Part shown: piece after piece, positions 1 through 64,000 of the stretch
How positions within the stretch are numbered: position 1 is the first letter of the stretch
Layout: every line of letters starts with the position of its first letter
Assembly: GCF_024699965.1 (NCBI RefSeq)
Contig: NZ_JAJOMZ010000004.1
Location: forward strand, 2,602,001 to 2,666,000
Origin: Flavobacterium sp. J372
Lineage (GTDB): Bacteria > Bacteroidota > Bacteroidia > Flavobacteriales > Flavobacteriaceae
DNA: 64,000 nt
Reading direction: 5' to 3'
Made by a program: the position numbers and the translations under genes
The notes under the pieces: generated by a model
The model's database searches: none
Seen by the model: only the letters and a program-made list of their open reading frames with translations
Told to the model about the DNA's origin: nothing

Positions 1-877
1 AGAGGGATATAAAATTGCCGGAGTAATTACAGCACCTGATAAACCTGCAGGCCGCGGACAGAAACTAAAATATTCGGCTGTGAAAGAATATGCCCAGGAG
101 AAAGACCTGAAGCTATTGCAGCCTACCAATCTTAAAGACCCTGCTTTTTTGGAAGAATTAAAAAGCCTGAATGCAAATTTACAGGTGGTGGTAGCCTTCC
201 GTATGCTGCCAGAAGCTGTTTGGCGAATGCCTAAGCTGGGTACGTTTAACCTGCATGCCTCCCTCCTGCCCGATTATCGCGGTGCAGCGCCTATCAACTG
301 GGCTGTAATAAACGGAGAGACAAAAACGGGTGTCACCACTTTTTTTATAGATGACAAAATAGATACCGGGGCCATGATACTGAAAGCTGAAACTGAAATA
401 GGTGAAAATGAGACTGCAGGTGCGTTGCATGACAGGCTGATGGTATTGGGGCAGGAAACGATAATAAAAACATTGCAGCTAATTGAAAGCGGCAATGTAA
501 CCACAACTATACAGCCACAGGAAGGCGATTTAAAAACTGCTTACAAACTAAACAGGGATAATTGTAAAATTGACTGGAATGCTCCCGGAAAAGCCATACA
601 CAACCTTATACGGGGGCTGAGCCCTTATCCTGCTGCCTGGAGTTTAATTAAAGATAACGAACAGGAATGGAATGTGAAATTTTATGAAGCAAGGTTTATT
701 CCTGATGCCCACAATTATAGCAACGGAGCAATATTAACAGGAAAAAAAGAAATAAAGGTTGCAGTAAATGGCGGTTATCTGGAAGTGCTGTCATTACAAT
801 TTCCCGGCAAGAAAAAAATGACAGCTGCGGAATTGCTGAACGGTTTACAGCTAAGTGATAATGCTATGGCCTATTAA
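1..877 (+). CDS. fmt: Methionyl-tRNA formyltransferase, 5' end cut by window
   Basis: Formylates initiator Met-tRNA using 10-formyltetrahydrofolate. The frame is open from base 2, about 26 codons before the first internal Met at 80, so the N-terminus lies outside the window and roughly 291 residues are visible. The catalytic block HASLLPDYRGAAPINWA follows FNL, giving the Asn and His of the active site. The catalytic Asp is in KIDTGAMI. The C-terminal half (from about base 560) is the tRNA-binding OB-like domain. It is transcribed toward the HU gene, with a 188-base gap that contains a separate promoter. Identification is secure; the start is not visible. Confidence 0.96.
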   Translation, partial: EGYKIAGVITAPDKPAGRGQKLKYSAVKEYAQEKDLKLLQPTNLKDPAFLEELKSLNANLQVVVAFRMLPEAVWRMPKLGTFNLHASLLPDYRGAAPINWAVINGETKTGVTTFFIDDKIDTGAMILKAETEIGENETAGALHDRLMVLGQETIIKTLQLIESGNVTTTIQPQEGDLKTAYKLNRDNCKIDWNAPGKAIHNLIRGLSPYPAAWSLIKDNEQEWNVKFYEARFIPDAHNYSNGAILTGKKEIKVAVNGGYLEVLSLQFPGKKKMTAAELLNGLQLSDNAMAY

Positions 878-981
878 ACCGCATAAACACTAAGGTTAAC
901 AGATTTTTGAATAATACAACAGTCCTTATCAACATTCGGGCTAAAGTTATCAACAATGAATACGAAAAAATACGAAAACAC

Positions 982-1011
982 TTGTGTACGTTGATTTTCC
1001 TATTAAATTTG
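982..1011 (+). promoter_or_regulatory. Bacteroidota-type promoter of the HU gene
   Basis: TTG at 982-984, a 19-base spacer, then TAAATTTG at 1004-1011. This matches the -33/-7 consensus of Flavobacterium sigma factor promoters (TTG, 17-23 bases, TAnnTTTG). It lies 55 bases before the HU start codon. Seen directly in the sequence; transcription start is inferred. Confidence 0.75.
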
Positions 1012-1065
1012 TAGGACAGGAGTGAAAAATAAAAATTTTTAACCAAACAATTAATACCAATCATT

Positions 1066-1347
1066 ATGAACAAATCAGAATTAATCGACGCAATGGCTGC
1101 TGATGCAGGAATTTCTAAAGGTGCTGCAAAAAAAGCGCTTGAATCTTTCATCTCAAACGTAGGCGGCGCGCTTAACGCAGGAAACAGGGTATCTCTTGTA
1201 GGTTTTGGTTCTTGGTCAGTTTCAAACAGGGCTGCAAGAGAAGGCAGAAATCCTCAGACAGGAAAAAGCATAAGCATTGCTGCTAAAAATGTAGTTAAAT
1301 TCAAGCCGGGAGCTGAGCTGGACGGTTCAGTTAACGCTAAAAAATAA
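1066..1347 (+). CDS. HU family DNA-binding protein
   Basis: Histone-like nucleoid protein of 93 residues that bends and compacts DNA as a dimer. The N-terminal helices MNKSELIDAMAADAGISK and the arm segment ending RNPQTGKSISIAAKNVVKF are diagnostic: the Arg-Asn-Pro tip intercalates into the DNA minor groove. Length matches the family. It has its own promoter upstream and an intrinsic terminator 24 bases downstream, so it is probably monocistronic. The fmt-HU-YqgE order is common in flavobacteria. Nothing unusual seen. Confidence 0.97.
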   Translation: MNKSELIDAMAADAGISKGAAKKALESFISNVGGALNAGNRVSLVGFGSWSVSNRAAREGRNPQTGKSISIAAKNVVKFKPGAELDGSVNAKK

Positions 1348-1370
1348 TCCTGTTTATAGAATTAAAATTA

Positions 1371-1398
1371 AGCCTTCTGTTAAAGAAGGCTTTTTTTT
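1371..1398 (+). terminator. Intrinsic terminator after HU
   Basis: Stem AGCCTTC/GAAGGCT with a 7-base loop, followed by a run of T. It closes the HU transcription unit. Confidence 0.9.
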
Positions 1399-1465
1399 TA
1401 AAAGTTTCTAAATTTTTTTGAACGTATATATTTTTTAGTTAAATTTATTTCAAATTGCACCAAAG

Positions 1466-2026
1466 ATGATTTCAATAAAACCTAAGAAAGGCCACCTGCT
1501 GATAGCAGAACCTTCAACAATTGGGGATATATCATTCAACAGGTCTGTAGTGCTCCTTGCCGACCATACCAGTGAAGGATCTATCGGCTTCATCCTAAAC
1601 AAACCGCTCGGCTACACTATTCATGACCTTATACCCGAGATACATGGGAGCTTTAAAATATACAATGGTGGGCCCGTTGAGCAGGATAACCTGTACTTTA
1701 TTCATAACGTGCCAGACCTGATACCTGACAGTATAGAGATATCTAACGGCATTTACTGGGGTGGCGATTTTGAATCAACTAAAGAACTGATAAACCAGGG
1801 ACTGATAAAGAAAAATAACATCCGCTTTTTCCTGGGCTACACAGGGTGGGATGCGCACCAACTTGAAGATGAGCTTGAAGATAACTCATGGATAGTAAGT
1901 GAAAACAGCTACCAAAACCGTATCATTGGCAAGTCAAGCACTTCATTCTGGAAAGAAAAAATTATGGAACTGGGCGGCGACTACCTGATATGGAGCAATG
2001 CGCCTGAAAACCCTACATTTAACTAA
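1466..2026 (+). CDS. YqgE/AlgH family protein
   Basis: A 186-residue member of the widely conserved YqgE/AlgH family (DUF179), whose biochemical role is unclear. Seen: the N-terminal GHLLIAEP, the central GSIGFILNKPL and YNGGPVEQDNLYFIH, and the later FFLGYTGWDAHQLEDEL, all signatures of the family. The last bases overlap the stop codon of the convergent aminotransferase gene by four bases (2023-2026), so the two genes share a 3' end with no room for a terminator between them. Confidence 0.95.
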   Translation: MISIKPKKGHLLIAEPSTIGDISFNRSVVLLADHTSEGSIGFILNKPLGYTIHDLIPEIHGSFKIYNGGPVEQDNLYFIHNVPDLIPDSIEISNGIYWGGDFESTKELINQGLIKKNNIRFFLGYTGWDAHQLEDELEDNSWIVSENSYQNRIIGKSSTSFWKEKIMELGGDYLIWSNAPENPTFN

Positions 2027-2862
2027 CCCAGCCTAACTGCAGCATTCAATCTCTGCAATAGTTTTATCGAGAAAGTATTACTATATTCTTTTTTGCGGTA
2101 TTTTGTTACCGGCTGTATACCCTGTATCACATTAGTAATAAAGATTTCATCAGCTTTCTGAAGGTCAAATGGTGATATAGAGCTTTCAACAACTTCAACC
2201 TCATCAATCTTTTTCGCTAAAGCGATTATCTGCTTTCTCATTACACCATTCAGGCATCCGTCACTTACAGGAGGAGTAATCAGTTTACTGCCCATCAGCA
2301 TAAAAACATTACCCTGCAGGGCTTCTACAACATTTTTCTCATCATTTACCAACAGGCAGTTTTGCAGCCCGTTTTCATGGGCATATATGCTGCCTGTAAT
2401 GTGAACCATTTTATTTGTGGTCTTCAGCGTTGAAATAAGCTGTTTTGAGACATAAAAATCTTTGTAAAGGTCAACTTCATAATCTGCATCAGTAAATGAA
2501 TATAAAGCGCTATTCAGCGCCTCTGCGGTGATAATAAATTCAGTATTATTATCCGTTGGCAGATACTTACCTCCCGGCTTTCTGAAAATCGATAATCTTA
2601 TCCTGTACGAAGAGGTGCTTTCGAATGATGAGAGCAACAGCTTTACCTGCTCTTCCATATACTCCATAGTGAAATGCATAGGTATTTCCATACGTACAAT
2701 GCGCATGGAAGCCATAAGCCTGAAATAATGGTCTTCAAGAAACAGCACCTTGCCATCAACCACTTTCATGGTTTCAAAAATGCTGTCACCGTAAAGAAAT
2801 GCGCGGTTTGTGTGTAATGGTATGGCAGCTTCAGCCATTAATGTGCCGTTGTAATTTATCAT
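2023..2862 (-). CDS. Class IV PLP-dependent aminotransferase (BCAT / aminodeoxychorismate lyase-like)
   Basis: A 279-residue fold-type IV PLP enzyme, the group that includes branched-chain aminotransferase, D-amino acid aminotransferase and aminodeoxychorismate lyase. The N-terminus has the substrate loop NRAFLYGDSIFETMKV. The PLP-binding lysine is most likely in STLKTTNKM. The phosphate-binding/Glu region is KNVVEALQGNVFML, and the C-terminus has the late motif EIFITNVIQGIQPV. The exact substrate cannot be read from sequence; no neighbouring pab or ilv genes are present to decide. Convergent with YqgE. Confidence 0.88.
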   Translation of the reverse strand: MINYNGTLMAEAAIPLHTNRAFLYGDSIFETMKVVDGKVLFLEDHYFRLMASMRIVRMEIPMHFTMEYMEEQVKLLLSSFESTSSYRIRLSIFRKPGGKYLPTDNNTEFIITAEALNSALYSFTDADYEVDLYKDFYVSKQLISTLKTTNKMVHITGSIYAHENGLQNCLLVNDEKNVVEALQGNVFMLMGSKLITPPVSDGCLNGVMRKQIIALAKKIDEVEVVESSISPFDLQKADEIFITNVIQGIQPVTKYRKKEYSNTFSIKLLQRLNAAVRLG

Positions 2863-2914
2863 AAAAAATGCCCTGAAATATCAGGGCAAATATAGCGTAA
2901 AGCTGTAGCTTTTC

Positions 2915-3307
2915 CTAAACTGAGCCAAGCACATGTTTCAGGTCGCTCACCTGGTTTTCCCAAAGCTGCTTAGATTCCTGTATATCATTTTCTTCAGCGA
3001 AGTCAACTACCATTAGTGATACATCTTTTGTTATCTCATCAACTAAAATACGCAGTTCAAAATAATAATCGCTATCCTTATCATTTTCGTCAACCCACCT
3101 GAATTTTACCTTCTCACCTGTTTTTTTTGACGACATACGGGCCTTCTCTTCACTGTCATCCCATATAAATGTGAAGTATTCACCCCTGCTGTTTACATTA
3201 TCGGCAAACCATTCAGATAGTCCTGAAGGCGTGGAAATATACTGGTAAAGAAGTTGTGGTGAAGAAGTTATGGGAAACTCAAGCTCGTATTTTATTTTTT
3301 CGTCCAT
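2915..3307 (-). CDS. START-like / SRPBCC domain protein (AHSA1-like)
   Basis: About 130 residues with the helix-grip fold pattern of the SRPBCC superfamily: YELEFPITSSPQLLYQYIS, the LSEWFADNV element, the central FIWDDSEEKA, and a long C-terminal helix. Proteins of this group bind hydrophobic ligands or act as co-chaperones; the ligand here is unknown. The reading frame extends 13 codons further upstream, but I chose the Met at 3307 (MDEKIKYELEF) because the upstream residues do not match the fold. Sits between the aminotransferase and tRNA-Met. Confidence 0.85.
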   Translation of the reverse strand: MDEKIKYELEFPITSSPQLLYQYISTPSGLSEWFADNVNSRGEYFTFIWDDSEEKARMSSKKTGEKVKFRWVDENDKDSDYYFELRILVDEITKDVSLMVVDFAEENDIQESKQLWENQVSDLKHVLGSV

Positions 3308-3457
3308 TTCAGTATTAAATTTCGGGAAATATAGAATATTTAACATTCATAAAAAAGCATTTTTACAAATTATTTTTTTCAGCAAAATATATTTGCATCG
3401 TTTAAATTTAGTGCTATATTTGCACCCGCATTCAAGGATGTACAAACCGAATAAAAT

Positions 3458-3531
3458 GGCGAGGTAGCTCAGTCGGTTAGAGCGCAGGATTCATAACCCT
3501 GAGGTCACGGGTTCAACTCCCGTCTTCGCTA
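3458..3531 (+). tRNA. tRNA-Met (CAT anticodon)
   Basis: A 74-base cloverleaf. Acceptor 5' GGCGAGG pairs with CTTCGCT using two G:U pairs, discriminator A at 3531. D arm GCTC/GAGC, anticodon loop TTCATAA with CAT at 3492-3494, T arm ACGGG/CCCGT. The CCA end is not encoded. CAT can also belong to initiator or lysidine-modified Ile tRNA. The weak first acceptor pair is G:U rather than a mismatch, so elongator Met is preferred but not proven. Confidence 0.9.
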
Positions 3532-3535
3532 CAAA

Positions 3536-3566
3536 AAATGGAAGCTTAATGCTTCCATTTTTTTTA
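3536..3566 (+). terminator. Terminator after tRNA-Met
   Basis: Perfect stem AAATGGAAGC/GCTTCCATTT around a 5-base loop, followed by T-rich sequence, starting 4 bases after the tRNA. Confidence 0.9.
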
Positions 3567-3626
3567 TTTTCAGTGCATTATAACTTTAAGTTATCGTTAC
3601 ATATTCAAAAATTATGTTATTTTTTT

Positions 3627-3655
3627 TTGTATGTTAAAAATATGCTCTATTTTTG
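3627..3655 (+). promoter_or_regulatory. Bacteroidota-type promoter
   Basis: TTG at 3627-3629, 18-base spacer, TATTTTTG at 3648-3655, ending 25 bases before the ATG of the small secreted protein at 3681. Confidence 0.75.
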
Positions 3656-3680
3656 ACCTCGTAATAAACCCCCTAATGTT

Positions 3681-3899
3681 ATGAAAAACAGTTTCTTGAA
3701 ATTATATATGCTTGCTTTCTTTTTGGTTAGCAACATTGCTCTTTATGCTCAGCCGGGCCAGGATAACCCTGATGGTGACCTTGAGGGAGGAGACCCGCCG
3801 CCGGCACCAATCAATTCAAAGCTTATTTATCTTGCATTGGTGGGAATTGCATTTGGGTTTTATTATTTCATGAAAAAACGTGAAGAAAAGCTGAACTAA
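3681..3899 (+). CDS. Small secreted protein with C-terminal anchor, PID-CTERM-like
   Basis: A 72-residue protein. Residues 1-23 form a signal peptide ending LYAQ. Residues 24-43 are an acidic, Pro/Gly-rich linker (DNPDGDLEGGDPPPAP). From residue 44 comes INSKLIYLALVGIAFGFYYF followed by KKREEK. That tripartite tail (a PI-N/D element, one membrane segment, a basic end) resembles the PID-CTERM sorting signal described in Bacteroidota. Assignment is by pattern only. It has its own promoter and terminator. Function unknown. Confidence 0.75.
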   Translation: MKNSFLKLYMLAFFLVSNIALYAQPGQDNPDGDLEGGDPPPAPINSKLIYLALVGIAFGFYYFMKKREEKLN

Positions 3900-3915
3900 C
3901 ACATACACAGATAAA

Positions 3916-3945
3916 TAAAAAGCCTCACAATCGTGAGGCTTTTTA
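3916..3945 (+). terminator. Intrinsic terminator
   Basis: Stem AAAAAGCCTCAC/GTGAGGCTTTTT with a 3-4 base loop and flanking A and T tracts. It ends the 3681 gene and may also serve the convergent gene at 3956. Confidence 0.88.
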
Positions 3946-3955
3946 TTTATTAGAA

Positions 3956-4207
3956 TTAAGCTAATATATTCTCTGCCAGGATCTCATCACTTTCGTTCCT
4001 GTACGACACCGATTTATATATAGATTTTATAATTAGAAATGAAAATACAGAGCAGCTTATAAATACCGTTGCATGTAAAACCTTATACGTTAAGTAATCG
4101 GGGTTTTGGGTATTAAATTCACTCCAGAGATTGTATCCGGATATGATTATAAATATAATGTTCGGCAGTAAAAGAAGGAGTCTCATAGCATATTGTTTTG
4201 AGTGCAA
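3956..4207 (-). CDS. Hypothetical two-helix membrane protein
   Basis: 83 residues, or 76 if translation starts at the second Met (MRLLLLLPNII). Two hydrophobic segments are visible, roughly residues 9-27 and 44-65, with a charged cytoplasmic tail ending ESDEILAENILA. I do not recognise a family. Convergent with the 3681 gene across a shared terminator. Coding status is supported only by an uninterrupted frame and the membrane-protein composition. Confidence 0.5.
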   Translation of the reverse strand: MHSKQYAMRLLLLLPNIIFIIISGYNLWSEFNTQNPDYLTYKVLHATVFISCSVFSFLIIKSIYKSVSYRNESDEILAENILA

Positions 4208-4358
4208 GGTCGGTATTGAAATGTAAAATGATAGCTAACCTTATGCTAATAAAAAGATAAATTAAAGCCTGAATAAGCAACTCTATAATTTTATCATTAA
4301 TCTTAGCGTTAACATACTATATAGGCTGTAATAGCAGGGAAATCATTAAATTTACTTT

Positions 4359-4616
4359 ATGAAGCTTTCAGAATACAAACAACTTGATGATACCGAACAA
4401 TACCGGCTATTATGGTCCGACGGTGTATTGATTGATGCCTGTATTGAGGGAGAGGTGCGGAAGCTTTTATATTCTCTGCATGATTTTTATATTGAGCTAT
4501 GGTGCCACTGCCATACCAATAAAATTATTTGGAAGCTTAGTTTTAAGCAGGGTAAACTTCTGGAGAAATACCTTAATAAATACAACACCAATATAGATAT
4601 TGGCGCTGACGAATAG
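4359..4616 (+). CDS. Conserved-looking hypothetical protein
   Basis: 85 residues, soluble, with no signal peptide. It contains a Cys/His pair of interest, ELWCHCHTNKI, near residue 48, and ends in an acidic tail. No family recognised. Its stop codon lies two bases from the stop of the convergent NUDIX gene, and the codon use matches neighbouring genes, so I regard it as real. Confidence 0.65.
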   Translation: MKLSEYKQLDDTEQYRLLWSDGVLIDACIEGEVRKLLYSLHDFYIELWCHCHTNKIIWKLSFKQGKLLEKYLNKYNTNIDIGADE

Positions 4617-4617
4617 C

Positions 4618-5070
4618 TTATACAAGTTTCTGAACTTCAATTAAAAATGATTGCTGCCTCTCATTTATTAGTATTAAAGCTTCTTCTACTGTAAACCAGC
4701 CCGCTTTATCTATCTCAGGAAATGACTGCTTCTTGCCCGAACGTGGCGGCCATTCTATTTCAAATTCATTACATTGTACGTTGCCGGCGTCTACATCTCC
4801 CTCACATGCCCAGCCCATAACAGTTTTACCACCTTTTTGTACCACAGGCTGCAATTCAGTATAAAGACCTTCAGGCTTATGTCCTGTTTCTTCCTCAAAT
4901 TCGCGTATGGCACAGTCAAGGGGTTCTTCGCCCGGCATTATCTCGCCCTTGGGAATTGTCCACCACCCGGCATCTTTATTTTTAAAATAGGGCCCGCCGG
5001 GATGTACCAGGAAAAAGAGCAACCGCCCTCCTTCAAATTTGTAAAGCAGTATTCCGGCGCTTTTCTTCAT
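4618..5070 (-). CDS. NUDIX hydrolase
   Basis: 150 residues that hydrolyse a nucleoside diphosphate linked to some moiety X; the substrate is not evident. The NUDIX box (G-x5-E-x7-REU-x-EE-x-G) is complete in GEIMPGEEPLDCAIREFEEE followed by TG. The N-terminus KSAGILLYKFEGGRLLFFLVHPGGPY and the C-terminal PEIDKAGWF element are typical of the subgroup that includes diadenosine polyphosphate hydrolases. Intact and of normal length. Confidence 0.93.
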   Translation of the reverse strand: MKKSAGILLYKFEGGRLLFFLVHPGGPYFKNKDAGWWTIPKGEIMPGEEPLDCAIREFEEETGHKPEGLYTELQPVVQKGGKTVMGWACEGDVDAGNVQCNEFEIEWPPRSGKKQSFPEIDKAGWFTVEEALILINERQQSFLIEVQKLV

Positions 5071-5083
5071 TATGAAAAGCCTT

Positions 5084-5590
5084 CTAAGATTTTGTATAGG
5101 TATATGTTACAGTACCTGTAGCGTATACCGGGTTGTCTTCTGCGTCACGTGTAGGGTAAGTACCATTATTGCGTACAATAATAATTTCTGTTCCATTAAA
5201 ATCATGCTCAGTAGTCAGAGGCACATCAACACTGGTGGCGGTCATCAGGATGTCGCTTCCTTCAATTTCCCATGTGCCTTCAATTGTTTCAAAAGAGCAG
5301 CCCGTTTCAGACTCAAAGAATACATTATTGTTCGAATATTCGTAAGTACCGTCTTCATTCAATACTATTCTTGAGCCGCCATAACATGGCGATTCAAGCA
5401 TTAAATCATTATTTGCTACTTCATCCAAATTAAAATCAACAGGATCAAACACCATTACTTTTGTTAGGTTGTATACTCCTGCATTTTCAGGCCCTACACC
5501 ATTGTCGCGTGTTATATCAAGGTCATCATCATTACATGCTGCAGCCATACAAAGCATTGCTGTAAGCGCTAAAAGTTTAATTGTTTTCAT
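5084..5590 (-). CDS. Lipocalin-like lipoprotein, hypothetical
   Basis: 168 residues with a lipoprotein signal (lipobox MAAAC, Cys at residue 19) followed by an acidic linker DDDLDI, which in Bacteroidota often serves as a surface-export signal. The body has beta-strand periodicity and the lipocalin-like cue EGTWEIEGSDILMT, with strand NGTEIIIVRNNG. No ligand can be inferred. The gene begins upstream of a 119-base gap that holds the terminator of the next minus-strand gene. Confidence 0.75.
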   Translation of the reverse strand: MKTIKLLALTAMLCMAAACNDDDLDITRDNGVGPENAGVYNLTKVMVFDPVDFNLDEVANNDLMLESPCYGGSRIVLNEDGTYEYSNNNVFFESETGCSFETIEGTWEIEGSDILMTATSVDVPLTTEHDFNGTEIIIVRNNGTYPTRDAEDNPVYATGTVTYTYTKS

Positions 5591-5663
5591 AGTGTTTTGG
5601 TTTTTGTTATAAAGATACTATTGGTATTTGAGCATGCCTGTTTGATTAACAGTAAATTAACCC

Positions 5664-5690
5664 ATAAAAAAACCCGCATGTGCGGGCTCA
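5664..5690 (-). terminator. Terminator of the 5710 gene
   Basis: Stem CCCGCA/TGCGGG with a run of T on the minus strand just downstream of the minus-strand gene ending at 5710. Confidence 0.8.
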
Positions 5691-5709
5691 GTCAATTTAG
5701 TATCAGTAA

Positions 5710-5994
5710 TTATAGTGTTCCCTCAGGTTCTGCATAGCGGCTTATAGGGCTGCTTTCTGCATCATTACCCTCTACTTTTACGATTTTGTTATAGATACCA
5801 AGCAGCAGGAACGGGGCGGCCCATTGGCCCACAAACAGAGCCGTGTGGTTTTTACCGAAAGCTTTTAAGGTTGCCGACACAGCCATAGACCCAAGTGCAG
5901 CCCAAAGAAATGTATCAGATGGAAGTTTTGCTGTTTGGTTTTCAATGGCTTTTGCTACTTTACCTTCAGAATGATCGTTTTTCATGATAGACAT
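5710..5994 (-). CDS. Hypothetical membrane-associated protein
   Basis: 94 residues. The first Met gives MSIMKNDHSEG; the Met at residue 4 is equally possible. Two hydrophobic helices (about residues 27-46 and 52-70: FLWAALGSMAVSATLKAFG and TALFVGQWAAPFLLLGIYN) are followed by an acidic tail. Similar small proteins of unknown role are common in flavobacteria. Own terminator, own upstream region, so probably monocistronic. Confidence 0.7.
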   Translation of the reverse strand: MSIMKNDHSEGKVAKAIENQTAKLPSDTFLWAALGSMAVSATLKAFGKNHTALFVGQWAAPFLLLGIYNKIVKVEGNDAESSPISRYAEPEGTL

Positions 5995-6159
5995 AATGTT
6001 GAAATTTTAGTTAGTAATATTTTTGTTGTGAACGATGTAATGTAAAGGTAGAACCCTTAATTGTAAACAAGTTACATCATAATGTTAATTACTTGTAAGG
6101 TAACGTTAAAGCTTACCTTCAACTAAAATTTCTGCTAACTTTACATAAATTTCAAAGTC

Positions 6160-6778
6160 ATGAAACATCTGCTAACCCTTATATCATTAATTATTATTGC
6201 CAGTTGCAGCACTGCAAAAAATGATGTTCCGCCCCAGTCTTTTTCATCAGCTTCAGGTACAGGGCTTGTTATAGGTACAATAACTTTTACAGGAAATGAA
6301 AAGCCTGCCAATGACATTTACCGCTTTTTTTTATGAGCCTGTAACAACTGATAAGAAAATCCGGAAGAAAAATTCAGGAAGGATTATTATAAAGGCACGG
6401 GAAGGCAATACACGCAGTTATACGGGAGACTTTAATGAAAAGAAAACATACCTGTTTATGATTGAGGCCCAGCCGGGTAACTACGCTTTTACCCAATACA
6501 ATTACCTTGACCATATAGGCTACTCGGGAATGGTAACATCAAGCCAGAAATTTTCAATTCCGTTTACCGTTTCGGCAGGAACAATAAATTATATAGGAGA
6601 ACTTTCTTACAATGATATGGCCCAACCCGGCTCTCCAAGGATTATTGTGGGCACAAATGTGGAACGCGATCTTCCCGAGTTCAGGAAAAAATATACCAAC
6701 ATAAATTTTGATGCAGTAACAAACAATCCAGTAAAATCAGGCAATACAGGTAACGGAATAATATTATTTACCGAGTGA
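6160..6778 (+). pseudogene. Hypothetical lipoprotein gene broken by one base in a T8 run
   Basis: Frame one starts at 6160 with MKHLLTLISLIIIASCS, a lipoprotein signal with the lipobox Cys at residue 16. It runs to IYRFFL and a stop at 6334. The second frame continues as FFYEPVTTDKKIRKK and runs to 6778. Removing one T from the eight at 6325-6332 joins them exactly (IYRFFYEPVTT), giving about 205 residues. The C-terminal part has the pattern AGTINYIGEL and no family I can name. Could be a sequencing error, a decaying gene or a slippage switch. Confidence 0.75.
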
Positions 6779-6888
6779 TATCTATATTGTAAATAGCGTA
6801 GAATGTTAAAATTCAAACATTTAACACTTGTAAAGTTACACGGTTAAACCTTATTATTACATTTAACCCAACTTTAAATAACAGCAAT

Positions 6889-7119
6889 ATGGAGAAAATT
6901 ACTTATGACGGAATGAGAAATTTCATTATTGAAAATGAGCTGACTGACAGTGTTGCCATCACCTTGCACCCTGACAGTTTTGATGAGCTTGTAATGGACT
7001 ACCTTGACATTAACGACTGCCAGATTGAGCGCCCGTTCGAGATTCTTGGCATTGAAATTATGCAGGACAACACCGGAAACGTGCCTAAGAGCAAAATTCA
7101 TTTTATGGAAACTGCTTAA
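6889..7119 (+). CDS. Conserved hypothetical protein (76 aa)
   Basis: Soluble acidic protein with no signal peptide or recognised domain (starts MEKITYDGMRNFIIEN, contains FDELVMDYLDIN and FEILGIEIMQDN). The alternation of short strands and helices suggests a small compact fold. It is followed by a strong terminator and has a 110-base upstream region, so it looks like a free-standing gene. I do not recognise the family by name. Confidence 0.7.
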   Translation: MEKITYDGMRNFIIENELTDSVAITLHPDSFDELVMDYLDINDCQIERPFEILGIEIMQDNTGNVPKSKIHFMETA

Positions 7120-7157
7120 ACAGTTCATAAACTCAAACCATCTTACACAAAAAACAG

Positions 7158-7187
7158 AATCCCATCTTTAAAAGATGGGATTTTTTT
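7158..7187. terminator. Bidirectional terminator between 6889 gene and hisS
   Basis: Stem AATCCCATCTTT/AAAGATGGGATT with an A tract before and seven T after, placed between convergent genes. Confidence 0.85.
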
Positions 7188-8556
7188 ATAACAACCTGTT
7201 TGACAGGGTTTCAATTTCAATCTTTTCCTGATTTCCTGTCTCCAAATTTTTGAGAGTATAAACATTAGCAGCCATTTCTTCACCGCCTGCTATAACCGCA
7301 TACGTAATTCCGCGTTTATCTGCATGCTGAAACTGTTTACCCATCTTCGCGGCATCAGGATAAAGTTCGGCTTTAATCCCTGCCTCACGAAGAGATTTAA
7401 TAGCCCTAAGTGCATACAGAGCTTCTGCATTGCCTAGGTTAAGGAAAAGTACTTTAGTACTTTCTGTAACAGTTTCAGGGAACAGCCCAAGCTCATCAAC
7501 CACGAGGTAAATACGGTCAAGTCCGAAAGATATGCCTACCCCGCTCATATTTTTCAATCCGAAAATGCCAGTAAGGTCATCATACCTGCCGCCACCGCCA
7601 ATAGAGCCCATGGCAACACCTTCAGGCGCAGTCACTTCAAATATAGCGCCGGTGTAATAGTTGAGCCCTCGTGCAAGGGTAACATCAAGGTCCAGCTTAG
7701 ATTGGCCAAGGCCGAGCGCGGCAACATTATCACAAATGAAACGCAGCTCTTCAACACCTTTCATACCTTCTTCAGATGATGCCAGCAATTGTGACAGCTT
7801 CTCCAGTTTTTCATTGATATCTCCCGTAAAATTGAAGAGGGGCTGTACCTTCTCAATCGCTTCAGCAGCAATACCTTTCTCAAGCATTTCCTTTTTTACG
7901 CCTTCCTCACCTATTTTGTCGAGCTTATCAAGCGCAACGGTAAAATCTATCAATTTATCTTTAGCGCCAATAACTTCGGCTATACCGCTAAGCACCTTTC
8001 TGTTATTTATTTTAATAGTGGCACCAACAAAACCTAGTTCAGTAAAAACAGCATCATACAACTGCACAAGTTCAACCTCCTGCCATAGCGAGTTAGACCC
8101 TACAACATCGGCATCACACTGGTAAAACTCGCGGAAACGGCCTTTCTGTGGGCGGTCAGCCCTCCAAACCGGCTGTATCTGGTAACGCTTAAACGGGAAT
8201 TCTATATCATTCTGATATTGCACAACATAACGAGCAAAGGGCACCGTTAAGTCATAGCGCAGGGCTTTTTCAGAAATCTGAGATGTAAGTTTCAGGCTGT
8301 TTCTTTCTGATAAATACTCTTCATTTGCTTTGGCCAGGTAATCACCACTATTTAAAATCTTAAAAATCAGCCTGTCGCCTTCCTCGCCATATTTGCCCAT
8401 CAGGGTTTCGCTGTTTTCAAAAGAAGGTGTTTCAATCGGCATAAACCCAAACAACTCAAAATGCTTTTTTATAATGCCGGTAATGTATTGTCTTTTAGCT
8501 ACTTCGGTAGGTGAAAAATCCCTCGTCCCTTTTGGTATCCCCGGTTTTTGTGCCAT
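7186..8556 (-). CDS. hisS: Histidine-tRNA ligase
   Basis: 456 residues, class II aminoacyl-tRNA synthetase that charges tRNA-His. Seen: N-terminal KGTRDFSP; motif 2 in [19 protein letters not shown]; the histidine-binding signatures [14 protein letters not shown] and [12 protein letters not shown]; motif 3 in [11 protein letters not shown]; and the C-terminal anticodon-binding domain with [13 protein letters not shown]. Full length, all motifs present. Monocistronic between a terminator and the divergent DUF2721 gene. Confidence 0.98.
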
Positions 8557-8654
8557 GTTTTAAAATTTTACACAAATATAGCGCATACCCGACCGAAAAG
8601 CAAAGGCCTGAACAGTCGTCGGCATTTTATATCTTTACAATAAATCTACCTGAA

Positions 8655-9059
8655 ATGACTTTAAACATCGAAACCCCTGCCCTGCTTTTTTCGGCAACAT
8701 CACTTATACTCCTGGCTTATACCAACCGCTTTCTCACCGTTGCAACCATCGTCAGGAGCCTGAAAACCAGCTATAAACAAAACAAAAACAAGAACATTTT
8801 GGTTGAGATCAAGAACCTGAGCCTGCGCCTCACACTCATCCGGCACATGCAGATGTACGGTGTGCTAAGCCTTTTCTTTTCAGTATTTTCAATGACATTA
8901 CTTTTCAGCGGGATACAGCTTGCAGGGACTTATCTGTTCGGGCTCAGCCTTTTACTACTATTGATTTCACTCGGAGTCTCATTTTGGGAAATCAGCATTT
9001 CGGTGAAAGCGCTCCGGGTTCATCTCAGCGATCTTGAGGAAGACGTTTCAGCAGAGTAA
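8655..9059 (+). CDS. DUF2721 family membrane protein
   Basis: 134 residues. The frame is open further upstream, but the upstream residues overlap the hisS promoter region and are not membrane-like, so I place the start at ATG 8655 (MTLNIETPALLFSATSLILL). Two-to-three transmembrane helices: residues 5-25, then a basic cytoplasmic loop (LKTSYKQNKNKN), then two C-terminal helices around FSVFSMTLLFSGIQLAG and LLLLLISLGVSFWEI. This helix-loop-helix plan with LSLRLTLIRHMQMYGV is that of DUF2721. Function unknown. Confidence 0.85.
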   Translation: MTLNIETPALLFSATSLILLAYTNRFLTVATIVRSLKTSYKQNKNKNILVEIKNLSLRLTLIRHMQMYGVLSLFFSVFSMTLLFSGIQLAGTYLFGLSLLLLLISLGVSFWEISISVKALRVHLSDLEEDVSAE

Positions 9060-9162
9060 TTTGCCTGCACCCTTCGGTCAACAGCAGTGCAACCATTAAC
9101 GTTTCTTTAACAATAGCAGTTTTTGGAAATCAAACTTCAATCGCCATTTCAAAAAACAATGG

Positions 9163-9170
9163 TATCTTTG
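9163..9170 (+). promoter_or_regulatory. -7 element before the EamA gene
   Basis: TATCTTTG matches TAnnTTTG, 21 bases before the ATG at 9192. No convincing TTG at the expected distance. Confidence 0.45.
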
Positions 9171-9191
9171 CCCGCTTTTTAAATTCAGGAA

Positions 9192-10099
9192 ATGTCACAA
9201 AACAACGTATTGAAAGGTGTGGTACTCGTAGGGCTCGGCGCAACCAGCTACGGTATGCTCGCCACCTTCGTAAAACTCGCCTATAAAGAAGGCTTCACCA
9301 CTGCCGAAGTCACATCATCACAATTTATCCTGGGCATCCTCGGGATACTCATAATAAACGCCATAACCCGCGGACGCAAAAAGGCGCCGTACTCAAAGCC
9401 ACCCCAAAAAACATCGCGGGGCTTATGACGGCCGGAACATCAATGGGTATGACCAGCGTGTTCTATTATCTCGCGGTACACTACGGCGTGCCCGTGTCAA
9501 TCTGCATCGTGCTTTTGATGCAAACCGTGTGGATGGGCGTACTCCTTGAGGCCATCCTTAACAAAACTATGCCTTCCGGTAGAAAAATCTTTGCTGTGAT
9601 CATTGTTTTGGTCGGGACAGCGCTTGCCGCAAAAGTCTTCGCAAACGAGGCGCCCCTCAACATCATCGGTGTAGGCTGTGGGCTCCTCGCTGCGGCATCG
9701 TTCACCACAACCATGTTCACGGCCAACCGGGTAGCGCCACACCTGTCGTCGGCACAGCGAAGCCTGTATATGCTTTTGGGCGGCGCGGTAATCGTGGCTA
9801 TTTTCGTAGCGGTAACCTGGACGGGTACCTATAATGCAGAAATCTTCCTGAAATGGGGAATCGTACTGTCACTTTTCGGAACCATCATACCGCCAATGCT
9901 GCTGAATGCCGGCTTTCCGCACACAGGCATCGGGCTGGGAAGCATCGTCTCATCGCTTGAGCTTCCGGTATCGGTTATGATGGCGCTGGTATTGCTCCAC
10001 GAACCTGTAAACGCCCTGCAATGGTTGGGCATCGCGCTTATAATTGCGGCTATTGTAGTGATGAACGTCAAGACAAAAGGCGGCGGCGCGGCGCATTAA
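9192..10099 (+). pseudogene. EamA/DMT-family transporter, frame broken by one base in an A5 run
   Basis: The first frame (9192-9428) encodes two membrane helices and ends RKKAPYSKPPQK. The second (from the Met at 9425) encodes about eight more, with GTSMGMTSVFYYLAV and the EamA hallmark LELPVSVMMALVLLHEPVN near the C-terminus. Adding one A to the run at 9378-9382 gives RGRKKGAVLKATPKNIAGLM, which reads straight into the second frame and restores a normal ten-helix transporter of about 302 residues. The ATGA overlap at 9425 is thus probably fortuitous. Substrate unknown. Confidence 0.88.
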
Positions 10100-10127
10100 T
10101 TCCGTATATTAGCTGTAAAATCAACCC

Positions 10128-10481
10128 ATGCAGCTACCGTGGCACCTTTACCTCATGGCATCGCTATACATCCTGGCGGGGCTCAACCATTTCCGTGTGC
10201 CGCGCATTTACACCCGGATGATTCCGCATTACCTCCCTGCACCAAAAGCCCTCAACATAATCAGTGGCCTGGCCGAAATCGTACTGGGAATACTCCTCTG
10301 CATTCCCGAAACCTCGGCTTATGCAGCATGGGGAATCATAGCATTGCTCATCGCCATCTTCCCGGCAAACGTGTATATGCTCCAAGATAAAAAAGCCGGC
10401 ATGGGCGTCCCGAAATGGATACTCCTCCTCCGCCTTCCGCTGCAACTCGTCCTCATCTGGTGGGCGTGGCTTTATACTTGA
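10128..10481 (+). CDS. DoxX-like membrane protein
   Basis: 117 residues with four predicted membrane helices. It carries the signature of the DoxX/MauE-like family: ASLYILAGLNHFRVP, then RMIPHYLPAPKALNIISG, AEIVLGILL, and AIFPANVYM. The family lies in the inner membrane and has been linked to redox and thiosulfate metabolism, but its function here is not known. It follows the transporter by 28 bases and may be co-transcribed with it. Confidence 0.87.
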   Translation: MQLPWHLYLMASLYILAGLNHFRVPRIYTRMIPHYLPAPKALNIISGLAEIVLGILLCIPETSAYAAWGIIALLIAIFPANVYMLQDKKAGMGVPKWILLLRLPLQLVLIWWAWLYT

Positions 10482-10530
10482 TTTATGATTGGATTTATGA
10501 TTTTAGATTGAGCATCACTCAAGTTTTAAA

Positions 10531-10587
10531 AATCCGTGGTCATCCGCCTAATCCGCGTCATCCCCGCCTGTACCATTCGGGCAGGCG
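10531..10587. repeat. Short interspersed repeat with hairpin
   Basis: Four near-copies of a 9-10 base unit starting ATCCG or ATCCC (10532-10566), then CGCCTG/CAGGCG arms at 10565-10570 and 10582-10587. Composition and position in a non-coding gap suggest a member of the interspersed repeat families of flavobacterial genomes. Otherwise I see no gene in 10482-10711. Confidence 0.55.
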
Positions 10588-10711
10588 CGTTCCATAAAAC
10601 CTTCATACAGCAATTTTCACATACCTATTGCCAAAAAACATTTTTTTTAGTAATATTGGTTCATTAATCTTAAACATCAAAAACAATTACCTGATTTAAT
10701 TTTTTCACCAG

Positions 10712-10984
10712 ATGAAAAAAAGCCGTATAGAATTAGACCGGGAAACCATTGGGAGGATAGTGACCCTGGCGCAGGAAGAGCGAAAACCTTTTGAAGAGAT
10801 AAAAAAGGCGTATGCCCTCGGGGAAAAGGAAGTGACGGACATCATGAAGAAGGAACTATCTGCCGATAATTTTGAGCTGTGGAAGAAAAAGGTGGCCGGC
10901 AAAAAACCCAAACCGAAACCTATTGTACAGGATGACTTTGACGAGCTGGACAGTAAATATTACTTCAGGCATAAATTTGACTAA
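10712..10984 (+). CDS. TIGR03643 family protein (DUF2805)
   Basis: 90 residues. Starts MKKSRIELDRETIGRIVTLA and contains the family pattern QEERKPFEEIKKAYALGEKE followed by VTDIMKKELSADNFELWKKK, a helical domain that looks like a helix-turn-helix fold. The C-terminal part here (KPKPKPIVQDDFDELDSKYYF) is an extension. The family is conserved in Bacteroidota and Proteobacteria with no assigned role. Directly followed by a terminator that overlaps the stop codon. Confidence 0.88.
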   Translation: MKKSRIELDRETIGRIVTLAQEERKPFEEIKKAYALGEKEVTDIMKKELSADNFELWKKKVAGKKPKPKPIVQDDFDELDSKYYFRHKFD

Positions 10985-11006
10985 TCCCCCGCCGCGGGGA
11001 TTTTTT
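10983..11006 (+). terminator. Terminator overlapping the stop codon of TIGR03643 gene
   Basis: Stem AATCCCC/GGGGATT, loop CGCCGC, then six T. Confidence 0.85.
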
Positions 11007-11559
11007 ATTGCGCTTGAGTGAAGCTGTCACACTGAGAGCAGTTGAAGTGCCGGCATGAGTGAAGCAATTCCCCTCTTTCAGAGGGGTGCCCATAGGGTGG
11101 GGTGTCAAATGAAGCGGCTAAAAACACCCCGGCTTTCAGCCACCCCTCTGAAAGAGGGGAATACTGTGCCCAATAAAAATAATCGATGAACTGCACGTTT
11201 TTGAACGGGTTTTGTAACAATGCTCCTAAAAAGCCGCCGTACCTTTGCAGAAAGTTTTTACATCATGTCAAGTTTTGCTTTACGGGCTCTTTGACATATT
11301 GAAAATTTTTAACCACATAGGCACATTAGCTAACTCATCTGCCGAGTGAAGCTAGTTCCCTGTCATTGACTATGTCGAACCACTGCGTTAGGTTTGCGAG
11401 GAGGCACGACGTGGCAATCTCGGGTTAGGGGGCTTCTATCTGCTTCGTGCCTCAGCAGGATACCGGCTCTATCGGGGCTATTGTTCTACTTTCGATTTTT
11501 CAATCAATATATGTAGATATTTAACATAATTATTATATTTTTGAAAAAAATCACCTTAC
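11007..11559. other. Gene-free repeat-rich leader of the Hachiman island
   Basis: About 550 bases without a credible gene. 11018-11065 holds degenerate copies of the TGAGTGAAGC family seen again at 41.7 kb. 11067-11162 is a large hairpin repeat. 11320-11335 and 11383-11453 hold degraded repeat fragments, including arms GAGGCACGA (11401-11409) and TCGTGCCTC (11445-11453). The last 60 bases are AT-rich and include TATTTTTG shortly before hamA, a likely -7 element. This accumulation suggests an insertion hotspot bordering the foreign island. Confidence 0.7.
11067..11162. repeat. Long inverted repeat (22-base perfect arms)
   Basis: Arms 11067-11088 and 11141-11162 are perfect reverse complements, separated by 52 bases in which GGGGTGT and ACACCCC can extend the stem. 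Each arm is itself near-palindromic (CCCCTCTTTCAGAGGGG). No coding content. Likely an interspersed, structure-forming element. Confidence 0.9.
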
Positions 11560-12509
11560 ATGAAATGGATTGAAAATTCAATTGATAAGTTAGTAATCAA
11601 ATCAAATGGCGAAATTAAATCTCGTATCCATGAACTATGCTTTGATTTAGAAATTTCCGATTCGAAAGCAAAAGGTCATTGTTACTGTGTAAAATTAGAC
11701 GGGCAAGGAAATCCTCGGACTAACGACCTGATTGAATTTGTTACAAATAAAATAGTTGACTACGCCTTACCTAAACAGGAAATTGATCAAGCACGAGAAC
11801 TTTTCATTAATACAGGTTCAACCTCAAAAATTATTGAGTTGAAAAAGAAAGCCGTTGAATTATTTACTGACTTAGAGAAAACTGGTGAAGGTGGTGAAAT
11901 ATTATTATATGCACTAACACAAGAGTTTTTAGGCTATCCACAGATTATAAGTAAAATGTCTTTGAAAACATCTGGTAAATTACATTATCAGGGCGCTGAT
12001 GGAATCCATGTCGGATATGATAAACATAATGATAGTTTATCACTTTACTGGGGGAATCAAAAATGTACAAGGATTTGAAAGATGGCCTTTCAGCTTGTCT
12101 AAAAAGTATAAATGGTTTTTTAATAGATTCCTATGGCCATAGTTCGACCCAAGAAAGAGATTTACAGTTAATCACATCAAATATTAAAAATAATATTAAT
12201 GATGATGATTTGGAAAGGATGTTGGTTCGATATTTTGACAAAGATGACGATTTATCAAATAAATTAATCTATAAAGGAATTTGCTTTATCGGCTTTGATA
12301 GTGAAAATTATCCTCTTGGTCCAAAGCAAAAAACGCTAGAAGATTTAATTTCTGCATTTAATACTGAACATACTGATTGGCTCGCCGAAGTTAGTAAAAC
12401 AATTAAAAAGCATACTAGTCTGGATCTTTTTGAAATACATTTCTTCTTAATACCTTTTCCCTCTGTTGAAAAATTTAGAGAACATTTTCTCGCGACTTTA
12501 AAAAAATGA
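11560..12509 (+). pseudogene. hamA: HamA, Hachiman anti-phage nuclease (DUF1837), one-base frame break
   Basis: Effector of the Hachiman system. Frame one (11560-12078) gives EKTGEGGEILLYALTQEF (residues 106-123), SKMSLKTSGKLHYQGADGIH and LYWGNQK. Adding one G to the G5 run at 12050-12054 changes the last to LYWGESKMYKDL and continues through 12509, giving about 316 residues. That restores the Asp-Glu-x-Lys nuclease pattern expected of DUF1837 (D147, E166, K168). The C-terminal part holds ICFIGFDSENYPLG and FEIHFFLIPFPSV. Its stop overlaps the hamB start as ATGA at 12506, indicating translational coupling. AT-rich relative to neighbours. Confidence 0.85.
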
Positions 12510-15024
12510 TAGAAGATAAAATTTACAGCCTCCAGAGTTTTCAGAGACAGTTTGAAGCTCTCGTAACTTTGTCTGTTTGTGATACTATTCAAAATCTTAC
12601 TTGGCATATAGAAAAGAATGAACTTTTAAGTAAAATAGATTGGAATAACATGCTTTCTATTGCTAGTATCCTCAGCTACTCGAAAAAAAGTGAACATCTT
12701 GATGCAGCGTTGAGAATTGCACAGACATGTCTTACTCAGAAAACTAACGAAATTCAAAAAACGGCATCAGTCGTTATATTAGAGAATTTAACTAATAAAC
12801 AGGCCTTAGGAACTAGCAGTTAGCAGGAATTTGATTAATGCAGATTATACTAAAAATCTACCTTTAAGTCTCAAGTTACAATCTACTAAAAATAGAATTG
12901 AAAATTCTGTATATATCAATGCTAAAGTACACCCATTAAATAGGTTTCAAAAAGAAGTATATCTTGCTTCTGAAAATAATGATACATTAAGCATTTCTGC
13001 TCCTACATCGGCTGGTAAATCTTTCATTCTATCATATATTCTATTAGAGCAATTATTAAATCATAAAGGTTCGACAATAGTCTATATAGTCCCCACCCGA
13101 GCACTTATAAGTCAGGTTGAATATGATTTGCGAAAATTATTAAAAGAAGAAAATCTTCCGAATGTAAATATCTCTACCGTACCACAGCACGAAGAAGGTT
13201 TCAACCAATCTAATATATTCGTTTTTACCCAAGAAAGGCTTCACTGGTTCCTTACAGAAAATCCTCTACGGATTGACTTGTTACTAGTCGATGAAGCGCA
13301 AAAAATTGATGATAGTAACCGCGGTATTCTCCTTCAGCAAAAAATTGAAGAGGTAGTTAAGCTTAACTCAAGTGTTAGAGTTTTCTTTTCTAGCCCTTTT
13401 ACATCAAACCCGGAACTATTATTTGAAAATGTTAAAAATGACTCCTCTAAAGATGTTATTAATACTCAATTTGTCGCTGTAAATCAAAATCTAATTTACA
13501 CAAGTCAAATACCCAGAAAACCTCAAAAGTGGAATCTCACTCTAGCTTTACTCGGACGAACAATTCAATTAGGCACTTTGGATTTAAAACATCGGCCTTC
13601 TTCTGAAGCTAAAAAAATAGCTCTGATTGCTGAATCTCATAACAGCAAAATGAACTTAATCTATTCAAATGGCGCGGCAGATGCAGAAAAGTATTCGTTG
13701 GTGCTATTTGATCTTTTACCAAAAATCGAAATTAGTCAACGGGTTAAAGACTTAATTAATTTGGTTAGAAAAACTGTACATCCCGATTATGCATTGGTAA
13801 AAGTTTTATCTAAAGGTATTGCTTTTCATTACGGTAATATGCCATTGTTAATACGACAAGAAATAGAAGCATTATTTAAAGAGGGTGATTTGAATTACCT
13901 AATTTGTACTTCTACATTGCTTGAAGGAGTCAACCTTCCTGCAAAGTCGATTTTCATAAGGAAACCAAAAAGAGGAAAAAATACTGATTTAAACGAGAAC
14001 GACTTTTGGAATCTTGCAGGGAGAGCAGGTAGATGGGGTAAAGAGTTTAGTGGCAATATCATTTGTATTGAACCTACAAGCTGGAAGATAAAACCTAACC
14101 CAAATAAATCAAAACAAAAAATCAGTAGAGCAATTGACCTAATTGAGACAGACAAAGCCGATGAATTAGTGCAGTTTATCATTGATGGTAGTCCAAGAGA
14201 AATGGCAGAAACTCGACAAGATTTGGAATTTGCCTTTGGCTATTACTATAATAAATTTATAAATAATGAACTTGATTCAAATAATGACTTTCATAAAAAA
14301 CTGGATAAGCTATTTAAAGTATTAAAAAATGAAATAACTATTCCAAATTATATACTTGTCAAAAATCCTGGAATATCACCGATAGCTCAACAACAGCTAT
14401 TAAATTACTTTATAAAAAGGAAAGTTCAAATTGAGAATATGATTCCTGTTTATCCAGAAGATAGCAATAATTTAGATGAATATACAAAATTAGTAGAAAG
14501 AATTGGTGAAACGATATCCTTCTATCACCCTCAGCTTAGCAAATCCCGTGCAATCCTATTAATAAATTGGATGTCAGGTAAACCTTTATCTTATTTAATT
14601 AGGAAAAGCTTTGAATCCTATCAAAGAAATGAAAAATATAAAAATATAAAAAAAATTACCTGTAGTAATTCGTGAAACTATGGAGGATGTTGAAAACTTT
14701 GTGCGATTTAAGTTCGCCAAAGATTCAACCTGTTATATTGATATTCTAAGATTTTTTCTACAGTCTGAAGGAAAGTTTGATTTAGTGGAACAAATTCCAC
14801 AACTAAATTTATGGCTTGAATTTGGTGTTTCACAAAAAACACAAGTATCACTCTTATCTTTAGGCTTAACAAGAAACACTGTTATTGAGTTGTCTGAATT
14901 CATAACAAATCCTGACATGACTAAGGATGAGGCTTTACAATGGATAAAAGAGAGCGATCTGAATAAACTAGGGCTATCATCAATTATCCTTAACGACATT
15001 TTTAAAATACTAATAACAACGTAA
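12506..15024 (+). pseudogene. hamB: HamB, Hachiman superfamily 2 helicase, two one-base frame breaks
   Basis: ATP-dependent helicase partner of HamA. Three frame segments (12506-12823, then to 14675, then to 15024) join if one G is removed at 12809-12810 and one A from the A8 at 14648-14655. The joints read KQALELAVSRNLINADY and NIKKLPVVIRETMEDVE. The product is about 839 residues. Seen: Walker A SAPTSAGKSF (about residue 164), motif Ia VPTRALISQV, motif II VDEAQKID (about residue 261), motif V STLLEGVNLPA, and motif VI NLAGRAGRWG, which is Ski2-like. The N-terminal 110 residues are helical. The gene ends just before the terminator shared with rpsT. Confidence 0.85.
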
Positions 15025-15026
15025 CA

Positions 15027-15058
15027 CAAAAAAAGCTCCCAGTTTCCGGAGAGCTTTT
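15027..15058. terminator. Bidirectional terminator between hamB and rpsT
   Basis: Stem AAAAGCTC/GAGCTTTT with inner CC/GG and one bulged A. A tract on one side, T-rich on the other; serves rpsT on the minus strand and probably hamB. Confidence 0.8.
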
Positions 15059-15082
15059 CTAATTATATAACTAAGGGGCTGC

Positions 15083-15337
15083 TTATGCAAGAGCCGCTAC
15101 GTGCCTTGTAAGTTTTGACTTAAGGTTAGAAGCCTTGTTAGCGTGGATGATGTTTTTCTTCGCTAGCTTGTCGATCATAGAGATAACAGCAGAAAGTTTT
15201 TCAGTAGCTTCACCTTTCTCAGTAGCCATACGTATAGCCTTGATAGCATTACGTGTAGTCTTGTGCTGATACCTGTTCAATACCCTCTTCTTCTCGCTTG
15301 TCCTAATCCTTTTTAAAGCTGACTTATGATTTGCCAT
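15083..15337 (-). CDS. rpsT: 30S ribosomal protein S20
   Basis: 84 residues that bind 16S rRNA in the body of the small subunit. The start MANHKSALKRIRTSEKKR and the sequence KTTRNAIKAI, then HANKASNLKSKL, are diagnostic. Small, basic, all helical. Next to two tRNA-Glu genes on the same strand. Confidence 0.97.
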   Translation of the reverse strand: MANHKSALKRIRTSEKKRVLNRYQHKTTRNAIKAIRMATEKGEATEKLSAVISMIDKLAKKNIIHANKASNLKSKLTRHVAALA

Positions 15338-15370
15338 TTTCTTTTACTTAATCTTTTAATTTCTTTGTTG

Positions 15371-15442
15371 TAGTCCGTAGGGGAATCGAACCCCTGTTGC
15401 CAGAATGAAAATCTGAAGTCCTAACCCCTAGACGAACGGACC
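15371..15442 (-). tRNA. tRNA-Glu (TTC), copy 1
   Basis: 72-base cloverleaf on the minus strand: acceptor GGTCCGT/ACGGACT with a G:U first pair, anticodon arm CAGA-TTTTCAT-TCTG with anticodon TTC, T arm AGGGG/CCCCT, discriminator A at 15371. CCA not encoded. Followed by a second tRNA-Glu gene 45 bases away. Confidence 0.95.
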
Positions 15443-15487
15443 CGATTTCTTTTTTGAGTTCCCCCAGTTACCTGAAGTTTTGTTTTG

Positions 15488-15559
15488 TAGCCCGTAGGGG
15501 AATCGAACCCCTCTTGCCAGAATGAAAATCTGAAGTCCTAACCGATAGACGAACGGGCC
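15488..15559 (-). tRNA. tRNA-Glu (TTC), copy 2
   Basis: 72-base cloverleaf, nearly identical to copy 1. The third acceptor pair is C:G instead of T:A (GGCCCGT/ACGGGCT), a compensated change. The D loop and the base before the T stem also differ. Anticodon TTC. Probably co-transcribed with copy 1. Confidence 0.95.
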
Positions 15560-15640
15560 ATTTTGTTTCTCTAATGCGGATGCAAAAATACAACTATTTT
15601 TTATTCGCGCAATAGTTGAAACAAAAATTTTCAAATATTT

Positions 15641-17116
15641 TTAATACGCCTTTGCAAACAGCACGCGGCCTTTGCTCGGTGCGCCGGTAAGCACACAGTT
15701 TCCGGCCTCCTCTGCCCTGTCAAGCGCTATACAGCGGATGGTAGCCTTGGTAAGGCCCTTGATCTTTTCTTCGGTCTCAGTGGTGCCATCCCAATGTGCT
15801 GACACAAAGCCGGTTTTGTTCTCAAGCACATCCTTAAACTCATCCCAGCTGTTTACCTCGGTAATATGGCTGTCACGGAAGTTAAGCGCCTTCGTAAACA
15901 TATTCTCCTGTATCTCCTCAAGCAATGCCTGCACATACTTCACTATTTCGCCCTTAAGCACCGTTTCTTTGGTAAGGGTATCGCGGCGGGCCACTTCAAA
16001 GGTACCGTTGGCAAGATCATTCGGCCCGATGGCAATACGCACCGGTACGCCCTTAAGCTCATATTCGTTGAATTTCCAGCCCGGTTTGTGGGTGGTACGG
16101 TCGTCATACTTCACAGAGATGCGGAGCTTACGCAGCTGCGTTACCAGCGTGTGCACCTCGGCGCTTATCTCGGCCAGCTGGTCATCACCCTTGTGTATCG
16201 GCACGATAACCACCTGTATCGGCGCCAGGTTCGGCGGAAGCACCAGGCCGTTGTCATCACTGTGTGTCATCACCAGCGCGCCCATAAGCCTTGTAGAAAC
16301 ACCCCACGAGGTAGCCCATACATAATCCTGCTTGCCTTCTTGGTTGGCAAATTTCACGTCGAATGCCTTCGCGAAGTTCTGCCCAAGGAAATGCGACGTA
16401 CCCGCCTGCAGTGCCTTGCCATCCTGCATAAGAGCTTCGATGCAATACGTTTCCTCTGCCCCTGCAAAACGCTCGTTGGCCGTTTTCACGCCTTTCACAA
16501 CAGGTATTGCCATAAAGTTCTCGGCGAAGTCGGCATATACGTTCATCATTTGTTCAGCCTCGGCAATCGCTTCCTGTTTGGTAGCGTGGGCGGTATGCCC
16601 CTCCTGCCACAGGAATTCTGCCGTACGAAGGAAAAGGCGCGTACGCATCTCCCAACGCACCACGTTTGCCCATTGGTTCACCAAAATAGGCAGGTCGCGG
16701 TACGACTGTATCCATTTACGGTAGGTATCCCATATAATAGTTTCAGACGTTGGCCTTACGATAAGTTCTTCCTCAAGCTTGGCATCAGGGTCAACCTCGA
16801 TAGATTTTCCGTCTTCTGAAGTCTTTAAGCGATAGTGTGTAACAACGGCGCACTCTTTAGCAAAGCCATCAACATGGCTCGCCTCTTTACTGAAGTAGCT
16901 CTTGGGTATGAACAGCGGGAAGTAAGCATTCTGGTGTCCGGTCTCCTTAAACATACGGTCAAGCTCGGCCTGCATCTTTTCCCATATCGCATACCCGTAG
17001 GGCTTGATAACCATGCAACCGCGCACGCCGCTGTTTTCGGCAAGGTCGGCTTTTACCACCAGCTCATTATACCATTTTGAATAATCTTCACTCCGCTTGG
17101 TCAAATTCTTGCTCAT
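15641..17116 (-). CDS. proS: Proline-tRNA ligase, archaeal/eukaryotic type
   Basis: 491 residues, class II synthetase charging tRNA-Pro. It starts [20 protein letters not shown] and lacks the large editing insertion of the standard bacterial enzyme, so it is the short archaeal/eukaryotic type usual in Bacteroidota. Visible: [15 protein letters not shown] (motif 1 region), [12 protein letters not shown] and [20 protein letters not shown] (motif 2), [20 protein letters not shown] (motif 3). The anticodon-binding domain and C-terminal zinc-binding-like domain follow. Upstream of the two tRNA-Glu genes. Confidence 0.97.
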
Positions 17117-17221
17117 ACTTATATTTTTGGCACAAATATTGTTTTATCTTTATTGTATAAATCGTCAGGCAAAACTAACTATTTTATACGCTACATCAAT
17201 AAAAAAATTTGCACTTTAGCC

Positions 17222-18241
17222 ATGAAAACTTACTACTCCATCTTTAAACGGATATCCCTTTACAGCTTGTTGGGGCTTTTCGGCGTTGCTGCCACATCGT
17301 GCGGCTCGTACCAGAATACATCAGGTTATGATAATGACAGCATATACAACGGTACACAGCGCGATGCCAATGGCCAGCCTGTATACCAGTATAATGACGG
17401 AAACGTAGGCCGATACCGTGACGGCAATGTCGACGGCCAGAACATGAACTACCAGGCCTACTTTAAATCGCTGCAGACGCAATATCCTGCTACGGTTGAT
17501 GTGCAGAATACCCCGAACGATACAGTGGTAGTAGTTGAAAACTATAACGCCAATGCCGGTTGGGGCGATGACCCTGATAATGTTACCATAAATGTTTACG
17601 ACAACAACTGGGGCTGGGGCGGCGGCTGGTACGGTTGGGGCGGATATCCCGGATGGGGATGGAACTCCTGGTACGGCGGCGGCTGGGGCTGGGGCCTTGG
17701 CTATGGCTGGGGCGGCTGGTACGGCGGCTGGGGCTGGAACAACTGGGGTTGGGGCGGATGGAATAACTGGGGCTGGGGCCACGGCTACTACCCATACTAC
17801 TATAACGGTGGCTACTATAACGGAGGATATCGCTATAACGGACGTAACGTAGCAGCCTACAACGGCACACGTTCCCAATACTACAATAATGCAGGTAGGC
17901 GTGCAAACTCTTACAGCACAGGTAGGGGGACAACTGTTAGCAACAACCGCAGGTTTAACAACAACGGGAATGCAGTGCGTACCCGTGGCGATGTGCAGTA
18001 CAATAACTCACGCAATAATACTAATGGTGTGAGAGGTTACCAAAATTCGACTCGCAGCAATAGCAATATTAATTCACCTTCAAGGAGCAATAACACCTAC
18101 TCTCCTACCAGGAGCACACCAATACGCAGCACGCCTACTATGAGCTCACCATCGCGTAGTTCAGGTGGCTTTGGCGGAGGCCGTTCCGGCGGCGGAGGCG
18201 GTGGTTCCCGCGGCGGCGGTGGCGGCGGCCGCAGAGGTTAA
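17222..18241 (+). CDS. Trp/Gly/Tyr-rich low-complexity lipoprotein
   Basis: 339 residues from ATG 17222. The frame is open for 23 more codons, but the lipoprotein signal (KRISLYSLLGLFGVAATSC, Cys at about residue 28) fixes this start. Residues about 122-210 are a run of GWG, GGWYGG and YNGGY units. The rest is Asn/Ser/Arg-rich and ends in Gly-Arg repeats. No catalytic motif. It may be a surface or stress protein; the low-complexity composition makes assignment by similarity unreliable. Own 105-base upstream region, divergent from proS. Confidence 0.8.
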   Translation: MKTYYSIFKRISLYSLLGLFGVAATSCGSYQNTSGYDNDSIYNGTQRDANGQPVYQYNDGNVGRYRDGNVDGQNMNYQAYFKSLQTQYPATVDVQNTPNDTVVVVENYNANAGWGDDPDNVTINVYDNNWGWGGGWYGWGGYPGWGWNSWYGGGWGWGLGYGWGGWYGGWGWNNWGWGGWNNWGWGHGYYPYYYNGGYYNGGYRYNGRNVAAYNGTRSQYYNNAGRRANSYSTGRGTTVSNNRRFNNNGNAVRTRGDVQYNNSRNNTNGVRGYQNSTRSNSNINSPSRSNNTYSPTRSTPIRSTPTMSSPSRSSGGFGGGRSGGGGGGSRGGGGGGRRG

Positions 18242-18260
18242 AACAGCTTTTCCATTTCGA

Positions 18261-18360
18261 CGATAGGAGAAATCTCGCTAACAAATTATTAAATCTTGAA
18301 GTCGGGAAATCTCAGGTTATCACAAATAATTTGAGATTTTTCGACTTCACTTCGTTTCGC
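18261..18360. repeat. Imperfect palindromic repeat
   Basis: Arms 18298-18314 and 18332-18348 match at 15 of 17 positions as reverse complements (GAAGTCGGGAAATCTCA on the left). A further GAAATCTC element lies at 18269. Lies in the 166-base gap between the lipoprotein and the porin-like gene. Confidence 0.7.
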
Positions 18361-18407
18361 TCAAAATGGAAGCTTCTTTCTTTTACACAAATCACAATAA
18401 AACAACT

Positions 18408-19916
18408 ATGAAAAGATATTTATTTTTTGCTTCGGCTTTGTTAGGAACTGCCGTTATGCAGGCGCAGGAAATGGTAACCCCGCTTGATGCTGTGCGCTAT
18501 GGTGTTGACAATGTTACAGGCACGGCCCGCTTCAGGGCTATGAGCGGTGCATTTGGCGCTCTGGGCGGAGACATATCTGCAATGGGCGTGAATCCTGCCG
18601 GTATGGCAATCTTCAACTACAATACCGGTACAGCTTCGGTTACAAGCTATAATATGAGCAATAGTGCATCATATCTTGGTAACACCCGTAAAAAGAACGA
18701 TAATGCTTTTGAAATCAACCAAATTGGTGGCGTATTTGTTTTCAACAGCATGAATCCTGAAGCCGTAATGAAGAAATTCACGCTTGGCTTCAACTATGAG
18801 AATACCGGTAATCTTGACAATAGCTTTTATGTACAGGGCACAAGCCCTAATAATAGCATAAGTGATTACTTTTTAAGCTATGCCAACGGAATAAGGCTCA
18901 GTACACTTCAAAACGCCTGGTTTGAAGACCTTAACTTTGCAGGGCAGCAGGCCTACCTGGGCTATAATGCTTACTTATTTGACCCTGCCGTTAATGCCCC
19001 TAACAATACAAGCTATATTGCTGCCGAAAATATCACTAACAGCAACAGGTATTACCAGGAGGCTGGCGTTTCATCAACAGGGTTTAACGGCAAGGTGAAT
19101 TTAAACTTTGCAGCACAGCTTCAAAACTGGCTGTATCTTGGGCTTAACCTCAACGTGCACTTTACCGATTTCATAAAAAACACCAGTGTTTATGAGCGCT
19201 ATAACGCCCCAACAAACTTAGGCCTGCAATCGGTTCGCTTTGATACCCAGCGGTATACTTACGGTGGCGGCTTTTCTATGAATGTTGGCGCCATTGCCAA
19301 AGTTACTGAAGAGTTCCGTGTAGGTTTGGCATACGAGTCGCCAACATGGTACAGCCTTCAGGATGAAGTAAGGCAGAGCATATCATCATTCTGCCCTGAA
19401 TGTGACGGAACATCAACGAGCTATTTTACAACAGACCCGGCGTTTACTTTTATATTGCCGGATTATAGCCTGCGCACTCCCGGCAGATGGACGGGCAGTT
19501 TAGCGTATATCTTTGGAAAAAGCGGACTCATAAGCATTGACGGCTCAATAAGAGATTATGGCAATACCCGATACTCAACCGATAATTTCAGCGCTATAAA
19601 TGCTGCGCTAAGTGATAACCTGGGTTATGCCGCAGAGATACGCATAGGCGGAGAATACCGCATTAAAGCATTCAGCCTGCGTGGCGGTTTCCGTTATGAA
19701 CAGAGTCCGTATGAGGAGAATGTAGCTATGGGCGACCTTCGCGGTTATTCAGGAGGTTTGGGTTATACATTCGGAAATTCAAGAATTGATCTCGCCTACT
19801 CTTACTATAGCCGCTGGGTTACCAACAGCCTGCTTGACGGTAATGGTTTTGCCAACACCGCCCGCGTAAACACCGATAATAACAACGTAACGTTATCATA
19901 CACTATAGACCTGTAA
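18408..19916 (+). CDS. FadL/OMPP1-like outer membrane transport protein
   Basis: 502 residues from ATG 18408 (MKRYLFFASALLGTAVMQAQ, signal peptide). The upstream in-frame extension lacks signal character. The N-terminal plug region has GTARFRAMSGAFGALGGDIS followed by AMGVNPAGMAIFN, the hallmark of the OMPP1/FadL/TodX family of hydrophobic-compound transporters. The rest shows repeated amphipathic strands and ends in an aromatic/aliphatic strand NNVTLSYTIDL, as expected for a 14-strand barrel. Likely in the outer membrane; substrate unknown. Confidence 0.88.
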   Translation: MKRYLFFASALLGTAVMQAQEMVTPLDAVRYGVDNVTGTARFRAMSGAFGALGGDISAMGVNPAGMAIFNYNTGTASVTSYNMSNSASYLGNTRKKNDNAFEINQIGGVFVFNSMNPEAVMKKFTLGFNYENTGNLDNSFYVQGTSPNNSISDYFLSYANGIRLSTLQNAWFEDLNFAGQQAYLGYNAYLFDPAVNAPNNTSYIAAENITNSNRYYQEAGVSSTGFNGKVNLNFAAQLQNWLYLGLNLNVHFTDFIKNTSVYERYNAPTNLGLQSVRFDTQRYTYGGGFSMNVGAIAKVTEEFRVGLAYESPTWYSLQDEVRQSISSFCPECDGTSTSYFTTDPAFTFILPDYSLRTPGRWTGSLAYIFGKSGLISIDGSIRDYGNTRYSTDNFSAINAALSDNLGYAAEIRIGGEYRIKAFSLRGGFRYEQSPYEENVAMGDLRGYSGGLGYTFGNSRIDLAYSYYSRWVTNSLLDGNGFANTARVNTDNNNVTLSYTIDL

Positions 19917-20001
19917 TTTTCATCTTACTAGTACAGGTCATAAAAGCCATCTCACTTTTGAGGTGGCTTTTTTGGTATATTTGGTGGAAACAATCCTTAC
20001 A

Positions 20002-20724
20002 ATGAAAATACCCTATCTTCTAATAGTTACCGTAGTTCTCCTCACCGGATGCAAATCTGAAAAAAAAGATGCTTTTGAACTAGAAATTATTACAAAGGAA
20101 CTTAATTCAGCAGATGTAAAGCGGGATAAGTATTTTGACTATGTGACATCAGACGAGCCCGCAGTTGAAGAATCACAATCTATCATACAATATAAGCTTA
20201 CCAATAACACTGATAAAACATACTATTTTAATGTCGATAATTTTCGGCGCCTCAACTATGAACTTATCAGTATCAAACATGGATATTTAAAAATATATTC
20301 TGAAAACAATATTTATCAGGAACCTAAGCTAAGTATTCCTTCAATGGGTTTGACTAATAAAGATAGGGAAATGGAATATTTAAAATATAATACATATTAT
20401 AATATGACGGACAGAAATTTTACAATTCATGCGGGTGAAACATTATATTTTGAGTGGTACCTTATCTTACCATTTGGTACACTCGACCATGGAATAGTTT
20501 ATTCTGTCGATCTAGAGCCAAATAAAAAATATGAGGCTGAGATTTTGGTTAACAGCGATTCTGTTGGATATAAAAATTCCATTTCACGCAGCGATATAAA
20601 AACTATCAAACAAAATGGGTATGAAGTTTTCCACGGAACGATAAAGTCAAAAAATAAAATTCCACTAAGATTTAATAAGGTTAAAAATCCTCCTCTGAAA
20701 ATAAATACATATACAGCGGGCTGA
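20002..20724 (+). CDS. Hypothetical lipoprotein
   Basis: 240 residues from ATG 20002, chosen because it puts the lipobox LLTGC correctly at residue 15 after a short signal. The mature part is rich in Tyr, Asn and beta strands (IIQYKLTNNTDKTYYFNVDN, GETLYFEWYLILPFG), which suggests an Ig-like or immunoglobulin-fold domain. More AT-rich than its neighbours. I do not recognise the family. Its 3' end is 9 bases from the convergent photolyase gene. Confidence 0.72.
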   Translation: MKIPYLLIVTVVLLTGCKSEKKDAFELEIITKELNSADVKRDKYFDYVTSDEPAVEESQSIIQYKLTNNTDKTYYFNVDNFRRLNYELISIKHGYLKIYSENNIYQEPKLSIPSMGLTNKDREMEYLKYNTYYNMTDRNFTIHAGETLYFEWYLILPFGTLDHGIVYSVDLEPNKKYEAEILVNSDSVGYKNSISRSDIKTIKQNGYEVFHGTIKSKNKIPLRFNKVKNPPLKINTYTAG

Positions 20725-20732
20725 GCAGTATA

Positions 20733-22276
20733 TCAAAGCCTTTCAATATTCTCCAGACAATAAGCAGCACGTTTAAGGATAGCTTCTTTTTGTCCTGCCT
20801 CCATCTTGTTCCATAGATTATATACCATTCGCAAACGTGGATGGTCCTGCAGCTTTTTGGCATTACGGTCGTGGAAATCCCAATACAGGCTGTTGAAAGG
20901 GCAGGCATTATCAGTTGTGCGTTCGGTGCGGTCGTAATAGCATCCCTCGCAGTAATTGCTCATTTTATGGATGTAGTTTGCGCTTGCCGTGTAGGGCTTA
21001 GAGCCTGTAATACCGCCATCAGCATATTGGCTCATGCCTCGTGTGTTGGTGATTTCGACCCATTCGATAGCGTCAATGTAAATTCCGAGATACCAAAAAT
21101 CCACCTCTTCAGGCGCTATTCCCGCCAGCAGGGCAAAATTCCCGGTAACCATAAGGCGTTGTATATGGTGCGCATAAGCTGCTTCCAGTGACTGGCCAAT
21201 GGCGTGCTTCAGGCAATTCATTTTTGTCTCGCCCGTCCAGTACCAATCCGGCAGCTTACGCTTGTGCCCAAAGAAATTCATTGATGCAAACGCCGGCATC
21301 TTCATCCAGTAGATACCACGCATATACTCGCGCCAGCCTAAAATCTGCCTCACGAAACCTTCCACCTGGTTAAGTTCGATGACCTTTTGTTTTTCTCCCA
21401 GGTTTCGGTAGCAGCTTCTATCACCTCTTTTGGAGAAATCATTTTACTATTCATAGCGAAGGATAGCCGTGAGTGATACAAATACCATTTATCGGTATGC
21501 ATGGCATCCTGAAACGTACCGAAAAGCGGAAGGCAATTGTTTACAAAATAATCAAGTAACTCAAGTGACTGCTCCCTGCTTACCGGCCACGGAAAATCTT
21601 TTGGACTTATGCTTCCAATTGTCTTTACATTCGCTTTAGTGATTCTGTTGTATTGAGGAGTTACATCATTACTAAGCAATAGCGGTGGCAACGGCTTGTG
21701 GCTCTTTGGCAGCTTTTTACGATTCTCCTCGTCAAAATTCCATCGCCCTCCTTCCGGCTCTGCGCCTTTCATCAAAATACCGTGCTCTTTCCGCATGTGC
21801 CTGTAAAAGTTCTCCATAAGGATGAGTTTCTTGCCTTCGAAGAAATCTTTCACATCATCACGCTTGGTAAAAAAATGTTCGGTATCAAAAACTTTTGTGG
21901 CTATTGAAAGACTCTTTACATATTTTGCCAACGCTTCGTCAAGTCGATACTCATCCGGCAGCTGATATTCAAACTTTTCGATTCCGTACTCTTCAATCAG
22001 TGTGTTGCAGTTCTTTTCAAAACTTTGCAGGTTATCTTTATCATCAAGTTTAATGTATTTCACCTGATGCCCCACTGACTTCAAATGTTCAGCAAAGTCT
22101 TCCATAGCTGCAAAAAACGCACACGCCTTTTGTATATGGTGCCACACATAATCGGTCTCGCTACGAACTTCCATTAGCACATAGAGTACTGATTCGTCTT
22201 TCGACTGATACCATGAGTGGCTGCTGTTTAGCTGGTCGCCCAAAATAAGCCGTAACGTCTTGTATTTCTTTTTCAT
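20733..22276 (-). pseudogene. Iron-sulfur cryptochrome/photolyase-related protein, one-base frame break
   Basis: About 514 residues once repaired. Frame one from 22276 gives KTLRLILGDQLNSSHSW (alpha/beta antenna domain) and runs to WEKNKRSSNLTRWKVS. Adding one base to the T4 run at 21385-21388 gives NKKVIELNQVEGFVRQILGW and enters the second frame, which holds GWREYMRGIYW, the FAD-site IYIDAIEWVEITNTRGMSQ, and the cluster NYCEGCYYDR then DNACPFNSLYW. A further Cys is at MNCLKHAIG. The four Cys fit the 4Fe-4S cluster of FeS-BCP/PhrB enzymes, some of which repair (6-4) photoproducts. Confidence 0.9.
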
Positions 22277-22412
22277 TCGTGCAATGCTGCTACTATATTG
22301 CAAGATAGGGCATATTACTTTTTGAGTATAGCTGCCTAACAAAGATTTAAACTTTGTGGAACGTGCGCGACTTTAACATGCTTCTACCTTACAATTTCGA
22401 GCGCTTATGTTT

Positions 22413-22439
22413 TTGATCCCGATAAAAACCGTAATTTTG
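22413..22439 (+). promoter_or_regulatory. Candidate rimO promoter
   Basis: TTG 22413-22415 and TAATTTTG 22432-22439 with a 16-base spacer, one base under the usual range; 18 bases before the ATG. Confidence 0.55.
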
Positions 22440-22457
22440 CACTCCAATTTTAAGTGA

Positions 22458-23813
22458 ATGAGAACCAAGTCTTTAAAGAAAAATAAGATCAATGTGGTTA
22501 CCCTCGGGTGCAGCAAGAACGTGTATGACAGTGAAGTGCTTATGGGCCAGCTGCGTGCCAGCGGCAAAGATGTGACACACGAAGCCCCGGCACACGAAGA
22601 AGGTAACATCATCGTGATAAACACATGCGGTTTTATTGACAATGCAAAGGAAGAATCTGTGAACATGATACTGAATTATGTTGACAAGAAAGAACAGGGA
22701 CTGGTTGACAAGGTTTTTGTAACAGGATGCCTGAGTGAGCGTTACAAACCGGACCTGATTAAAGAGATTCCGGATGTGGACCAGTATTTCGGCACTACTG
22801 AGTTGCCCCTTTTGCTTAAGGCTTTGGGCGCTGATTATCGCCACGAGCTGCTTGGCGAGCGCCTGACCACTACTCCTAAAAATTACGCATATTTAAAGAT
22901 ATCTGAAGGGTGTGACCGCCCGTGCAGCTTCTGTGCCATACCGCTTATGCGCGGGAATCACGTTTCTCAGCCTATTGAAAAACTGGTGAAAGAAGCTGAA
23001 GGCCTTGCTAAAAATGGCGTAAAAGAACTGATACTTATTGCGCAGGACCTTACCTATTACGGACTCGACCTATATAAAAAACGTAATCTTGCCGAACTGC
23101 TTGAAAACCTTGTAAAGGTGGAGGGCATTGAGTGGATACGACTTCACTATGCTTTTCCTTCAGGTTTTCCGATGGATGTGCTGGATCTTATGAACCGCGA
23201 ACCTAAGATTTGCAATTACCTTGACATTCCGCTACAACACATAAGCGACAGCGTACTGAAGTCAATGCGCCGTGGTACTACCCAGGAGAAGACAACCCGA
23301 CTGCTGAAAGAATTCAGGCAGGCGGTGCCGAACATGGCGATACGTACCACGCTTATCGTAGGCTATCCGGGTGAAACGGAAGAAGACTTCCAAATACTGA
23401 AAAACTGGGTGGAGGAAATGCGTTTTGAGCGTTTGGGATGTTTTGCCTATTCACACGAAGAAAACACACACGCTTACAGCCTTGTTGACGATGTGCCTGC
23501 CGAAGTGAAGCAACAACGCGCTAATGAAATCATGGAAATACAGTCGCAAATTTCATGGGAACAAAACCAGGAGAAAATTGGTAAGACATTTAAGTGTATT
23601 ATCGACAGGAAAGAAGGTTCGCACTTTGTGGGCCGTACTGAGTTTGACAGTCCGGATGTTGATAATGAAGTACTGATTGACGCGACGAACATCTATCTGA
23701 AGACAGGCGAATTTGTAAACATAACAATCACCGATGCTACTGAGTTCGATTTATACGGACTCCCGGAAACAGTAGCAGCATTGCAGGAACAATATTTAGA
23801 AGGCCAGGAATAA
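22458..23813 (+). CDS. rimO: Ribosomal protein S12 methylthiotransferase
   Basis: 451 residues. Radical SAM enzyme that methylthiolates the conserved Asp of ribosomal protein S12. N-terminal MTTase domain with TLGCSKNVYDSE, INTCGFI and VTGCLSERY (three Cys for the auxiliary cluster). Radical SAM motif SEGCDRPCSFCAIP (CxxxCxxC). C-terminal TRAM domain ending EFDLYGLPE. The KISEGCDRPCSF/CAIPLMRG variant marks RimO rather than MiaB. Terminator overlaps its stop. Confidence 0.97.
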   Translation: MRTKSLKKNKINVVTLGCSKNVYDSEVLMGQLRASGKDVTHEAPAHEEGNIIVINTCGFIDNAKEESVNMILNYVDKKEQGLVDKVFVTGCLSERYKPDLIKEIPDVDQYFGTTELPLLLKALGADYRHELLGERLTTTPKNYAYLKISEGCDRPCSFCAIPLMRGNHVSQPIEKLVKEAEGLAKNGVKELILIAQDLTYYGLDLYKKRNLAELLENLVKVEGIEWIRLHYAFPSGFPMDVLDLMNREPKICNYLDIPLQHISDSVLKSMRRGTTQEKTTRLLKEFRQAVPNMAIRTTLIVGYPGETEEDFQILKNWVEEMRFERLGCFAYSHEENTHAYSLVDDVPAEVKQQRANEIMEIQSQISWEQNQEKIGKTFKCIIDRKEGSHFVGRTEFDSPDVDNEVLIDATNIYLKTGEFVNITITDATEFDLYGLPETVAALQEQYLEGQE

Positions 23814-23826
23814 CCTGGCTTTTTTA
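23802..23826 (+). terminator. Terminator overlapping the rimO stop codon
   Basis: Stem GCCAGG/CCTGGC with the TAA stop in the loop, followed by six T. Confidence 0.75.
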
Positions 23827-26070
23827 TTACAACACCAATAAACCGTAATCGCGTAATGTGTTTATTGGCTTACTATACCAGAATGGCTCAAAATCTTCAC
23901 CGGTAGCATCTTCGAAGCTTTGCTTAGCTGTGGCGAAAGTCATAACTGTGGCTGATGCTTCCTGTAAAAATTGCACAAGCCATTCACCTTCCGGCTGGCT
24001 TACCTGAATCGAGAAGCTTTCTTTTTTGTCGTGGAAGGTGAGCACTGTATTTTCAAAGGTGCGCCCTTTTTTAGTTTTGGTGATGTGTGAAATTGACGGC
24101 TTCCCTCCCAGCCATACTATTTTTGCTGTAGGTTTTATGCTGAAGTTATTCTCATCCTGAAGGACATTGTAGATATAGTCTTCAGGAATTTTAGTGCGTG
24201 GCACTTTAAAATCAAACCACTCCTGTAAAGGATAGTCAAAACACAGCCCGTGCATAAAATTGAATAGTGACTTTTTCAGTCCGTAGCTAAACTTATCGTG
24301 ATTTGCTCCGATGCTGTCAATATGCACGATATCGTTATTGGCAAAACTGCCTATGATATCACTTTCTTTAACAACGCTGAACTTTTCCGGCTCTAAACCA
24401 ACAGGGCTGTGTGCCGTCATGGCAAACTGGTGCCAGAAACCGCTCTGCAATATACCGGCCTCAAACATCTGGCGAACCATCTCGAGTGAGTCAATAGTTT
24501 CCTGCGCGGTTTGTGTCGGAAACCCATACATCAGGTAGGCATGTACCATGATACCCGCTTCGGTAAAGTTGCGGGTCACACGGGCCACCTGTGCCACAGT
24601 AACGCCTTTTTGAATCAGGTCAAGCAAACGGTCACTTGCCACTTCAAGCCCTCCGCTCACAGCGATGCAGCCTGAAGCCTTCAGCAGTTTACATAAGTCG
24701 GCCGTAAAGCTTTTTTCAAAGCGGATGTTTGTCCACCAGGTTACGGCAATCTTCCGTCGGATAATTTCCAACGCCAATTCCCGCATCAATGCAGGCGGTG
24801 CGGCTTCATCCACAAAATGAAAACCATTCTGGCCTGTTTGCGCTATGAGCTCTTCCATTCTGTCGACCAGCAATTTTGCGGCAACGGGTTCGTACACCTT
24901 TATATAATCAAGCGAAATGTCGCAAAACGTGCATTTACCCCAATAGCAGCCGTGTGCCATTGTAAGCTTGTTCCAGCGGCCATCGCTCCACATGCGGTGC
25001 ATCGGGTTTACAACTTCAATTACTGAAATATAGGTATCAAGGGGCAGGTCACTATAGTCAGGCGTGCCTACCTCTGCCTGCTTATAATCCCTGCAACCGG
25101 AATTATCAATATATGCTACTTTCTCATCAATGAGTGTGAAAGTCCGCTTCAGTTGTGAAATGTCACGCTTGCCGTCAAGGTGCTCAATCAGACATTCAAT
25201 CGGGGCCTCACCATCGTCAAGCGTGATAAAATCAAAGAATTCCATTACCCGTGCATCGGTAAGCGAGCGCAGTTCCGTATTCGGAAAACCGCCGCCCATT
25301 GCGATTTTTATATTCGGGAAATGCTGTTTGATAAACTGCGCGCTTCGGAAAGCTGCATACAGATTCCCGGGGAATGGAACCGAAAAACAAACCAGTTGTG
25401 GTTCGACATCGAGCAGTCGCTCGTGCAATATCCCGACAAGCAGTCTGTCAATATAAGTGAACTGCTGTTGCAGGCTGTCATACAATTCATCAAACGAGTT
25501 AGCCGAACGCCCCAACCTCTCAGCATATCGTGAGAAGCCAAAATGCGGGTCGACACACTCTACAATCAGGTCGCTAATATCCTCAAGGTACAGCGTAGCC
25601 AAATGCTTGGCCTTATCCTGGTTACCCATGGTACCGAAAGCCCAATCGAGTTCTTCCAACTGTGCAAACCGAGATGCCTCGGGCAGAAAATCTTCACTGC
25701 AAATGAGGTGCGCCAGCGTAGGGTTCTTCCCTTGCAGGAACAGCATTACCTGATCAATGGTTTTGAGGTACTCTTCGCGGAGGGCTATGATGCGTTGGGC
25801 ATTTTCTGAGAGTTGGGCAGCCTCTCCCCCGGCCCCTCTCCCAAGGAGAGGGGAGCCTGACTCAACTTCATTAAAAAGATCCGTCAGTCCTTTCTTTGAA
25901 AACAGCTTTGCTATCACCTCAATACCAAGATCGGCCTGGTAAGACGGTATGCTCTTGGTGTTGAGGAAGCCCTTCAGGTAGGCCGTGGCCGGGTATGGCG
26001 TATTGAGTTGTGTGAAGGGCGGCGTTATTAAGAAAGCTTTGGTTTTCAAACGGCAATGATTGTGGTGCAA
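23827..26070 (-). CDS. B12-binding-like radical SAM protein carrying an in-frame repeat insert
   Basis: 747 residues. N-terminal Rossmann/B12-binding-like part (LLDVEPQLVCFSVPFPGN, KIAMGGGFPNTEL), then the radical SAM core with HGCYWGKCTFCDISL (CxxxCxxC), the GGLEVASDR site and FGFP-like MYGFPTQTAQETIDSLEMV. The C-terminal 150 residues are family specific. Function is not known. Residues about 71-85 (SGSPLLGRGAGGEAA) are the translation of an interspersed palindromic repeat and are unlikely to be ancestral. Transcribed convergently with rimO. Confidence 0.88.
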   Translation of the reverse strand: MHHNHCRLKTKAFLITPPFTQLNTPYPATAYLKGFLNTKSIPSYQADLGIEVIAKLFSKKGLTDLFNEVESGSPLLGRGAGGEAAQLSENAQRIIALREEYLKTIDQVMLFLQGKNPTLAHLICSEDFLPEASRFAQLEELDWAFGTMGNQDKAKHLATLYLEDISDLIVECVDPHFGFSRYAERLGRSANSFDELYDSLQQQFTYIDRLLVGILHERLLDVEPQLVCFSVPFPGNLYAAFRSAQFIKQHFPNIKIAMGGGFPNTELRSLTDARVMEFFDFITLDDGEAPIECLIEHLDGKRDISQLKRTFTLIDEKVAYIDNSGCRDYKQAEVGTPDYSDLPLDTYISVIEVVNPMHRMWSDGRWNKLTMAHGCYWGKCTFCDISLDYIKVYEPVAAKLLVDRMEELIAQTGQNGFHFVDEAAPPALMRELALEIIRRKIAVTWWTNIRFEKSFTADLCKLLKASGCIAVSGGLEVASDRLLDLIQKGVTVAQVARVTRNFTEAGIMVHAYLMYGFPTQTAQETIDSLEMVRQMFEAGILQSGFWHQFAMTAHSPVGLEPEKFSVVKESDIIGSFANNDIVHIDSIGANHDKFSYGLKKSLFNFMHGLCFDYPLQEWFDFKVPRTKIPEDYIYNVLQDENNFSIKPTAKIVWLGGKPSISHITKTKKGRTFENTVLTFHDKKESFSIQVSQPEGEWLVQFLQEASATVMTFATAKQSFEDATGEDFEPFWYSKPINTLRDYGLLVL
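25816..25860. repeat. Palindromic repeat inserted in frame in the radical SAM gene
   Basis: Contains arms CCCCTCTCC (25833-25841) and GGAGAGGGG (25845-25853) preceded by CTCCCCCGG. The insert adds 15 codons without a stop and keeps the frame, joining LFNEVE to QLSENAQRI. Confidence 0.8.
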
Positions 26071-26133
26071 ATTTAGGGGATAATTTCGAATTTATGCTTA
26101 ACGAATCTAGGGTGTGCAGTATTGTAATTTTCG

Positions 26134-26171
26134 CTAATTTTGTACAAAACAAACTACAATGCCATCAGACT
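26134..26171 (+). repeat. Direct repeat, left copy (bshC start region)
   Basis: 38 bases identical to 26805-26842. Includes a -7-like TAATTTTG and an ATG that reads MPSD then stop, a truncated copy of the bshC beginning. Confidence 0.92.
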
Positions 26172-26185
26172 AAAGCACATTAAAA

Positions 26186-26626
26186 TTGAACTTACCAAAA
26201 TATCAGCTTAAAGCAGAAAATTCATTAATTTTATTTGAGTTTACGAGTGAAGGAAACAAAGGTAGTATCCCTAAGATTATAAAGTTTAGCGAGACACATT
26301 TAAAAGATTTCTATAATCTGGGCTTTGGGGATAAAGATATTGAGACAGGTGACGTTGATGATTTGGCGATTTCAAATAATGGAGACAGCGAGAAAGTTTT
26401 AGCAACAGTTGTTTCGGCAGTTTATGCTTTTACAGACAGATATCGTGATGCATGGATATATGCGACAGGAAGTACAGCGTCAAGAACAAGGCTATATCGC
26501 ATCGGAATTTCAAAGCATTACGATGAAGCTGCAAAACATTTTGAAATTTATGGATTATTGAATGATGAATGGGTTAAGTTTGAAAAAGGAATAGAATTTG
26601 ATGCTTTTCTAATTAAAAGAAAATAA
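26186..26626 (+). CDS. DUF6934-like protein, first gene of inserted cassette
   Basis: 146 residues. Translation is taken from TTG 26186 (MNLPKYQLKAENSLILFEF), since there is an in-frame stop 15 bases upstream and no earlier ATG. Recognisable blocks: NGDSEKVLATVVSAVYAFTD, WIYATGSTASRTRLYRIGIS, and a C-terminal DEWVKFEKGIEFDAFLIKR. These match what I recall of DUF6934, a Bacteroidota family without known function, often in two-gene units. Followed after 2 bases by a 53-residue gene. Together they lie between 38-base direct repeats. Confidence 0.8.
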   Translation: MNLPKYQLKAENSLILFEFTSEGNKGSIPKIIKFSETHLKDFYNLGFGDKDIETGDVDDLAISNNGDSEKVLATVVSAVYAFTDRYRDAWIYATGSTASRTRLYRIGISKHYDEAAKHFEIYGLLNDEWVKFEKGIEFDAFLIKRK

Positions 26627-26628
26627 CC

Positions 26629-26790
26629 ATGAAAACAATTGACGACCTAAATAACAGAAAGACACCTATTGTTACTATCGACAATGGCTTAGAAGTTCTG
26701 AAAGACAAACCACTCTTTCAGAATAAGGTTGACAAAGCGAATGAAACTCTTAAGAAAGCCGGTTTACCAAAATTAAAAAAAGCAATATAA
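26629..26790 (+). CDS. Small protein, second gene of inserted cassette
   Basis: 53 residues, start MKTIDDLNNRKTPIVTIDNG and end NETLKKAGLPKLKKAI. Basic C-terminus. Begins 2 bases after the stop of the DUF6934-like gene, so translation is probably coupled. No domain recognised. The pair has the size and layout of a toxin-antitoxin module, but nothing in the sequence proves that. Confidence 0.7.
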   Translation: MKTIDDLNNRKTPIVTIDNGLEVLKDKPLFQNKVDKANETLKKAGLPKLKKAI

Positions 26791-26804
26791 TACAAGGCTT
26801 TTCC

Positions 26805-26842
26805 CTAATTTTGTACAAAACAAACTACAATGCCATCAGACT
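26805..26842 (+). repeat. Direct repeat, right copy (intact bshC start)
   Basis: 38-base copy of 26134-26171; here the ATG at 26830 opens the complete bshC. The match extends a further 5 bases upstream after one mismatch. Confidence 0.92.
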
Positions 26843-28418
26843 GTATCACGTACCAGAGTTCAGGATATTTTACCCCGCTAATTGTTGACTACCTGAACCA
26901 AAAAGATACGCTGAAGCCGCTGTACAACCGCATTCCTACCCTTGAGAATTTCAAGGCACAGCTTGAGGAAAAGCAGAAGAACTACGACCATACTTTCCGC
27001 AGCAAGCTGGCCGATGAACTGGAACTGCAATACAAAAGCCTGGATACATCTGCAAAAACAAAGCAAAACATTGCAGCGCTTTGGGAAGATAATACCTACA
27101 CAATAACCACCGGCCACCAATTAAACCTTTTTACTGGTCCGCTATATTTTCTTTATAAGATTGTCTCAACCATAAACCTGACGAAACAACTGAAGGTTGC
27201 CTACCCTGCCTACAATTTTGTACCTGTATATTGGATGGCGACCGAGGACCATGACTTCGAAGAAATTAATTACTTCAACTTCAGGGATAAAAAGATAAAA
27301 TGGACGCGCGAAAGTGCAGGCCCGGTTGGGCGATTATCAACTAGCGGACTCAATGCGGTACTTGAAGTCTTAAAAAAGAGCTCGGCGCAGGCGATAATGC
27401 CGCCTGGCTGGTACAGCTGTTTACAGACGCTTATCTGAAGCACGATAACCTCGCTGATGCAACGCGCTATATCGCGAATCACCTTTTTGCTGAGGAAGGG
27501 CTTGTGATCGTTGATGCTGATACTCCAGCGCTGAAGAAGCTGTTCATTCCACACATAAAGGAAGAGCTGTTACACCAGACATCGCACCACAAAGTTGCAG
27601 AAACGGCAGAGCACCTTAAAGGTTACAACATACAGGTCAACCCGCGTGACATCAACCTGTTTTATATAGAAGATAACCTTCGAGAACGTATTATATTACA
27701 GGATGGCAGGTATTATGTAAACAATACGGAGATGTCATTCAGCGAAAGTGAAATACTGGAATTGGTGGAATCAAATCCCGAGCGCTTCAGCCCGAATGTA
27801 ATTATGCGCCCGCTGTACCAGGAAGTGATATTGCCCAACTTATGCTATATTGGCGGCGGTGGCGAGATTGCCTACTGGCTGGAACTAAAAAGCTACTTTG
27901 ATTCGGCACGCATAACATTCCCTATGTTGCTGATACGTAACTCCGTACTGTTGGCAACCGAAAAGCAGGCATCCAAAGCTGATAAGCTTAACCTTACATG
28001 GACCGACATGTTCTCAAAACAACATGAGCTAATCAATAAAAAAATTGCGGTTTATTCTGAATTAAATCTTGATTTTTCAGAGCAAAAACAACACTTAACT
28101 GAGCAATTCGACAAACTGGAAAAGATTGCTGAACAGACAGATAAATCTTTTAAAGGCGCTGTACAGGCACAAAAAGAAAAGCAGTTGAAAGGACTTGAGA
28201 ATCTGGAAAAACGTCTGCTTAAAGCTGAAAAACGCCGCCATGCTGACGAACTGGAGCGAATAACTACACTACAGAACGAACTCTTCCCAAACCAAAGCCT
28301 GCAGGAGCGCAAAGCTAATTTCTCTGAATTCTATTTAGATTATGATGGTAAGCTTTTACACGAATTGTTTGCTAAGTTAAAACCTCTTGAGCAGGAATTT
28401 AGCGTGATTGTGCTTTAG
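26830..28418 (+). pseudogene. bshC: Bacillithiol biosynthesis protein BshC, one-base frame break
   Basis: Adds cysteine to GlcN-malate in the last step of bacillithiol synthesis. Frame one starts MPSDCITYQSSGYFTPLIVD and contains TITTGHQLNLFTGPLYFLYK and VYWMATEDHDFEEIN. Adding one A to the A6 at 27372-27377 gives LKKELGAGDNAAWLVQLF and continues to the end (ICYIGGGGEIAYW-type block at NLCYIGGGGEIAYWLELK, then a coiled coil). The total of 529 residues matches the family. An inserted cassette sits directly upstream and duplicated its first bases. Confidence 0.94.
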
Positions 28419-28465
28419 CTTAAAAATCCTTATTGATTTATTAATATTCATTAAGATAAAAGCCT

Positions 28466-28473
28466 TACTTTTG
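28466..28473 (+). promoter_or_regulatory. -7 element before ndk
   Basis: TACTTTTG, matching TAnnTTTG, 20 bases before the ndk ATG; no clear TTG partner. Confidence 0.45.
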
Positions 28474-28493
28474 CGCAAAATTTAAAAAAGACA

Positions 28494-28913
28494 ATGGCAA
28501 CAAACAGGACTTTTACAATGATCAAGCCGGACGCTGTTGAGGCGGGTAACATCGGCGGTATTCTATCAATGATAACTGAAGCTGGTTTCAGGATTGTTTC
28601 ACTTAAGCTTACACAGCTTACAAAAGCTGATGCTGAGAAATTTTATGCAGTGCACAGCGCAAGGCCTTTCTACGGTGAACTTGTTGAGTTTATGTCTCGT
28701 GGCCCTATCGTAGCTGCTATCCTTGAAAAAGAAAATGCAGTTGAGGAGTTCCGTACACTTATCGGCGCGACAAACCCTGCTGATGCTGCTGAAGGTACCA
28801 TCCGTAAGAAATATGCAAAATCTGTTGGTGAGAACGCCGTACACGGTTCAGACAGCGATGAGAACGCTGCAATCGAAAGCGCTTTCCACTTCGCAGGAAG
28901 AGAGCAGTTCTAA
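28494..28913 (+). CDS. ndk: Nucleoside diphosphate kinase
   Basis: 139 residues that transfer the gamma phosphate between nucleoside triphosphates and diphosphates. Seen: FTMIKPDAV at the start, the substrate loop [18 protein letters not shown], and the active-site His in [12 protein letters not shown]. Full length, normal family size. Followed by a good terminator. Confidence 0.98.
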
Positions 28914-28936
28914 TTACTGCCTTATATAAAAACAAG

Positions 28937-28962
28937 AAGCCGCTCTGATGAGTGGCTTTTTT
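28937..28962 (+). terminator. Terminator after ndk
   Basis: Stem AAGCCGCTC/GAGTGGCTT (one G:T pair), loop TGAT, then six T. Confidence 0.82.
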
Positions 28963-28990
28963 GTTACCATCGACATTTCGACGGCTCGAT

Positions 28991-29033
28991 CTTTCGACTT
29001 TAAGACTTTTGACTTTACAACTTTCAACTTTTT
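28991..29033. repeat. Imperfect ACTTT tandem repeat
   Basis: Five to six copies of a 7-8 base unit around ACTTT (for example GACTTTAA, GACTTTT, GACTTTA, AACTTTC). It ends one base before the stop codon of the DUF721 gene. Confidence 0.7.
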
Positions 29034-29034
29034 G

Positions 29035-29331
29035 CTATCTCAGCACCACATCCCTTACCACTTCCCTGCCGAGTTCCTCATTTATCATTGTCACGATTTT
29101 TGCCCTGCCATAACTCAGTTCTTCACGTAAAACTGCCGATGTAAGCTGCACATAAAGCGTCCCGTTCTTCAGCATGATTTCGTTCGTGTAATTGTTCACG
29201 CCGGGACCCATAAGGTTTTTCCACGCATCGCGTACGTTTACAGCATCCATGCCTTTTTGGAGGTTGTTTGCCTCAATAAAGCCCTTCAGCACGTCGCTTA
29301 TTGGTTCGCTGTCATTGGTACGTTTAGCCAT
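29035..29331 (-). CDS. DUF721 domain protein (DciA-like)
   Basis: 98 residues. VRDAWKNLMGPGVNNYTNEI followed by LYVQLTSAVLREELSYGRAK is the DUF721 core. In some bacteria DUF721 proteins (DciA) help load the replicative helicase; here only the minimal domain is present, with no extra helicase-binding tail visible. Overlaps by one base (29331) the lipoprotein gene upstream on the same strand, so the two are likely co-transcribed. Confidence 0.87.
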   Translation of the reverse strand: MAKRTNDSEPISDVLKGFIEANNLQKGMDAVNVRDAWKNLMGPGVNNYTNEIMLKNGTLYVQLTSAVLREELSYGRAKIVTMINEELGREVVRDVVLR

Positions 29332-29750
29332 TATTCTTTTATGCTAAAAGGTTTAAAACGCTTATAGTGGTACACCATGCCGTGGTCATTCTTCAATACA
29401 AGTTCATCTTCATCAAGTTCAACTATCCGTTCTTTCCATGTGGCATAGTCGGTTTTGTAATTGATATATGTCCCGGTATCTTCATCAGAAACGTTTATCT
29501 TCTCGTCAGAACTCCCCGTACGGTAAGACCCATCAAGCTGTGGCATCACTTTTTTCCGGAAGCCTTTATTATCTTTTATTTCAAAATAATCAACTGTGGA
29601 ATTGACCGCATATTCTTTAGTTTCACCATCAGGCATTTCAGCTTTCTCAATTTCCCAGTAGCCGTTAAGGTGAGTCAATTCAGCTTCATCAATTTTGCCG
29701 GAACATGCGCTTACAACTATAGCAATTGCCAGAAATAAAAATCGTTTCAT
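29331..29750 (-). CDS. Lipocalin-like lipoprotein
   Basis: 139 residues with lipobox VVSAC (Cys at residue 16). The mature part begins with ELTHLNGYWEIEKAEMPDGE, the GxW start typical of lipocalin-like domains, and has regular beta strands ending MVYHYKRFKPF. Ligand unknown. First gene of a two-gene unit with the DUF721 gene. Confidence 0.8.
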   Translation of the reverse strand: MKRFLFLAIAIVVSACSGKIDEAELTHLNGYWEIEKAEMPDGETKEYAVNSTVDYFEIKDNKGFRKKVMPQLDGSYRTGSSDEKINVSDEDTGTYINYKTDYATWKERIVELDEDELVLKNDHGMVYHYKRFKPFSIKE

Positions 29751-29844
29751 GTCACAAATTTAATGAATATTGACAAACGAATATTTTAGGAGCAGGATTA
29801 AACTTTTTGATACATTTACAGTCATAGGTTAAACCGCTAAAACC

Positions 29845-30924
29845 ATGAAATCTACACTTTTGCTTTTATTGACAATATCTCTTTTCTCATGTTCATCTGA
29901 CAGCGATACGGCAAATGATAACACAAATCTTCCTGCTGAGGCCATGTACTTTCCTCCCAATGGGTCTGATTCCTGGGAAACCAAGACTGCAGCTTCATTA
30001 GGTTGGGATGAATCACAAATTCAGCCGCTGTTAACCTACCTTGAACAAAAACACACAAAATCGTTTATCATACTTGTAAACGGACGTATTGTAATGGAAA
30101 ATTACTTTAACGGTCACTCTGCCACAACACCGTGGTACTGGGCAAGTGCGGGCAAAACGCTTACGGCAACTGTCACCGGAATCGCTGAGCAGGAAGGGAT
30201 ACTTGATATAAATGATAAAGTTTCGGATTACTTGGGTACAGGCTGGACAAGCGCTCCGTTAGCAAAAGAAAATCTCATTACAAACCGGCACCTGCTTACC
30301 ATGACTTCAGGCCTGAATGATGCTTTGGGTGATGATGTATCGCCTGCAAACCTACAGTATGTAGCTGATGCCGGCACGCGCTGGGCTTACCATAATGTAT
30401 ATGTAAAGCTACAGGATATTGTTGCAGAAGCGTCAAACCAGACATGGACAAATTATTTCAACTCCCGCCTGCGCGATAAGCTGGGGATGACAGGAACCTG
30501 GTTTAACAGCGGTGAAGATTTGAGCGTGTATGCCAGCAACACCCGAAGCATGGCACGTTTCGGACTGATGATACTTAATAAGGGAAAGTGGCACAATGAC
30601 CAGATTATTAATGAGGCGTATGTTAACCAAATGACAAACACAAGCCAGGATACGAACAAAGCCTACGGCTATTTGTGGTGGCTTAATGGCAAGGCCAGCT
30701 TCCGTCTGCCGCAAAGCCAGCTGCAATTTAATGGCAGTATTATCCCGACGGGGCCAAATGATATGTTTATGGCTTTAGGCAAGAATGACCAGAAGATTTA
30801 TGTAATCCCTTCTAAAAAGATGGTTGTAATCAGGATGGGTGATGCTGCTGACGGCAGTAATGTTGCATTGTCTGATTTTGATGAAGTGCTTTGGGAAAAG
30901 ATAAGTGCAGTGATTGACTTATAA
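29845..30924 (+). CDS. Serine hydrolase, class C beta-lactamase fold, lipoprotein
   Basis: 359 residues with a lipoprotein signal (LLTISLFSC). The beta-lactamase/transpeptidase-like motifs are present: SAGK in YWASAGKTLTATV (catalytic Ser and Lys) and the Tyr motif YHN in WAYHNVYVKL. The third motif is less clear; it may be in the GTGPND-like IPTGPNDMFMALG. Family members include esterases, D-aminopeptidases and penicillin-binding proteins, so the substrate cannot be named and resistance should not be assumed. Divergent from the lipoprotein gene; followed by a hairpin. Confidence 0.9.
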   Translation: MKSTLLLLLTISLFSCSSDSDTANDNTNLPAEAMYFPPNGSDSWETKTAASLGWDESQIQPLLTYLEQKHTKSFIILVNGRIVMENYFNGHSATTPWYWASAGKTLTATVTGIAEQEGILDINDKVSDYLGTGWTSAPLAKENLITNRHLLTMTSGLNDALGDDVSPANLQYVADAGTRWAYHNVYVKLQDIVAEASNQTWTNYFNSRLRDKLGMTGTWFNSGEDLSVYASNTRSMARFGLMILNKGKWHNDQIINEAYVNQMTNTSQDTNKAYGYLWWLNGKASFRLPQSQLQFNGSIIPTGPNDMFMALGKNDQKIYVIPSKKMVVIRMGDAADGSNVALSDFDEVLWEKISAVIDL

Positions 30925-30945
30925 AGGCAGGTAATACCTGCCTTT
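30923..30945. terminator. Hairpin between convergent genes
   Basis: Perfect stem AAAGGCAGGT/ACCTGCCTTT around 3 bases, overlapping the stop codon of the serine hydrolase. No long T run, so probably a bidirectional weak terminator with ftsY. Confidence 0.65.
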
Positions 30946-30950
30946 ATATA

Positions 30951-31904
30951 CTATTTAAAGAACGAGTCCACAAACTCAAACTTGTTGAAAACCTGAAGGT
31001 CTTCTATGCCTTCGCCTACTCCGATGTATTTCACAGGAATCTGGAACTGGTCTGATATCCCAATCACAACGCCACCTTTTGCTGTACCGTCAAGTTTGGT
31101 AACAGCCAGGCAAGAAACTTCTGTCGCGGCTGTAAACTGCTTAGCCTGCTCAAAAGCATTTTGCCCGGTAGAACCATCAAGCACCAGCAATACATCATGA
31201 GGAGCATCATCAATAACCTTTTGCATCACACGCTTTACTTTGGTAAGCTCGTTCATAAGGTTCACTTTATTGTGAAGGCGTCCTGCTGTGTCAATGATAA
31301 CAACATCTGCATTTTGGCTTACAGCGCTTTGCAAGGTATCAAAAGCTACTGAAGCAGGGTCACTACCCATCTGTTGGCGAACTATCGGCACATCTACCCT
31401 ATCAGCCCAGATCTGCAACTGGTCAATAGCAGCAGCCCGAAACGTATCTGCAGCGCCCAGGACAACTTTAAGGCCTTTCTTTTTAAACTGATAAGCCAGC
31501 TTTCCTATAGTAGTAGTCTTGCCCACACCATTAACACCAACCACCATTATTACATACGGCTTTTTGTTTGCCGGAATTTCAAAGTCGGTTGCCTCACCTG
31601 TATTGGTTTCAGAAAGAAGGCCTGCAATTTCATCACGCAGAATCTGGTTCAGCTCATCTGTGCCGAGGTATTTGTCACGCGAAACACGCTCTTCAATACG
31701 CTCTATAACTTTAAGGGTAGTGTTTACACCAACATCACTTGAGACAAGTATTTCCTCAAGGTTGTCAAGCACCTCATCATCTACTTTTGATTTGCCTGCA
31801 ACAGCTTTGGATAGTTTTGAGAAAAACGAAGTCTTAGATTTTTCAAGGCCTTTATCAAGCGTTTCTTTCTTTTCAGAAGAGAATATTTTTTTAAAGAAAT
31901 TCAT
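30951..31904 (-). CDS. ftsY: Signal recognition particle receptor FtsY
   Basis: 317 residues. GTPase that docks SRP-ribosome complexes at the membrane. NG domain motifs: G1 GVNGVGKTTTIGKLA, the insertion-box DTFRAAAIDQLQIWA, G3 DTAGRLHNK, and G4 TKLDGTAKGG. The short basic N-terminus lacks the long acidic A domain of the E. coli protein, which is usual in this phylum. Last gene of the rpmB-rpmG-DUF4295-ftsY run. Confidence 0.97.
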   Translation of the reverse strand: MNFFKKIFSSEKKETLDKGLEKSKTSFFSKLSKAVAGKSKVDDEVLDNLEEILVSSDVGVNTTLKVIERIEERVSRDKYLGTDELNQILRDEIAGLLSETNTGEATDFEIPANKKPYVIMVVGVNGVGKTTTIGKLAYQFKKKGLKVVLGAADTFRAAAIDQLQIWADRVDVPIVRQQMGSDPASVAFDTLQSAVSQNADVVIIDTAGRLHNKVNLMNELTKVKRVMQKVIDDAPHDVLLVLDGSTGQNAFEQAKQFTAATEVSCLAVTKLDGTAKGGVVIGISDQFQIPVKYIGVGEGIEDLQVFNKFEFVDSFFK

Positions 31905-31995
31905 GGTGGTGTATCGGTCTGTTTTGCGCGGTAAATATAAAATAAAAAAGCCGCTTCCGAAAGAAAGCAGCTTTTATATATAATGTACGGATAAA

Positions 31996-32148
31996 TTATT
32001 TCTTCTTAAGAAAGTTATCCACTTCTTCAGGAGTCATTACGCTTTCAACAAAAGTGTAAGCGCCTGTTTTTGGCGACTTAACCATTTTGATAGCCTTTGT
32101 TAACCTCTTTGAAGCTGTCTGTAACGATGCTACGGTTTTCTTTGCCAT
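31996..32148 (-). CDS. DUF4295 protein
   Basis: 50 residues, too short to stand out. MAKKTVASLQTASKRLTKAI then KMVKSPKTGAYTFVESVM and a Lys-rich tail. A Bacteroidota-specific protein always found beside rpmG and ftsY; it is probably ribosome associated, but this rests on context. Begins 10 bases after rpmG ends. Confidence 0.93.
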   Translation of the reverse strand: MAKKTVASLQTASKRLTKAIKMVKSPKTGAYTFVESVMTPEEVDNFLKKK

Positions 32149-32157
32149 GACTAATAA

Positions 32158-32340
32158 TTATTTAATTTCTTTGTGAACAGTTACACGCTTCAAAACAGGG
32201 TTGAATTTTTTTATCTCTAACCTGTCAGGAGTATTCTTTTTATTTTTTGTAGTGATGTACCTTGAAGTACCCGGAACACCTGATGCTTTATGCTCAGTAC
32301 ATTCTAAAATTACCTGGATTCTGTTGCCTTTCTTTGCCAT
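32158..32340 (-). CDS. rpmG: 50S ribosomal protein L33
   Basis: 60 residues. [20 protein letters not shown] and the [20 protein letters not shown] core are diagnostic. The zinc-binding Cys pairs of the C+ form are absent: one Cys remains (LECTEH). Between rpmB and DUF4295 in one operon. Confidence 0.96.
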
Positions 32341-32371
32341 CTCTCTGTATATTATTTATGCGGTAAGAGGA

Positions 32372-32608
32372 TTATTTTATAAACCCGTTTGCCTTTGCCT
32401 CTTTAAGAACAGCAGCAATACCATTTTTGTTAATAGTCTTGATGGTAGACGCTGCTACCCTAAGCGTAATCCACCTGTCTTCTTCAGGAAGGTAAAAACG
32501 CTTCTTCACTAAGTTTACACTAAATTTTCTTTTAGTCTTGTTCATAGCGTGGGAAACATTATTTCCAACCATCGCTTTCTTACCTGTAAGGGCACAAACT
32601 CTTGACAT
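32372..32608 (-). CDS. rpmB: 50S ribosomal protein L28
   Basis: 78 residues. [20 protein letters not shown], then [20 protein letters not shown] and a C-terminal [17 protein letters not shown]. First gene of the rpmB-rpmG-DUF4295-ftsY run, 31 bases before rpmG. Confidence 0.97.
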
Positions 32609-32687
32609 TATCTTATCGCTTTATTTCGTTATTCAAAATCAGGGTGCAAAGAAAGTAAAAAAAAACGTATCACACAAATACTATCAA

Positions 32688-33938
32688 TCACTTTTTTAAA
32701 ATTTCTTTATAAATCATTTCCAGCGCTTTATTTATTGCCCTGTCAATTACTTTTTCGCGGGGCTGACCAAAGTCAAAATGCTCAATATTAACTCCCGCAG
32801 GGGTAGCTATAGCAATGTACACCGTACCTGCTTCGGCATTGCTGCCAATATCTTTAGAAGGCCCTGCATTACCGGTTGTTGCTATTGCATAGTCTGTGCC
32901 GAATATACGCTTGGCATTCACTGCCATACTTTCAGCAACTTCCGCACTAACCACAGTGTGTTTATCAATCAAATCCTGAGGGACACCCAACAGGTTTGTT
33001 TTTGATTCTGCTTTATAAGTAACCACCCCGCCTTTAAAATATGCTGATGCGCCAGGGACTGAAGTAATCGCTTTGGCAACACCACCCCCCGTACAGCTTT
33101 CGGCAGCTGAAACCGTCAGCCCTTTTTCCGCTAAAAAACGCCCCACAACTACTTCCAGCATCTCGCCTTCGTCATAACCAACAATAATATCACCTATAAT
33201 TTCTGCAAGCTTTACAGTCTCTTCCTGCAGCGCATTTTTCAATATTTCTTCATCAGTGCCGCGTGCACTCATACGCAGCCTTACCCTTCCCGGAGCCGGA
33301 AGATAGGCAAGCTTAATAAAGCCTGGCAGGTTATTTTCCCAGTCTTCAATCAGTTCAGCTATATGGCTTTCACCCTGCCCATAGGTTAAAATAGTTTTGT
33401 GAAGGATGAACGGACGCTTAAATTTCTCAGCAAGCCTCGGGATAACTTCATCCTGCATGATGCCTTTCATTTCGTAAGGTACTCCCGGAAGTGAAATGTA
33501 AACTGTATTACCTTTCTCCACCCACATGCCCGGTGCAGTGCCGGCATTATTAAACAGCACTGTACATTTTGAAGGTACAAGCGCCTGGTCCTTATTCATT
33601 TGGGAAGCAGGGCGTTTCATAACCTTTTCAATCAAGTGTACAACGTGCTCCAGCACATGCTCATTCACAACAAGGCTGTCATCAAAATATTCGCAGAAGG
33701 TCTTTTTAGTGATATCATCTTTTGTTGGGCCAAGGCCACCTGTTACAATCACAACGTCAACCTTATTCTGCAATGAAGCAAACGTTGAAAGGATATGCTG
33801 CTTATCATCGCTTATTGAAAGCATCTCGTGTACGCCGATTCCAATTTTATCTAATGCTGATGCTATATATGCCGAATTGGTATCTACAATCTGCCCTATT
33901 AATATTTCATCGCCAATAGTTACAACTGCTGCTTTCAT
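32688..33938 (-). CDS. cinA: CinA family protein (competence/damage-inducible; NMN amidohydrolase type)
   Basis: 416 residues with two domains. The N-terminal molybdopterin-binding-like domain has [20 protein letters not shown] and [17 protein letters not shown]. The C-terminal CinA domain has [20 protein letters not shown] and the Ser/Lys/Tyr elements for nicotinamide mononucleotide deamidation ([18 protein letters not shown]). It forms an overlapping unit with the Hpt gene (one base shared at 33938). Confidence 0.95.
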
Positions 33939-34282
33939 TACATATTATAGTCTTTCTTAAGCTCTTTCAGCGTATCTTCCACGCGCTGCTTCAGGGTTTT
34001 TACCACTTCTTTAATTTCTTTTTTCTTGCCCACCGCACGTGTCCACGCTTCTATGGTAAGTATATCTTCATAAGCAAGGTCCATACCCAGCAGGTCAAAC
34101 GTGGGTTTCATTTTATGTGCCGCCTGGTATACTTCTTTGTGATCTTTCTCTTTCATGGCGCGTTTCAGGCGCTTCACTTCCACAGGCACTTCTTCAAGAA
34201 AAAGCGCAACAATCTGCTCTGCAAATTCAGGGTCATTGTCTGACATCGCATAGACTTTGCTTAAGTTATAGGTAAGTGCCAT
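33938..34282 (-). CDS. Hpt (histidine phosphotransfer) domain protein
   Basis: 114 residues, a stand-alone four-helix Hpt module. The phosphorylatable His lies in [16 protein letters not shown], preceded by [16 protein letters not shown], which is the typical pattern. It would relay phosphate between a hybrid sensor kinase and a response regulator, neither of which is nearby. Shares single bases with both neighbours (33938, 34282), so translation is coupled in a tight operon with cinA and the FAH protein. Confidence 0.88.
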
Positions 34283-34893
34283 TATTTAACCTGTATCCTG
34301 AATAGTTTTTTTCCTTCAATGCTTCCTTCCAGCACATCGCCCTCTTTCACTGCGGCCACACCTTTAGGAGTACCTGTAAAGATGATGTCGCCCGTGCGCA
34401 ATGTAAAATATTGCGAGGCATACGCCACTAGTTCATCAATCTTCCACAACATAAGCGATGTGTTGCCTTGCTGCACTACTTCACCATTGTTAGTTAGCTC
34501 AAAGTTAATATTTTGCAAATCAGCAAACTCAGTTTTCGGAAGAAAATCCCCTACCACAGCCGAACCGTCAAAAGCCTTCGCTTTTTCCCACGGCAGGCCT
34601 TTATCCTTAAGCTTTGCCTGAACGTCGCGTGCTGTAAAATCTATACCCAGCCCTATCTCATCATAGTATTTGTGTGCGAATTTAGCGTCGATATACTTGC
34701 CGACTTTATTTATCTTCACCAGTACTTCCACTTCATGATGAACGTCATTGCTGAATTCAGGTATAACAAATGGAAATTGCTTTTGTACCACCGCAGTATC
34801 AGGCTTCATAAAGATAACCGGCTCATCAGGGCGCTCGTTCTCGAGTTCTTTTATATGGTCTGCATAGTTGCGTCCAATGCAAATTATTTTCAT
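34282..34893 (-). CDS. Fumarylacetoacetate hydrolase family protein
   Basis: 203 residues, the short single-domain form. Starts MKIICIGRNYADHIKEL; the metal ligands and catalytic region are in DVHHEVEVLVKI (E-x-E), GLGIDFTARDVQAKLKDKGL, AFDGSAVVGDFLP, and the late GDIIFTGTPKGVA. Members act as acylpyruvate hydrolases, oxaloacetate decarboxylases or isomerases; which one is not decidable here. First of three overlapping genes with Hpt and cinA. Confidence 0.93.
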   Translation of the reverse strand: MKIICIGRNYADHIKELENERPDEPVIFMKPDTAVVQKQFPFVIPEFSNDVHHEVEVLVKINKVGKYIDAKFAHKYYDEIGLGIDFTARDVQAKLKDKGLPWEKAKAFDGSAVVGDFLPKTEFADLQNINFELTNNGEVVQQGNTSLMLWKIDELVAYASQYFTLRTGDIIFTGTPKGVAAVKEGDVLEGSIEGKKLFRIQVK

Positions 34894-34900
34894 AATGTGC

Positions 34901-35677
34901 TTAATTCAGTTTTGTATTCAGCTTACGTAATTTAATGGCTGTCAGCACTTTCTTAGTGTAAAGCGGGAAGTCGGCATTCTGGAACCAACCGTAATAGCCC
35001 GGCTCTTTTTCAAGCACCTCTTCTACTTTCACACCTTTAAACTTGCCGAAGGTAAAAATTTCATTTCCTTTATCATCTTTCACGATAAACCCTGCAAAAT
35101 CAACTGCCACCTTGCGGGTTGTAAATTCTGAAAGCGATTTCATGTCATTTTCGAGGTCAGTATAGCGGTCCAGCTGTGCCTTTAAAATCTCATAGGTAGC
35201 ATTGGTATCTGCTGCAGCGGTATGGGCATTTTCAAGCACCTGGCCACAATAAAATTTATAGGCAGCGCTAAGTGTACGCTCCTCCTTTTTGTGGAAAATA
35301 GTCTGCACATCAACCGAAACGCGGTTCTTCATATCAAAGTCAACACCTGCCCTCAGCATCTCTTCAGCCAGTAACGGTATATCAAACCTGTCGCTGTTGT
35401 AACCGGCCAGGTCACTATCTTTAATCATGTTATGTATAGTGTGCGCCAGCTCTTTAAATGTGGGCTCATTGGCAACTTTCTCATCAGTTATTCCGTGGAA
35501 AGCAATAGTTTGCGGCGGTATGCGCCTTTCAGGGTTTACCAGCCATGTACGGCTTTCTTTATTGCCGTTGGGGTAAACCTTGAGTATAGATATTTCAACA
35601 ATGCGGTCTTTGCAAATGTCGGTTCCTGTGGTTTCAAGATCGAAAAAGCAAATAGGCCTGTGCAGTTTTAGTTCCAT
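34901..35677 (-). CDS. DnaQ-like 3'-5' exonuclease
   Basis: 258 residues of the DEDDh family. ExoI CFFDLETTGTDICKDRIVEI, ExoII GYNSDRFDIPLLAEEML, ExoIII-epsilon ENAHTAAADTNATYEIL (His and Asp). The C-terminal part (FTFGKFKGVKVEEVLEKEPG then YYGWFQNADFPLYTKK) resembles the C-terminal tail of exonuclease X-like proteins. Could be a free exonuclease rather than the Pol III epsilon subunit. Lies 8 bases upstream of the FAH gene. Confidence 0.92.
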   Translation of the reverse strand: MELKLHRPICFFDLETTGTDICKDRIVEISILKVYPNGNKESRTWLVNPERRIPPQTIAFHGITDEKVANEPTFKELAHTIHNMIKDSDLAGYNSDRFDIPLLAEEMLRAGVDFDMKNRVSVDVQTIFHKKEERTLSAAYKFYCGQVLENAHTAAADTNATYEILKAQLDRYTDLENDMKSLSEFTTRKVAVDFAGFIVKDDKGNEIFTFGKFKGVKVEEVLEKEPGYYGWFQNADFPLYTKKVLTAIKLRKLNTKLN

Positions 35678-35761
35678 AATTATAAAATAGGGCTGTAAAG
35701 ATACGGCAATCCCCGTTCAATTTATATTGAACCTATAGAAGTTTTCAAGAACTGAAAGACG

Positions 35762-36400
35762 TTAATTTTCGGTGCAATCCCATTTAAAACCAGACACAGG
35801 AAAACGTTTAGAGCGGTAGTCAAAATGCCACCACTCGCTCGAAAGCGGAGTAAAACCGGCCTTAACCATAATCTTTCTGAGAAGTTTGCGGTTTTTTCGC
35901 CCCGTTTCAGAAACTTTCTCATTATCATAATGCGATATGTCAGAGAAATCGTCAAAGGCGCCACCCATATCAAGAAGTTCACCGTTTTCATTGGCAAGAG
36001 CGATGTCGACAGCAGCACCGCGATTGTGGTAAGAACCTTTGCCGGGCGGTGCAACATAACGCGGGTCATTTACAATATCATACATCACTTTCTGGTATGA
36101 GTAAGGCCTGTAACAATCATAAATTACCAAACGCAGGCCTTTATCTTTTGCGGCCTCATTGGCCCTGTCAAGCGCTGCCGCTACTTCAGGGCGCAGAAAA
36201 CACCGTGCACAAGGGTATATCTGCTGCTTCATGAAATTCTCTGCAGTAGCATAAGCCATTTTGTTGATTATCCCCGACGACTCAAAGTTAACTTCAGCCC
36301 ATGTGGAGTCCTGAATTATATTATAATTGTTACGATATGGAAGGGCAGAACAAAGAAGCAATATTAGCGCTATAAAGCTAACGCCCCGGAATATTTTCAT
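35762..36400 (-). CDS. D-alanyl-D-alanine dipeptidase, M15D (VanX/DdpX-like)
   Basis: 212 residues with an N-terminal hydrophobic export signal (FIALILLLCSAL). Zinc site of peptidase family M15D: GSYHNRGAAVDIAL (His and Asp) and SEWWHFDY (Glu catalytic, His ligand). RLVIYDCYRPYSYQKVMY carries the conserved Arg. Cleaves D-Ala-D-Ala and in most Bacteroidota serves cell-wall turnover; the absence of vanH/vanA partners makes a glycopeptide resistance role unlikely. Confidence 0.93.
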   Translation of the reverse strand: MKIFRGVSFIALILLLCSALPYRNNYNIIQDSTWAEVNFESSGIINKMAYATAENFMKQQIYPCARCFLRPEVAAALDRANEAAKDKGLRLVIYDCYRPYSYQKVMYDIVNDPRYVAPPGKGSYHNRGAAVDIALANENGELLDMGGAFDDFSDISHYDNEKVSETGRKNRKLLRKIMVKAGFTPLSSEWWHFDYRSKRFPVSGFKWDCTEN

Positions 36401-36435
36401 AAGTAATGGCTTTACACAAATATAGGATTTTACAA

Positions 36436-36470
36436 AAACAAAAAGCCTTCCGCTGAAGGGAAGGCTTTTA
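36436..36470 (-). terminator. Terminator of the E2 gene
   Basis: Stem AAAAGCCTTCC/GGAAGGCTTTT, T-rich on the minus strand just after the gene ending at 36492. Confidence 0.85.
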
Positions 36471-36491
36471 TTAATATTATATTTAAACAGG

Positions 36492-37821
36492 TTAAAAATC
36501 CCGGTTCACATCAAATGCTTCAAGGTAATCGGCAACTCGCTTTACGAATGAGCCACCCAACGCACCATCTACAACCCTATGGTCATAACTATGCGAAAGG
36601 AACATCTTCTGGCGTATGCCGATGAAGTCACCTTCAGGTGTTTCAATAACTGCCGGCACTTTGCGTATCGCGCCAAGAGCCAGGATACCTACCTGCGGCT
36701 GGTTGATTATCGGCGTACCAAATACACTGCCAAAAGTACCCACGTTCGTTACTGTGTATGTACCGCCCTGAGTATCGTCCGGTTTAAGTTTGCCCGCTTT
36801 TGCGCGGTTGCCCAGGTCATTTACGGCCTTAGCCATGCCTACAAGGTTCAGCTGGTCAGCGTTCTTGATTACCGGAACTATAAGGTTACCGTTTGGCAGT
36901 GCCGCAGCCATACCAAGGTTTATATTTTTCTTTTTGATAATATACTCGCCATCAACTGATATATTCATCATCGGGAAGTCTTTCAACGCTTTGGCAACGG
37001 CTTCCATGAATATAGGGGTAAATGTAAGTTTCTCACCTTCACGCTTTTCAAAGGCATTTTTAACCTTATCCCTCCATTTCACGATGTTGGTTACGTCAAC
37101 TTCAATAAACGACTGTACGTGTGCCGACGTTTGTACCGACTGCACCATGTACTGCGAAATAAGCTTGCGCATACGGGTCCATCTCAACAATCTCGTCACC
37201 ACCGTTTACTGAAACCGGAGCGGCCTTGGAAGTTTCAGGTTTCAGGTTTAAAGTTTCAGGCTTAGAAACCGGTGCATCCTGGCTTGTGGCTTGTGGCTGA
37301 GCAGCTTGTGGCTTTTCGCCACGTACCTTTACAAACTCCAATATATCATTCTTTGTCACCCTGCCTTCTTTGCCTGTGCCCGTAATCGACTCAAGTTCAG
37401 CCAGTGACACGCCTTCTTCTTTGGCAATGTTCTTTACAAGTGGTGAATAGAATTTATCTGAATCTGAGAAATCAACAGCTGCAGGTGCTGCAGTTTCCTT
37501 TGCGGCCTCGACAGTTTTCTCAATAGCTTGTATGTTTGCAGAGGTTGTCTCCTCTTTCGGGGCATCTACAACAACTCCGCCTTCTGTCTCAATATAAGCA
37601 ATGGTCTGGCCTACCTGAACCACATCATTCACCTGGAACAATATCTCGGTAAGCGTTCCTGAAACTTCTGAAGGCACTTCAGAATCCACCTTGTCGGTAG
37701 CGATCTCAAGCACTGCCTCGTCAGCACTTATATGGTCACCCACGTTTTTTAGCCAGTTGGTAATAGTTGCCTCTGCAACGCTTTCGCCCATTTTGGGCAA
37801 CTTCAGTTCAAACTTTGCCAT
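36492..37821 (-). pseudogene. 2-oxo acid dehydrogenase E2 (dihydrolipoyl acyltransferase), one-base frame break
   Basis: About 442 residues once repaired. Frame one has the lipoyl domain (EIATDKVDSEVPSEVSG, lipoylated Lys) and the E3-binding domain (SPLVKNIAKEEGVSLAELE). A Pro/Gln linker follows. Dropping one G of the three at 37175-37177 gives GGDEIVEMDRMRKLISQYMV, entering the catalytic acyltransferase domain with the catalytic site SYDHRVVDGALGGSF. The branched-chain or oxoglutarate type cannot be decided. The linker (about residues 186-206) has repeat-like sequence. E1 partner not adjacent. Confidence 0.93.
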
Positions 37822-37901
37822 ATTGATAACTTAAAGCTGGTATTACTATTTGCGTTTGCGAAATTACTAAAAAATATATCGCAACACTTGTTTTTCTCTT
37901 T

Positions 37902-39035
37902 TTAATCGAAGTGAATCACCTCACCCCTGCTGTCGCTGCTGTCGCTGCCAAGAATAAAATTGGCTGCCTCCGGCCTGATCCTGAAGATAAAACCTTTGCG
38001 GCTGTGGCTTTGCATCACCGCAATTATCTCGGCATAAGCCATGCTTTCAGCGTCAAAAATTACACATGTATGGAAACTTTCCGAAATAGTTTGTGAAAGT
38101 AGTATATTTTCATTGTACGCCTGAAAACGCTGAACCTTTTTTTCAAGTTTTATCTCAAGTTTCGACTTAAGAGTTTCATTGTCAGAGAATAATATGTAGC
38201 TGCTGATATTTATCAGAACCGGCTTAACCGATAGCTTTTTCTTCGTAAACAGCACAGCGCCAATCTTTAAGAACCAGCCAAATAAAGCCGACCCGTTGAA
38301 ATGCTTTTGGTAAAAAAGCTGCATCGCATTGCTAAAACGGTCAAGGTAAGCCTTGTCTTTCACGGTGCTTTCACCTTTAAAATGTATTATGGATGTTTCA
38401 GGGAAATAATAATTTTGAAAGCCTTGCTTCAAAACACTGTAAGACAAGTCGATATCTTCACCATACATAAAATAACGTTCATCGAATCCGCCGGCTTCCA
38501 GATAGGCCTGCCTTTCCATAAACATAAATGAGCCCGGAAGTATTTCAACCTTACCAGTTTCATTTTCAGGCAGATGCTCCGCATAATACTTTGTAGCTGA
38601 AAGACCCAGCATCTTTCCGGCAGCAATTGCAGGAGTAGGCAATCCACGTTTACTTTCGGGAAGGAAACGGCCTGCGCCGTCAACCATTTTTACTCCCGTA
38701 ATCCCCAGATCATCTTTTTTTTGAACGAAATCGATCAATTTTGAAAAAGTATCTTCAGCAACAACTGTGTCGGGGTTAAGGATACAGATGTATTTTCCGG
38801 AAGCGGCTGCAAACCCTATATTATTTCCTTTTGGGAAGCCGGAATTTTCAGCATTGGCAATTAGTTTCACTTCCGGAAACTTTGAACGTACCATCTCGCA
38901 GCTATTATCAGCCGAATTATTATCAACTACAATAACCTCAGCATCAATATCTTGAACAGCCCTGAAAACACTGCTAAGGCACAGCTCAAGGAAATAGCTT
39001 ACATTATAGTTGAGGATGATTACCGATAAATGCAT
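37902..39035 (-). CDS. Glycosyltransferase family 2
   Basis: 377 residues. GT-A fold: LSVIILNYNVSYFLELCLSS, VIVVDNNSADNS, NAENSGFPKGNNIGF, the DxD-like YICILNPDTVV, and the acceptor-side MYGEDIDLSYSVLKQG. It probably transfers a sugar (rhamnosyl type WbbL-like) to surface glycan. No membrane segment obvious. C-terminal 90 residues are less conserved and end RGEVIHFD. 5' flank contains no other glycan genes. Confidence 0.92.
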   Translation of the reverse strand: MHLSVIILNYNVSYFLELCLSSVFRAVQDIDAEVIVVDNNSADNSCEMVRSKFPEVKLIANAENSGFPKGNNIGFAAASGKYICILNPDTVVAEDTFSKLIDFVQKKDDLGITGVKMVDGAGRFLPESKRGLPTPAIAAGKMLGLSATKYYAEHLPENETGKVEILPGSFMFMERQAYLEAGGFDERYFMYGEDIDLSYSVLKQGFQNYYFPETSIIHFKGESTVKDKAYLDRFSNAMQLFYQKHFNGSALFGWFLKIGAVLFTKKKLSVKPVLINISSYILFSDNETLKSKLEIKLEKKVQRFQAYNENILLSQTISESFHTCVIFDAESMAYAEIIAVMQSHSRKGFIFRIRPEAANFILGSDSSDSRGEVIHFD

Positions 39036-39069
39036 AAAACAAAGATAAAGCTTACAAAGATTACTGAAT

Positions 39070-39096
39070 AAAAAAAGCGCCCAAATGAGCGCTTCT
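39070..39096 (-). terminator. Terminator of hsp20
   Basis: Stem AAGCGC/GCGCTT with a T run on the minus strand, 40 bases past the hsp20 stop. Confidence 0.72.
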
Positions 39097-39136
39097 TTCT
39101 AACTAATTAAACCAAATCTATATGTAAACCAAAGTG

Positions 39137-39550
39137 TTACGCTATTTCAATAAAACGTTTTTCTTTTTGCTGCTCTTCTTTTTTAGGAAGTGTAATGCTT
39201 AATATTCCGGCTTCATAACCTGCGCGGATGCCTTCTTCATTTACTGTTTCAGGGAGCGTGAATGACCTTTTGAAGGATACAGACCTGAATTCCCTTCTGG
39301 TAAATTTACCCGTAATCTCTTCTTGTTCAGCAACATTAGCCGAAATAGTCAATACATCTTTTTCAATTTCAAGCTTAAAATCTTCTTTTTTAAACCCCGG
39401 AACCTGAAGCTGAATAGTATACTCTGCTTCGGTCTCATTAACGTTTACAGGCGGAATCATTTTACTAACATATTGTGTACCACCTAAAAAGTCCCTGAAA
39501 AGCTCATCCATCACAGGGAATGCATTTCTGTTTTGTTTTACTAAGTTCAT
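39137..39550 (-). CDS. Small heat shock protein Hsp20 (alpha-crystallin)
   Basis: 137 residues, ATP-independent holdase. Alpha-crystallin domain from IPPVNVNETEAEYTIQLQVP to the C-terminus, with GFKKEDFKLEIEKDVLTISA and the conserved GILSITLPK near the end. The I-x-I/V tail is absent or minimal (RFIEIA). A perfect 13-base inverted repeat lies 68-103 bases upstream and may regulate it. Confidence 0.95.
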   Translation of the reverse strand: MNLVKQNRNAFPVMDELFRDFLGGTQYVSKMIPPVNVNETEAEYTIQLQVPGFKKEDFKLEIEKDVLTISANVAEQEEITGKFTRREFRSVSFKRSFTLPETVNEEGIRAGYEAGILSITLPKKEEQQKEKRFIEIA

Positions 39551-39617
39551 ATCGTTTTAATTTTTTAAGTTCAACATTTGACTGGGAAAAGACAAGTTTT
39601 ATACCAACTGCGCAATC

Positions 39618-39653
39618 AAGACAAAATGTCATTATAATCAGACATTTTGTCTT
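39618..39653. promoter_or_regulatory. Perfect inverted repeat upstream of hsp20, candidate operator
   Basis: Arms AAGACAAAATGTC (39618-39630) and GACATTTTGTCTT (39641-39653) with a 10-base AT-rich spacer. The spacing would place the arms about one helical turn apart or more. It does not match CIRCE. Not followed by a T tract, so an operator is favoured over a terminator. Confidence 0.7.
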
Positions 39654-39785
39654 GTATTTTATCTTGAACTTGAAAGCAAATAAAGTGTTGCGCTTAACAT
39701 TTCATTAACAACTTATAGTAAGGCAAAAATGTATATCGCAATTCCTAATTCGTAATTCGTAATTTTGCACTAAATAAAATTACGC

Positions 39786-41651
39786 GTGAATTATCTTTCA
39801 GTAGAAAACATTTCAAAATCATACGGCGAACGGACTCTTTTTGAAAACCTTTCGTTCGGCATCAATAAAGACCAAAAAATTGCCTTCGTCGCCAAAAACG
39901 GAACCGGCAAAACCAGCATCCTTAAAATCATAACAGGAGAGGACACCCCTGACGCAGGACAGGTCACCATCCGTAAGGAAATCAAAATGGCATTTTTGTC
40001 TCAGGAACCTAACTTAAACCCTGAACTTACCATTGAGGAAAGCATTTTTGCCAGCGATAATGATGTGCTGAAAGTTATTGAGCAATATGAGAAAGCGCTT
40101 GAAAATCCGGAAGATGAAGAGGCTTACCAAAAGGCTTTTGAACGAATGGATGCAAACAACGCCTGGGATTTTGAAACGCAATACAAGCAGATACTCTTTA
40201 AGCTGAAGCTGGAAGACCTGAAGCTGAAAGTGGGTTCGCTGAGCGGCGGGCAAAAAAAACGCCTGGCGCTGGCCATTATCCTTATCAATAAGCCTGACCT
40301 GCTGATACTTGACGAACCCACCAACCACCTTGACCTTGAAATGATTGAGTGGCTGGAGAACTATTTTGCGAAGGAGAACATTACGTTGTTCATGGTAACA
40401 CACGACCGTTTTTTCCTTGAGCGCGTGTGTAACGAAATCATTGAGCTTGAGAACGGAAAACTGTACCAGTACAAAGGAAACTATAGCTACTACCTCACCA
40501 AAAAGGAGGAGCGTATTGCCGCCGAAAACGCAAGCATAGACAAAGCCCAAAACCTCTACGTGAAAGAATTGGCATGGATGCGCCGCCAGCCAAAAGCGCG
40601 CACAACAAAGTCAAAATCACGGCAGGATGATTTTTACGTAATTGAAGAAAAAGCCCGCAGCCGCCGCAAAGACCACGCTGTAGAACTTGAGATAAACATG
40701 GAGCGTATGGGCAGCAAGGTGGTGGAGCTGCACAACCTGTCAAAAGAATTTAAGGATAAGGCCATCCTCAAGAATTTCAGTTACAACTTTAAGCGCGGGG
40801 AGCGCATAGGCATCATCGGGAAGAACGGTACGGGAAAATCTACATTCCTGAACATCCTCACGCAGACTATGGCACCCGACGGCGGAAAAGTAGTAATTGG
40901 CGATACCATAAAGCTGGGCTACTACACCCAAAGTGGCATCAACCCGAAAGAGGGCCAGAAGGTGATAGATGTTATTAAGGAGTATGGCGAGTATATTCCG
41001 CTCGCAAAAGGCAGGATGATATCAGCAGCGCAATTGCTGGAACGATTTCTTTTTGACAGGAAAAAGCAGTATGATTATGTAGAGAAACTGAGCGGCGGTG
41101 AGTTAAAACGTTTGTATCTCTGTACGGTTTTGATCCAGAACCCCAACTTCCTTATACTTGATGAGCCGACAAATGACCTCGACATTGTAACCCTCAACGT
41201 GCTCGAGGCATTCCTGCTTGACTATCCGGGATGCCTTGTAGTAGTAAGCCACGACAGGTATTTTATGGATAAGATTGTTGACCACCTTTTCGTTTTCCGT
41301 GGTGAAGGCGTTATTGAAGATTTCCCCGGCAACTACAGCGACTTCCGAATTTACGAAGACAGTGCCGAACCTGTAAAAGAGGATAAAGTACCCGCTGCCG
41401 ACAAAAAAGCATGGAAGAAAGATAATGTAAAAGCAGGCCTGACGTTTAACGAGCAGAAGGAATTTCAAAAGATTGAAAAAGAGATAAAAGACCTGGAAGC
41501 TGAAAAAGTTGCCATTGAGAAACTTTTTAGCGAAGGTGGCATTGCCGATGCCGACATTGCCAAAAAAGCGAATGAGCTGCAAGTGGTTTTAAATAAAATA
41601 GATGAAAAAACAGAGCGCTGGTTTGAGCTGAGCGCGAAGATGGAAGAGTAA
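39786..41651 (+). CDS. ABC-F family ATP-binding protein
   Basis: 621 residues from GTG 39786, chosen since the protein starts MNYLSVENISKSYGERTLFE. Two ABC cassettes: Walker A AKNGTGKTS and GKNGTGKST, signatures LSGGQKKRLALA and LSGGELKRLYLC, Walker B LLILDEPTNHLDLE and FLILDEPTNDLDIV. No membrane domain. A linker/arm between the cassettes and a C-terminal coiled coil match Uup-like ABC-F proteins acting on ribosomes. Preceded by a repeat of CTAATTCG and a -7 element TAATTTTG at about 39762. Confidence 0.95.
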   Translation: MNYLSVENISKSYGERTLFENLSFGINKDQKIAFVAKNGTGKTSILKIITGEDTPDAGQVTIRKEIKMAFLSQEPNLNPELTIEESIFASDNDVLKVIEQYEKALENPEDEEAYQKAFERMDANNAWDFETQYKQILFKLKLEDLKLKVGSLSGGQKKRLALAIILINKPDLLILDEPTNHLDLEMIEWLENYFAKENITLFMVTHDRFFLERVCNEIIELENGKLYQYKGNYSYYLTKKEERIAAENASIDKAQNLYVKELAWMRRQPKARTTKSKSRQDDFYVIEEKARSRRKDHAVELEINMERMGSKVVELHNLSKEFKDKAILKNFSYNFKRGERIGIIGKNGTGKSTFLNILTQTMAPDGGKVVIGDTIKLGYYTQSGINPKEGQKVIDVIKEYGEYIPLAKGRMISAAQLLERFLFDRKKQYDYVEKLSGGELKRLYLCTVLIQNPNFLILDEPTNDLDIVTLNVLEAFLLDYPGCLVVVSHDRYFMDKIVDHLFVFRGEGVIEDFPGNYSDFRIYEDSAEPVKEDKVPAADKKAWKKDNVKAGLTFNEQKEFQKIEKEIKDLEAEKVAIEKLFSEGGIADADIAKKANELQVVLNKIDEKTERWFELSAKMEE

Positions 41652-42010
41652 CAGTTTGCAGTCGCAGTCTCAGACAGTTTTCAGTTTTGGCTATCGACTT
41701 AATGCAGAGTATAAGTGAAGCTGTCAGTAATATGAGTGAAGCTGTCAGTTCGAGCGCAGTCGAGAACCTCGAAATAAGAAATGCATCTCGACTGCGCTCG
41801 ATGTGACGAACCTGCACTGTCACGCTGAGCCTGTCGAAGCGCAATCCCGTACAGTCACGCTGAGCTTGTCGAAGCGCAATCCCGTACAGTCATGCTGAGC
41901 TTGTCGAAGCGCATTTTGGTATTAATTTCGACAAACTCAGTCTGATAATTGATACACAAGAGTAAGCTTCGCTGAGCCCGTCGAAGCGCAACATTTTACT
42001 ATATTTGAGC
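41652..42010. repeat. Cluster of interspersed repeats upstream of the GIY-YIG gene
   Basis: Gene-free. Contents in order: a CAGTCGCAGT-type element (41653-41690); TGAGTGAAGCTGTCA copies near 41713 and 41733; a perfect 16-base inverted repeat with arms 41750-41765 and 41786-41801; and a 35-base unit repeated nearly three times head to tail (41819-41853, 41854-41888, 41889-41920). A reversed fragment (41927-41940) and a degenerate copy (41968-41990) follow. The units start GTCACGCTGAGC and include TGTCGAAGCGC. Confidence 0.88.
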
Positions 42011-42328
42011 ATGAAACTATTCTACGTTTACATTCTAAAATGTTCCGACGGCAGCTACTACACGGGATTTACGAAGGATATTGAACAAAGGGTGCTACAA
42101 CACAATACGGGCTTATCATTATCAGCCTATACTTACGCGCGACGACCTGTTGAATTAGTTTGGGTCGAAACTTTTACTGACCCAAATATTGCGATTGATT
42201 TTGAAAAGAAACTGAAAGGCTGGAGCAGGCGTAAAAAAGAGGCTTTGATTAAAGAAGACTGGGATAAGCTGGTAGCCTTTTCAAAGAATTACACACAATT
42301 TGGAAAACCTAAAGAAGATAATGAGTAA
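42011..42328 (+). CDS. GIY-YIG nuclease family protein
   Basis: 105 residues from ATG 42011 (a TTG two codons earlier is possible). GIY-YIG-like core: FYVYILKCSDGSYYTGFTKD, then an Arg in IEQRVLQHN, and FEKKLKGWSRRKKEALIKED at the end. Small stand-alone YhbQ-like proteins of this kind occur in many bacteria, with unclear biology. It is bracketed on both sides, within 20 bases, by copies of the same repeat family, and the downstream copy starts right at its stop codon. Confidence 0.88.
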   Translation: MKLFYVYILKCSDGSYYTGFTKDIEQRVLQHNTGLSLSAYTYARRPVELVWVETFTDPNIAIDFEKKLKGWSRRKKEALIKEDWDKLVAFSKNYTQFGKPKEDNE

Positions 42329-42457
42329 GTCATGCTGAGCCTGTCGAAGCGCAATCCTGAACAGTCACACTAGTCCTGTTGAAGCGCATTACTAAATAGC
42401 GAACCTGTAAATAATATATATGTGAACAATACGGCGCTTCGACAAGCTCAGCGTGAC
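42329..42457. repeat. Repeat copies directly downstream of the GIY-YIG gene
   Basis: A forward copy of the 41.8 kb unit at 42329-42357 begins on the base after the stop codon. A degenerate forward copy lies at 42364-42390, and a reversed copy at 42434-42457 starts GCGCTTCGACAAGCTCAGCG. The reversed copy is followed by AGCTTCACTCA, the complement of the TGAGTGAAGCT element upstream of the gene. Confidence 0.85.
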
Positions 42458-42497
42458 AGCTTCACTCAGCCCCTTCAACTAAAACCTGAAACAAAGA

Positions 42498-43120
42498 ATG
42501 CTATCAAAAACAGAATTTCTCCTAAAATCATCCAACGCCCACGGGGTGCACTCGCCGTTTGTGTTCAATATTGTTCAAAATGCGTTGTATGCAAAGCATT
42601 TCCGGCTAAGTAAAGGCGAATATAAGGCCCTACCACAGGGATGGAGCTACCAAAAAACAGACATTCTCTACAGGCTAATCCGTCATTTTAAGGCAACAAA
42701 GCTTTTAGCATTAGGAGAAAATGCAACTGCAGTAACGGATACTCTCCGCCAGCTTGGCGAAAACAGCAGGCTTCAATTGTGGTTTTTCTCTACCCTCGCC
42801 CCTATTCAGGGAGGCATCGAGATCGGGATTGTGAGCGATACAACAAAAACCGGCGCCTTGAAAGCTTTTGAAGAGATCATTAAAAACAGCAATAACAACA
42901 CCATGTGTGTTATTGACAACATTCACACTTCACAACAAATGGAATGGGCCTGGGAAGCCATAAAAAAGACCCGCGTGTTACTGTCACGATCGACACGTAC
43001 CACTTGGGCCTTGTTTTCTTCAGGCGAGAATCTGTAAAGCAGCATTTCACTATCCGGGCCAACACTAATTTTTTAATGGACGCGATTCTTGGCATCCGCA
43101 ACCTGTGGGGACTGATTTAA
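42498..43120 (+). pseudogene. Class I SAM-dependent methyltransferase, one-base frame break
   Basis: About 207 residues when repaired. Frame one starts MLSKTEFLLKSSNAHGVHSP, has a methyltransferase-like ALGENATAVTDTLRQLGENS and CVIDNIHTSQQMEWAWEAIK, and stops at 43037. Adding one A to the A6 at 42962-42967 gives IKKDPRVTVTIDTYHLGLVF and ends ILGIRNLWGLI at 43118. The GxG loop is weak (LLALGENAT). Substrate unknown. Confidence 0.8.
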
Positions 43121-43138
43121 GCCGTAGCAAAAATTTAT

Positions 43139-43227
43139 ACCTGCAAGGCCTTGAAGACCTTGCAGGAAATATCAAGTGTCCATCACATGTTTCGTTTACC
43201 TGAAAGGTTTTTGAAACCTTGTAGGTT
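43139..43227. repeat. Two related palindromic repeats
   Basis: Copy 1: CCTGCAAGG (43140-43148) and CCTTGCAGG (43158-43166). Copy 2: ACCTGAAAGGTTT (43198-43210) and AAACCTTGTAGGT (43215-43227), matching at 11 of 13 positions. Both belong to a hairpin family of the AAGGTTTTGAAAACCTT kind, placed between convergent genes. Confidence 0.75.
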
Positions 43228-43241
43228 TTTATACACCGGAA

Positions 43242-43495
43242 TTAATTGTTGCGTAATGCTTTGGCAAGTTCAGCCTTCGTCATTTTAGAGCGGCCTTCAA
43301 TACCCACTTTTTAGCTTCTGCATATAAGTCGGCTTTTGTGCGGTCTTCATATTTACCGGCTTTGCCACCGCGTTTTTCAGCGCCTTTACTGTTGGCTATG
43401 CGTGCAGATTTCTCTTTGCTGTAACCTTTGTCTCTAAGGGCTTCATACTGGTCTTTATCTTTAACCTGCGGGCCCGGGCTTTTTCCTCCTGGCAT
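43242..43495 (-). pseudogene. DUF7218-like small protein (KGG-like), one-base frame break
   Basis: 84 residues when repaired. Frame one has MPGGKSPGPQVKDKDQYEAL, RDKGYSKEKSARIANSKGAE and YEDRTKADLYAEAKK, then loses frame. Adding a base to the T5 at 43308-43312 gives EAKKVGIEGRSKMTKAELAK and ends ALRNN at 43242. The last 40 residues look like a Rho N-terminal/SAP-like helical motif. Probably a nucleic acid binding protein; not proven. Confidence 0.85.
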
Positions 43496-43576
43496 AATGT
43501 TACGTTTTAAGGATTAATAATATTAAAGTTACCAAACCATTTAAAGCCAACACGTTAACCATCGGTTAAAAAACAA

Positions 43577-43605
43577 GGAAGGCTGCCATAAACCGGCAGC
43601 CTTCC
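43577..43605 (-). terminator. Terminator of the 43630 lipoprotein gene
   Basis: Stem GGAAGGCTGCC/GGCAGCCTTCC, 7-base loop, T run on the minus strand. Confidence 0.85.
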
Positions 43606-43629
43606 ATTTGAGCAAACTTATAAAAAACC

Positions 43630-44316
43630 TTATTCTTTTGCAGCAGCGTTCTCGTTGCTTTTAGCAGTCATACGCTCCCATTTAAACATTGGGGCAAACT
43701 CAACTTTAAGCGCTGCGATTTTCCTGTTGTCTTCAGGCGAAAGGCCTTCTTTCTCTACAGTGTTTTTACGAGTGTCAAGCGCTTCATACCAAGCCTTGAT
43801 TTTGTCGAAATCCTGGCGCGAGTAAGAATCTTTGTTAGCCTTGAAAGTGTCAACAAACTTCTGGTAAACGCTAAGGATGTTGTCTTTGTTAACCCACATG
43901 AACTTCATGTCGTTACCAACTACATTACCTGCACCAAAGTAAGAATCAGCAAGTGTATTGCCGCCTGTTGCAGGCGCAGCAGCAGCTTCAGCATCAGCTT
44001 TTGCTTTTGCATCAGCTTCAGCAGCAGTTTTCACACCGTCATACTTAGAGCGGGTCTCTTCAATTTTTTTCTGCCTGTCGGCATCATCTTTTAGCTCGGC
44101 AATTGCTGCTTCAGCTTCAGCCAGCCTCATCTGGTAGCCTTCTTCAATGGCAGCCCAGTTGGCAGACCTTTCAGCGGCATCAAGGTTGTTGATTGAGTCC
44201 ACATACGTTACATAGCGGTCTACATTTTTCTCTGCTGTTTTTTCAGTTTCGCTTTTGCAAGATGTAAATCCGAATGCGATTACCGCAGCTCCTAAAACAA
44301 TTTGTACTTTTTTCAT
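43630..44316 (-). CDS. Hypothetical lipoprotein with Ala-rich coiled coil
   Basis: 228 residues. Lipobox FTSC (Cys about residue 20). Residues 49-109 are a highly charged Ala/Glu-rich helix (EAEAAIAELKDDADRQKKIE, then AEADAKAKADAEAAAA), probably a coiled coil. The C-terminal half has WVNKDNILSVYQKFVDTFKA and YEALDTRKNTVEKEG. No family recognised with certainty. Divergent from the DUF4476 gene across 280 bases of AT-rich DNA in which I could not identify a consensus promoter. Confidence 0.75.
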   Translation of the reverse strand: MKKVQIVLGAAVIAFGFTSCKSETEKTAEKNVDRYVTYVDSINNLDAAERSANWAAIEEGYQMRLAEAEAAIAELKDDADRQKKIEETRSKYDGVKTAAEADAKAKADAEAAAAPATGGNTLADSYFGAGNVVGNDMKFMWVNKDNILSVYQKFVDTFKANKDSYSRQDFDKIKAWYEALDTRKNTVEKEGLSPEDNRKIAALKVEFAPMFKWERMTAKSNENAAAKE

Positions 44317-44596
44317 GATTGGTTTTTTTGTTGTTACTTTTTGTTGGTGTAAAATTAATACTACAATATTTATATCTCAAAATTTTATCTATAATCTTAA
44401 GAATAATTTAGTATTTTGATTTATTCACGTAAAATTCATTAATAAAATTTTAACATTTAGATTTTATCAATTGTTCAGTTTGCTGAATGAAATAATTGTT
44501 ATAAAATTGCGGCACAAAATTTGAATTTGTTAAACTATCACGAAAAACTTTAAACTTTAGTTATAACAAACATCATTTTTAACCAAATTAACACAT

Positions 44597-45535
44597 ATGA
44601 AAAAACTTGTACTTTCTATTGTTGCTGTATTATTTGCCACAATTGGCAATGCACAGCTGAATCCTGTAGGTAACCTTACTATCTTTTCTGAAGATGGGCA
44701 GAAGTTTTACCTTGAACTGAATGGGGAGCGCTATAATACCGAGCCGCAAACCAACGTGCGTATTGAAGAGCTGCCTAACCCGTATTACAGCTGTAAGGTG
44801 GTATTTGCGGACAGCAGCATACCTACCCTGAGCAAGAACACACTTGATATTGCTGATATGGATGGCATAATGCAGGATGTAACCTACCGCATTAAAAACA
44901 GTAACGGCAAGAGATCGCTTAAATATTACTCTTCGGTTCCTGTTGAAGGCAATATGCCACGCCCGAGGAATGTTGCCGTGTATCGTTACGGCACGCCGAA
45001 TGACATGATTATGCGAGCTGATGGTGTGGTGGTTACTGAGACTACAACAGTACAGCAGTCTATGGGTATGGGTAACAGCGTAGGCGTAGGCATGAATGTA
45101 GGCGGTGTAAATATGGGTGTGAGCATCAATGTTCCCGGAGAAACCGTGATGACAACTTCTACCACAACTACTACAACCTCTTCCGGCACACGTTACAATG
45201 ATAATGTGAGGCCTAACGATAACGCGCCGCGCGGATGCAGGTATGCCATGAGCGCACGTGATTATGATGATGCCAAAGCGACTATAAAATCAATAAGCTT
45301 TGATGATACAAGGGCCTCAACAGCAATGCAGATTATTTCGGCCAACTGCCTAAATACATCACAGATCATAGGCCTGCTTGACTTGTTCTCATTTGAAGAT
45401 ACCAAACTAAACCTGGCTAAAACCGCTTACGGCTACTGTGTGGACCAGAATAACTATTATAAGGTTGTAACCGCCTTTAAATTTGACAGCAGCAAAGAAG
45501 AACTGAACAGGTACATGCAGCAAAACAGGAGATAA
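44597..45535 (+). CDS. DUF4476 domain secreted protein
   Basis: 312 residues with a signal peptide (LVLSIVAVLFATIGNAQ). N-terminal beta domain, then a low-complexity linker around residues 150-200 (GMGNSVGVGMNVGG, TSTTTTTTSSG). C-terminal DUF4476 with AMSARDYDDAKATIKSISFD, AMQIISANCLNTSQIIGLLD and KLNLAKTAYGYCVDQNNYYK. Common in Bacteroidota, function not known. Ends at a good terminator. Confidence 0.88.
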   Translation: MKKLVLSIVAVLFATIGNAQLNPVGNLTIFSEDGQKFYLELNGERYNTEPQTNVRIEELPNPYYSCKVVFADSSIPTLSKNTLDIADMDGIMQDVTYRIKNSNGKRSLKYYSSVPVEGNMPRPRNVAVYRYGTPNDMIMRADGVVVTETTTVQQSMGMGNSVGVGMNVGGVNMGVSINVPGETVMTTSTTTTTTSSGTRYNDNVRPNDNAPRGCRYAMSARDYDDAKATIKSISFDDTRASTAMQIISANCLNTSQIIGLLDLFSFEDTKLNLAKTAYGYCVDQNNYYKVVTAFKFDSSKEELNRYMQQNRR

Positions 45536-45560
45536 ACCTAATCACAACAATAATAATGTA

Positions 45561-45587
45561 AAAGAGTCCCTCGGGGCTCTTTTTTTC
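45561..45587 (+). terminator. Terminator after DUF4476 gene
   Basis: Stem AAAGAGTCCC/GGGGCTCTTT with one T:G pair, then seven T. Confidence 0.85.
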
Positions 45588-45659
45588 GTTATTACGGCAT
45601 TAAACAAACAGTAATCAATATAAAATAAATCCTTACTTTTAAGCCTCAAAATATAAAGT

Positions 45660-46349
45660 ATGTCGCAACCGATAATAGACATAAAAGGTATAACACGTGA
45701 TTTCCCTTTGGGGAATGAAATTATACATGTGCTTAAAGGCATAGACCTGAAAATAAACAAAGGCGAATACGTAGCGCTCATGGGGCCTTCAGGCTCGGGC
45801 AAGAGTACGCTGATGAACCTGCTGGGCTGCCTTGACACCCCTACCGGCGGAAGTTACGTTCTTAACGGCAAAGACGTTAGCAAAATGCACGATGATGAGC
45901 TGGCCGAAATACGCAACAAAGAAATAGGCTTCGTGTTCCAGACATTCAACCTCCTGCCCCGCACCACCGCGCTAGACAATGTAGCGTTGCCAATGGTATA
46001 TGCCGGCTATAAAAAGCCTGAGCGCAATGCCCGCGCCACTGAAGTGCTTACCCAGGTAGGCCTTCAGGACAGGATGGACCACAAACCCAACCAGCTATCC
46101 GGCGGGCAACGGCAAAGGGTAGCCGTAGCAAGGGCGCTGGTAAACCGGCCGTCAATAATCCTTGCTGATGAACCCACAGGTAACCTCGACAGTAAAACAT
46201 CGGTAGAGATAATGAACCTGTTTAACGAGATACACGCCAATGGCAACACCGTAATACTTGTAACCCACGAAGAGGATATTGCAGCTTACGCGCATCGGGT
46301 AATCAGGCTAAGGGATGGGGTGATAGAGTCAGACAATAAGAATAAATAG
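45660..46349 (+). CDS. ABC transporter ATP-binding protein (LolD/MacB type)
   Basis: 229 residues. Walker [19 protein letters not shown]-loop [18 protein letters not shown], signature [19 protein letters not shown], Walker [18 protein letters not shown]-loop [13 protein letters not shown]. The [10 protein letters not shown] and [12 protein letters not shown] variants are those of the MacB/LolD/FtsE group that moves lipoproteins or small molecules across the envelope. No permease gene is next to it, so the partner must be elsewhere. Confidence 0.93.
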
Positions 46350-46350
46350 G

Positions 46351-46420
46351 CTACTGAGCCGCTTAGTTACTGGGCCGCTTAGCAAACTCAGGAGCTCAGA
46401 AGCTCAGAAGCTCAGAAGCT
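46351..46420. repeat. Tandem and near-tandem short repeats before the adenosyltransferase
   Basis: Two copies of a 16-base unit (TACTGAGCCGCTTAG-like, 46353-46384) followed by three and a half copies of AGCTCAGA (46393-46420), ending 6 bases before the ATG at 46426. Confidence 0.8.
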
Positions 46421-46425
46421 TCAAA

Positions 46426-46998
46426 ATGAAAGTATACACTAAAACAGGAGATAAAGGCACTACTGCCCTATTCGGCGGTGACCGGGTGCCGAAACACCAT
46501 ATCAGGATTGAGAGCTACGGCACGGTTGACGAGCTTAACTCGCACATAGGGCTGATACGCGACCAAGATATAAATCCTTTTTATAAAAGAACTTTAGAGC
46601 GCGTGCAGGACAGGCTTTTTACTTTGGGTGCCATATTGGCAACACCGCCCGAAAAAGAAATCCTGAAGAACGGCAAACAACGCCTCAACATACCAAAAAT
46701 ATCTGAAGCAGATATCGAACTTCTTGAAAATGAGATTGACGGCATGGAAGCAGCGCTTCCGCCGATGACGCATTTTATACTTCCCGGCGGGCACACAACG
46801 GTGTCATACTGTCATATTGCGCGGTGCGTTTGCCGTCGTGCAGAGCGGCTTTCGGTACATTTAGATGAGATTGAGCCGGTAGATCCGCTTGTTTTGGCAT
46901 ACCTCAACCGACTTTCTGACTACCTTTTTGTACTGGCACGGAAGTTGTCACATGACCTGAAGGCCGACGAAGTGAAGTGGATACCGGAGAAGTTGTGA
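46426..46998 (+). CDS. Cob(I)yrinic acid a,c-diamide adenosyltransferase (PduO type)
   Basis: 190 residues. Adds the adenosyl group to corrinoids to make adenosylcobalamin. N-terminal VYTKTGDKGTTALFGGDRVP (ATP-binding), RIESYGTVDELNSHIG, and the cobalamin-side HFILPGGHTTVSYCHIAR and RVCRRAERLS. Full length. Adjacent genes are not cobalamin genes, but B12 dependence fits the radical SAM and MerR/CarH-like proteins elsewhere in the window. Confidence 0.95.
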   Translation: MKVYTKTGDKGTTALFGGDRVPKHHIRIESYGTVDELNSHIGLIRDQDINPFYKRTLERVQDRLFTLGAILATPPEKEILKNGKQRLNIPKISEADIELLENEIDGMEAALPPMTHFILPGGHTTVSYCHIARCVCRRAERLSVHLDEIEPVDPLVLAYLNRLSDYLFVLARKLSHDLKADEVKWIPEKL

Positions 46999-47008
46999 GA
47001 AAGTTGGC

Positions 47009-47085
47009 AGTTTCCAGTCGCAGTCGCAGTTTGAGATGCCTTAATTCAGGCAGGAAACTGAAAACTGTGACTGCGACTAGAAACT
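47009..47085. repeat. Palindromic repeat (CAGTCGCAGT family)
   Basis: Arms 47009-47032 and 47062-47085, 24 bases each, are reverse complements at 22 positions. An inner TGCC/GGCA helps close the loop. A related element occurs at 41653. Confidence 0.85.
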
Positions 47086-47133
47086 AAAAACAAACGTTCT
47101 TAAATTTCGAGAATAAAATAAAAGTAATTTTAC

Positions 47134-47163
47134 TTGACAATTTCAGTAGAAAATTTATTTTTG
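47134..47163 (+). promoter_or_regulatory. Bacteroidota-type promoter of the DUF2795 gene
   Basis: TTG 47134-47136, 19-base spacer, TATTTTTG 47156-47163, 23 bases before the ATG at 47187. Confidence 0.78.
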
Positions 47164-47186
47164 CATAAATCTTAAATCGTTACAAG

Positions 47187-47408
47187 ATGTATTGGACATT
47201 AGAATTAGCATCCTATTTAAGTGATGCCCCGTGGCCGGCAACAAAAGATGAGCTTATAGACTATGCCATCCGTACGGGTGCCCCGCTTGAGGTGGTAGAG
47301 AACCTTCAGTCAATTGAAGATGAAGGCGAAATCTACGAATCAATGGAAGAAATATGGCCTGATTATCCTACCGACGAAGATTATCTTTGGAACGAGGATG
47401 AATACTAG
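47187..47408 (+). CDS. DUF2795 domain protein
   Basis: 73 residues. MYWTLELASYLSDAPWPATK, then ELIDYAIRTGAPLEVVENLQ, then an acidic aromatic tail ending YPTDEDYLWNEDEY. DUF2795 proteins are small and of unknown role, conserved next to secA in several Bacteroidota. Terminator follows. Confidence 0.92.
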   Translation: MYWTLELASYLSDAPWPATKDELIDYAIRTGAPLEVVENLQSIEDEGEIYESMEEIWPDYPTDEDYLWNEDEY

Positions 47409-47430
47409 GAAAAAATAAAATTTCAATTGA

Positions 47431-47458
47431 AAAGTCTCTTTCACGAGGCTTTTTTTTT
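47431..47458 (+). terminator. Terminator after DUF2795
   Basis: Stem AAAGTCTC/GAGGCTTT, 6-base loop, T run. Confidence 0.82.
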
Positions 47459-47461
47459 GGT

Positions 47462-47469
47462 TAAATTTG
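47462..47469 (+). promoter_or_regulatory. -7 element before secA
   Basis: TAAATTTG, 34 bases before the secA ATG, directly after the preceding terminator. No TTG at normal distance. Confidence 0.45.
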
Positions 47470-47503
47470 TACCCTTAAAAGAAACATAAGTAATTATATA
47501 ATA

Positions 47504-50500
47504 ATGAGTTTAATAAACAGTATCCTTAAGGTTTTTGTGGGTGATAAATCCCAGAAAGACATAAAGGCAATCCAGCCGCTGATAACGAAGATAAAGTCGT
47601 TTGAAGGGCCTTTGTCGCAGCTGAGCAATGACCAGCTGAGGGCAAAAACCATTGAGTTTAAAGAAAAGATACAGCAGGCACGCGCAGATAAAGACGCTAA
47701 GATAGCATCATACAAGCTTGAGGTTGAGAAAATTGAAGACATTGATGCACGCGAAGACATCTACGCAAGTATCGATGCCCTCGAGAAAGAAGCTTATGAT
47801 ATTTCAGAGAAAGTATTGCTTGACATCCTTCCGGAAGCATTTGCCGTAGTGAAAGAAACTGCGCGCCGCTTTAAGGAGAATACACAGGTTGTAGTGACAG
47901 CCTCGGCTAAAGACAGGGAATTCTCTGCCACCAAGCCATATGTTACTATTGATGGTGACAATGCCATCTGGGCCAACTCATGGAATGCTGCGGGTAAAGA
48001 GATTACCTGGGACATGATTCATTACGATGTGCAGCTTATAGGCGGTATCGTACTGCACCAGGGTAAAATATCTGAAATGCAGACGGGTGAAGGTAAAACC
48101 CTTGTGGCTACCCTCCCGCTCTACCTTAACGCCCTTACCGGCAATGGTGTACACCTTGTAACGGTGAACGACTACCTTGCACGACGCGACAGCAGCTGGA
48201 AAGCACCGCTGTTTGAGTTCCACGGGCTTACGGTAGATTGTATTGATAACCACCAGCCGAACAGTGAAGGCCGCCGCAAAGCGTATGCTGCCGACATTAC
48301 GTATGGTACAAACAATGAATTTGGCTTTGACTACCTTCGTGATAACATGGCTCACAGCCCGGAAGACCTTGTACAGCGCAAGCATAACTATGCGATTGTG
48401 GATGAGGTTGACTCGGTGCTTATTGACGATGCCCGTACCCCGCTTATCATATCGGGCCCGGTGCCGCAGGGCGACCGCCACGAGTTCAACGAACTGAAGC
48501 CAAAGGTAGACCACCTGGTGAACCTGCAGCGTACACTCATCAATGGTGTGCTTGCCGAGGCGAAAAAGCTTATCCGCGAAGGGAATACAAAAGAAGGCGG
48601 TGTACTGTTGCTACGTGCACACCGCGGGCTTCCGAAGAACAAGGCGCTTATCAAATTCCTTAGTGAGGAAGGCGTAAAGCAGCTGCTCCAGAAAACGGAA
48701 AACCAGTACATGGCCGACAATAACCGTGAAATGCACAAAATTGACGAGGCCCTGTATTTTGTAATTGAAGAAAAAAATAACCAGGTGGAACTTACTGATA
48801 ACGGTATTAAATATCTGTCTCAGGATACTGACGAAGATTTCTTCGTACTGCCGGATATCGGTACTGAAATTGCTGCTATTGAAAAGCAAAAGCTTGACAA
48901 AGAGGCTGAAATGGAAGCGCGTACCAAACTGTACCAGGATTTCTCTGTGAAGAGCGAGCGTATCCATACACTTACACAGCTATTGAAAGCGTATACGCTT
49001 TTTGAAAAGGATGTGGAATATGTGATCATGGACAACAAAATTATGATTGTTGATGAGCAGACAGGCCGTATTATGGATGGGCGCCGTTACAGCGACGGGC
49101 TTCACCAGGCTATTGAAGCGAAAGAAAATGTGAAGATTGAGGCTGCCACCCAAACGTTTGCAACCATCACGCTTCAGAATTACTTCCGTATGTACAGCAA
49201 GCTTGCCGGTATGACGGGTACTGCGGTTACAGAAGCAGGCGAATTCTGGGAAATATACAAGCTTGACGTTGTTGAGATACCTACCAACCGGGGTATGGCA
49301 CGTAAAGACAAAGAAGACCTTATTTACCGAAGCACACGCGAGAAATTCAACGCCGTGATTGAAGACGTTACCGAACTTTCTAAGTCAGGCCGTCCGGTGC
49401 TTATAGGTACTACTTCGGTAGAGATATCAGAGCTATTGAGCCGTATGCTTAAAATGCGCGGTGTTGAGCACAACGTATTGAACGCGAAGCTTCACAAAAA
49501 AGAAGCCGACATTGTGGCCGAAGCCGGTAAGCCGGGGGTTGTAACCATTGCTACCAACATGGCGGGCCGTGGTACCGACATTAAGCTTACACCTGAAGTG
49601 AAGGCTGCGGGCGGACTTGCTATTATTGGTACAGAGCGACACGATTCACGCCGTGTTGACCGCCAGCTGCGAGGCCGTGCAGGGCGCCAGGGTGACCCGG
49701 GAAGCTCACAGTTCTACGTATCGCTTGAAGACAACCTGATGCGCCTTTTTGGCTCTGAAAGGGTTGCAAAAGTGATGGACCGCATGGGCCTTAAAGAGGG
49801 TGAGGTTATCCAGCACTCTATGATGACAAAATCTATCGAGCGTGCGCAGAAGAAGGTGGAAGAGAATAACTTCGGCCAGCGTAAGCGTTTGCTTGAGTAT
49901 GATGATGTTATGAACAAGCAGCGTGAAAATGTATACAAGAAACGTAAGCATGCACTTTTCGGAGACAGGCTGAAGGTGGATATTGCCGACATGATGTATG
50001 AGATTGCCGAGACCACGGTTGAAAGCTACAAGGCCAGCAATGACTTCAAGAGCTTTGAATTTGAACTGATACGCATTTTCTCAATAAGCTCTCCGGTAAG
50101 CGAAAGCGAGTTTGCAAAACTTAGCGACAGGGAACTTACAGGCAAAGTGTACAAAGTAGCGCTTGAAACCTACAACAGCAAGAACGCACACAACGCCGCG
50201 GAAGCCTTCCAGGTGATAAAGAATGTGTACGAGAACAACAACGGCCAGTATGAGCGCATCGTGGTTCCGTTTACTGACGGTGTCAAGACTATGAATGTGG
50301 TAACCGACCTTGAAAAGGCATACCAGACTGAAGGTACTTCGCTGATCAATGATTTTGAGAAGAACATCACGCTTGCCATTGTTGATGAAGCCTGGAAAAA
50401 GCACCTTCGCAAGATGGATGAACTGAAGCAGTCGGTACAGCTTGCAGTGCATGAGCAGAAAGACCCGCTACTTATCTATAAAGAAGAAGCATTCAAGCTG

Positions 50501-50860
50501 TTCACAAAAACGCTTAACGGCATTAACCGCGAGGTGATATCATTCTTGTTCAAGGCCAACCTGCCAACGCAAAACCCAAATAATATTCAGGAAGCACGTG
50601 AGCAGCAGGCGCCTAAAGAGCAATACCAGGAAAGCAAAGCTGAAGTACTGAATACTGATGAAATGGCTGCAGTAGCACGTGAGGTGGCTCAACAGTCGCA
50701 ATCGCGCCCGCAGACAGTTGAGACCATCGTAAGGGATGCGCCGAAAATTAACCGTAATGATACAGTGACCATAAAGCACGTAATGAGCGGCAAAACCGAA
50801 ACAATGAAATTTAAAAAAGCCGAAGCCCTGCTGGGTACAGGTGAATGGGTAATAGTTTAA
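47504..50860 (+). CDS. secA: Preprotein translocase ATPase SecA
   Basis: 1118 residues, peripheral membrane motor that drives proteins through SecYEG. DEAD motor: QTGEGKTLVATLPLYLNAL, VDEVDSVLIDDARTPLIISG, TTSVEISELLSRMLKMRGVE, NMAGRGTDIKL and DRQLRGRAGRQGDPGSSQFY. It is about 200 residues longer than E. coli SecA because of the extra segments usual in Bacteroidota. The C-terminus ends VMSGKTETMKFKKAEALLGT then GEWVIV, without the zinc-binding Cys cluster of many SecA tails. Codon use matches the core genome. Confidence 0.98.
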   Translation: MSLINSILKVFVGDKSQKDIKAIQPLITKIKSFEGPLSQLSNDQLRAKTIEFKEKIQQARADKDAKIASYKLEVEKIEDIDAREDIYASIDALEKEAYDISEKVLLDILPEAFAVVKETARRFKENTQVVVTASAKDREFSATKPYVTIDGDNAIWANSWNAAGKEITWDMIHYDVQLIGGIVLHQGKISEMQTGEGKTLVATLPLYLNALTGNGVHLVTVNDYLARRDSSWKAPLFEFHGLTVDCIDNHQPNSEGRRKAYAADITYGTNNEFGFDYLRDNMAHSPEDLVQRKHNYAIVDEVDSVLIDDARTPLIISGPVPQGDRHEFNELKPKVDHLVNLQRTLINGVLAEAKKLIREGNTKEGGVLLLRAHRGLPKNKALIKFLSEEGVKQLLQKTENQYMADNNREMHKIDEALYFVIEEKNNQVELTDNGIKYLSQDTDEDFFVLPDIGTEIAAIEKQKLDKEAEMEARTKLYQDFSVKSERIHTLTQLLKAYTLFEKDVEYVIMDNKIMIVDEQTGRIMDGRRYSDGLHQAIEAKENVKIEAATQTFATITLQNYFRMYSKLAGMTGTAVTEAGEFWEIYKLDVVEIPTNRGMARKDKEDLIYRSTREKFNAVIEDVTELSKSGRPVLIGTTSVEISELLSRMLKMRGVEHNVLNAKLHKKEADIVAEAGKPGVVTIATNMAGRGTDIKLTPEVKAAGGLAIIGTERHDSRRVDRQLRGRAGRQGDPGSSQFYVSLEDNLMRLFGSERVAKVMDRMGLKEGEVIQHSMMTKSIERAQKKVEENNFGQRKRLLEYDDVMNKQRENVYKKRKHALFGDRLKVDIADMMYEIAETTVESYKASNDFKSFEFELIRIFSISSPVSESEFAKLSDRELTGKVYKVALETYNSKNAHNAAEAFQVIKNVYENNNGQYERIVVPFTDGVKTMNVVTDLEKAYQTEGTSLINDFEKNITLAIVDEAWKKHLRKMDELKQSVQLAVHEQKDPLLIYKEEAFKLFTKTLNGINREVISFLFKANLPTQNPNNIQEAREQQAPKEQYQESKAEVLNTDEMAAVAREVAQQSQSRPQTVETIVRDAPKINRNDTVTIKHVMSGKTETMKFKKAEALLGTGEWVIV

Positions 50861-50880
50861 TCATTACTCAATATTACTGA

Positions 50881-50910
50881 AAGCCTCCGCATCAACGGAG
50901 GCTTTTCTTT
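50881..50910 (+). terminator. Terminator after secA
   Basis: Stem AAGCCTCCG/CGGAGGCTT, 6-base loop, T-rich tail. Confidence 0.88.
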
Positions 50911-50960
50911 TATGCCCTATTTGTAATTGTTATATTTGTAAAAATCACCTTTATACGCCT

Positions 50961-52214
50961 ATGGAATTATACTATTCGCTTTCAGTACTCATCGTACTGG
51001 CCTCTTTTTTCGCTTACTGGAATGTGCGCTTTCTCAAACTGCCTTCAACCATCGGCATCATGGTCATTGCCATGTTCGTTTCCATCATATTGGTAATATT
51101 CGGTAATTATTTCCCAAACACCCCAACACGTATATCTGGCATCATTGCAAAATTCGATTTTACAGAACTGCTGATGGGCGCCATACTGAACTTCCTGCTA
51201 TTTGCGGGTGCGGTGCATATCAATCTTAAAGACCTGCGCGAGCAGCGAACGCCCATCATGGTATTTTCATCGATTAGCGTTGTAATATCAACATTTGTGG
51301 TGGGTACGCTGGTATACCTCATCCCGATGCCCAGCCTTGAAATTCCGTACATCTATTGCCTGCTGTTCGGGGCGCTCATCTCCCCTACCGATCCTGTTGC
51401 CGTACTCAGCATCCTGAAGGGCGCTAACGTACGCAAATCGCTTGAAACAAAAATTGCGGGCGAGTCATTGTTTAATGATGGTGTGGCTGTTGTGGTATTT
51501 GCCGTTTTGCTCCAGCTGGCGCAGGGAACATCAAAGGATATTAATGTATTAAATATTGCGTGGTTATTCATAAAAGAAGCAGGCGGCGGATTTATAGTTG
51601 GCGTGGCACTGGGTATAGGCGCATCAAAAGCCATGAGTAAAATTGATGATTATAAAGTTTCGGTGCTTATAACGCTTTCGGTTGTTATGGGCGGATATCT
51701 CATCGCGCGGGAACTGCATATTTCAGGCCCGCTCACCATGGTTTTTGCGGGACTTATTATTGGCAACTTCAAGAGAAGGTGGAAAATGTCGGTTGAAACA
51801 AAAGACTATCTCGACAAATTCTGGGAGCTGAATGACGAGATACTTAATGCCATACTGTTCCTCTTTATTGGATTTAACCTATTGATGATAGATGACCTCA
51901 ACGATTACTGGTTGGCGGGTTCTGCGAGCATTTTAATAGTGCTGTTTTCAAGATTCACATCAATATGGCTTCCTACAAAAGTTATCAGGTTCCGAGAGAA
52001 ATTCACGCGCGGCACCATTAAGATATTAGTTTGGGGAGGCCTTCGTGGCGGGGTTTCTATTGCGCTGGCGCTCTCAATTGCCGATGGGCCTTATAAAAAA
52101 GTTATACTCGCGATAACTTATTTTGTAGTGGTGTTCTCTATTATTGTACAGGGACTAACGGTTGGGAAAGTGGCCAGTAAAATATTGGCCAAAGAACAGC
52201 GCCAACTACAATAA
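50961..52214 (+). CDS. CPA1-family cation:proton antiporter
   Basis: 417 residues with about 12 membrane helices. LKLPSTIGIMVIAMFVSI at the start, and the ion-binding core FGALISPTDPVAVLSILKGA followed by GESLFNDGVAVVVFAVLLQL (the ND motif of electroneutral CPA1 exchangers). Also GPLTMVFAGLIIGNFKRRWK and WGGLRGGVSIALALSI. Probably Na+ or K+ for H+ exchange across the inner membrane. No regulatory C-terminal domain. Confidence 0.95.
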   Translation: MELYYSLSVLIVLASFFAYWNVRFLKLPSTIGIMVIAMFVSIILVIFGNYFPNTPTRISGIIAKFDFTELLMGAILNFLLFAGAVHINLKDLREQRTPIMVFSSISVVISTFVVGTLVYLIPMPSLEIPYIYCLLFGALISPTDPVAVLSILKGANVRKSLETKIAGESLFNDGVAVVVFAVLLQLAQGTSKDINVLNIAWLFIKEAGGGFIVGVALGIGASKAMSKIDDYKVSVLITLSVVMGGYLIARELHISGPLTMVFAGLIIGNFKRRWKMSVETKDYLDKFWELNDEILNAILFLFIGFNLLMIDDLNDYWLAGSASILIVLFSRFTSIWLPTKVIRFREKFTRGTIKILVWGGLRGGVSIALALSIADGPYKKVILAITYFVVVFSIIVQGLTVGKVASKILAKEQRQLQ

Positions 52215-52215
52215 A

Positions 52216-52247
52216 AAAGGGCTGCACCGTAATTGATGCAGCCCTTT
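52216..52247. terminator. Bidirectional terminator between antiporter and GH81 genes
   Basis: Stem AAAGGGCTGCA/TGCAGCCCTTT, 10-base loop, A tract before. Both genes converge here. Confidence 0.8.
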
Positions 52248-52266
52248 CCGGTTAAAGAAATAATTG

Positions 52267-55200
52267 TTATTTTTTATCTACAACAAGCTTTTTTGTAACT
52301 GATTTGCTTCCTGAATAAATCTTTACAAGGTACATTCCTTCTGCAAGATTTTCAACATTCAGTCGTGTTGATTTTGTTTCAAGCACTTTTGTACCCAATA
52401 GTGAGAACACTTCAACTTTGGTGATGTCAATACCTTCTGCATCAATGATTACAAAATCATTAGCCGGGTTAGGATACATTGCCACGGCATTCTTCAAATC
52501 ATGCTCAGCAACACCCGCCGCGCAGCTTGTACCCACTTCATAAGTAATCCAGTCGGTTACTGCCAGTCCGCCTGCAAAAGCAAATTTCACTGCGTATGTA
52601 ATGACAGTACCCGGAGTCTGTCCTGTAATTGTTGTTGAGAATGAAAGACCGGTTGTGTTTGCCATCGGCGTTTCCGCGAAAGGCGTTTGCCTCCACAGGT
52701 AAGCCACAACCCCAACTTTATCCGTGTCAAGCATAGTAAAGGTGACTTTTACATCTGTACCAATAGTTTCAAAAGTATAGTCATACCCTGTTGAGAATGC
52801 TCCCTGCTGTGCAACCGTACCATTACCTGAACATATTGCCGCCGCAGGAACAGCAAGCGTTGTAGCCGGAACTACAATGGCATTATTTGCTGCGTTATTA
52901 CCTGCTGCATCACTGGCTGAAACACTGAAGCTATATGCCGTTTCAGGTGAAAGTCCGCTAATTACATAAGCCGTTTGCGTACCTGATGTGCCCTGCACTG
53001 TTACTGTTGTAGAACCGTAAGTTATGGTATAGGTAACATTGCCCGAATTGTCTTCTGCATTTAGCAATAGTTGTACTGAACCTGACGTTACCGTGCCCAG
53101 CGTGGCCGTAAAGTTTGTTGGTGCCTGTGTATCTGCCGGTGGTGCAGAGCAGCTGGTACCTACTTCATATGTAATCCAGTCCGTTACTGCCAAACCGCCT
53201 GCGTAAGCAAATTTAACTGCATAAGTGATGACAGCACCCGGAGTCTGCCCTGTAAGTGTAGTAGAGAATGAAAGGCCGCCAGCGTTAGCCATTGGCGTTT
53301 CCGCGAAAGGTGTCTGCCTCCACAGGTAAGCCACTACCCCAACTTTGTCGGTATCAAGCATAGTGAAAGTGACTTTCACATCAGTACCGATAGTTTCAAA
53401 AGTATAGCTGTAGCCTGTTGAGAATGCTCCCTGCTGTGCAACTGTTCCTGTGCCTGAGCATATCATTGCCTGTGGCACTGCCAGCGTTGTAGCCGGAATT
53501 ACAGTGGCATTGTTAGCGGCGTTGTTGCCTGAAGCGTCACTTGCCGACACACTAAAGCTATAGGCAGTTTCCGGTGATAGCCCGCTTATTATGTAAGCCG
53601 TCTGTGTGCCTGATGCGCCCTGTACCGTTATAGTTGTTGTACCGTAAGTAATAGTATAGGTAACATTGCCTGAGTTATCGTCAGCATTGAGTAACAGCTG
53701 TACTGAGCCTGATGTCACCGTACCCAATGTAGCTGTAAAGTTTGTCGGCGCCTGGGTATCTGCCGGTGGTGCGGCGCAATCTGTACCTACCACATAATCA
53801 ATATATTCAGTAACCGACATGCCGCCTGCATAAGCGAACTTAACTGCATAGTTGAGTGTTGTACCTGCTACCTGTCCTGACAGTGTTTTTGAGAATTTAA
53901 GCCCGCCTACATTATCCATCTGGCTTTCGGCAAACGGAGTTTGCTGCCACAGGAATGCCACAACCCCTACTTTATCGGTGTCAAGCAGTTCAAAAGTTAC
54001 CGTTACGTTACTGCCAACTGTTGTATATGTAGCTTTATACCCTGTAGAGAATGAACCCTGTTGTGCTGCAGTAGATGTTTCAGAACAGCTCATCATTTGT
54101 GAAACGGTAACCGATATGGCTGATGATGTAGTCGTAGCACTATTATTATCGGTAGCTATGGCTGTAATGCTATGTGTGCCCACCGCAGCATTTGTCCATT
54201 CATAAGTAAATGGCGCTTCGTTATCTGTGCCTAATAGTGTTGCACCTGCGTAAAAAGCAACTGATACAATATTACCGTCAAGATCGCTTGCTGTAGCTGC
54301 AATGTTTATAGTATCGCCCTGAAGGTAAGACGCATTGTTTGACGGAGCAGTAATTGATACAGATGGCGCCGCATTGCCTGAAGCCGATACTATGATGAGT
54401 ACCTCATCAGTTGCTGAATATGTACCATCGCTAACAGTAAGCTTCACTTTGTAAACCCCTGCAACAAGGTTACCGATGCCAGGTGATGCTACAGTAGTAC
54501 TGCTAAAGTTAATGATTGACGGGCCGTAAACCTGCTCCCAAAGGTATGTGATAGGCAATGTTGGGTGGCTGCTTAATGAACCGTCAAGAGACGCTGTTGT
54601 AACCGGAAGTGACACTGTTACGTTTGCACCTGCGTTAGCTATTGGCGGCACAAATGTAAGCGGCCCTGCGAGTGCAAATGTCATCCTGCCAAGGTTAAAT
54701 TCTCCATTAGCAACAGCTACTCTCAATACGTGTTGGCCCTGTGTAAGCTGAACATTATTGATAACCTTATCCTGCCAGTTACCCCAGTCGCCTGTATAGC
54801 CCATAGTGATATCCCCGCTTACCGGAGTGCCATCCAGTTCAAATTTGAAAGGGCCTCCGCCTGCTGTGTTGCCACAGGCGTAACGTGCAGTTACCGTGTA
54901 GTTACCTGCTGTTACTACATTTATAGTGTATTCAAGCCACTCGCCTGCTGTAATCCATCCCACTGTTGGGCCTTCGGCTACGTCTGTGGCAGCATCTACA
55001 TATTCCGTCGGCCTGTAGTTGCCTTCATTATTTGGCGATGAGTCAAAGTATGATATCCCCTGGCCCATGCCGCCTTCAAATTTATCATAATTACCTGCTT
55101 CAATAACACCCGGTATCTGGAAAGGCGTTCCGCTATAAGGCACCTGCTCCCCTACAGTTACGGTAATGATATTTGTTGTATTGAAATTAGCGCCCACATA

Positions 55201-57681
55201 TACTTTCGCATACATGCTGTGAATGCCTAGCGACAGTGCACCTGAAGGTATGTAATAAGGCGCTTCTGTATCTTCACCGATTAGCGCTGAACCATTGTAA
55301 AACTCAACTTTAGTAATCCCTGTACCAGTTACTGTTGCAGTAAGGTTCACGCTGCCGTTAGGGAAAGCCTGGTAAAAGTCAGCCGACAATACGCCTGTTG
55401 CACTAATATCCCTGCTTGTAGCCATTTGCCCCGCTGGTACATTTAGTATATATCCGTCAGAGAACGTTACCGAAATTGGTGCATCTCCATAATTGTGGGC
55501 TACATAAGTAGTTGAAGTACCTGCTGTAAATGCAGCAGCTATAGGGTAATTGGCCGTAATATTAGCATTAACCCTGCCCAAGGCATTCATGGCATGCAGC
55601 CAATGGTATGTCTGCGCATCTGATATTCCGAATTTCAGTGCCCTGCCCGGATATGAGTCATACAGGTTTATAGCCGCCTGTGCATCGGTAAATGCAAGAT
55701 ACTGCCAATACACATCGTGCCATAAGTTAGGATTAGCCTGGTTGCTTAAGATACCTGTTTTGGTAGTGATTTCGTTCCAAAGCGATTGCGCATAGGCAAT
55801 ATTGTGACCTAAGTATAGCGAGCCGCCATGTATAGGGTACATCTCGATACCGTAAGCTGCAGCGATATCGCCAGTCCAGAAGGTTTGGTTGTCATAACCG
55901 TTGCCCCAAATACGCGAAGCCAACTTAAAGCCATAACCAGGTTTAAACGTGCGCTGGTTCATATCAAACCAGTATTCTTCAGTAGCTGTCTGTTCTGTAG
56001 TGTAAATGTAGATGCCCAGATCACGTATGGCATTGTTTTCTGTAATCTGGCCCCAATGGATAAGTGACGATGCAAACTGCATACTTTCAGATGTCGACTC
56101 CTGGTCATTACCGAATGGGAAAGTCGCAAAGCCATTAGCCCAGCTGTGGCCTGCATACGGACTGAAATTCCGAAGGTACGGGAAAAAAGGGTCGTTCCTG
56201 TCCCAAGATGCCGCGTCACGTATAAGCATGTTAATCATTGGCCCCCACTGTGTTGCCCAGCCGGGTTCAAACTGCTCCATAAAGGCTGCAGCATGTATAA
56301 AGTAGCCCCAATGGAAATGGTGGTCATTAATATTATTATCCTGGCCATGCCCTGCAGGGTAACCCAGCAGCGTTGTCCAGGTATTGTTGTAATAGAAAAG
56401 GAAAGCCTTCTCGCCCGCTTCTGCCTTAAGCCAGTTCTCAAGCCTGTTTTTTATGGTAGCTACCATTTTATTGCGTGATACAGTATCACCCATTTCATCG
56501 GCTATACGCGCTGCTTGTATAAGGCGGTTCATCATCTGGCCTTCGTTGTAAGAGTCTGTCCAAGTGGCAAGGCCGTCATTTTCTATCGATGCTATTTTGC
56601 TATCGAGCAAGGCGGGGTTGAAGCCGTTGCTGTAATTGTCGAGATATGGCAGTGTGGGCAAAATGCCTTTGAAAGTATTCTCAACAATAAAAGTATTGCT
56701 TGCCAGCGTTTTTATCTCTCCGCGGATGGAGCTGTAATTATAAAGGTTTGGCTGCGCCGAGGCAGATGACAGGTGTGCCCACTGATGAGGAAGCAATCCC
56801 AGCAAAACCGATGTGCCGCTACCCTCTTTCACATCTGTGGCAACAGTAAAGGTTGTAGTAAGTTTTGAGTTGCTGTTGTTGTAGCTCCAAGATGTAGTGG
56901 TGTTTGTCGGGAATACATAGGCATAGGCCTTATATTCATTAGCGGCTGCGGCAACGCTTGATGCACTTGGCGGCAGGTAGGCCGTAGACCAGTAGTTTTT
57001 ACCATTAAGCGTAGATGTATACACATTGCCCGTCTGTGTCCATGTACTGCCCAAAGGCGCATACACAGCATAATCAGCACCCTGATGCGAATCTGTTATC
57101 ACGAGCATTTCGTTTGAAATAACAACAGTACCTGAAGATACCCTGACACGCGCAACATCTGCAGTGGCTTTTGAGAAGTACACAAACGGCATCGCGATAC
57201 CTGCAGTTGCTGTAAACGAGTTGCTGCCACTTGCCCAGTTCATGCTCACGGTCCAGTCACTATAGTCTGATACGGTTGCCTGTGCTGCATTAAGCCCTTC
57301 AACACCTACTATTAAAGGCTGTGCATCATCCATCGGCTGGCTGGCGCCGTTTGGTGTCGAGGTCGGTACAATCATGCTTACAACTAAACCTTCATTTACC
57401 GTACGCATCGCCAGCGGATAGTTGAAGAGGTTATTCACATGATTATTTTTAAGCTTAGCCGACCACCAGTCGTTAGTTGGCACCGGCTTACCTACAGCAT
57501 TTCCGCTTAGTAAAGGTGAACCTGAAGGGAAGGCATTACGGCCTGCCGAGTCGGTTCCGGGAAAGGTAGTAGTGTAGCTTCCGGCACCTACAGGTACAGA
57601 TTGTGCGCACATAGTATGTGTAATCATAACACATACTATGGCTATCACACTTTTGATACATTTTTTGTAATTATATTGCAT
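52267..57681 (-). CDS. Secreted GH81 endo-beta-1,3-glucanase, multidomain, T9SS substrate
   Basis: 1804 residues. Signal peptide to about residue 26. GH81 domain roughly 60-720 with NDHHFHWGYFIHAA (N452, catalytic acid D453) and FGNDQESTSESMQF (E528, E532; base region). Then an Ig-like domain (about 770-860), a CBM6-like domain (870-1000, EWLEYTINVVTAGNYTVTAR), a PKD-like and a second Ig-like domain (1010-1200). Next are three copies of a Cys-flanked beta module (1198-1302, 1407-1510, 1615-1720) with fibronectin type III domains between them. Residues 1728-1804 are a type A sorting domain (MYPNPANDFVII, LAEGMYLVKI, KKLVVDKK) for type IX secretion. It would digest laminarin or fungal/algal 1,3-glucan outside the cell. 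Confidence 0.93.
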   Translation of the reverse strand: MQYNYKKCIKSVIAIVCVMITHTMCAQSVPVGAGSYTTTFPGTDSAGRNAFPSGSPLLSGNAVGKPVPTNDWWSAKLKNNHVNNLFNYPLAMRTVNEGLVVSMIVPTSTPNGASQPMDDAQPLIVGVEGLNAAQATVSDYSDWTVSMNWASGSNSFTATAGIAMPFVYFSKATADVARVRVSSGTVVISNEMLVITDSHQGADYAVYAPLGSTWTQTGNVYTSTLNGKNYWSTAYLPPSASSVAAAANEYKAYAYVFPTNTTTSWSYNNSNSKLTTTFTVATDVKEGSGTSVLLGLLPHQWAHLSSASAQPNLYNYSSIRGEIKTLASNTFIVENTFKGILPTLPYLDNYSNGFNPALLDSKIASIENDGLATWTDSYNEGQMMNRLIQAARIADEMGDTVSRNKMVATIKNRLENWLKAEAGEKAFLFYYNNTWTTLLGYPAGHGQDNNINDHHFHWGYFIHAAAFMEQFEPGWATQWGPMINMLIRDAASWDRNDPFFPYLRNFSPYAGHSWANGFATFPFGNDQESTSESMQFASSLIHWGQITENNAIRDLGIYIYTTEQTATEEYWFDMNQRTFKPGYGFKLASRIWGNGYDNQTFWTGDIAAAYGIEMYPIHGGSLYLGHNIAYAQSLWNEITTKTGILSNQANPNLWHDVYWQYLAFTDAQAAINLYDSYPGRALKFGISDAQTYHWLHAMNALGRVNANITANYPIAAAFTAGTSTTYVAHNYGDAPISVTFSDGYILNVPAGQMATSRDISATGVLSADFYQAFPNGSVNLTATVTGTGITKVEFYNGSALIGEDTEAPYYIPSGALSLGIHSMYAKVYVGANFNTTNIITVTVGEQVPYSGTPFQIPGVIEAGNYDKFEGGMGQGISYFDSSPNNEGNYRPTEYVDAATDVAEGPTVGWITAGEWLEYTINVVTAGNYTVTARYACGNTAGGGPFKFELDGTPVSGDITMGYTGDWGNWQDKVINNVQLTQGQHVLRVAVANGEFNLGRMTFALAGPLTFVPPIANAGANVTVSLPVTTASLDGSLSSHPTLPITYLWEQVYGPSIINFSSTTVASPGIGNLVAGVYKVKLTVSDGTYSATDEVLIIVSASGNAAPSVSITAPSNNASYLQGDTINIAATASDLDGNIVSVAFYAGATLLGTDNEAPFTYEWTNAAVGTHSITAIATDNNSATTTSSAISVTVSQMMSCSETSTAAQQGSFSTGYKATYTTVGSNVTVTFELLDTDKVGVVAFLWQQTPFAESQMDNVGGLKFSKTLSGQVAGTTLNYAVKFAYAGGMSVTEYIDYVVGTDCAAPPADTQAPTNFTATLGTVTSGSVQLLLNADDNSGNVTYTITYGTTTITVQGASGTQTAYIISGLSPETAYSFSVSASDASGNNAANNATVIPATTLAVPQAMICSGTGTVAQQGAFSTGYSYTFETIGTDVKVTFTMLDTDKVGVVAYLWRQTPFAETPMANAGGLSFSTTLTGQTPGAVITYAVKFAYAGGLAVTDWITYEVGTSCSAPPADTQAPTNFTATLGTVTSGSVQLLLNAEDNSGNVTYTITYGSTTVTVQGTSGTQTAYVISGLSPETAYSFSVSASDAAGNNAANNAIVVPATTLAVPAAAICSGNGTVAQQGAFSTGYDYTFETIGTDVKVTFTMLDTDKVGVVAYLWRQTPFAETPMANTTGLSFSTTITGQTPGTVITYAVKFAFAGGLAVTDWITYEVGTSCAAGVAEHDLKNAVAMYPNPANDFVIIDAEGIDITKVEVFSLLGTKVLETKSTRLNVENLAEGMYLVKIYSGSKSVTKKLVVDKK

Positions 57682-57892
57682 AAAAATTTAATTTTCAGCT
57701 AATATAATTCAGGAATAATGTTATATATGCAAAACATAAGTATATACAAACCATACAACATTGCATATACACACTACAACAAAGCGGTTTTACCTATACA
57801 ACAACAATACAACTACCACGTTTGCGCTGTGTATTTACAGGGATTTTTTTAACAATTCTGCTATCTTATAAATATTGTGGATTTAGTGGAAT

Positions 57893-57925
57893 AAAAAACC
57901 GTCCCGCAAGTAAGGATGCAGGACG
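57893..57925 (-). terminator. Terminator of the 57950 gene
   Basis: Stem CGTCCTGCA/TGCGGGACG on the minus strand followed by T run. The rest of 57682-57892 is AT-rich upstream sequence of the GH81 gene with no convincing promoter match. Confidence 0.8.
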
Positions 57926-57949
57926 ATTACCAACAAAACTAAAACGAGT

Positions 57950-58441
57950 TTAGAATTTATATCCTGCGCCAATAAACAGGCCGCTTATACTTACATCACC
58001 CATACCTGCAGAATAGCGTGCCGAAGCCAGGAAGTTTTCTGTAATATCAAATTCCGCACCTGCAGAAATCCCGATTTTAAACTCGTCTTCTTCTGCGTCA
58101 AGAAGATAATTTAAATCAGGCCCTGCCATAACACTGAACTTGCCAAAGCGATATTTGCCCAGCACCGGCAGCGTAATCATGTTGCTGTCGCTAATGGCTA
58201 CAAACAAAAGTTCGGGCTGGAAGGCAAAGCTTTCGGTAATACCGATTTCGGCAAAGCCACCCGCAAAGAATCCGGTTTCACTGCCTGAAACAGTTTCTGT
58301 TGTACCTGTGAAAGGATTCGTGTACTCTACCTTGACAGTGGCAAAGTCAGCCCCTGCCTTCACTCCGAATTTTGTTTCCTGAGCATTTACAGAAAATGCG
58401 CCCAATGCCAATAAAGCGGTAAATAGTAGTTTTTTCATCAT
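57950..58441 (-). CDS. Outer membrane beta-barrel protein
   Basis: 163 residues from the Met at 58441 (MMKKLLFTALLALGAFSVNA, signal peptide). The frame extends 19 codons upstream, but those residues do not form a signal. The mature protein has eight strand-like segments (KFGVKAGADFATVKVEY, GFFAGGFAEIGITESF) ending SISGLFIGAGYKF with a terminal Phe. This fits the eight-strand OmpX/PorT-like barrel family. Function unknown. Confidence 0.88.
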   Translation of the reverse strand: MMKKLLFTALLALGAFSVNAQETKFGVKAGADFATVKVEYTNPFTGTTETVSGSETGFFAGGFAEIGITESFAFQPELLFVAISDSNMITLPVLGKYRFGKFSVMAGPDLNYLLDAEEDEFKIGISAGAEFDITENFLASARYSAGMGDVSISGLFIGAGYKF

Positions 58442-58516
58442 GTTAGTTTTAATTGATTTATAATAACCAAAACTATAGCATGACGATTTGCACAGCAATA
58501 CGTAATTTGCCGTATC

Positions 58517-59926
58517 TTACAGGTTATCAGGCAAAACCTTACCCGGATTAAGGATATTGTGCGGATCAAAAAGCTGCTTGATACCTTTCATAAGCTGGAG
58601 CTGCGTGTTATTAAAAGCGATATCCATAAAATTTTTCTGTACATAGCCAATACCATGCTCGCCCGATAGCGTGCCTTTCAGGGAGACTGTCAGTTCAAAT
58701 ATTTCGCGGATGCCTTTAGGTACTTCAACCTTCCAGTTTTCATCGCTCATATCGCCTTTAATTATGTTTACATGCAGGTTACCGTCACCCGCATGGCCGT
58801 AGCAAACAGATTTAAAGCCATACATATCACCAATGGATTTAATGCCTTTAAGCAGCGTTGGCAGCTCGTAACGAGGTACAACAGTATCTTCTTCTTTATA
58901 GACAGAGTTAGACTTTACGGCCTCACCCACGGCGCGGCGCATCTTCCATAGTGCATTCTTTTGGTCTTCTGTATCGGCAAAAAGTATCTCATCAATATCA
59001 AATTGTTCAAGTACGCCCATGATTTTCTCTGCCTCACTAAAAAGTACATCAGGATAGTTGCCGTCAACCTCAATTAACAAATGCGCCTTGACTTCAGGTT
59101 TAATGTTGAGGCTTACCCCGTCAACATACTTCAGCGTCCAGTCAATAGCATCACGCTCCATAAATTCCAGCGCACTTGGCACAATCCCTGCACGGAAAAT
59201 TTCCGCAACAGCCTCACAAGCCTGTTCAGCCCTGAAGAAAGGTACAAGCATCAATATATTATGAGTATTGGCCGGCAGCAGTTTCATTACTATTTTGGTA
59301 ATGATCCCCAAAGTACCTTCACTGCCAACCATAAGCTGCGTAAGATTATATCCTGTTGAGTTCTTGAGGGTATTGGCACCTGTCCATATCACTTCACCAT
59401 TGGGTAAAACCACTTCAAGGTTCAGCACATAGTCTTTAGTAACCCCGTATTTTACTGCGCGGGCGCCACCGGCATTCTCAGCCACATTACCGCCAATTGT
59501 ACAGCTGCCCTGGCTACTGGGGTCAGGGGGATAAAACAAGCCTTTTTCAGCCACAGCTTCACGAAAGGCTTGTGTTATCACACACGGCTCAACAACAGCC
59601 TGCAGGTTTTTCTCGTCAATCTCAATCTTATTAAAACGTTCCATCGAAAGGCCTATGCCTCCATGAATGCTCAATGCTCCACCACTTAGTCCCGTACGTC
59701 CACCAATAGGCACAATGGGAATTTTATATTCTGTTGCCAGCTTCATGATGGCTGAAACTTCTTCAGTACTGCCGGGCTTTACCACTACTGCCGGCGGGAA
59801 ATTATAGTCTTCGGTCTCATCATGGCCGTAATGTTGGCGGGTTTCGATATCTGTAAAAACAAAAGGCCGCCCAACTATATTTTCAAGTTGTGCAGCCAGA
59901 TTTTGATGTAATATTTCAGAATTCAT
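58517..59926 (-). CDS. FAD-binding oxidase/dehydrogenase (GlcD/D-lactate type)
   Basis: 469 residues of the PCMH/VAO flavoprotein family. FAD-binding PPAVVVKPGSTEEVSAIMK, IPIVPIGGRTGLSGGALSIH, GGNVAENAGGARAVKYGVTK, GSEGTLGIITKIVMKL, and the C-terminal GHAGDGNLHVNIIKGDMS and GEHGIGYVQKNFM. Family members oxidise D-lactate, glycolate or D-2-hydroxyglutarate; the sequence does not separate these. No GlcE/GlcF partner nearby, which favours a D-lactate or D-2-hydroxyacid dehydrogenase. Confidence 0.93.
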   Translation of the reverse strand: MNSEILHQNLAAQLENIVGRPFVFTDIETRQHYGHDETEDYNFPPAVVVKPGSTEEVSAIMKLATEYKIPIVPIGGRTGLSGGALSIHGGIGLSMERFNKIEIDEKNLQAVVEPCVITQAFREAVAEKGLFYPPDPSSQGSCTIGGNVAENAGGARAVKYGVTKDYVLNLEVVLPNGEVIWTGANTLKNSTGYNLTQLMVGSEGTLGIITKIVMKLLPANTHNILMLVPFFRAEQACEAVAEIFRAGIVPSALEFMERDAIDWTLKYVDGVSLNIKPEVKAHLLIEVDGNYPDVLFSEAEKIMGVLEQFDIDEILFADTEDQKNALWKMRRAVGEAVKSNSVYKEEDTVVPRYELPTLLKGIKSIGDMYGFKSVCYGHAGDGNLHVNIIKGDMSDENWKVEVPKGIREIFELTVSLKGTLSGEHGIGYVQKNFMDIAFNNTQLQLMKGIKQLFDPHNILNPGKVLPDNL

Positions 59927-59957
59927 GAGTATTTCTAAGCTTAATGCTTCAAAAATA

Positions 59958-60404
59958 CTACATATTTGTTGTTGTATAATAACCCTGCTTATTCTTTCGG
60001 TGTGAAATCAGGTAGTCAATACTATACCTGCCGCTGCCGGCAATCATAAGGAAAATATATAGTGTGAGGTATATACCTGAAAGCTCTTTATCGCCAAACG
60101 TGTCTTCCATATGGATGTAAAAGAATACCACTGCCATAACTATTGCCAAAGGTATGGCAGCAAGCCGTGTAGCCAGCCCCAGTATTATCAAAAAGGAGCA
60201 TACCACCTCGGCGAAAACCGTAAAAGCCAGTGAAGTTGTCTGCCCCATACCAAAAGGATCGGCAAACTGGATTGGTCCGTCACCCATAAGCATTGTAAGC
60301 TTACCTAAGCCATGCGTAAGCATAAAGCCACCTGTAACAAGGCGCAGCAATAAAAGCCCTACATCATAAAGCCTGTCGCGTGCTGAAGTTGAGAAGACAT
60401 TCAT
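59958..60404 (-). CDS. DoxX family membrane protein
   Basis: 148 residues with four membrane helices. RLVTGGFMLTHGLGKLTMLM, then AFTVFAEVVCSFLIILGLAT, RLAAIPLAIVMAVVFFYIHM, and LTLYIFLMIAGSGRYSIDYL, the DoxX pattern. Lies 2 bases after the YceI gene on the same strand, so likely one transcript. Redox role inferred only from family. Confidence 0.92.
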   Translation of the reverse strand: MNVFSTSARDRLYDVGLLLLRLVTGGFMLTHGLGKLTMLMGDGPIQFADPFGMGQTTSLAFTVFAEVVCSFLIILGLATRLAAIPLAIVMAVVFFYIHMEDTFGDKELSGIYLTLYIFLMIAGSGRYSIDYLISHRKNKQGYYTTTNM

Positions 60405-60406
60405 GG

Positions 60407-60937
60407 CTATTGCTGTATAAATTGGAGGTTGCCAATCAGTTTTACCTCGTTGCTTACCGTAAGCCCGCCGCCTTCAATAACAGCGTTCCAGTTCACGCCG
60501 TAATCTTTACGGTTTATGCTGCCGGTAACTTCAAGCCCTACCTTGGTGTTTCCGTAGCCGTCAACCGCCTGGCCGCCGTATTCGCCTTTAAATGTTACAG
60601 ATTTTGTAACGCCGCGCAATGTGAAGTCAGCAACTATTTCATAATCATCACCGCTAACTTGTTTTATTGAGGTGGTTTTGATAGTAATATTTTTATTATT
60701 TTCAGTGTCAAAGAAATCGGCAGCCCGCAAATGGCCGTCACGCTGCTCGTTATTGGTATTGATGCTTGAGGCGTTTATAGTGACTTCAATTTCGCCGCCC
60801 TCAAAAGTATCTTCCGGAGTAGTGGCCTTTCCTGTAAACTCACCGAATGAACCTGTAACGGTAGATATCACAAGGTGTTTTACTTTAAATTGTATTTCTG
60901 AATGTGCAGGGTCAAGCGCCCAGTTTTTTGTTGCCAT
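60407..60937 (-). CDS. YceI family protein
   Basis: 176 residues, lipocalin-like barrel that binds isoprenoid-type lipids. Signature WALDPAHSEIQFKVKHLVIS, then TGSFGEFTGKATTPEDTFEG and HLRAADFFDTENNKNITIKT, and the C-terminal GVNWNAVIEGGGLTVSNEVK. No signal peptide here, so it appears cytoplasmic, unlike the periplasmic E. coli YceI. Pairs with DoxX in a two-gene unit. Confidence 0.95.
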   Translation of the reverse strand: MATKNWALDPAHSEIQFKVKHLVISTVTGSFGEFTGKATTPEDTFEGGEIEVTINASSINTNNEQRDGHLRAADFFDTENNKNITIKTTSIKQVSGDDYEIVADFTLRGVTKSVTFKGEYGGQAVDGYGNTKVGLEVTGSINRKDYGVNWNAVIEGGGLTVSNEVKLIGNLQFIQQ

Positions 60938-61012
60938 TGTATATGTTTTTAAGTTAGAAACCTAAAATTAAGTAATTTACTACAATGCAAGGTTAAAAAA
61001 TTGGTAAAACGG

Positions 61013-61342
61013 CTAAAGGTCGTTCAGCAGTTCGCTCAGGCGTTTCTTCTGCAGGCGGATTATGTCATTTATATCTCTGATGTTGTTGCGGGCATTGGCA
61101 TCCATCCTGTTGAGCCGTTGCAAAAAGTCTTCAAGCTCCTCAACATCCTTTTCATCAAGGCGTTCACTAAGGCGTGAAACAAATTGTTCAAATTCGGCAG
61201 CTAGGTTTTCCACCTGTTCATAGTCGGCCTTCATATCATCGTACAGCTCATTTATTTCTTTAATCGCTTCGTTAAACAAGCGTGCCGATTTTTCCTGTTT
61301 CTGTAGTTCCGTATTGGCTTTTCCTTTTTTAAAAAGGCCCAT
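61013..61342 (-). CDS. Coiled-coil hypothetical protein
   Basis: 109 residues, highly charged and almost all helical: RLFNEAIKEINELYDDMKAD, VENLAAEFEQFVSRLSERLD, ELEDFLQRLNRMDANARNNI. Basic N-terminus MGLFKKGKANTEL. Predicted to form a coiled coil. No known family. Transcribed toward YceI with a 75-base gap. Confidence 0.7.
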   Translation of the reverse strand: MGLFKKGKANTELQKQEKSARLFNEAIKEINELYDDMKADYEQVENLAAEFEQFVSRLSERLDEKDVEELEDFLQRLNRMDANARNNIRDINDIIRLQKKRLSELLNDL

Positions 61343-61420
61343 AAGTATATGTTTGATAAATGCAAAATACCTGATTGTAAGTTAATTGCAGATTATGTGG
61401 ACGTTACCAAATTATTATAA

Positions 61421-61449
61421 ATAAAAAGCCCCCGCAAAATGCAGGGGCT
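61421..61449 (-). terminator. Terminator of typA
   Basis: Stem AGCCCCTGCA/TGCGGGGGCT on the minus strand, then five T. Confidence 0.85.
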
Positions 61450-61469
61450 CATGTTTATATGCTCAGGGC

Positions 61470-63269
61470 TTACGCTATCTTGTAACGTTTCCTGTCGTTT
61501 TCGTTCAGGTAAATTTTCCTTAAGCGAAGGCTCTTAGGCGTTACCTCAACATACTCATCTTTCTGGATGTATTCAAGCGCTTCTTCAAGAGAGAACTTGA
61601 TGGCAGGGATAATCCTTGCCTTATCATCAGCGCCAGATGAACGCACGTTGGTAAGTTTCTTGGTTTTGGTAACGTTCACGACCATGTCATCACCACGGCT
61701 GTTTTCGCCGATAACCTGGCCTTCGTAGATATCTTCGTTAGGGTCAACAAAGAATTTACCCCTGTCCTGAAGCTTATCAATAGAATAAGGAATAGCCTTG
61801 CCATTTTCCATAGAAATAAGCGATCCGCTCAAACGGCCCGGAATCTCACCTTTAAATGGCTGATATTCTAGGAAACGGTGTGCCATGATAGCCTCACCTG
61901 CAGTAGCCGTAAGCAACTGATTCCTAAGGCCTATGATACCTCTTGACGGGATAAGGAACTTAACGATCATACGCTCGCCTTTTGGCTCCATGCTCAGCAT
62001 TTCGCCTTTACGCTGGGTTACAAATTCAACCGCGCGGCCTGAAAGGTTTTCAGGAAGGTCGATAGTAAGTTCTTCAACCGGCTCACATTTTACGCCGTCA
62101 ATTTCTTTTATAATAACCTGCGGCTGCCCAATCTGTAGCTCATAGCCTTCCCTGCGCATCGTCTCAATAAGAACTGACAAGTGCAGTACACCACGGCCAA
62201 ATACCATGAATTTATCAGCGCTGTCAGTCTCTTCTACCCTAAGGGCAAGGTTCTTTTCAAGCTCTTTCGCCAGCCTGTCTTTAATGTGGCGTGATGTAAC
62301 AAATTTACCCTCTTTACCAAAGAAAGGCGAATCGTTAATCGTGAAAAGCATACTCATTGTTGGCTCATCAATTGCGATTGAAGTAAGCGCTTCCGGATTT
62401 TCGAAGTCAGCAACAGTATCGCCAATTTCAAAGCCTTCAAGGCCAACAATAGCACAAATATCACCTGCCGTTACCTCCTCCACTTTTTTACGGCCAAGGC
62501 CTTCAAAAGTGTGAAGCTCTTTTATCTTTGATTTTGAAATCTTACCATCACGCTTCACCAATGATATGTTCATACCCTCGCGAAGTACACCGCGCTGAAG
62601 GCGGCCAATAGCGATACGGCCTGTAAAACTTGAGAAATCAAGCGATGTTATAAGCATTTGCGGAGTACCCTCGCTTACTTTTGGCGCAGGTATATGTTCA
62701 AGAACCATGTCTAGCAGCGGCTCTATGTTTTCTGTTTTCTTTTCCCAGTGCTCACTCATCCAGTTTTGCTTGGCAGAGCCGTAAACCGTAGGGAAATCAA
62801 GCTGCCACTCTTCAGCGCCAAGCTCAAACATAAGGTCAAAAACCTTTTCATGCACTTCTTCAGGTGTACAGTTTTCTTTATCAACTTTGTTAATTACAAC
62901 ACATGGCTTCAGGCCAAGGTCAATAGCCTTTTGCAACACAAAACGCGTTTGCGGCATCGGGCCTTCAAAAGCATCTACAAGCAGCAAAACACCGTCTGCC
63001 ATGTTAAGCACGCGCTCAACTTCACCGCCAAAATCGGCGTGGCCCGGGGTGTCTATAATGTTGATTTTCGTGCCTTTGTAACTCACAGATACGTTTTTTG
63101 AGGTAATGGTAATACCTCTTTCACGCTCCAGGTCGTTGTTGTCAAGTATCAGGTCGCCCGTGTTCTCGTTTTCACGGAAAAGCTGGCAGTGATACATAAT
63201 TTTGTCAACCAGGGTAGTTTTTCCGTGGTCTACGTGAGCAATAATCGCAATGTTTCTGATAGATGCCAT
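61470..63269 (-). CDS. typA: Translational GTPase TypA/BipA
   Basis: 599 residues, ribosome-binding GTPase used in stress and ribosome assembly. G1 [17 protein letters not shown]2 [16 protein letters not shown]3 [21 protein letters not shown]4 [12 protein letters not shown]. Domain III and the BipA-specific C-terminus include [20 protein letters not shown] and [20 protein letters not shown], ending [17 protein letters not shown]. Monocistronic; divergent from the MerR gene. Confidence 0.97.
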
Positions 63270-63448
63270 TTGTATTTTTTAAGAAGGCGCAAAGGTACAC
63301 TTAATTTCCGGATAAAAAAGTTTAACATCGCAGCGCATTGCGTTAAAAATTGAAGCTTAACCATTTGGTAAAATTTTCACTAAACTTTGTGACAAGGGGA
63401 TGTAATGAATTTAAGATTTCTTTAACAAGTAGTAACTGAAGTTAAAAG

Positions 63449-63456
63449 TATATTTG
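63449..63456 (+). promoter_or_regulatory. -7 element before the MerR gene
   Basis: TATATTTG, matching TAnnTTTG, 21 bases before the ATG; no clear TTG partner. Confidence 0.5.
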
Positions 63457-63477
63457 TTTAATCTTTATTCCAAAAGA

Positions 63478-64000
63478 ATGAACAATATTAAAACTACCTT
63501 CAATATAAAGGATCTTGAAAACCTTTCAGGCATCAAGGCACATACCATACGTATCTGGGAAAAAAGGTACAAAGTATTAGAGCCGATGCGCACCGATACC
63601 AACATCAGGGTATATGATAGCGAGGCACTGCAAAAGCTGCTGAATATTTCCACGCTCAACTCGTTTGGGTACAAAATATCAAACATTGCAAAAATGCCGC
63701 AGGAAAAAGTGCCGCAACTGGTGCGCGATGTACTTTCAAACAAAAGTATGGCCAACCATGTGCTGAGTACTTTCAAGCTTGCAATGATGAACTTTGATAA
63801 GTTATTGTTTCTCAACACTTATGATTCGCTGCTTAAGGAAAATTCGTTTCGTGATATCTTCTATAAATATTTTATACCGCTGCTTCGCGAGGTGGGCGAG
63901 CTTTGGCAAACAGGCACAATCACGCCGGCACATGAGCATTTCATAAGCTTTTTGGTAAAACAGAAAATCATTGCCAATATTGAGTTGCTGCAGGCCAGAG
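63478..64000 (+). CDS. MerR family regulator, CarH/LitR-like cobalamin photoreceptor, 3' cut by window
   Basis: 174 residues visible from ATG 63478. N-terminal MerR helix-turn-helix: FNIKDLENLSGIKAHTIRIW then EKRYKVLEPMRTDTNIRVYD. From about residue 90 a helical bundle of the B12-binding type starts, with ELWQTGTITPAHEHFISFLV. That stretch matches W-x9-E-H, the adenosylcobalamin-contacting motif of the CarH/LitR light-dependent repressors. The Rossmann cobalamin-binding part is outside the window. Related genes sit by carotenoid biosynthesis clusters, but none is visible here. Confidence 0.9.
   Translation, partial: MNNIKTTFNIKDLENLSGIKAHTIRIWEKRYKVLEPMRTDTNIRVYDSEALQKLLNISTLNSFGYKISNIAKMPQEKVPQLVRDVLSNKSMANHVLSTFKLAMMNFDKLLFLNTYDSLLKENSFRDIFYKYFIPLLREVGELWQTGTITPAHEHFISFLVKQKIIANIELLQAR

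Follow-up and report, generated by a model that had tools for sequence, protein, structure and literature searches.

The window analysed here, a stretch of 64,000 nucleotides from the genome of Flavobacterium sp. J372 (3.53 Mb in 7 contigs), carries an exact 38-bp direct repeat, the left copy of which lies at 26134-26171 and the right copy at 26805-26842 of the forward strand, with a start-to-start spacing of 671 bp. Extended leftwards, the two copies are identical at 43 of 44 positions (26128-26171 and 26799-26842). The right copy comprises the promoter and start of bshC, the ATG at 26830 being the start codon of this gene, and the left copy is a partial duplicate of this target, with the bshC promoter and first codons. 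The -7 consensus of Bacteroidota promoters is TAnnTTTG; TAATTTTG, found at 26135-26142 in the left copy and present also in the right copy, is an element which we take to fit it. From its ATG the left copy runs into the insert as a stub reading frame (26159-26173, forward strand), ATG CCA TCA GAC TAA, which gives MPSD and a stop. When the whole genome was searched for the 38-mer, with up to three mismatches allowed, exactly these two places were returned, and the reversed control pattern returned none. Chance is ruled out as the origin of the repeat by the recurrence of 38 exact bases at two places in 3.5 Mb, and a multi-copy element by the restriction of the 38-mer to these two places. An earlier, sequence-only reading of this DNA had described the exact repeat, the -7 element and the ATG within it, the true bshC beginning in the right copy and the four-codon stub in the left, all of which are borne out, the bshC assignment also by its PF10079 match; its own proviso, that the repeat might turn out to be a multi-copy element, did not hold.

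Between the two copies lie two co-directional genes. The first (26186-26626, forward strand) starts with TTG 14 nt behind the repeat and encodes a DUF6934 protein of 146 amino acids, which matches PF22028 (E=1.7e-56) with 190.7 bits against a cut-off of 27, over positions 1-145 of the 145 in the profile. The second (26629-26790, forward strand) begins 2 nt after the DUF6934 stop codon and encodes a basic partner of 53 amino acids (pI 9.8). The remaining open reading frames of at least 30 amino acids inside the insert are just short frames overlapping these two genes, and the insert thus contains no transposase or integrase; the gene content and the lack of a mobilising enzyme noted in the sequence-only reading are both confirmed by the PF22028 match and the list of open reading frames. 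The target gene, bshC (26830-28418, forward strand), matches PF10079 (E=2.8e-59) and PF24850 on its two halves. In this assembly it is frame-shifted in an A-run near 27370-27385, a point absent from the sequence-only reading, which may reflect either an assembly error or a real loss; the bshC of Flavobacterium sp. Sd200 is intact (529 amino acids). On the left, a radical-SAM gene on the reverse strand (23827-26070; PF04055, E=1.9e-12) marks the interval in which the empty site is to be sought in relatives.

Comparison of DUF6934 between the window and Sd200 gave a dN of 0.096 and a dS of about 1.7, and the gene is therefore kept as a protein under purifying selection. The AlphaFold2 model of DUF6934 is a confident single domain (pLDDT 92.4, pTM 0.87), predicted to consist of three strands, a long helix and then further strands and helices. 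PF22028 was its sole match in Pfam, NCBIfam, PADLOC, PHROGs and PDB profiles, apart from a PHROG of unknown function (E 0.017). The partner had no significant family match in Pfam, NCBIfam, PADLOC, PHROGs and PDB sequence profiles, its best being a weak DUF4197 match shown by 7 of 20 members (best E 0.0055). By sequence, neither protein showed homology to a known toxin or antitoxin in the same five collections, and profile searches found no restriction or methylase domain in either and no DNA-binding family match in the partner. An alignment of partner relatives reveals a conserved core of approximately K-x-P-I-V-x-I-D-x-S-L...L-F-P-x-K-L-x-K-A-N-E-x-L...G-L-P-K. The partners are basic (median pI 9.9) and the DUF6934 proteins mildly acidic (median pI 5.5). 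A full-text search of a literature library found no paper on DUF6934, and nothing there combined a novel toxin-antitoxin system with Flavobacterium and Bacteroidetes.

Within the genus, 58 of 398 genomes have DUF6934. Scanning of genome contigs yielded 451 candidates; the 80 with the highest scores were retained, so that this is a best-scoring sample, and by their record labels they are mostly Bacteroidota, with a few from other phyla or unnamed bacteria. A total of 116 loci were read, from which one below the cut-off (L009), 11 without a partner call and two duplicates (L001 and L010, of L002 and L036) were dropped, leaving 102 modules, 89 of them core and 13 distant relatives (less than 47% identity). 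A small-ORF profile detected a relative of the partner behind DUF6934 in 104 of 115 loci, a number that includes the two duplicates, and in 89 of the 92 core loci without duplicates. The profile was iterated on the same small ORFs on which it was scored, so the weakest partner calls (E 1e-3 to 6e-3, in distant loci) are unsure. The gap from the DUF6934 stop codon to the partner has a median of 15 nt in the 89 modules, with 2-39 nt as the 5th to 95th percentile. Plasmids of Riemerella anatipestifer and Myroides albus carry the same pair with resistance genes around it (L194, L195 and L196, in NZ_CP072192, NZ_CP081933 and NZ_CP102755); the DUF6934 match of L195 is split in two pieces, and the partner is annotated as DUF4197 in two of these three loci. 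A phage origin was considered and set aside: no phage record turned up, and among 21 pattern matches a relative was encoded by one IMG/VR contig.

Repeats flanking the related modules were sought by local alignment (match 2, mismatch -3) of the 400 bp before DUF6934 with the 400 bp behind the partner. A direct repeat scoring at least 40 was present in 33 of the 102 modules; of 1940 randomly placed intervals with identical geometry, drawn from 97 of the loci, 49 reached this score. All 33 are core loci (33/89), and none of the 13 distant DUF6934 loci had a flanking repeat. The repeats are 34-299 bp long (median 74 bp) with identities of 77-99%. Only two copies occur in the fetched locus in 22 of the 33; the other 11 have further repeat matches in the locus, for which reason the strict count is 22. 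This two-copy filter covers the fetched 2.4-8.4 kb per locus and, for the window alone, the whole genome. Under the same filter and score, 22 of the 89 core modules passed, as compared to 54 of 3480 control placements spread over 87 of the loci. The 54 fall in 9 of these 87 loci; Fisher's test gives p=9e-19, which is approximate since placements in one locus depend on each other. Among the 11 loci with further matches, six are clear arrays or dispersed repeats with three or more copies in the locus (L073, L107, L046, L080, L048 and L050), the repeat of L073 having 14 matches in its genome, and five show small partial extra matches (L063, L066, L057, L068 and L103). The 34-bp repeat of L062 looks like a terminator (it is palindromic) and may be of chance origin. 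At the threshold used, 56 of the 89 core modules have no flanking repeat, and many insertions have therefore lost the repeat or arose otherwise.

As a second control, 30 loci of HigBA, a two-gene toxin-antitoxin module of similar size, were taken from the same genus and tested with a wider right-hand search range (900 bp from the gene end). Unlike the DUF6934 modules, 34 of 87 of which had repeats scoring at least 50 in this wider test, HigBA had such repeats in only 2 of the 30 loci (L197 and L199), both multi-copy in the locus, so that the two-copy cases at this score numbered 0/30. Comparison of 22/89 with 0/30 gave a Fisher p of 0.001 with mixed thresholds, the two-copy modules at a score of at least 50 being 21/89. 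One HigBA locus (L209) scored exactly 40, its copy number in the locus being unchecked, and another (L207) lies at a contig edge with unadjusted coordinates. At L197 and L199 a repeat some 140-200 bp long is present several times, in full or in part, and these loci resemble integron-type arrays.

The repeats are pieces of local host sequence and differ from site to site. In 14 loci the repeat was read as clearly overlapping a neighbouring gene, at its 5' end in five and at its 3' end in nine. The 5' ends are those of bshC (the window and Sd200), an S15 peptidase gene (L096; repeat of 172 bp, 97%), a DUF2750 gene (L063) and an ORF of 156 amino acids (L090). The 3' ends belong to valS (L004; 268 bp, 89%), a ThiF-family gene (L071), recJ (L077; 114 bp, 82%), a gene for a PQQ-repeat protein (L086; 58 bp, 90%), a TMEM175-family gene (L094), yoeB (L068), genes at L066 and L101, and a gene beside a tyrosine recombinase (L083). 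Gene names were taken from Pfam for nine loci and for the radical-SAM neighbour, the named gene at L083 being the recombinase. Eleven of the 14 loci belong to the two-copy set of 22, and the other three (L063, L066 and L068) carry the small extra matches. The expectation from the sequence-only reading that the same cassette would recur with other direct repeats at other gene starts is thus upheld as regards other repeats and other genes; starts are no rule. Whenever a gene end is covered by the repeat, the gene survives beside the module in an intact or almost intact copy, a retention that selection would favour. Comparison of the flanks showed two pairs of loci at the same site (the window with Sd200, and two Chryseobacterium loci) and one pair with a common neighbour gene. 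At L068 (about 2240-3525) the module lies at the 3' end of the yoeB toxin gene (PF06769), itself behind a gene that by eye is yefM-like, and what is seen there is apparently one toxin-antitoxin-like unit inserted at the end of another.

Relatives without the module and without the duplication were found at all five sites examined, all of them being other species; at four sites a single repeat copy was aligned, and at bshC the evidence is the measured length of the short interval, which lacks the duplication. In the bshC survey, 377 of 398 genomes were matched and 30 loci fetched, 11 of which, the two carriers included, have the radical-SAM gene upstream of bshC within the fetched stretch. From the start of the radical-SAM gene to that of bshC there are 775 bp in the window and 112, 160 and 206 bp in the non-carriers L121, L131 and L133; subtraction of the repeat spacing (671 bp) from 775 bp leaves 104 bp. 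The empty site that the sequence-only reading had proposed to look for in relatives therefore exists at bshC, in these three loci, and at the four other sites. The remaining six loci (L119, L120, L123, L125, L127 and L128) have varied ORFs in the radical-SAM/bshC interval and no repeat of the bshC start, the interval being a variable spot. Among 17 loci scanned, a second copy of promoter and start was present in the window and Sd200 only. At the valS site a single copy and no module were found in both congeners compared. For the site of Chryseobacterium piscicola, 146 of 148 genomes were matched and 28 of the 29 other loci fetched lack the module in the fetched stretch; Chryseobacterium Leaf394 has the module at this site with a left remnant of 45 bp, and the two closest module-free Chryseobacterium (93% and 91%) carry one repeat copy. 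The Capnocytophaga site was matched in 19 of 20 genomes, with the module in none of the five loci checked and one repeat copy in the nearest two (L230 and L231, the latter also with a partial paralogous match). The Pedobacter site was matched in 17 of 18 genomes, with the module in none of nine loci checked, and in L250 the left gene, one 44-bp copy and the right (recombinase) gene are contiguous. Together with the different repeats found elsewhere, these module-free relatives support the description of a modular cassette that duplicated its target and left bshC expressible.

When 15 pairs of modules were compared, DNA similarity was confined to the module and short flanks in nine. Thus, similarity between L003 and L063 begins at the DUF6934 start codon and ends short of the end of the partner, that between L057 and L003 runs from -74 to +18, that between L087 and L107 from -53 to +5 and that between L071 and L068 covers the genes only, the longest of the nine being L044/L051 (-77 to +160). 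Two of the remaining six are the same-site pairs, and four have more in common: the arrays L048/L050 and L043/L046, a neighbour gene in L090/L092 and about 600 bp upstream in L109/L115. Repeat and gene are 0-310 bp apart on the left and 5-304 bp apart on the right, and across the compared modules almost no bases outside the genes are conserved, so that fixed ends like those of a transposon are lacking. A strict TAnnTTTG lies at most 70 nt upstream in 40 of the 89 modules, as compared to 220 of 4450 random 70-mers, and the module therefore often travels with its own promoter. In the 32 repeat-flanked modules with scores of at least 50, the motif is inside the left repeat in five, one of which is the window, between the repeat and the gene in 14, and absent within 70 nt in 13. 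The repeat label (32 rows, score of at least 50), mapped on the tree of DUF6934, requires 21 changes, at least 13 of them forced by well-supported branches, and close DUF6934 relatives occur in different families. The scattered label and the spread of close relatives across families argue that insertion happened many times; the 22 two-copy loci, less the two same-site pairs, amount to recurrence at about 20 different sites.

The history of the bshC site itself can be approached through Sd200, which has a homologous module (86% amino acid identity) at the same bshC start, flanked by a 91-bp repeat of its own (95%). The 38-mers show no differences within each genome and 7 differences in 38 between the window and Sd200; the Chryseobacterium repeat copies are 96.5% identical within the genome and 93-96% identical to the Leaf394 copy. 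As copies are more alike within than between genomes, either the module entered twice at one place or gene conversion has acted. Synonymous divergence between the window and Sd200 is lower for DUF6934 (pS 0.67) than for bshC (0.85-0.91), which leans towards two entries or transfer, an argument that is weak because saturation is nearly reached at these sites. In Chryseobacterium the module (dS 0.98) and the target gene (0.86) are about equally diverged, yet two closer relatives lack the module. The left copy of Sd200 (L036, 3962-3991) reads MPSDCISNQ-stop, near the true MPSDCISYQ beyond the DNA-identical part, and may stem from another bshC allele or be a chance likeness.

Taken together, the data are best explained by a small mobile module that probably inserted with target duplication and may have been kept by addiction. 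As to the anatomy, insertion with a long and variable target duplication is very probable. DUF6934 and its partner, with short flanks, would be a mobile module inserted between the radical-SAM gene and bshC, and the insertion would have left a duplicate of 38-44 bp, with the bshC promoter and first codons, on either side. Through the duplicate, bshC would regain its promoter and start, and the left copy, judging from the position of the module start codon 14 nt behind it, would place the module under the copied bshC promoter. The joining may have come about when repair of a break, or template switching, captured the module without the help of any enzyme encoded by it and linked its ends to sister copies of the target at staggered positions; with such an offset, a duplication of any length could arise and no fixed ends would be needed. 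We propose this manner of joining only tentatively. Recombination between the repeats could delete the module and restore the site, and the module would persist if its loss costs something, as in addiction of the toxin-antitoxin type.

Several other explanations were weighed against insertion with target duplication. A Campbell-type homologous integration, in which a circle with the module and one bshC start popped out of another genome and recombined into the bshC start, would make the repeats a reflection of the transfer of an older insertion and no fresh target duplication. It would account for the homologous module of Sd200 at the same bshC start and for the one site that Leaf394 and C. 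piscicola have in common, and the pS of 0.67 for DUF6934 against 0.85-0.91 for bshC hints at an ancestor younger than the species split; however, the repeats are specific to the species, all 7 differences being found in both copies of a genome, the near-saturated synonymous sites weaken the divergence argument, and the first duplications at about 20 different sites stay unexplained, which makes this course of events unlikely. Rather more improbable is that the pair is a new addiction module and its own mobile element at once, one product joining the module into sites by nicking or holding DNA ends in a staggered manner; if true, two genes of about 0.6 kb have spread through Bacteroidota without transposase or fixed ends. 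Local duplication of the promoter and start to the benefit of the host, with recruitment of the pair for co-regulation with bshC, would suit the position of the window's TAnnTTTG nearest DUF6934 in the left repeat copy, and its Sd200 counterpart TAATTTTA, though missing the strict motif, is also in the repeat. Elsewhere, the module adjoins unrelated genes in either orientation and the strict motif is inside the left repeat in 5 of 32 modules only, so this origin is very unlikely.

Insertion of a classical or relic transposon with target-site duplication, the transposase acting in trans, would likewise leave an insert between direct repeats of target DNA and would suit a module that has moved between families, and an inverted pair does span the junctions (26127-26149 and 26809-26831, 78% complementary). 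This pair, however, is the repeat's own palindrome TTTTGTACAAAA, which is present in both copies and by eye absent from the Sd200 repeat; the duplications range from 34 to 299 bp, the repeat-gene distance varies and almost no bases outside the genes are conserved. A transposon with fixed ends was rejected for want of conserved ends, similarity being confined to the module and short flanks in 9 of the 15 pairs, and the transposon origin as a whole is highly improbable. For an integron-type gene cassette, with the repeats as attC recombination sites and the module as a cassette of an array, speak the three or more copies at L048, L050, L046, L080 and L107, the 14 genome matches at L073 and the multi-copy nature of the strong-repeat HigBA loci L197 and L199. 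Against it, the window repeat consists of the bshC promoter and start and has exactly two genomic copies, and in 11 of the 22 two-copy loci the repeat was read as the end of a neighbouring gene. A tyrosine-recombinase motif (a short one) occurs in the fetched stretch of just 2 of 32 repeat-flanked loci, as compared to 1 of 57 other loci, and a nearby recombinase was rejected as the mover. With two genome copies made of bshC sequence, an integron cassette was rejected for the window, where it is hardly credible; integron-like arrays are the likely setting of some relatives (L046, L048, L050, L080, L107 and L073).

As to function, the DUF6934 pair is probably toxin-antitoxin-like, and that it acts by addiction has in our estimate a little under an even chance. 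The two-gene layout, the patchy distribution, the plasmid copies in Riemerella and Myroides and the copies in repeat arrays, a setting seen also for HigBA, were counted in favour of addiction. Counted against it were the lack of similarity to known toxins and the charges of the two proteins; antitoxin and toxin usually show the reverse of the pattern of basic partner and acidic DUF6934, if DUF6934 is the toxin. Like the type II toxin-antitoxin systems, the pair forms a conserved operon of two small co-directional genes about 15 nt apart, with a patchy, horizontal distribution and copies on plasmids and in repeat arrays; unlike them, it matches no known toxin or antitoxin by sequence, and its partner gave no match to a DNA-binding family. 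The sequence-only reading had also offered a defence module; PADLOC gave no match, and a defence system was dropped.

Insertion with long, variable target duplication has been described for restriction-modification systems in passages of three accounts that credit Nobusato 2000 and Furuta 2010 (PMC3874152, PMC3031569, PMC1643837). Two Helicobacter pylori genomes provided the basis for inferring it more than 20 years ago, the passages concerned giving no mechanism (PMC3874152, PMC3031569, PMC1643837), and the duplications are put 'in the order of 100 bp' (PMC3874152). The DUF6934 modules resemble these insertions in their long, variable repeats of host DNA, the unoccupied sites in relatives, the lack of a linked mobile element and the small self-contained unit, and differ in having no restriction or methylase gene and in being a pair of DUF6934 and a 53-residue protein, found mostly in Bacteroidota, at about 20 sites. 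A study of Arabidopsis includes transposed genes that moved without a transposon and have direct repeats often matching the unoccupied site of a relative, repeats of more than 30 bp being reported there for 9 of 25 genes with a parental site (PMC2869330). Unlike the present module, these are plant genes of many families, and the part of that study dealing with them proposes excision as a circle and re-insertion (PMC2869330).

The phenomenon at bshC is thus a known one; its carrier is new and very small, a gene pair of about 0.6 kb that is spread over a phylum. The module-free relatives and the approximately 20 sites offer a clean comparative system for the insertion of genes without a transposase, and DUF6934 and its partner are candidates for a new toxin-antitoxin family.
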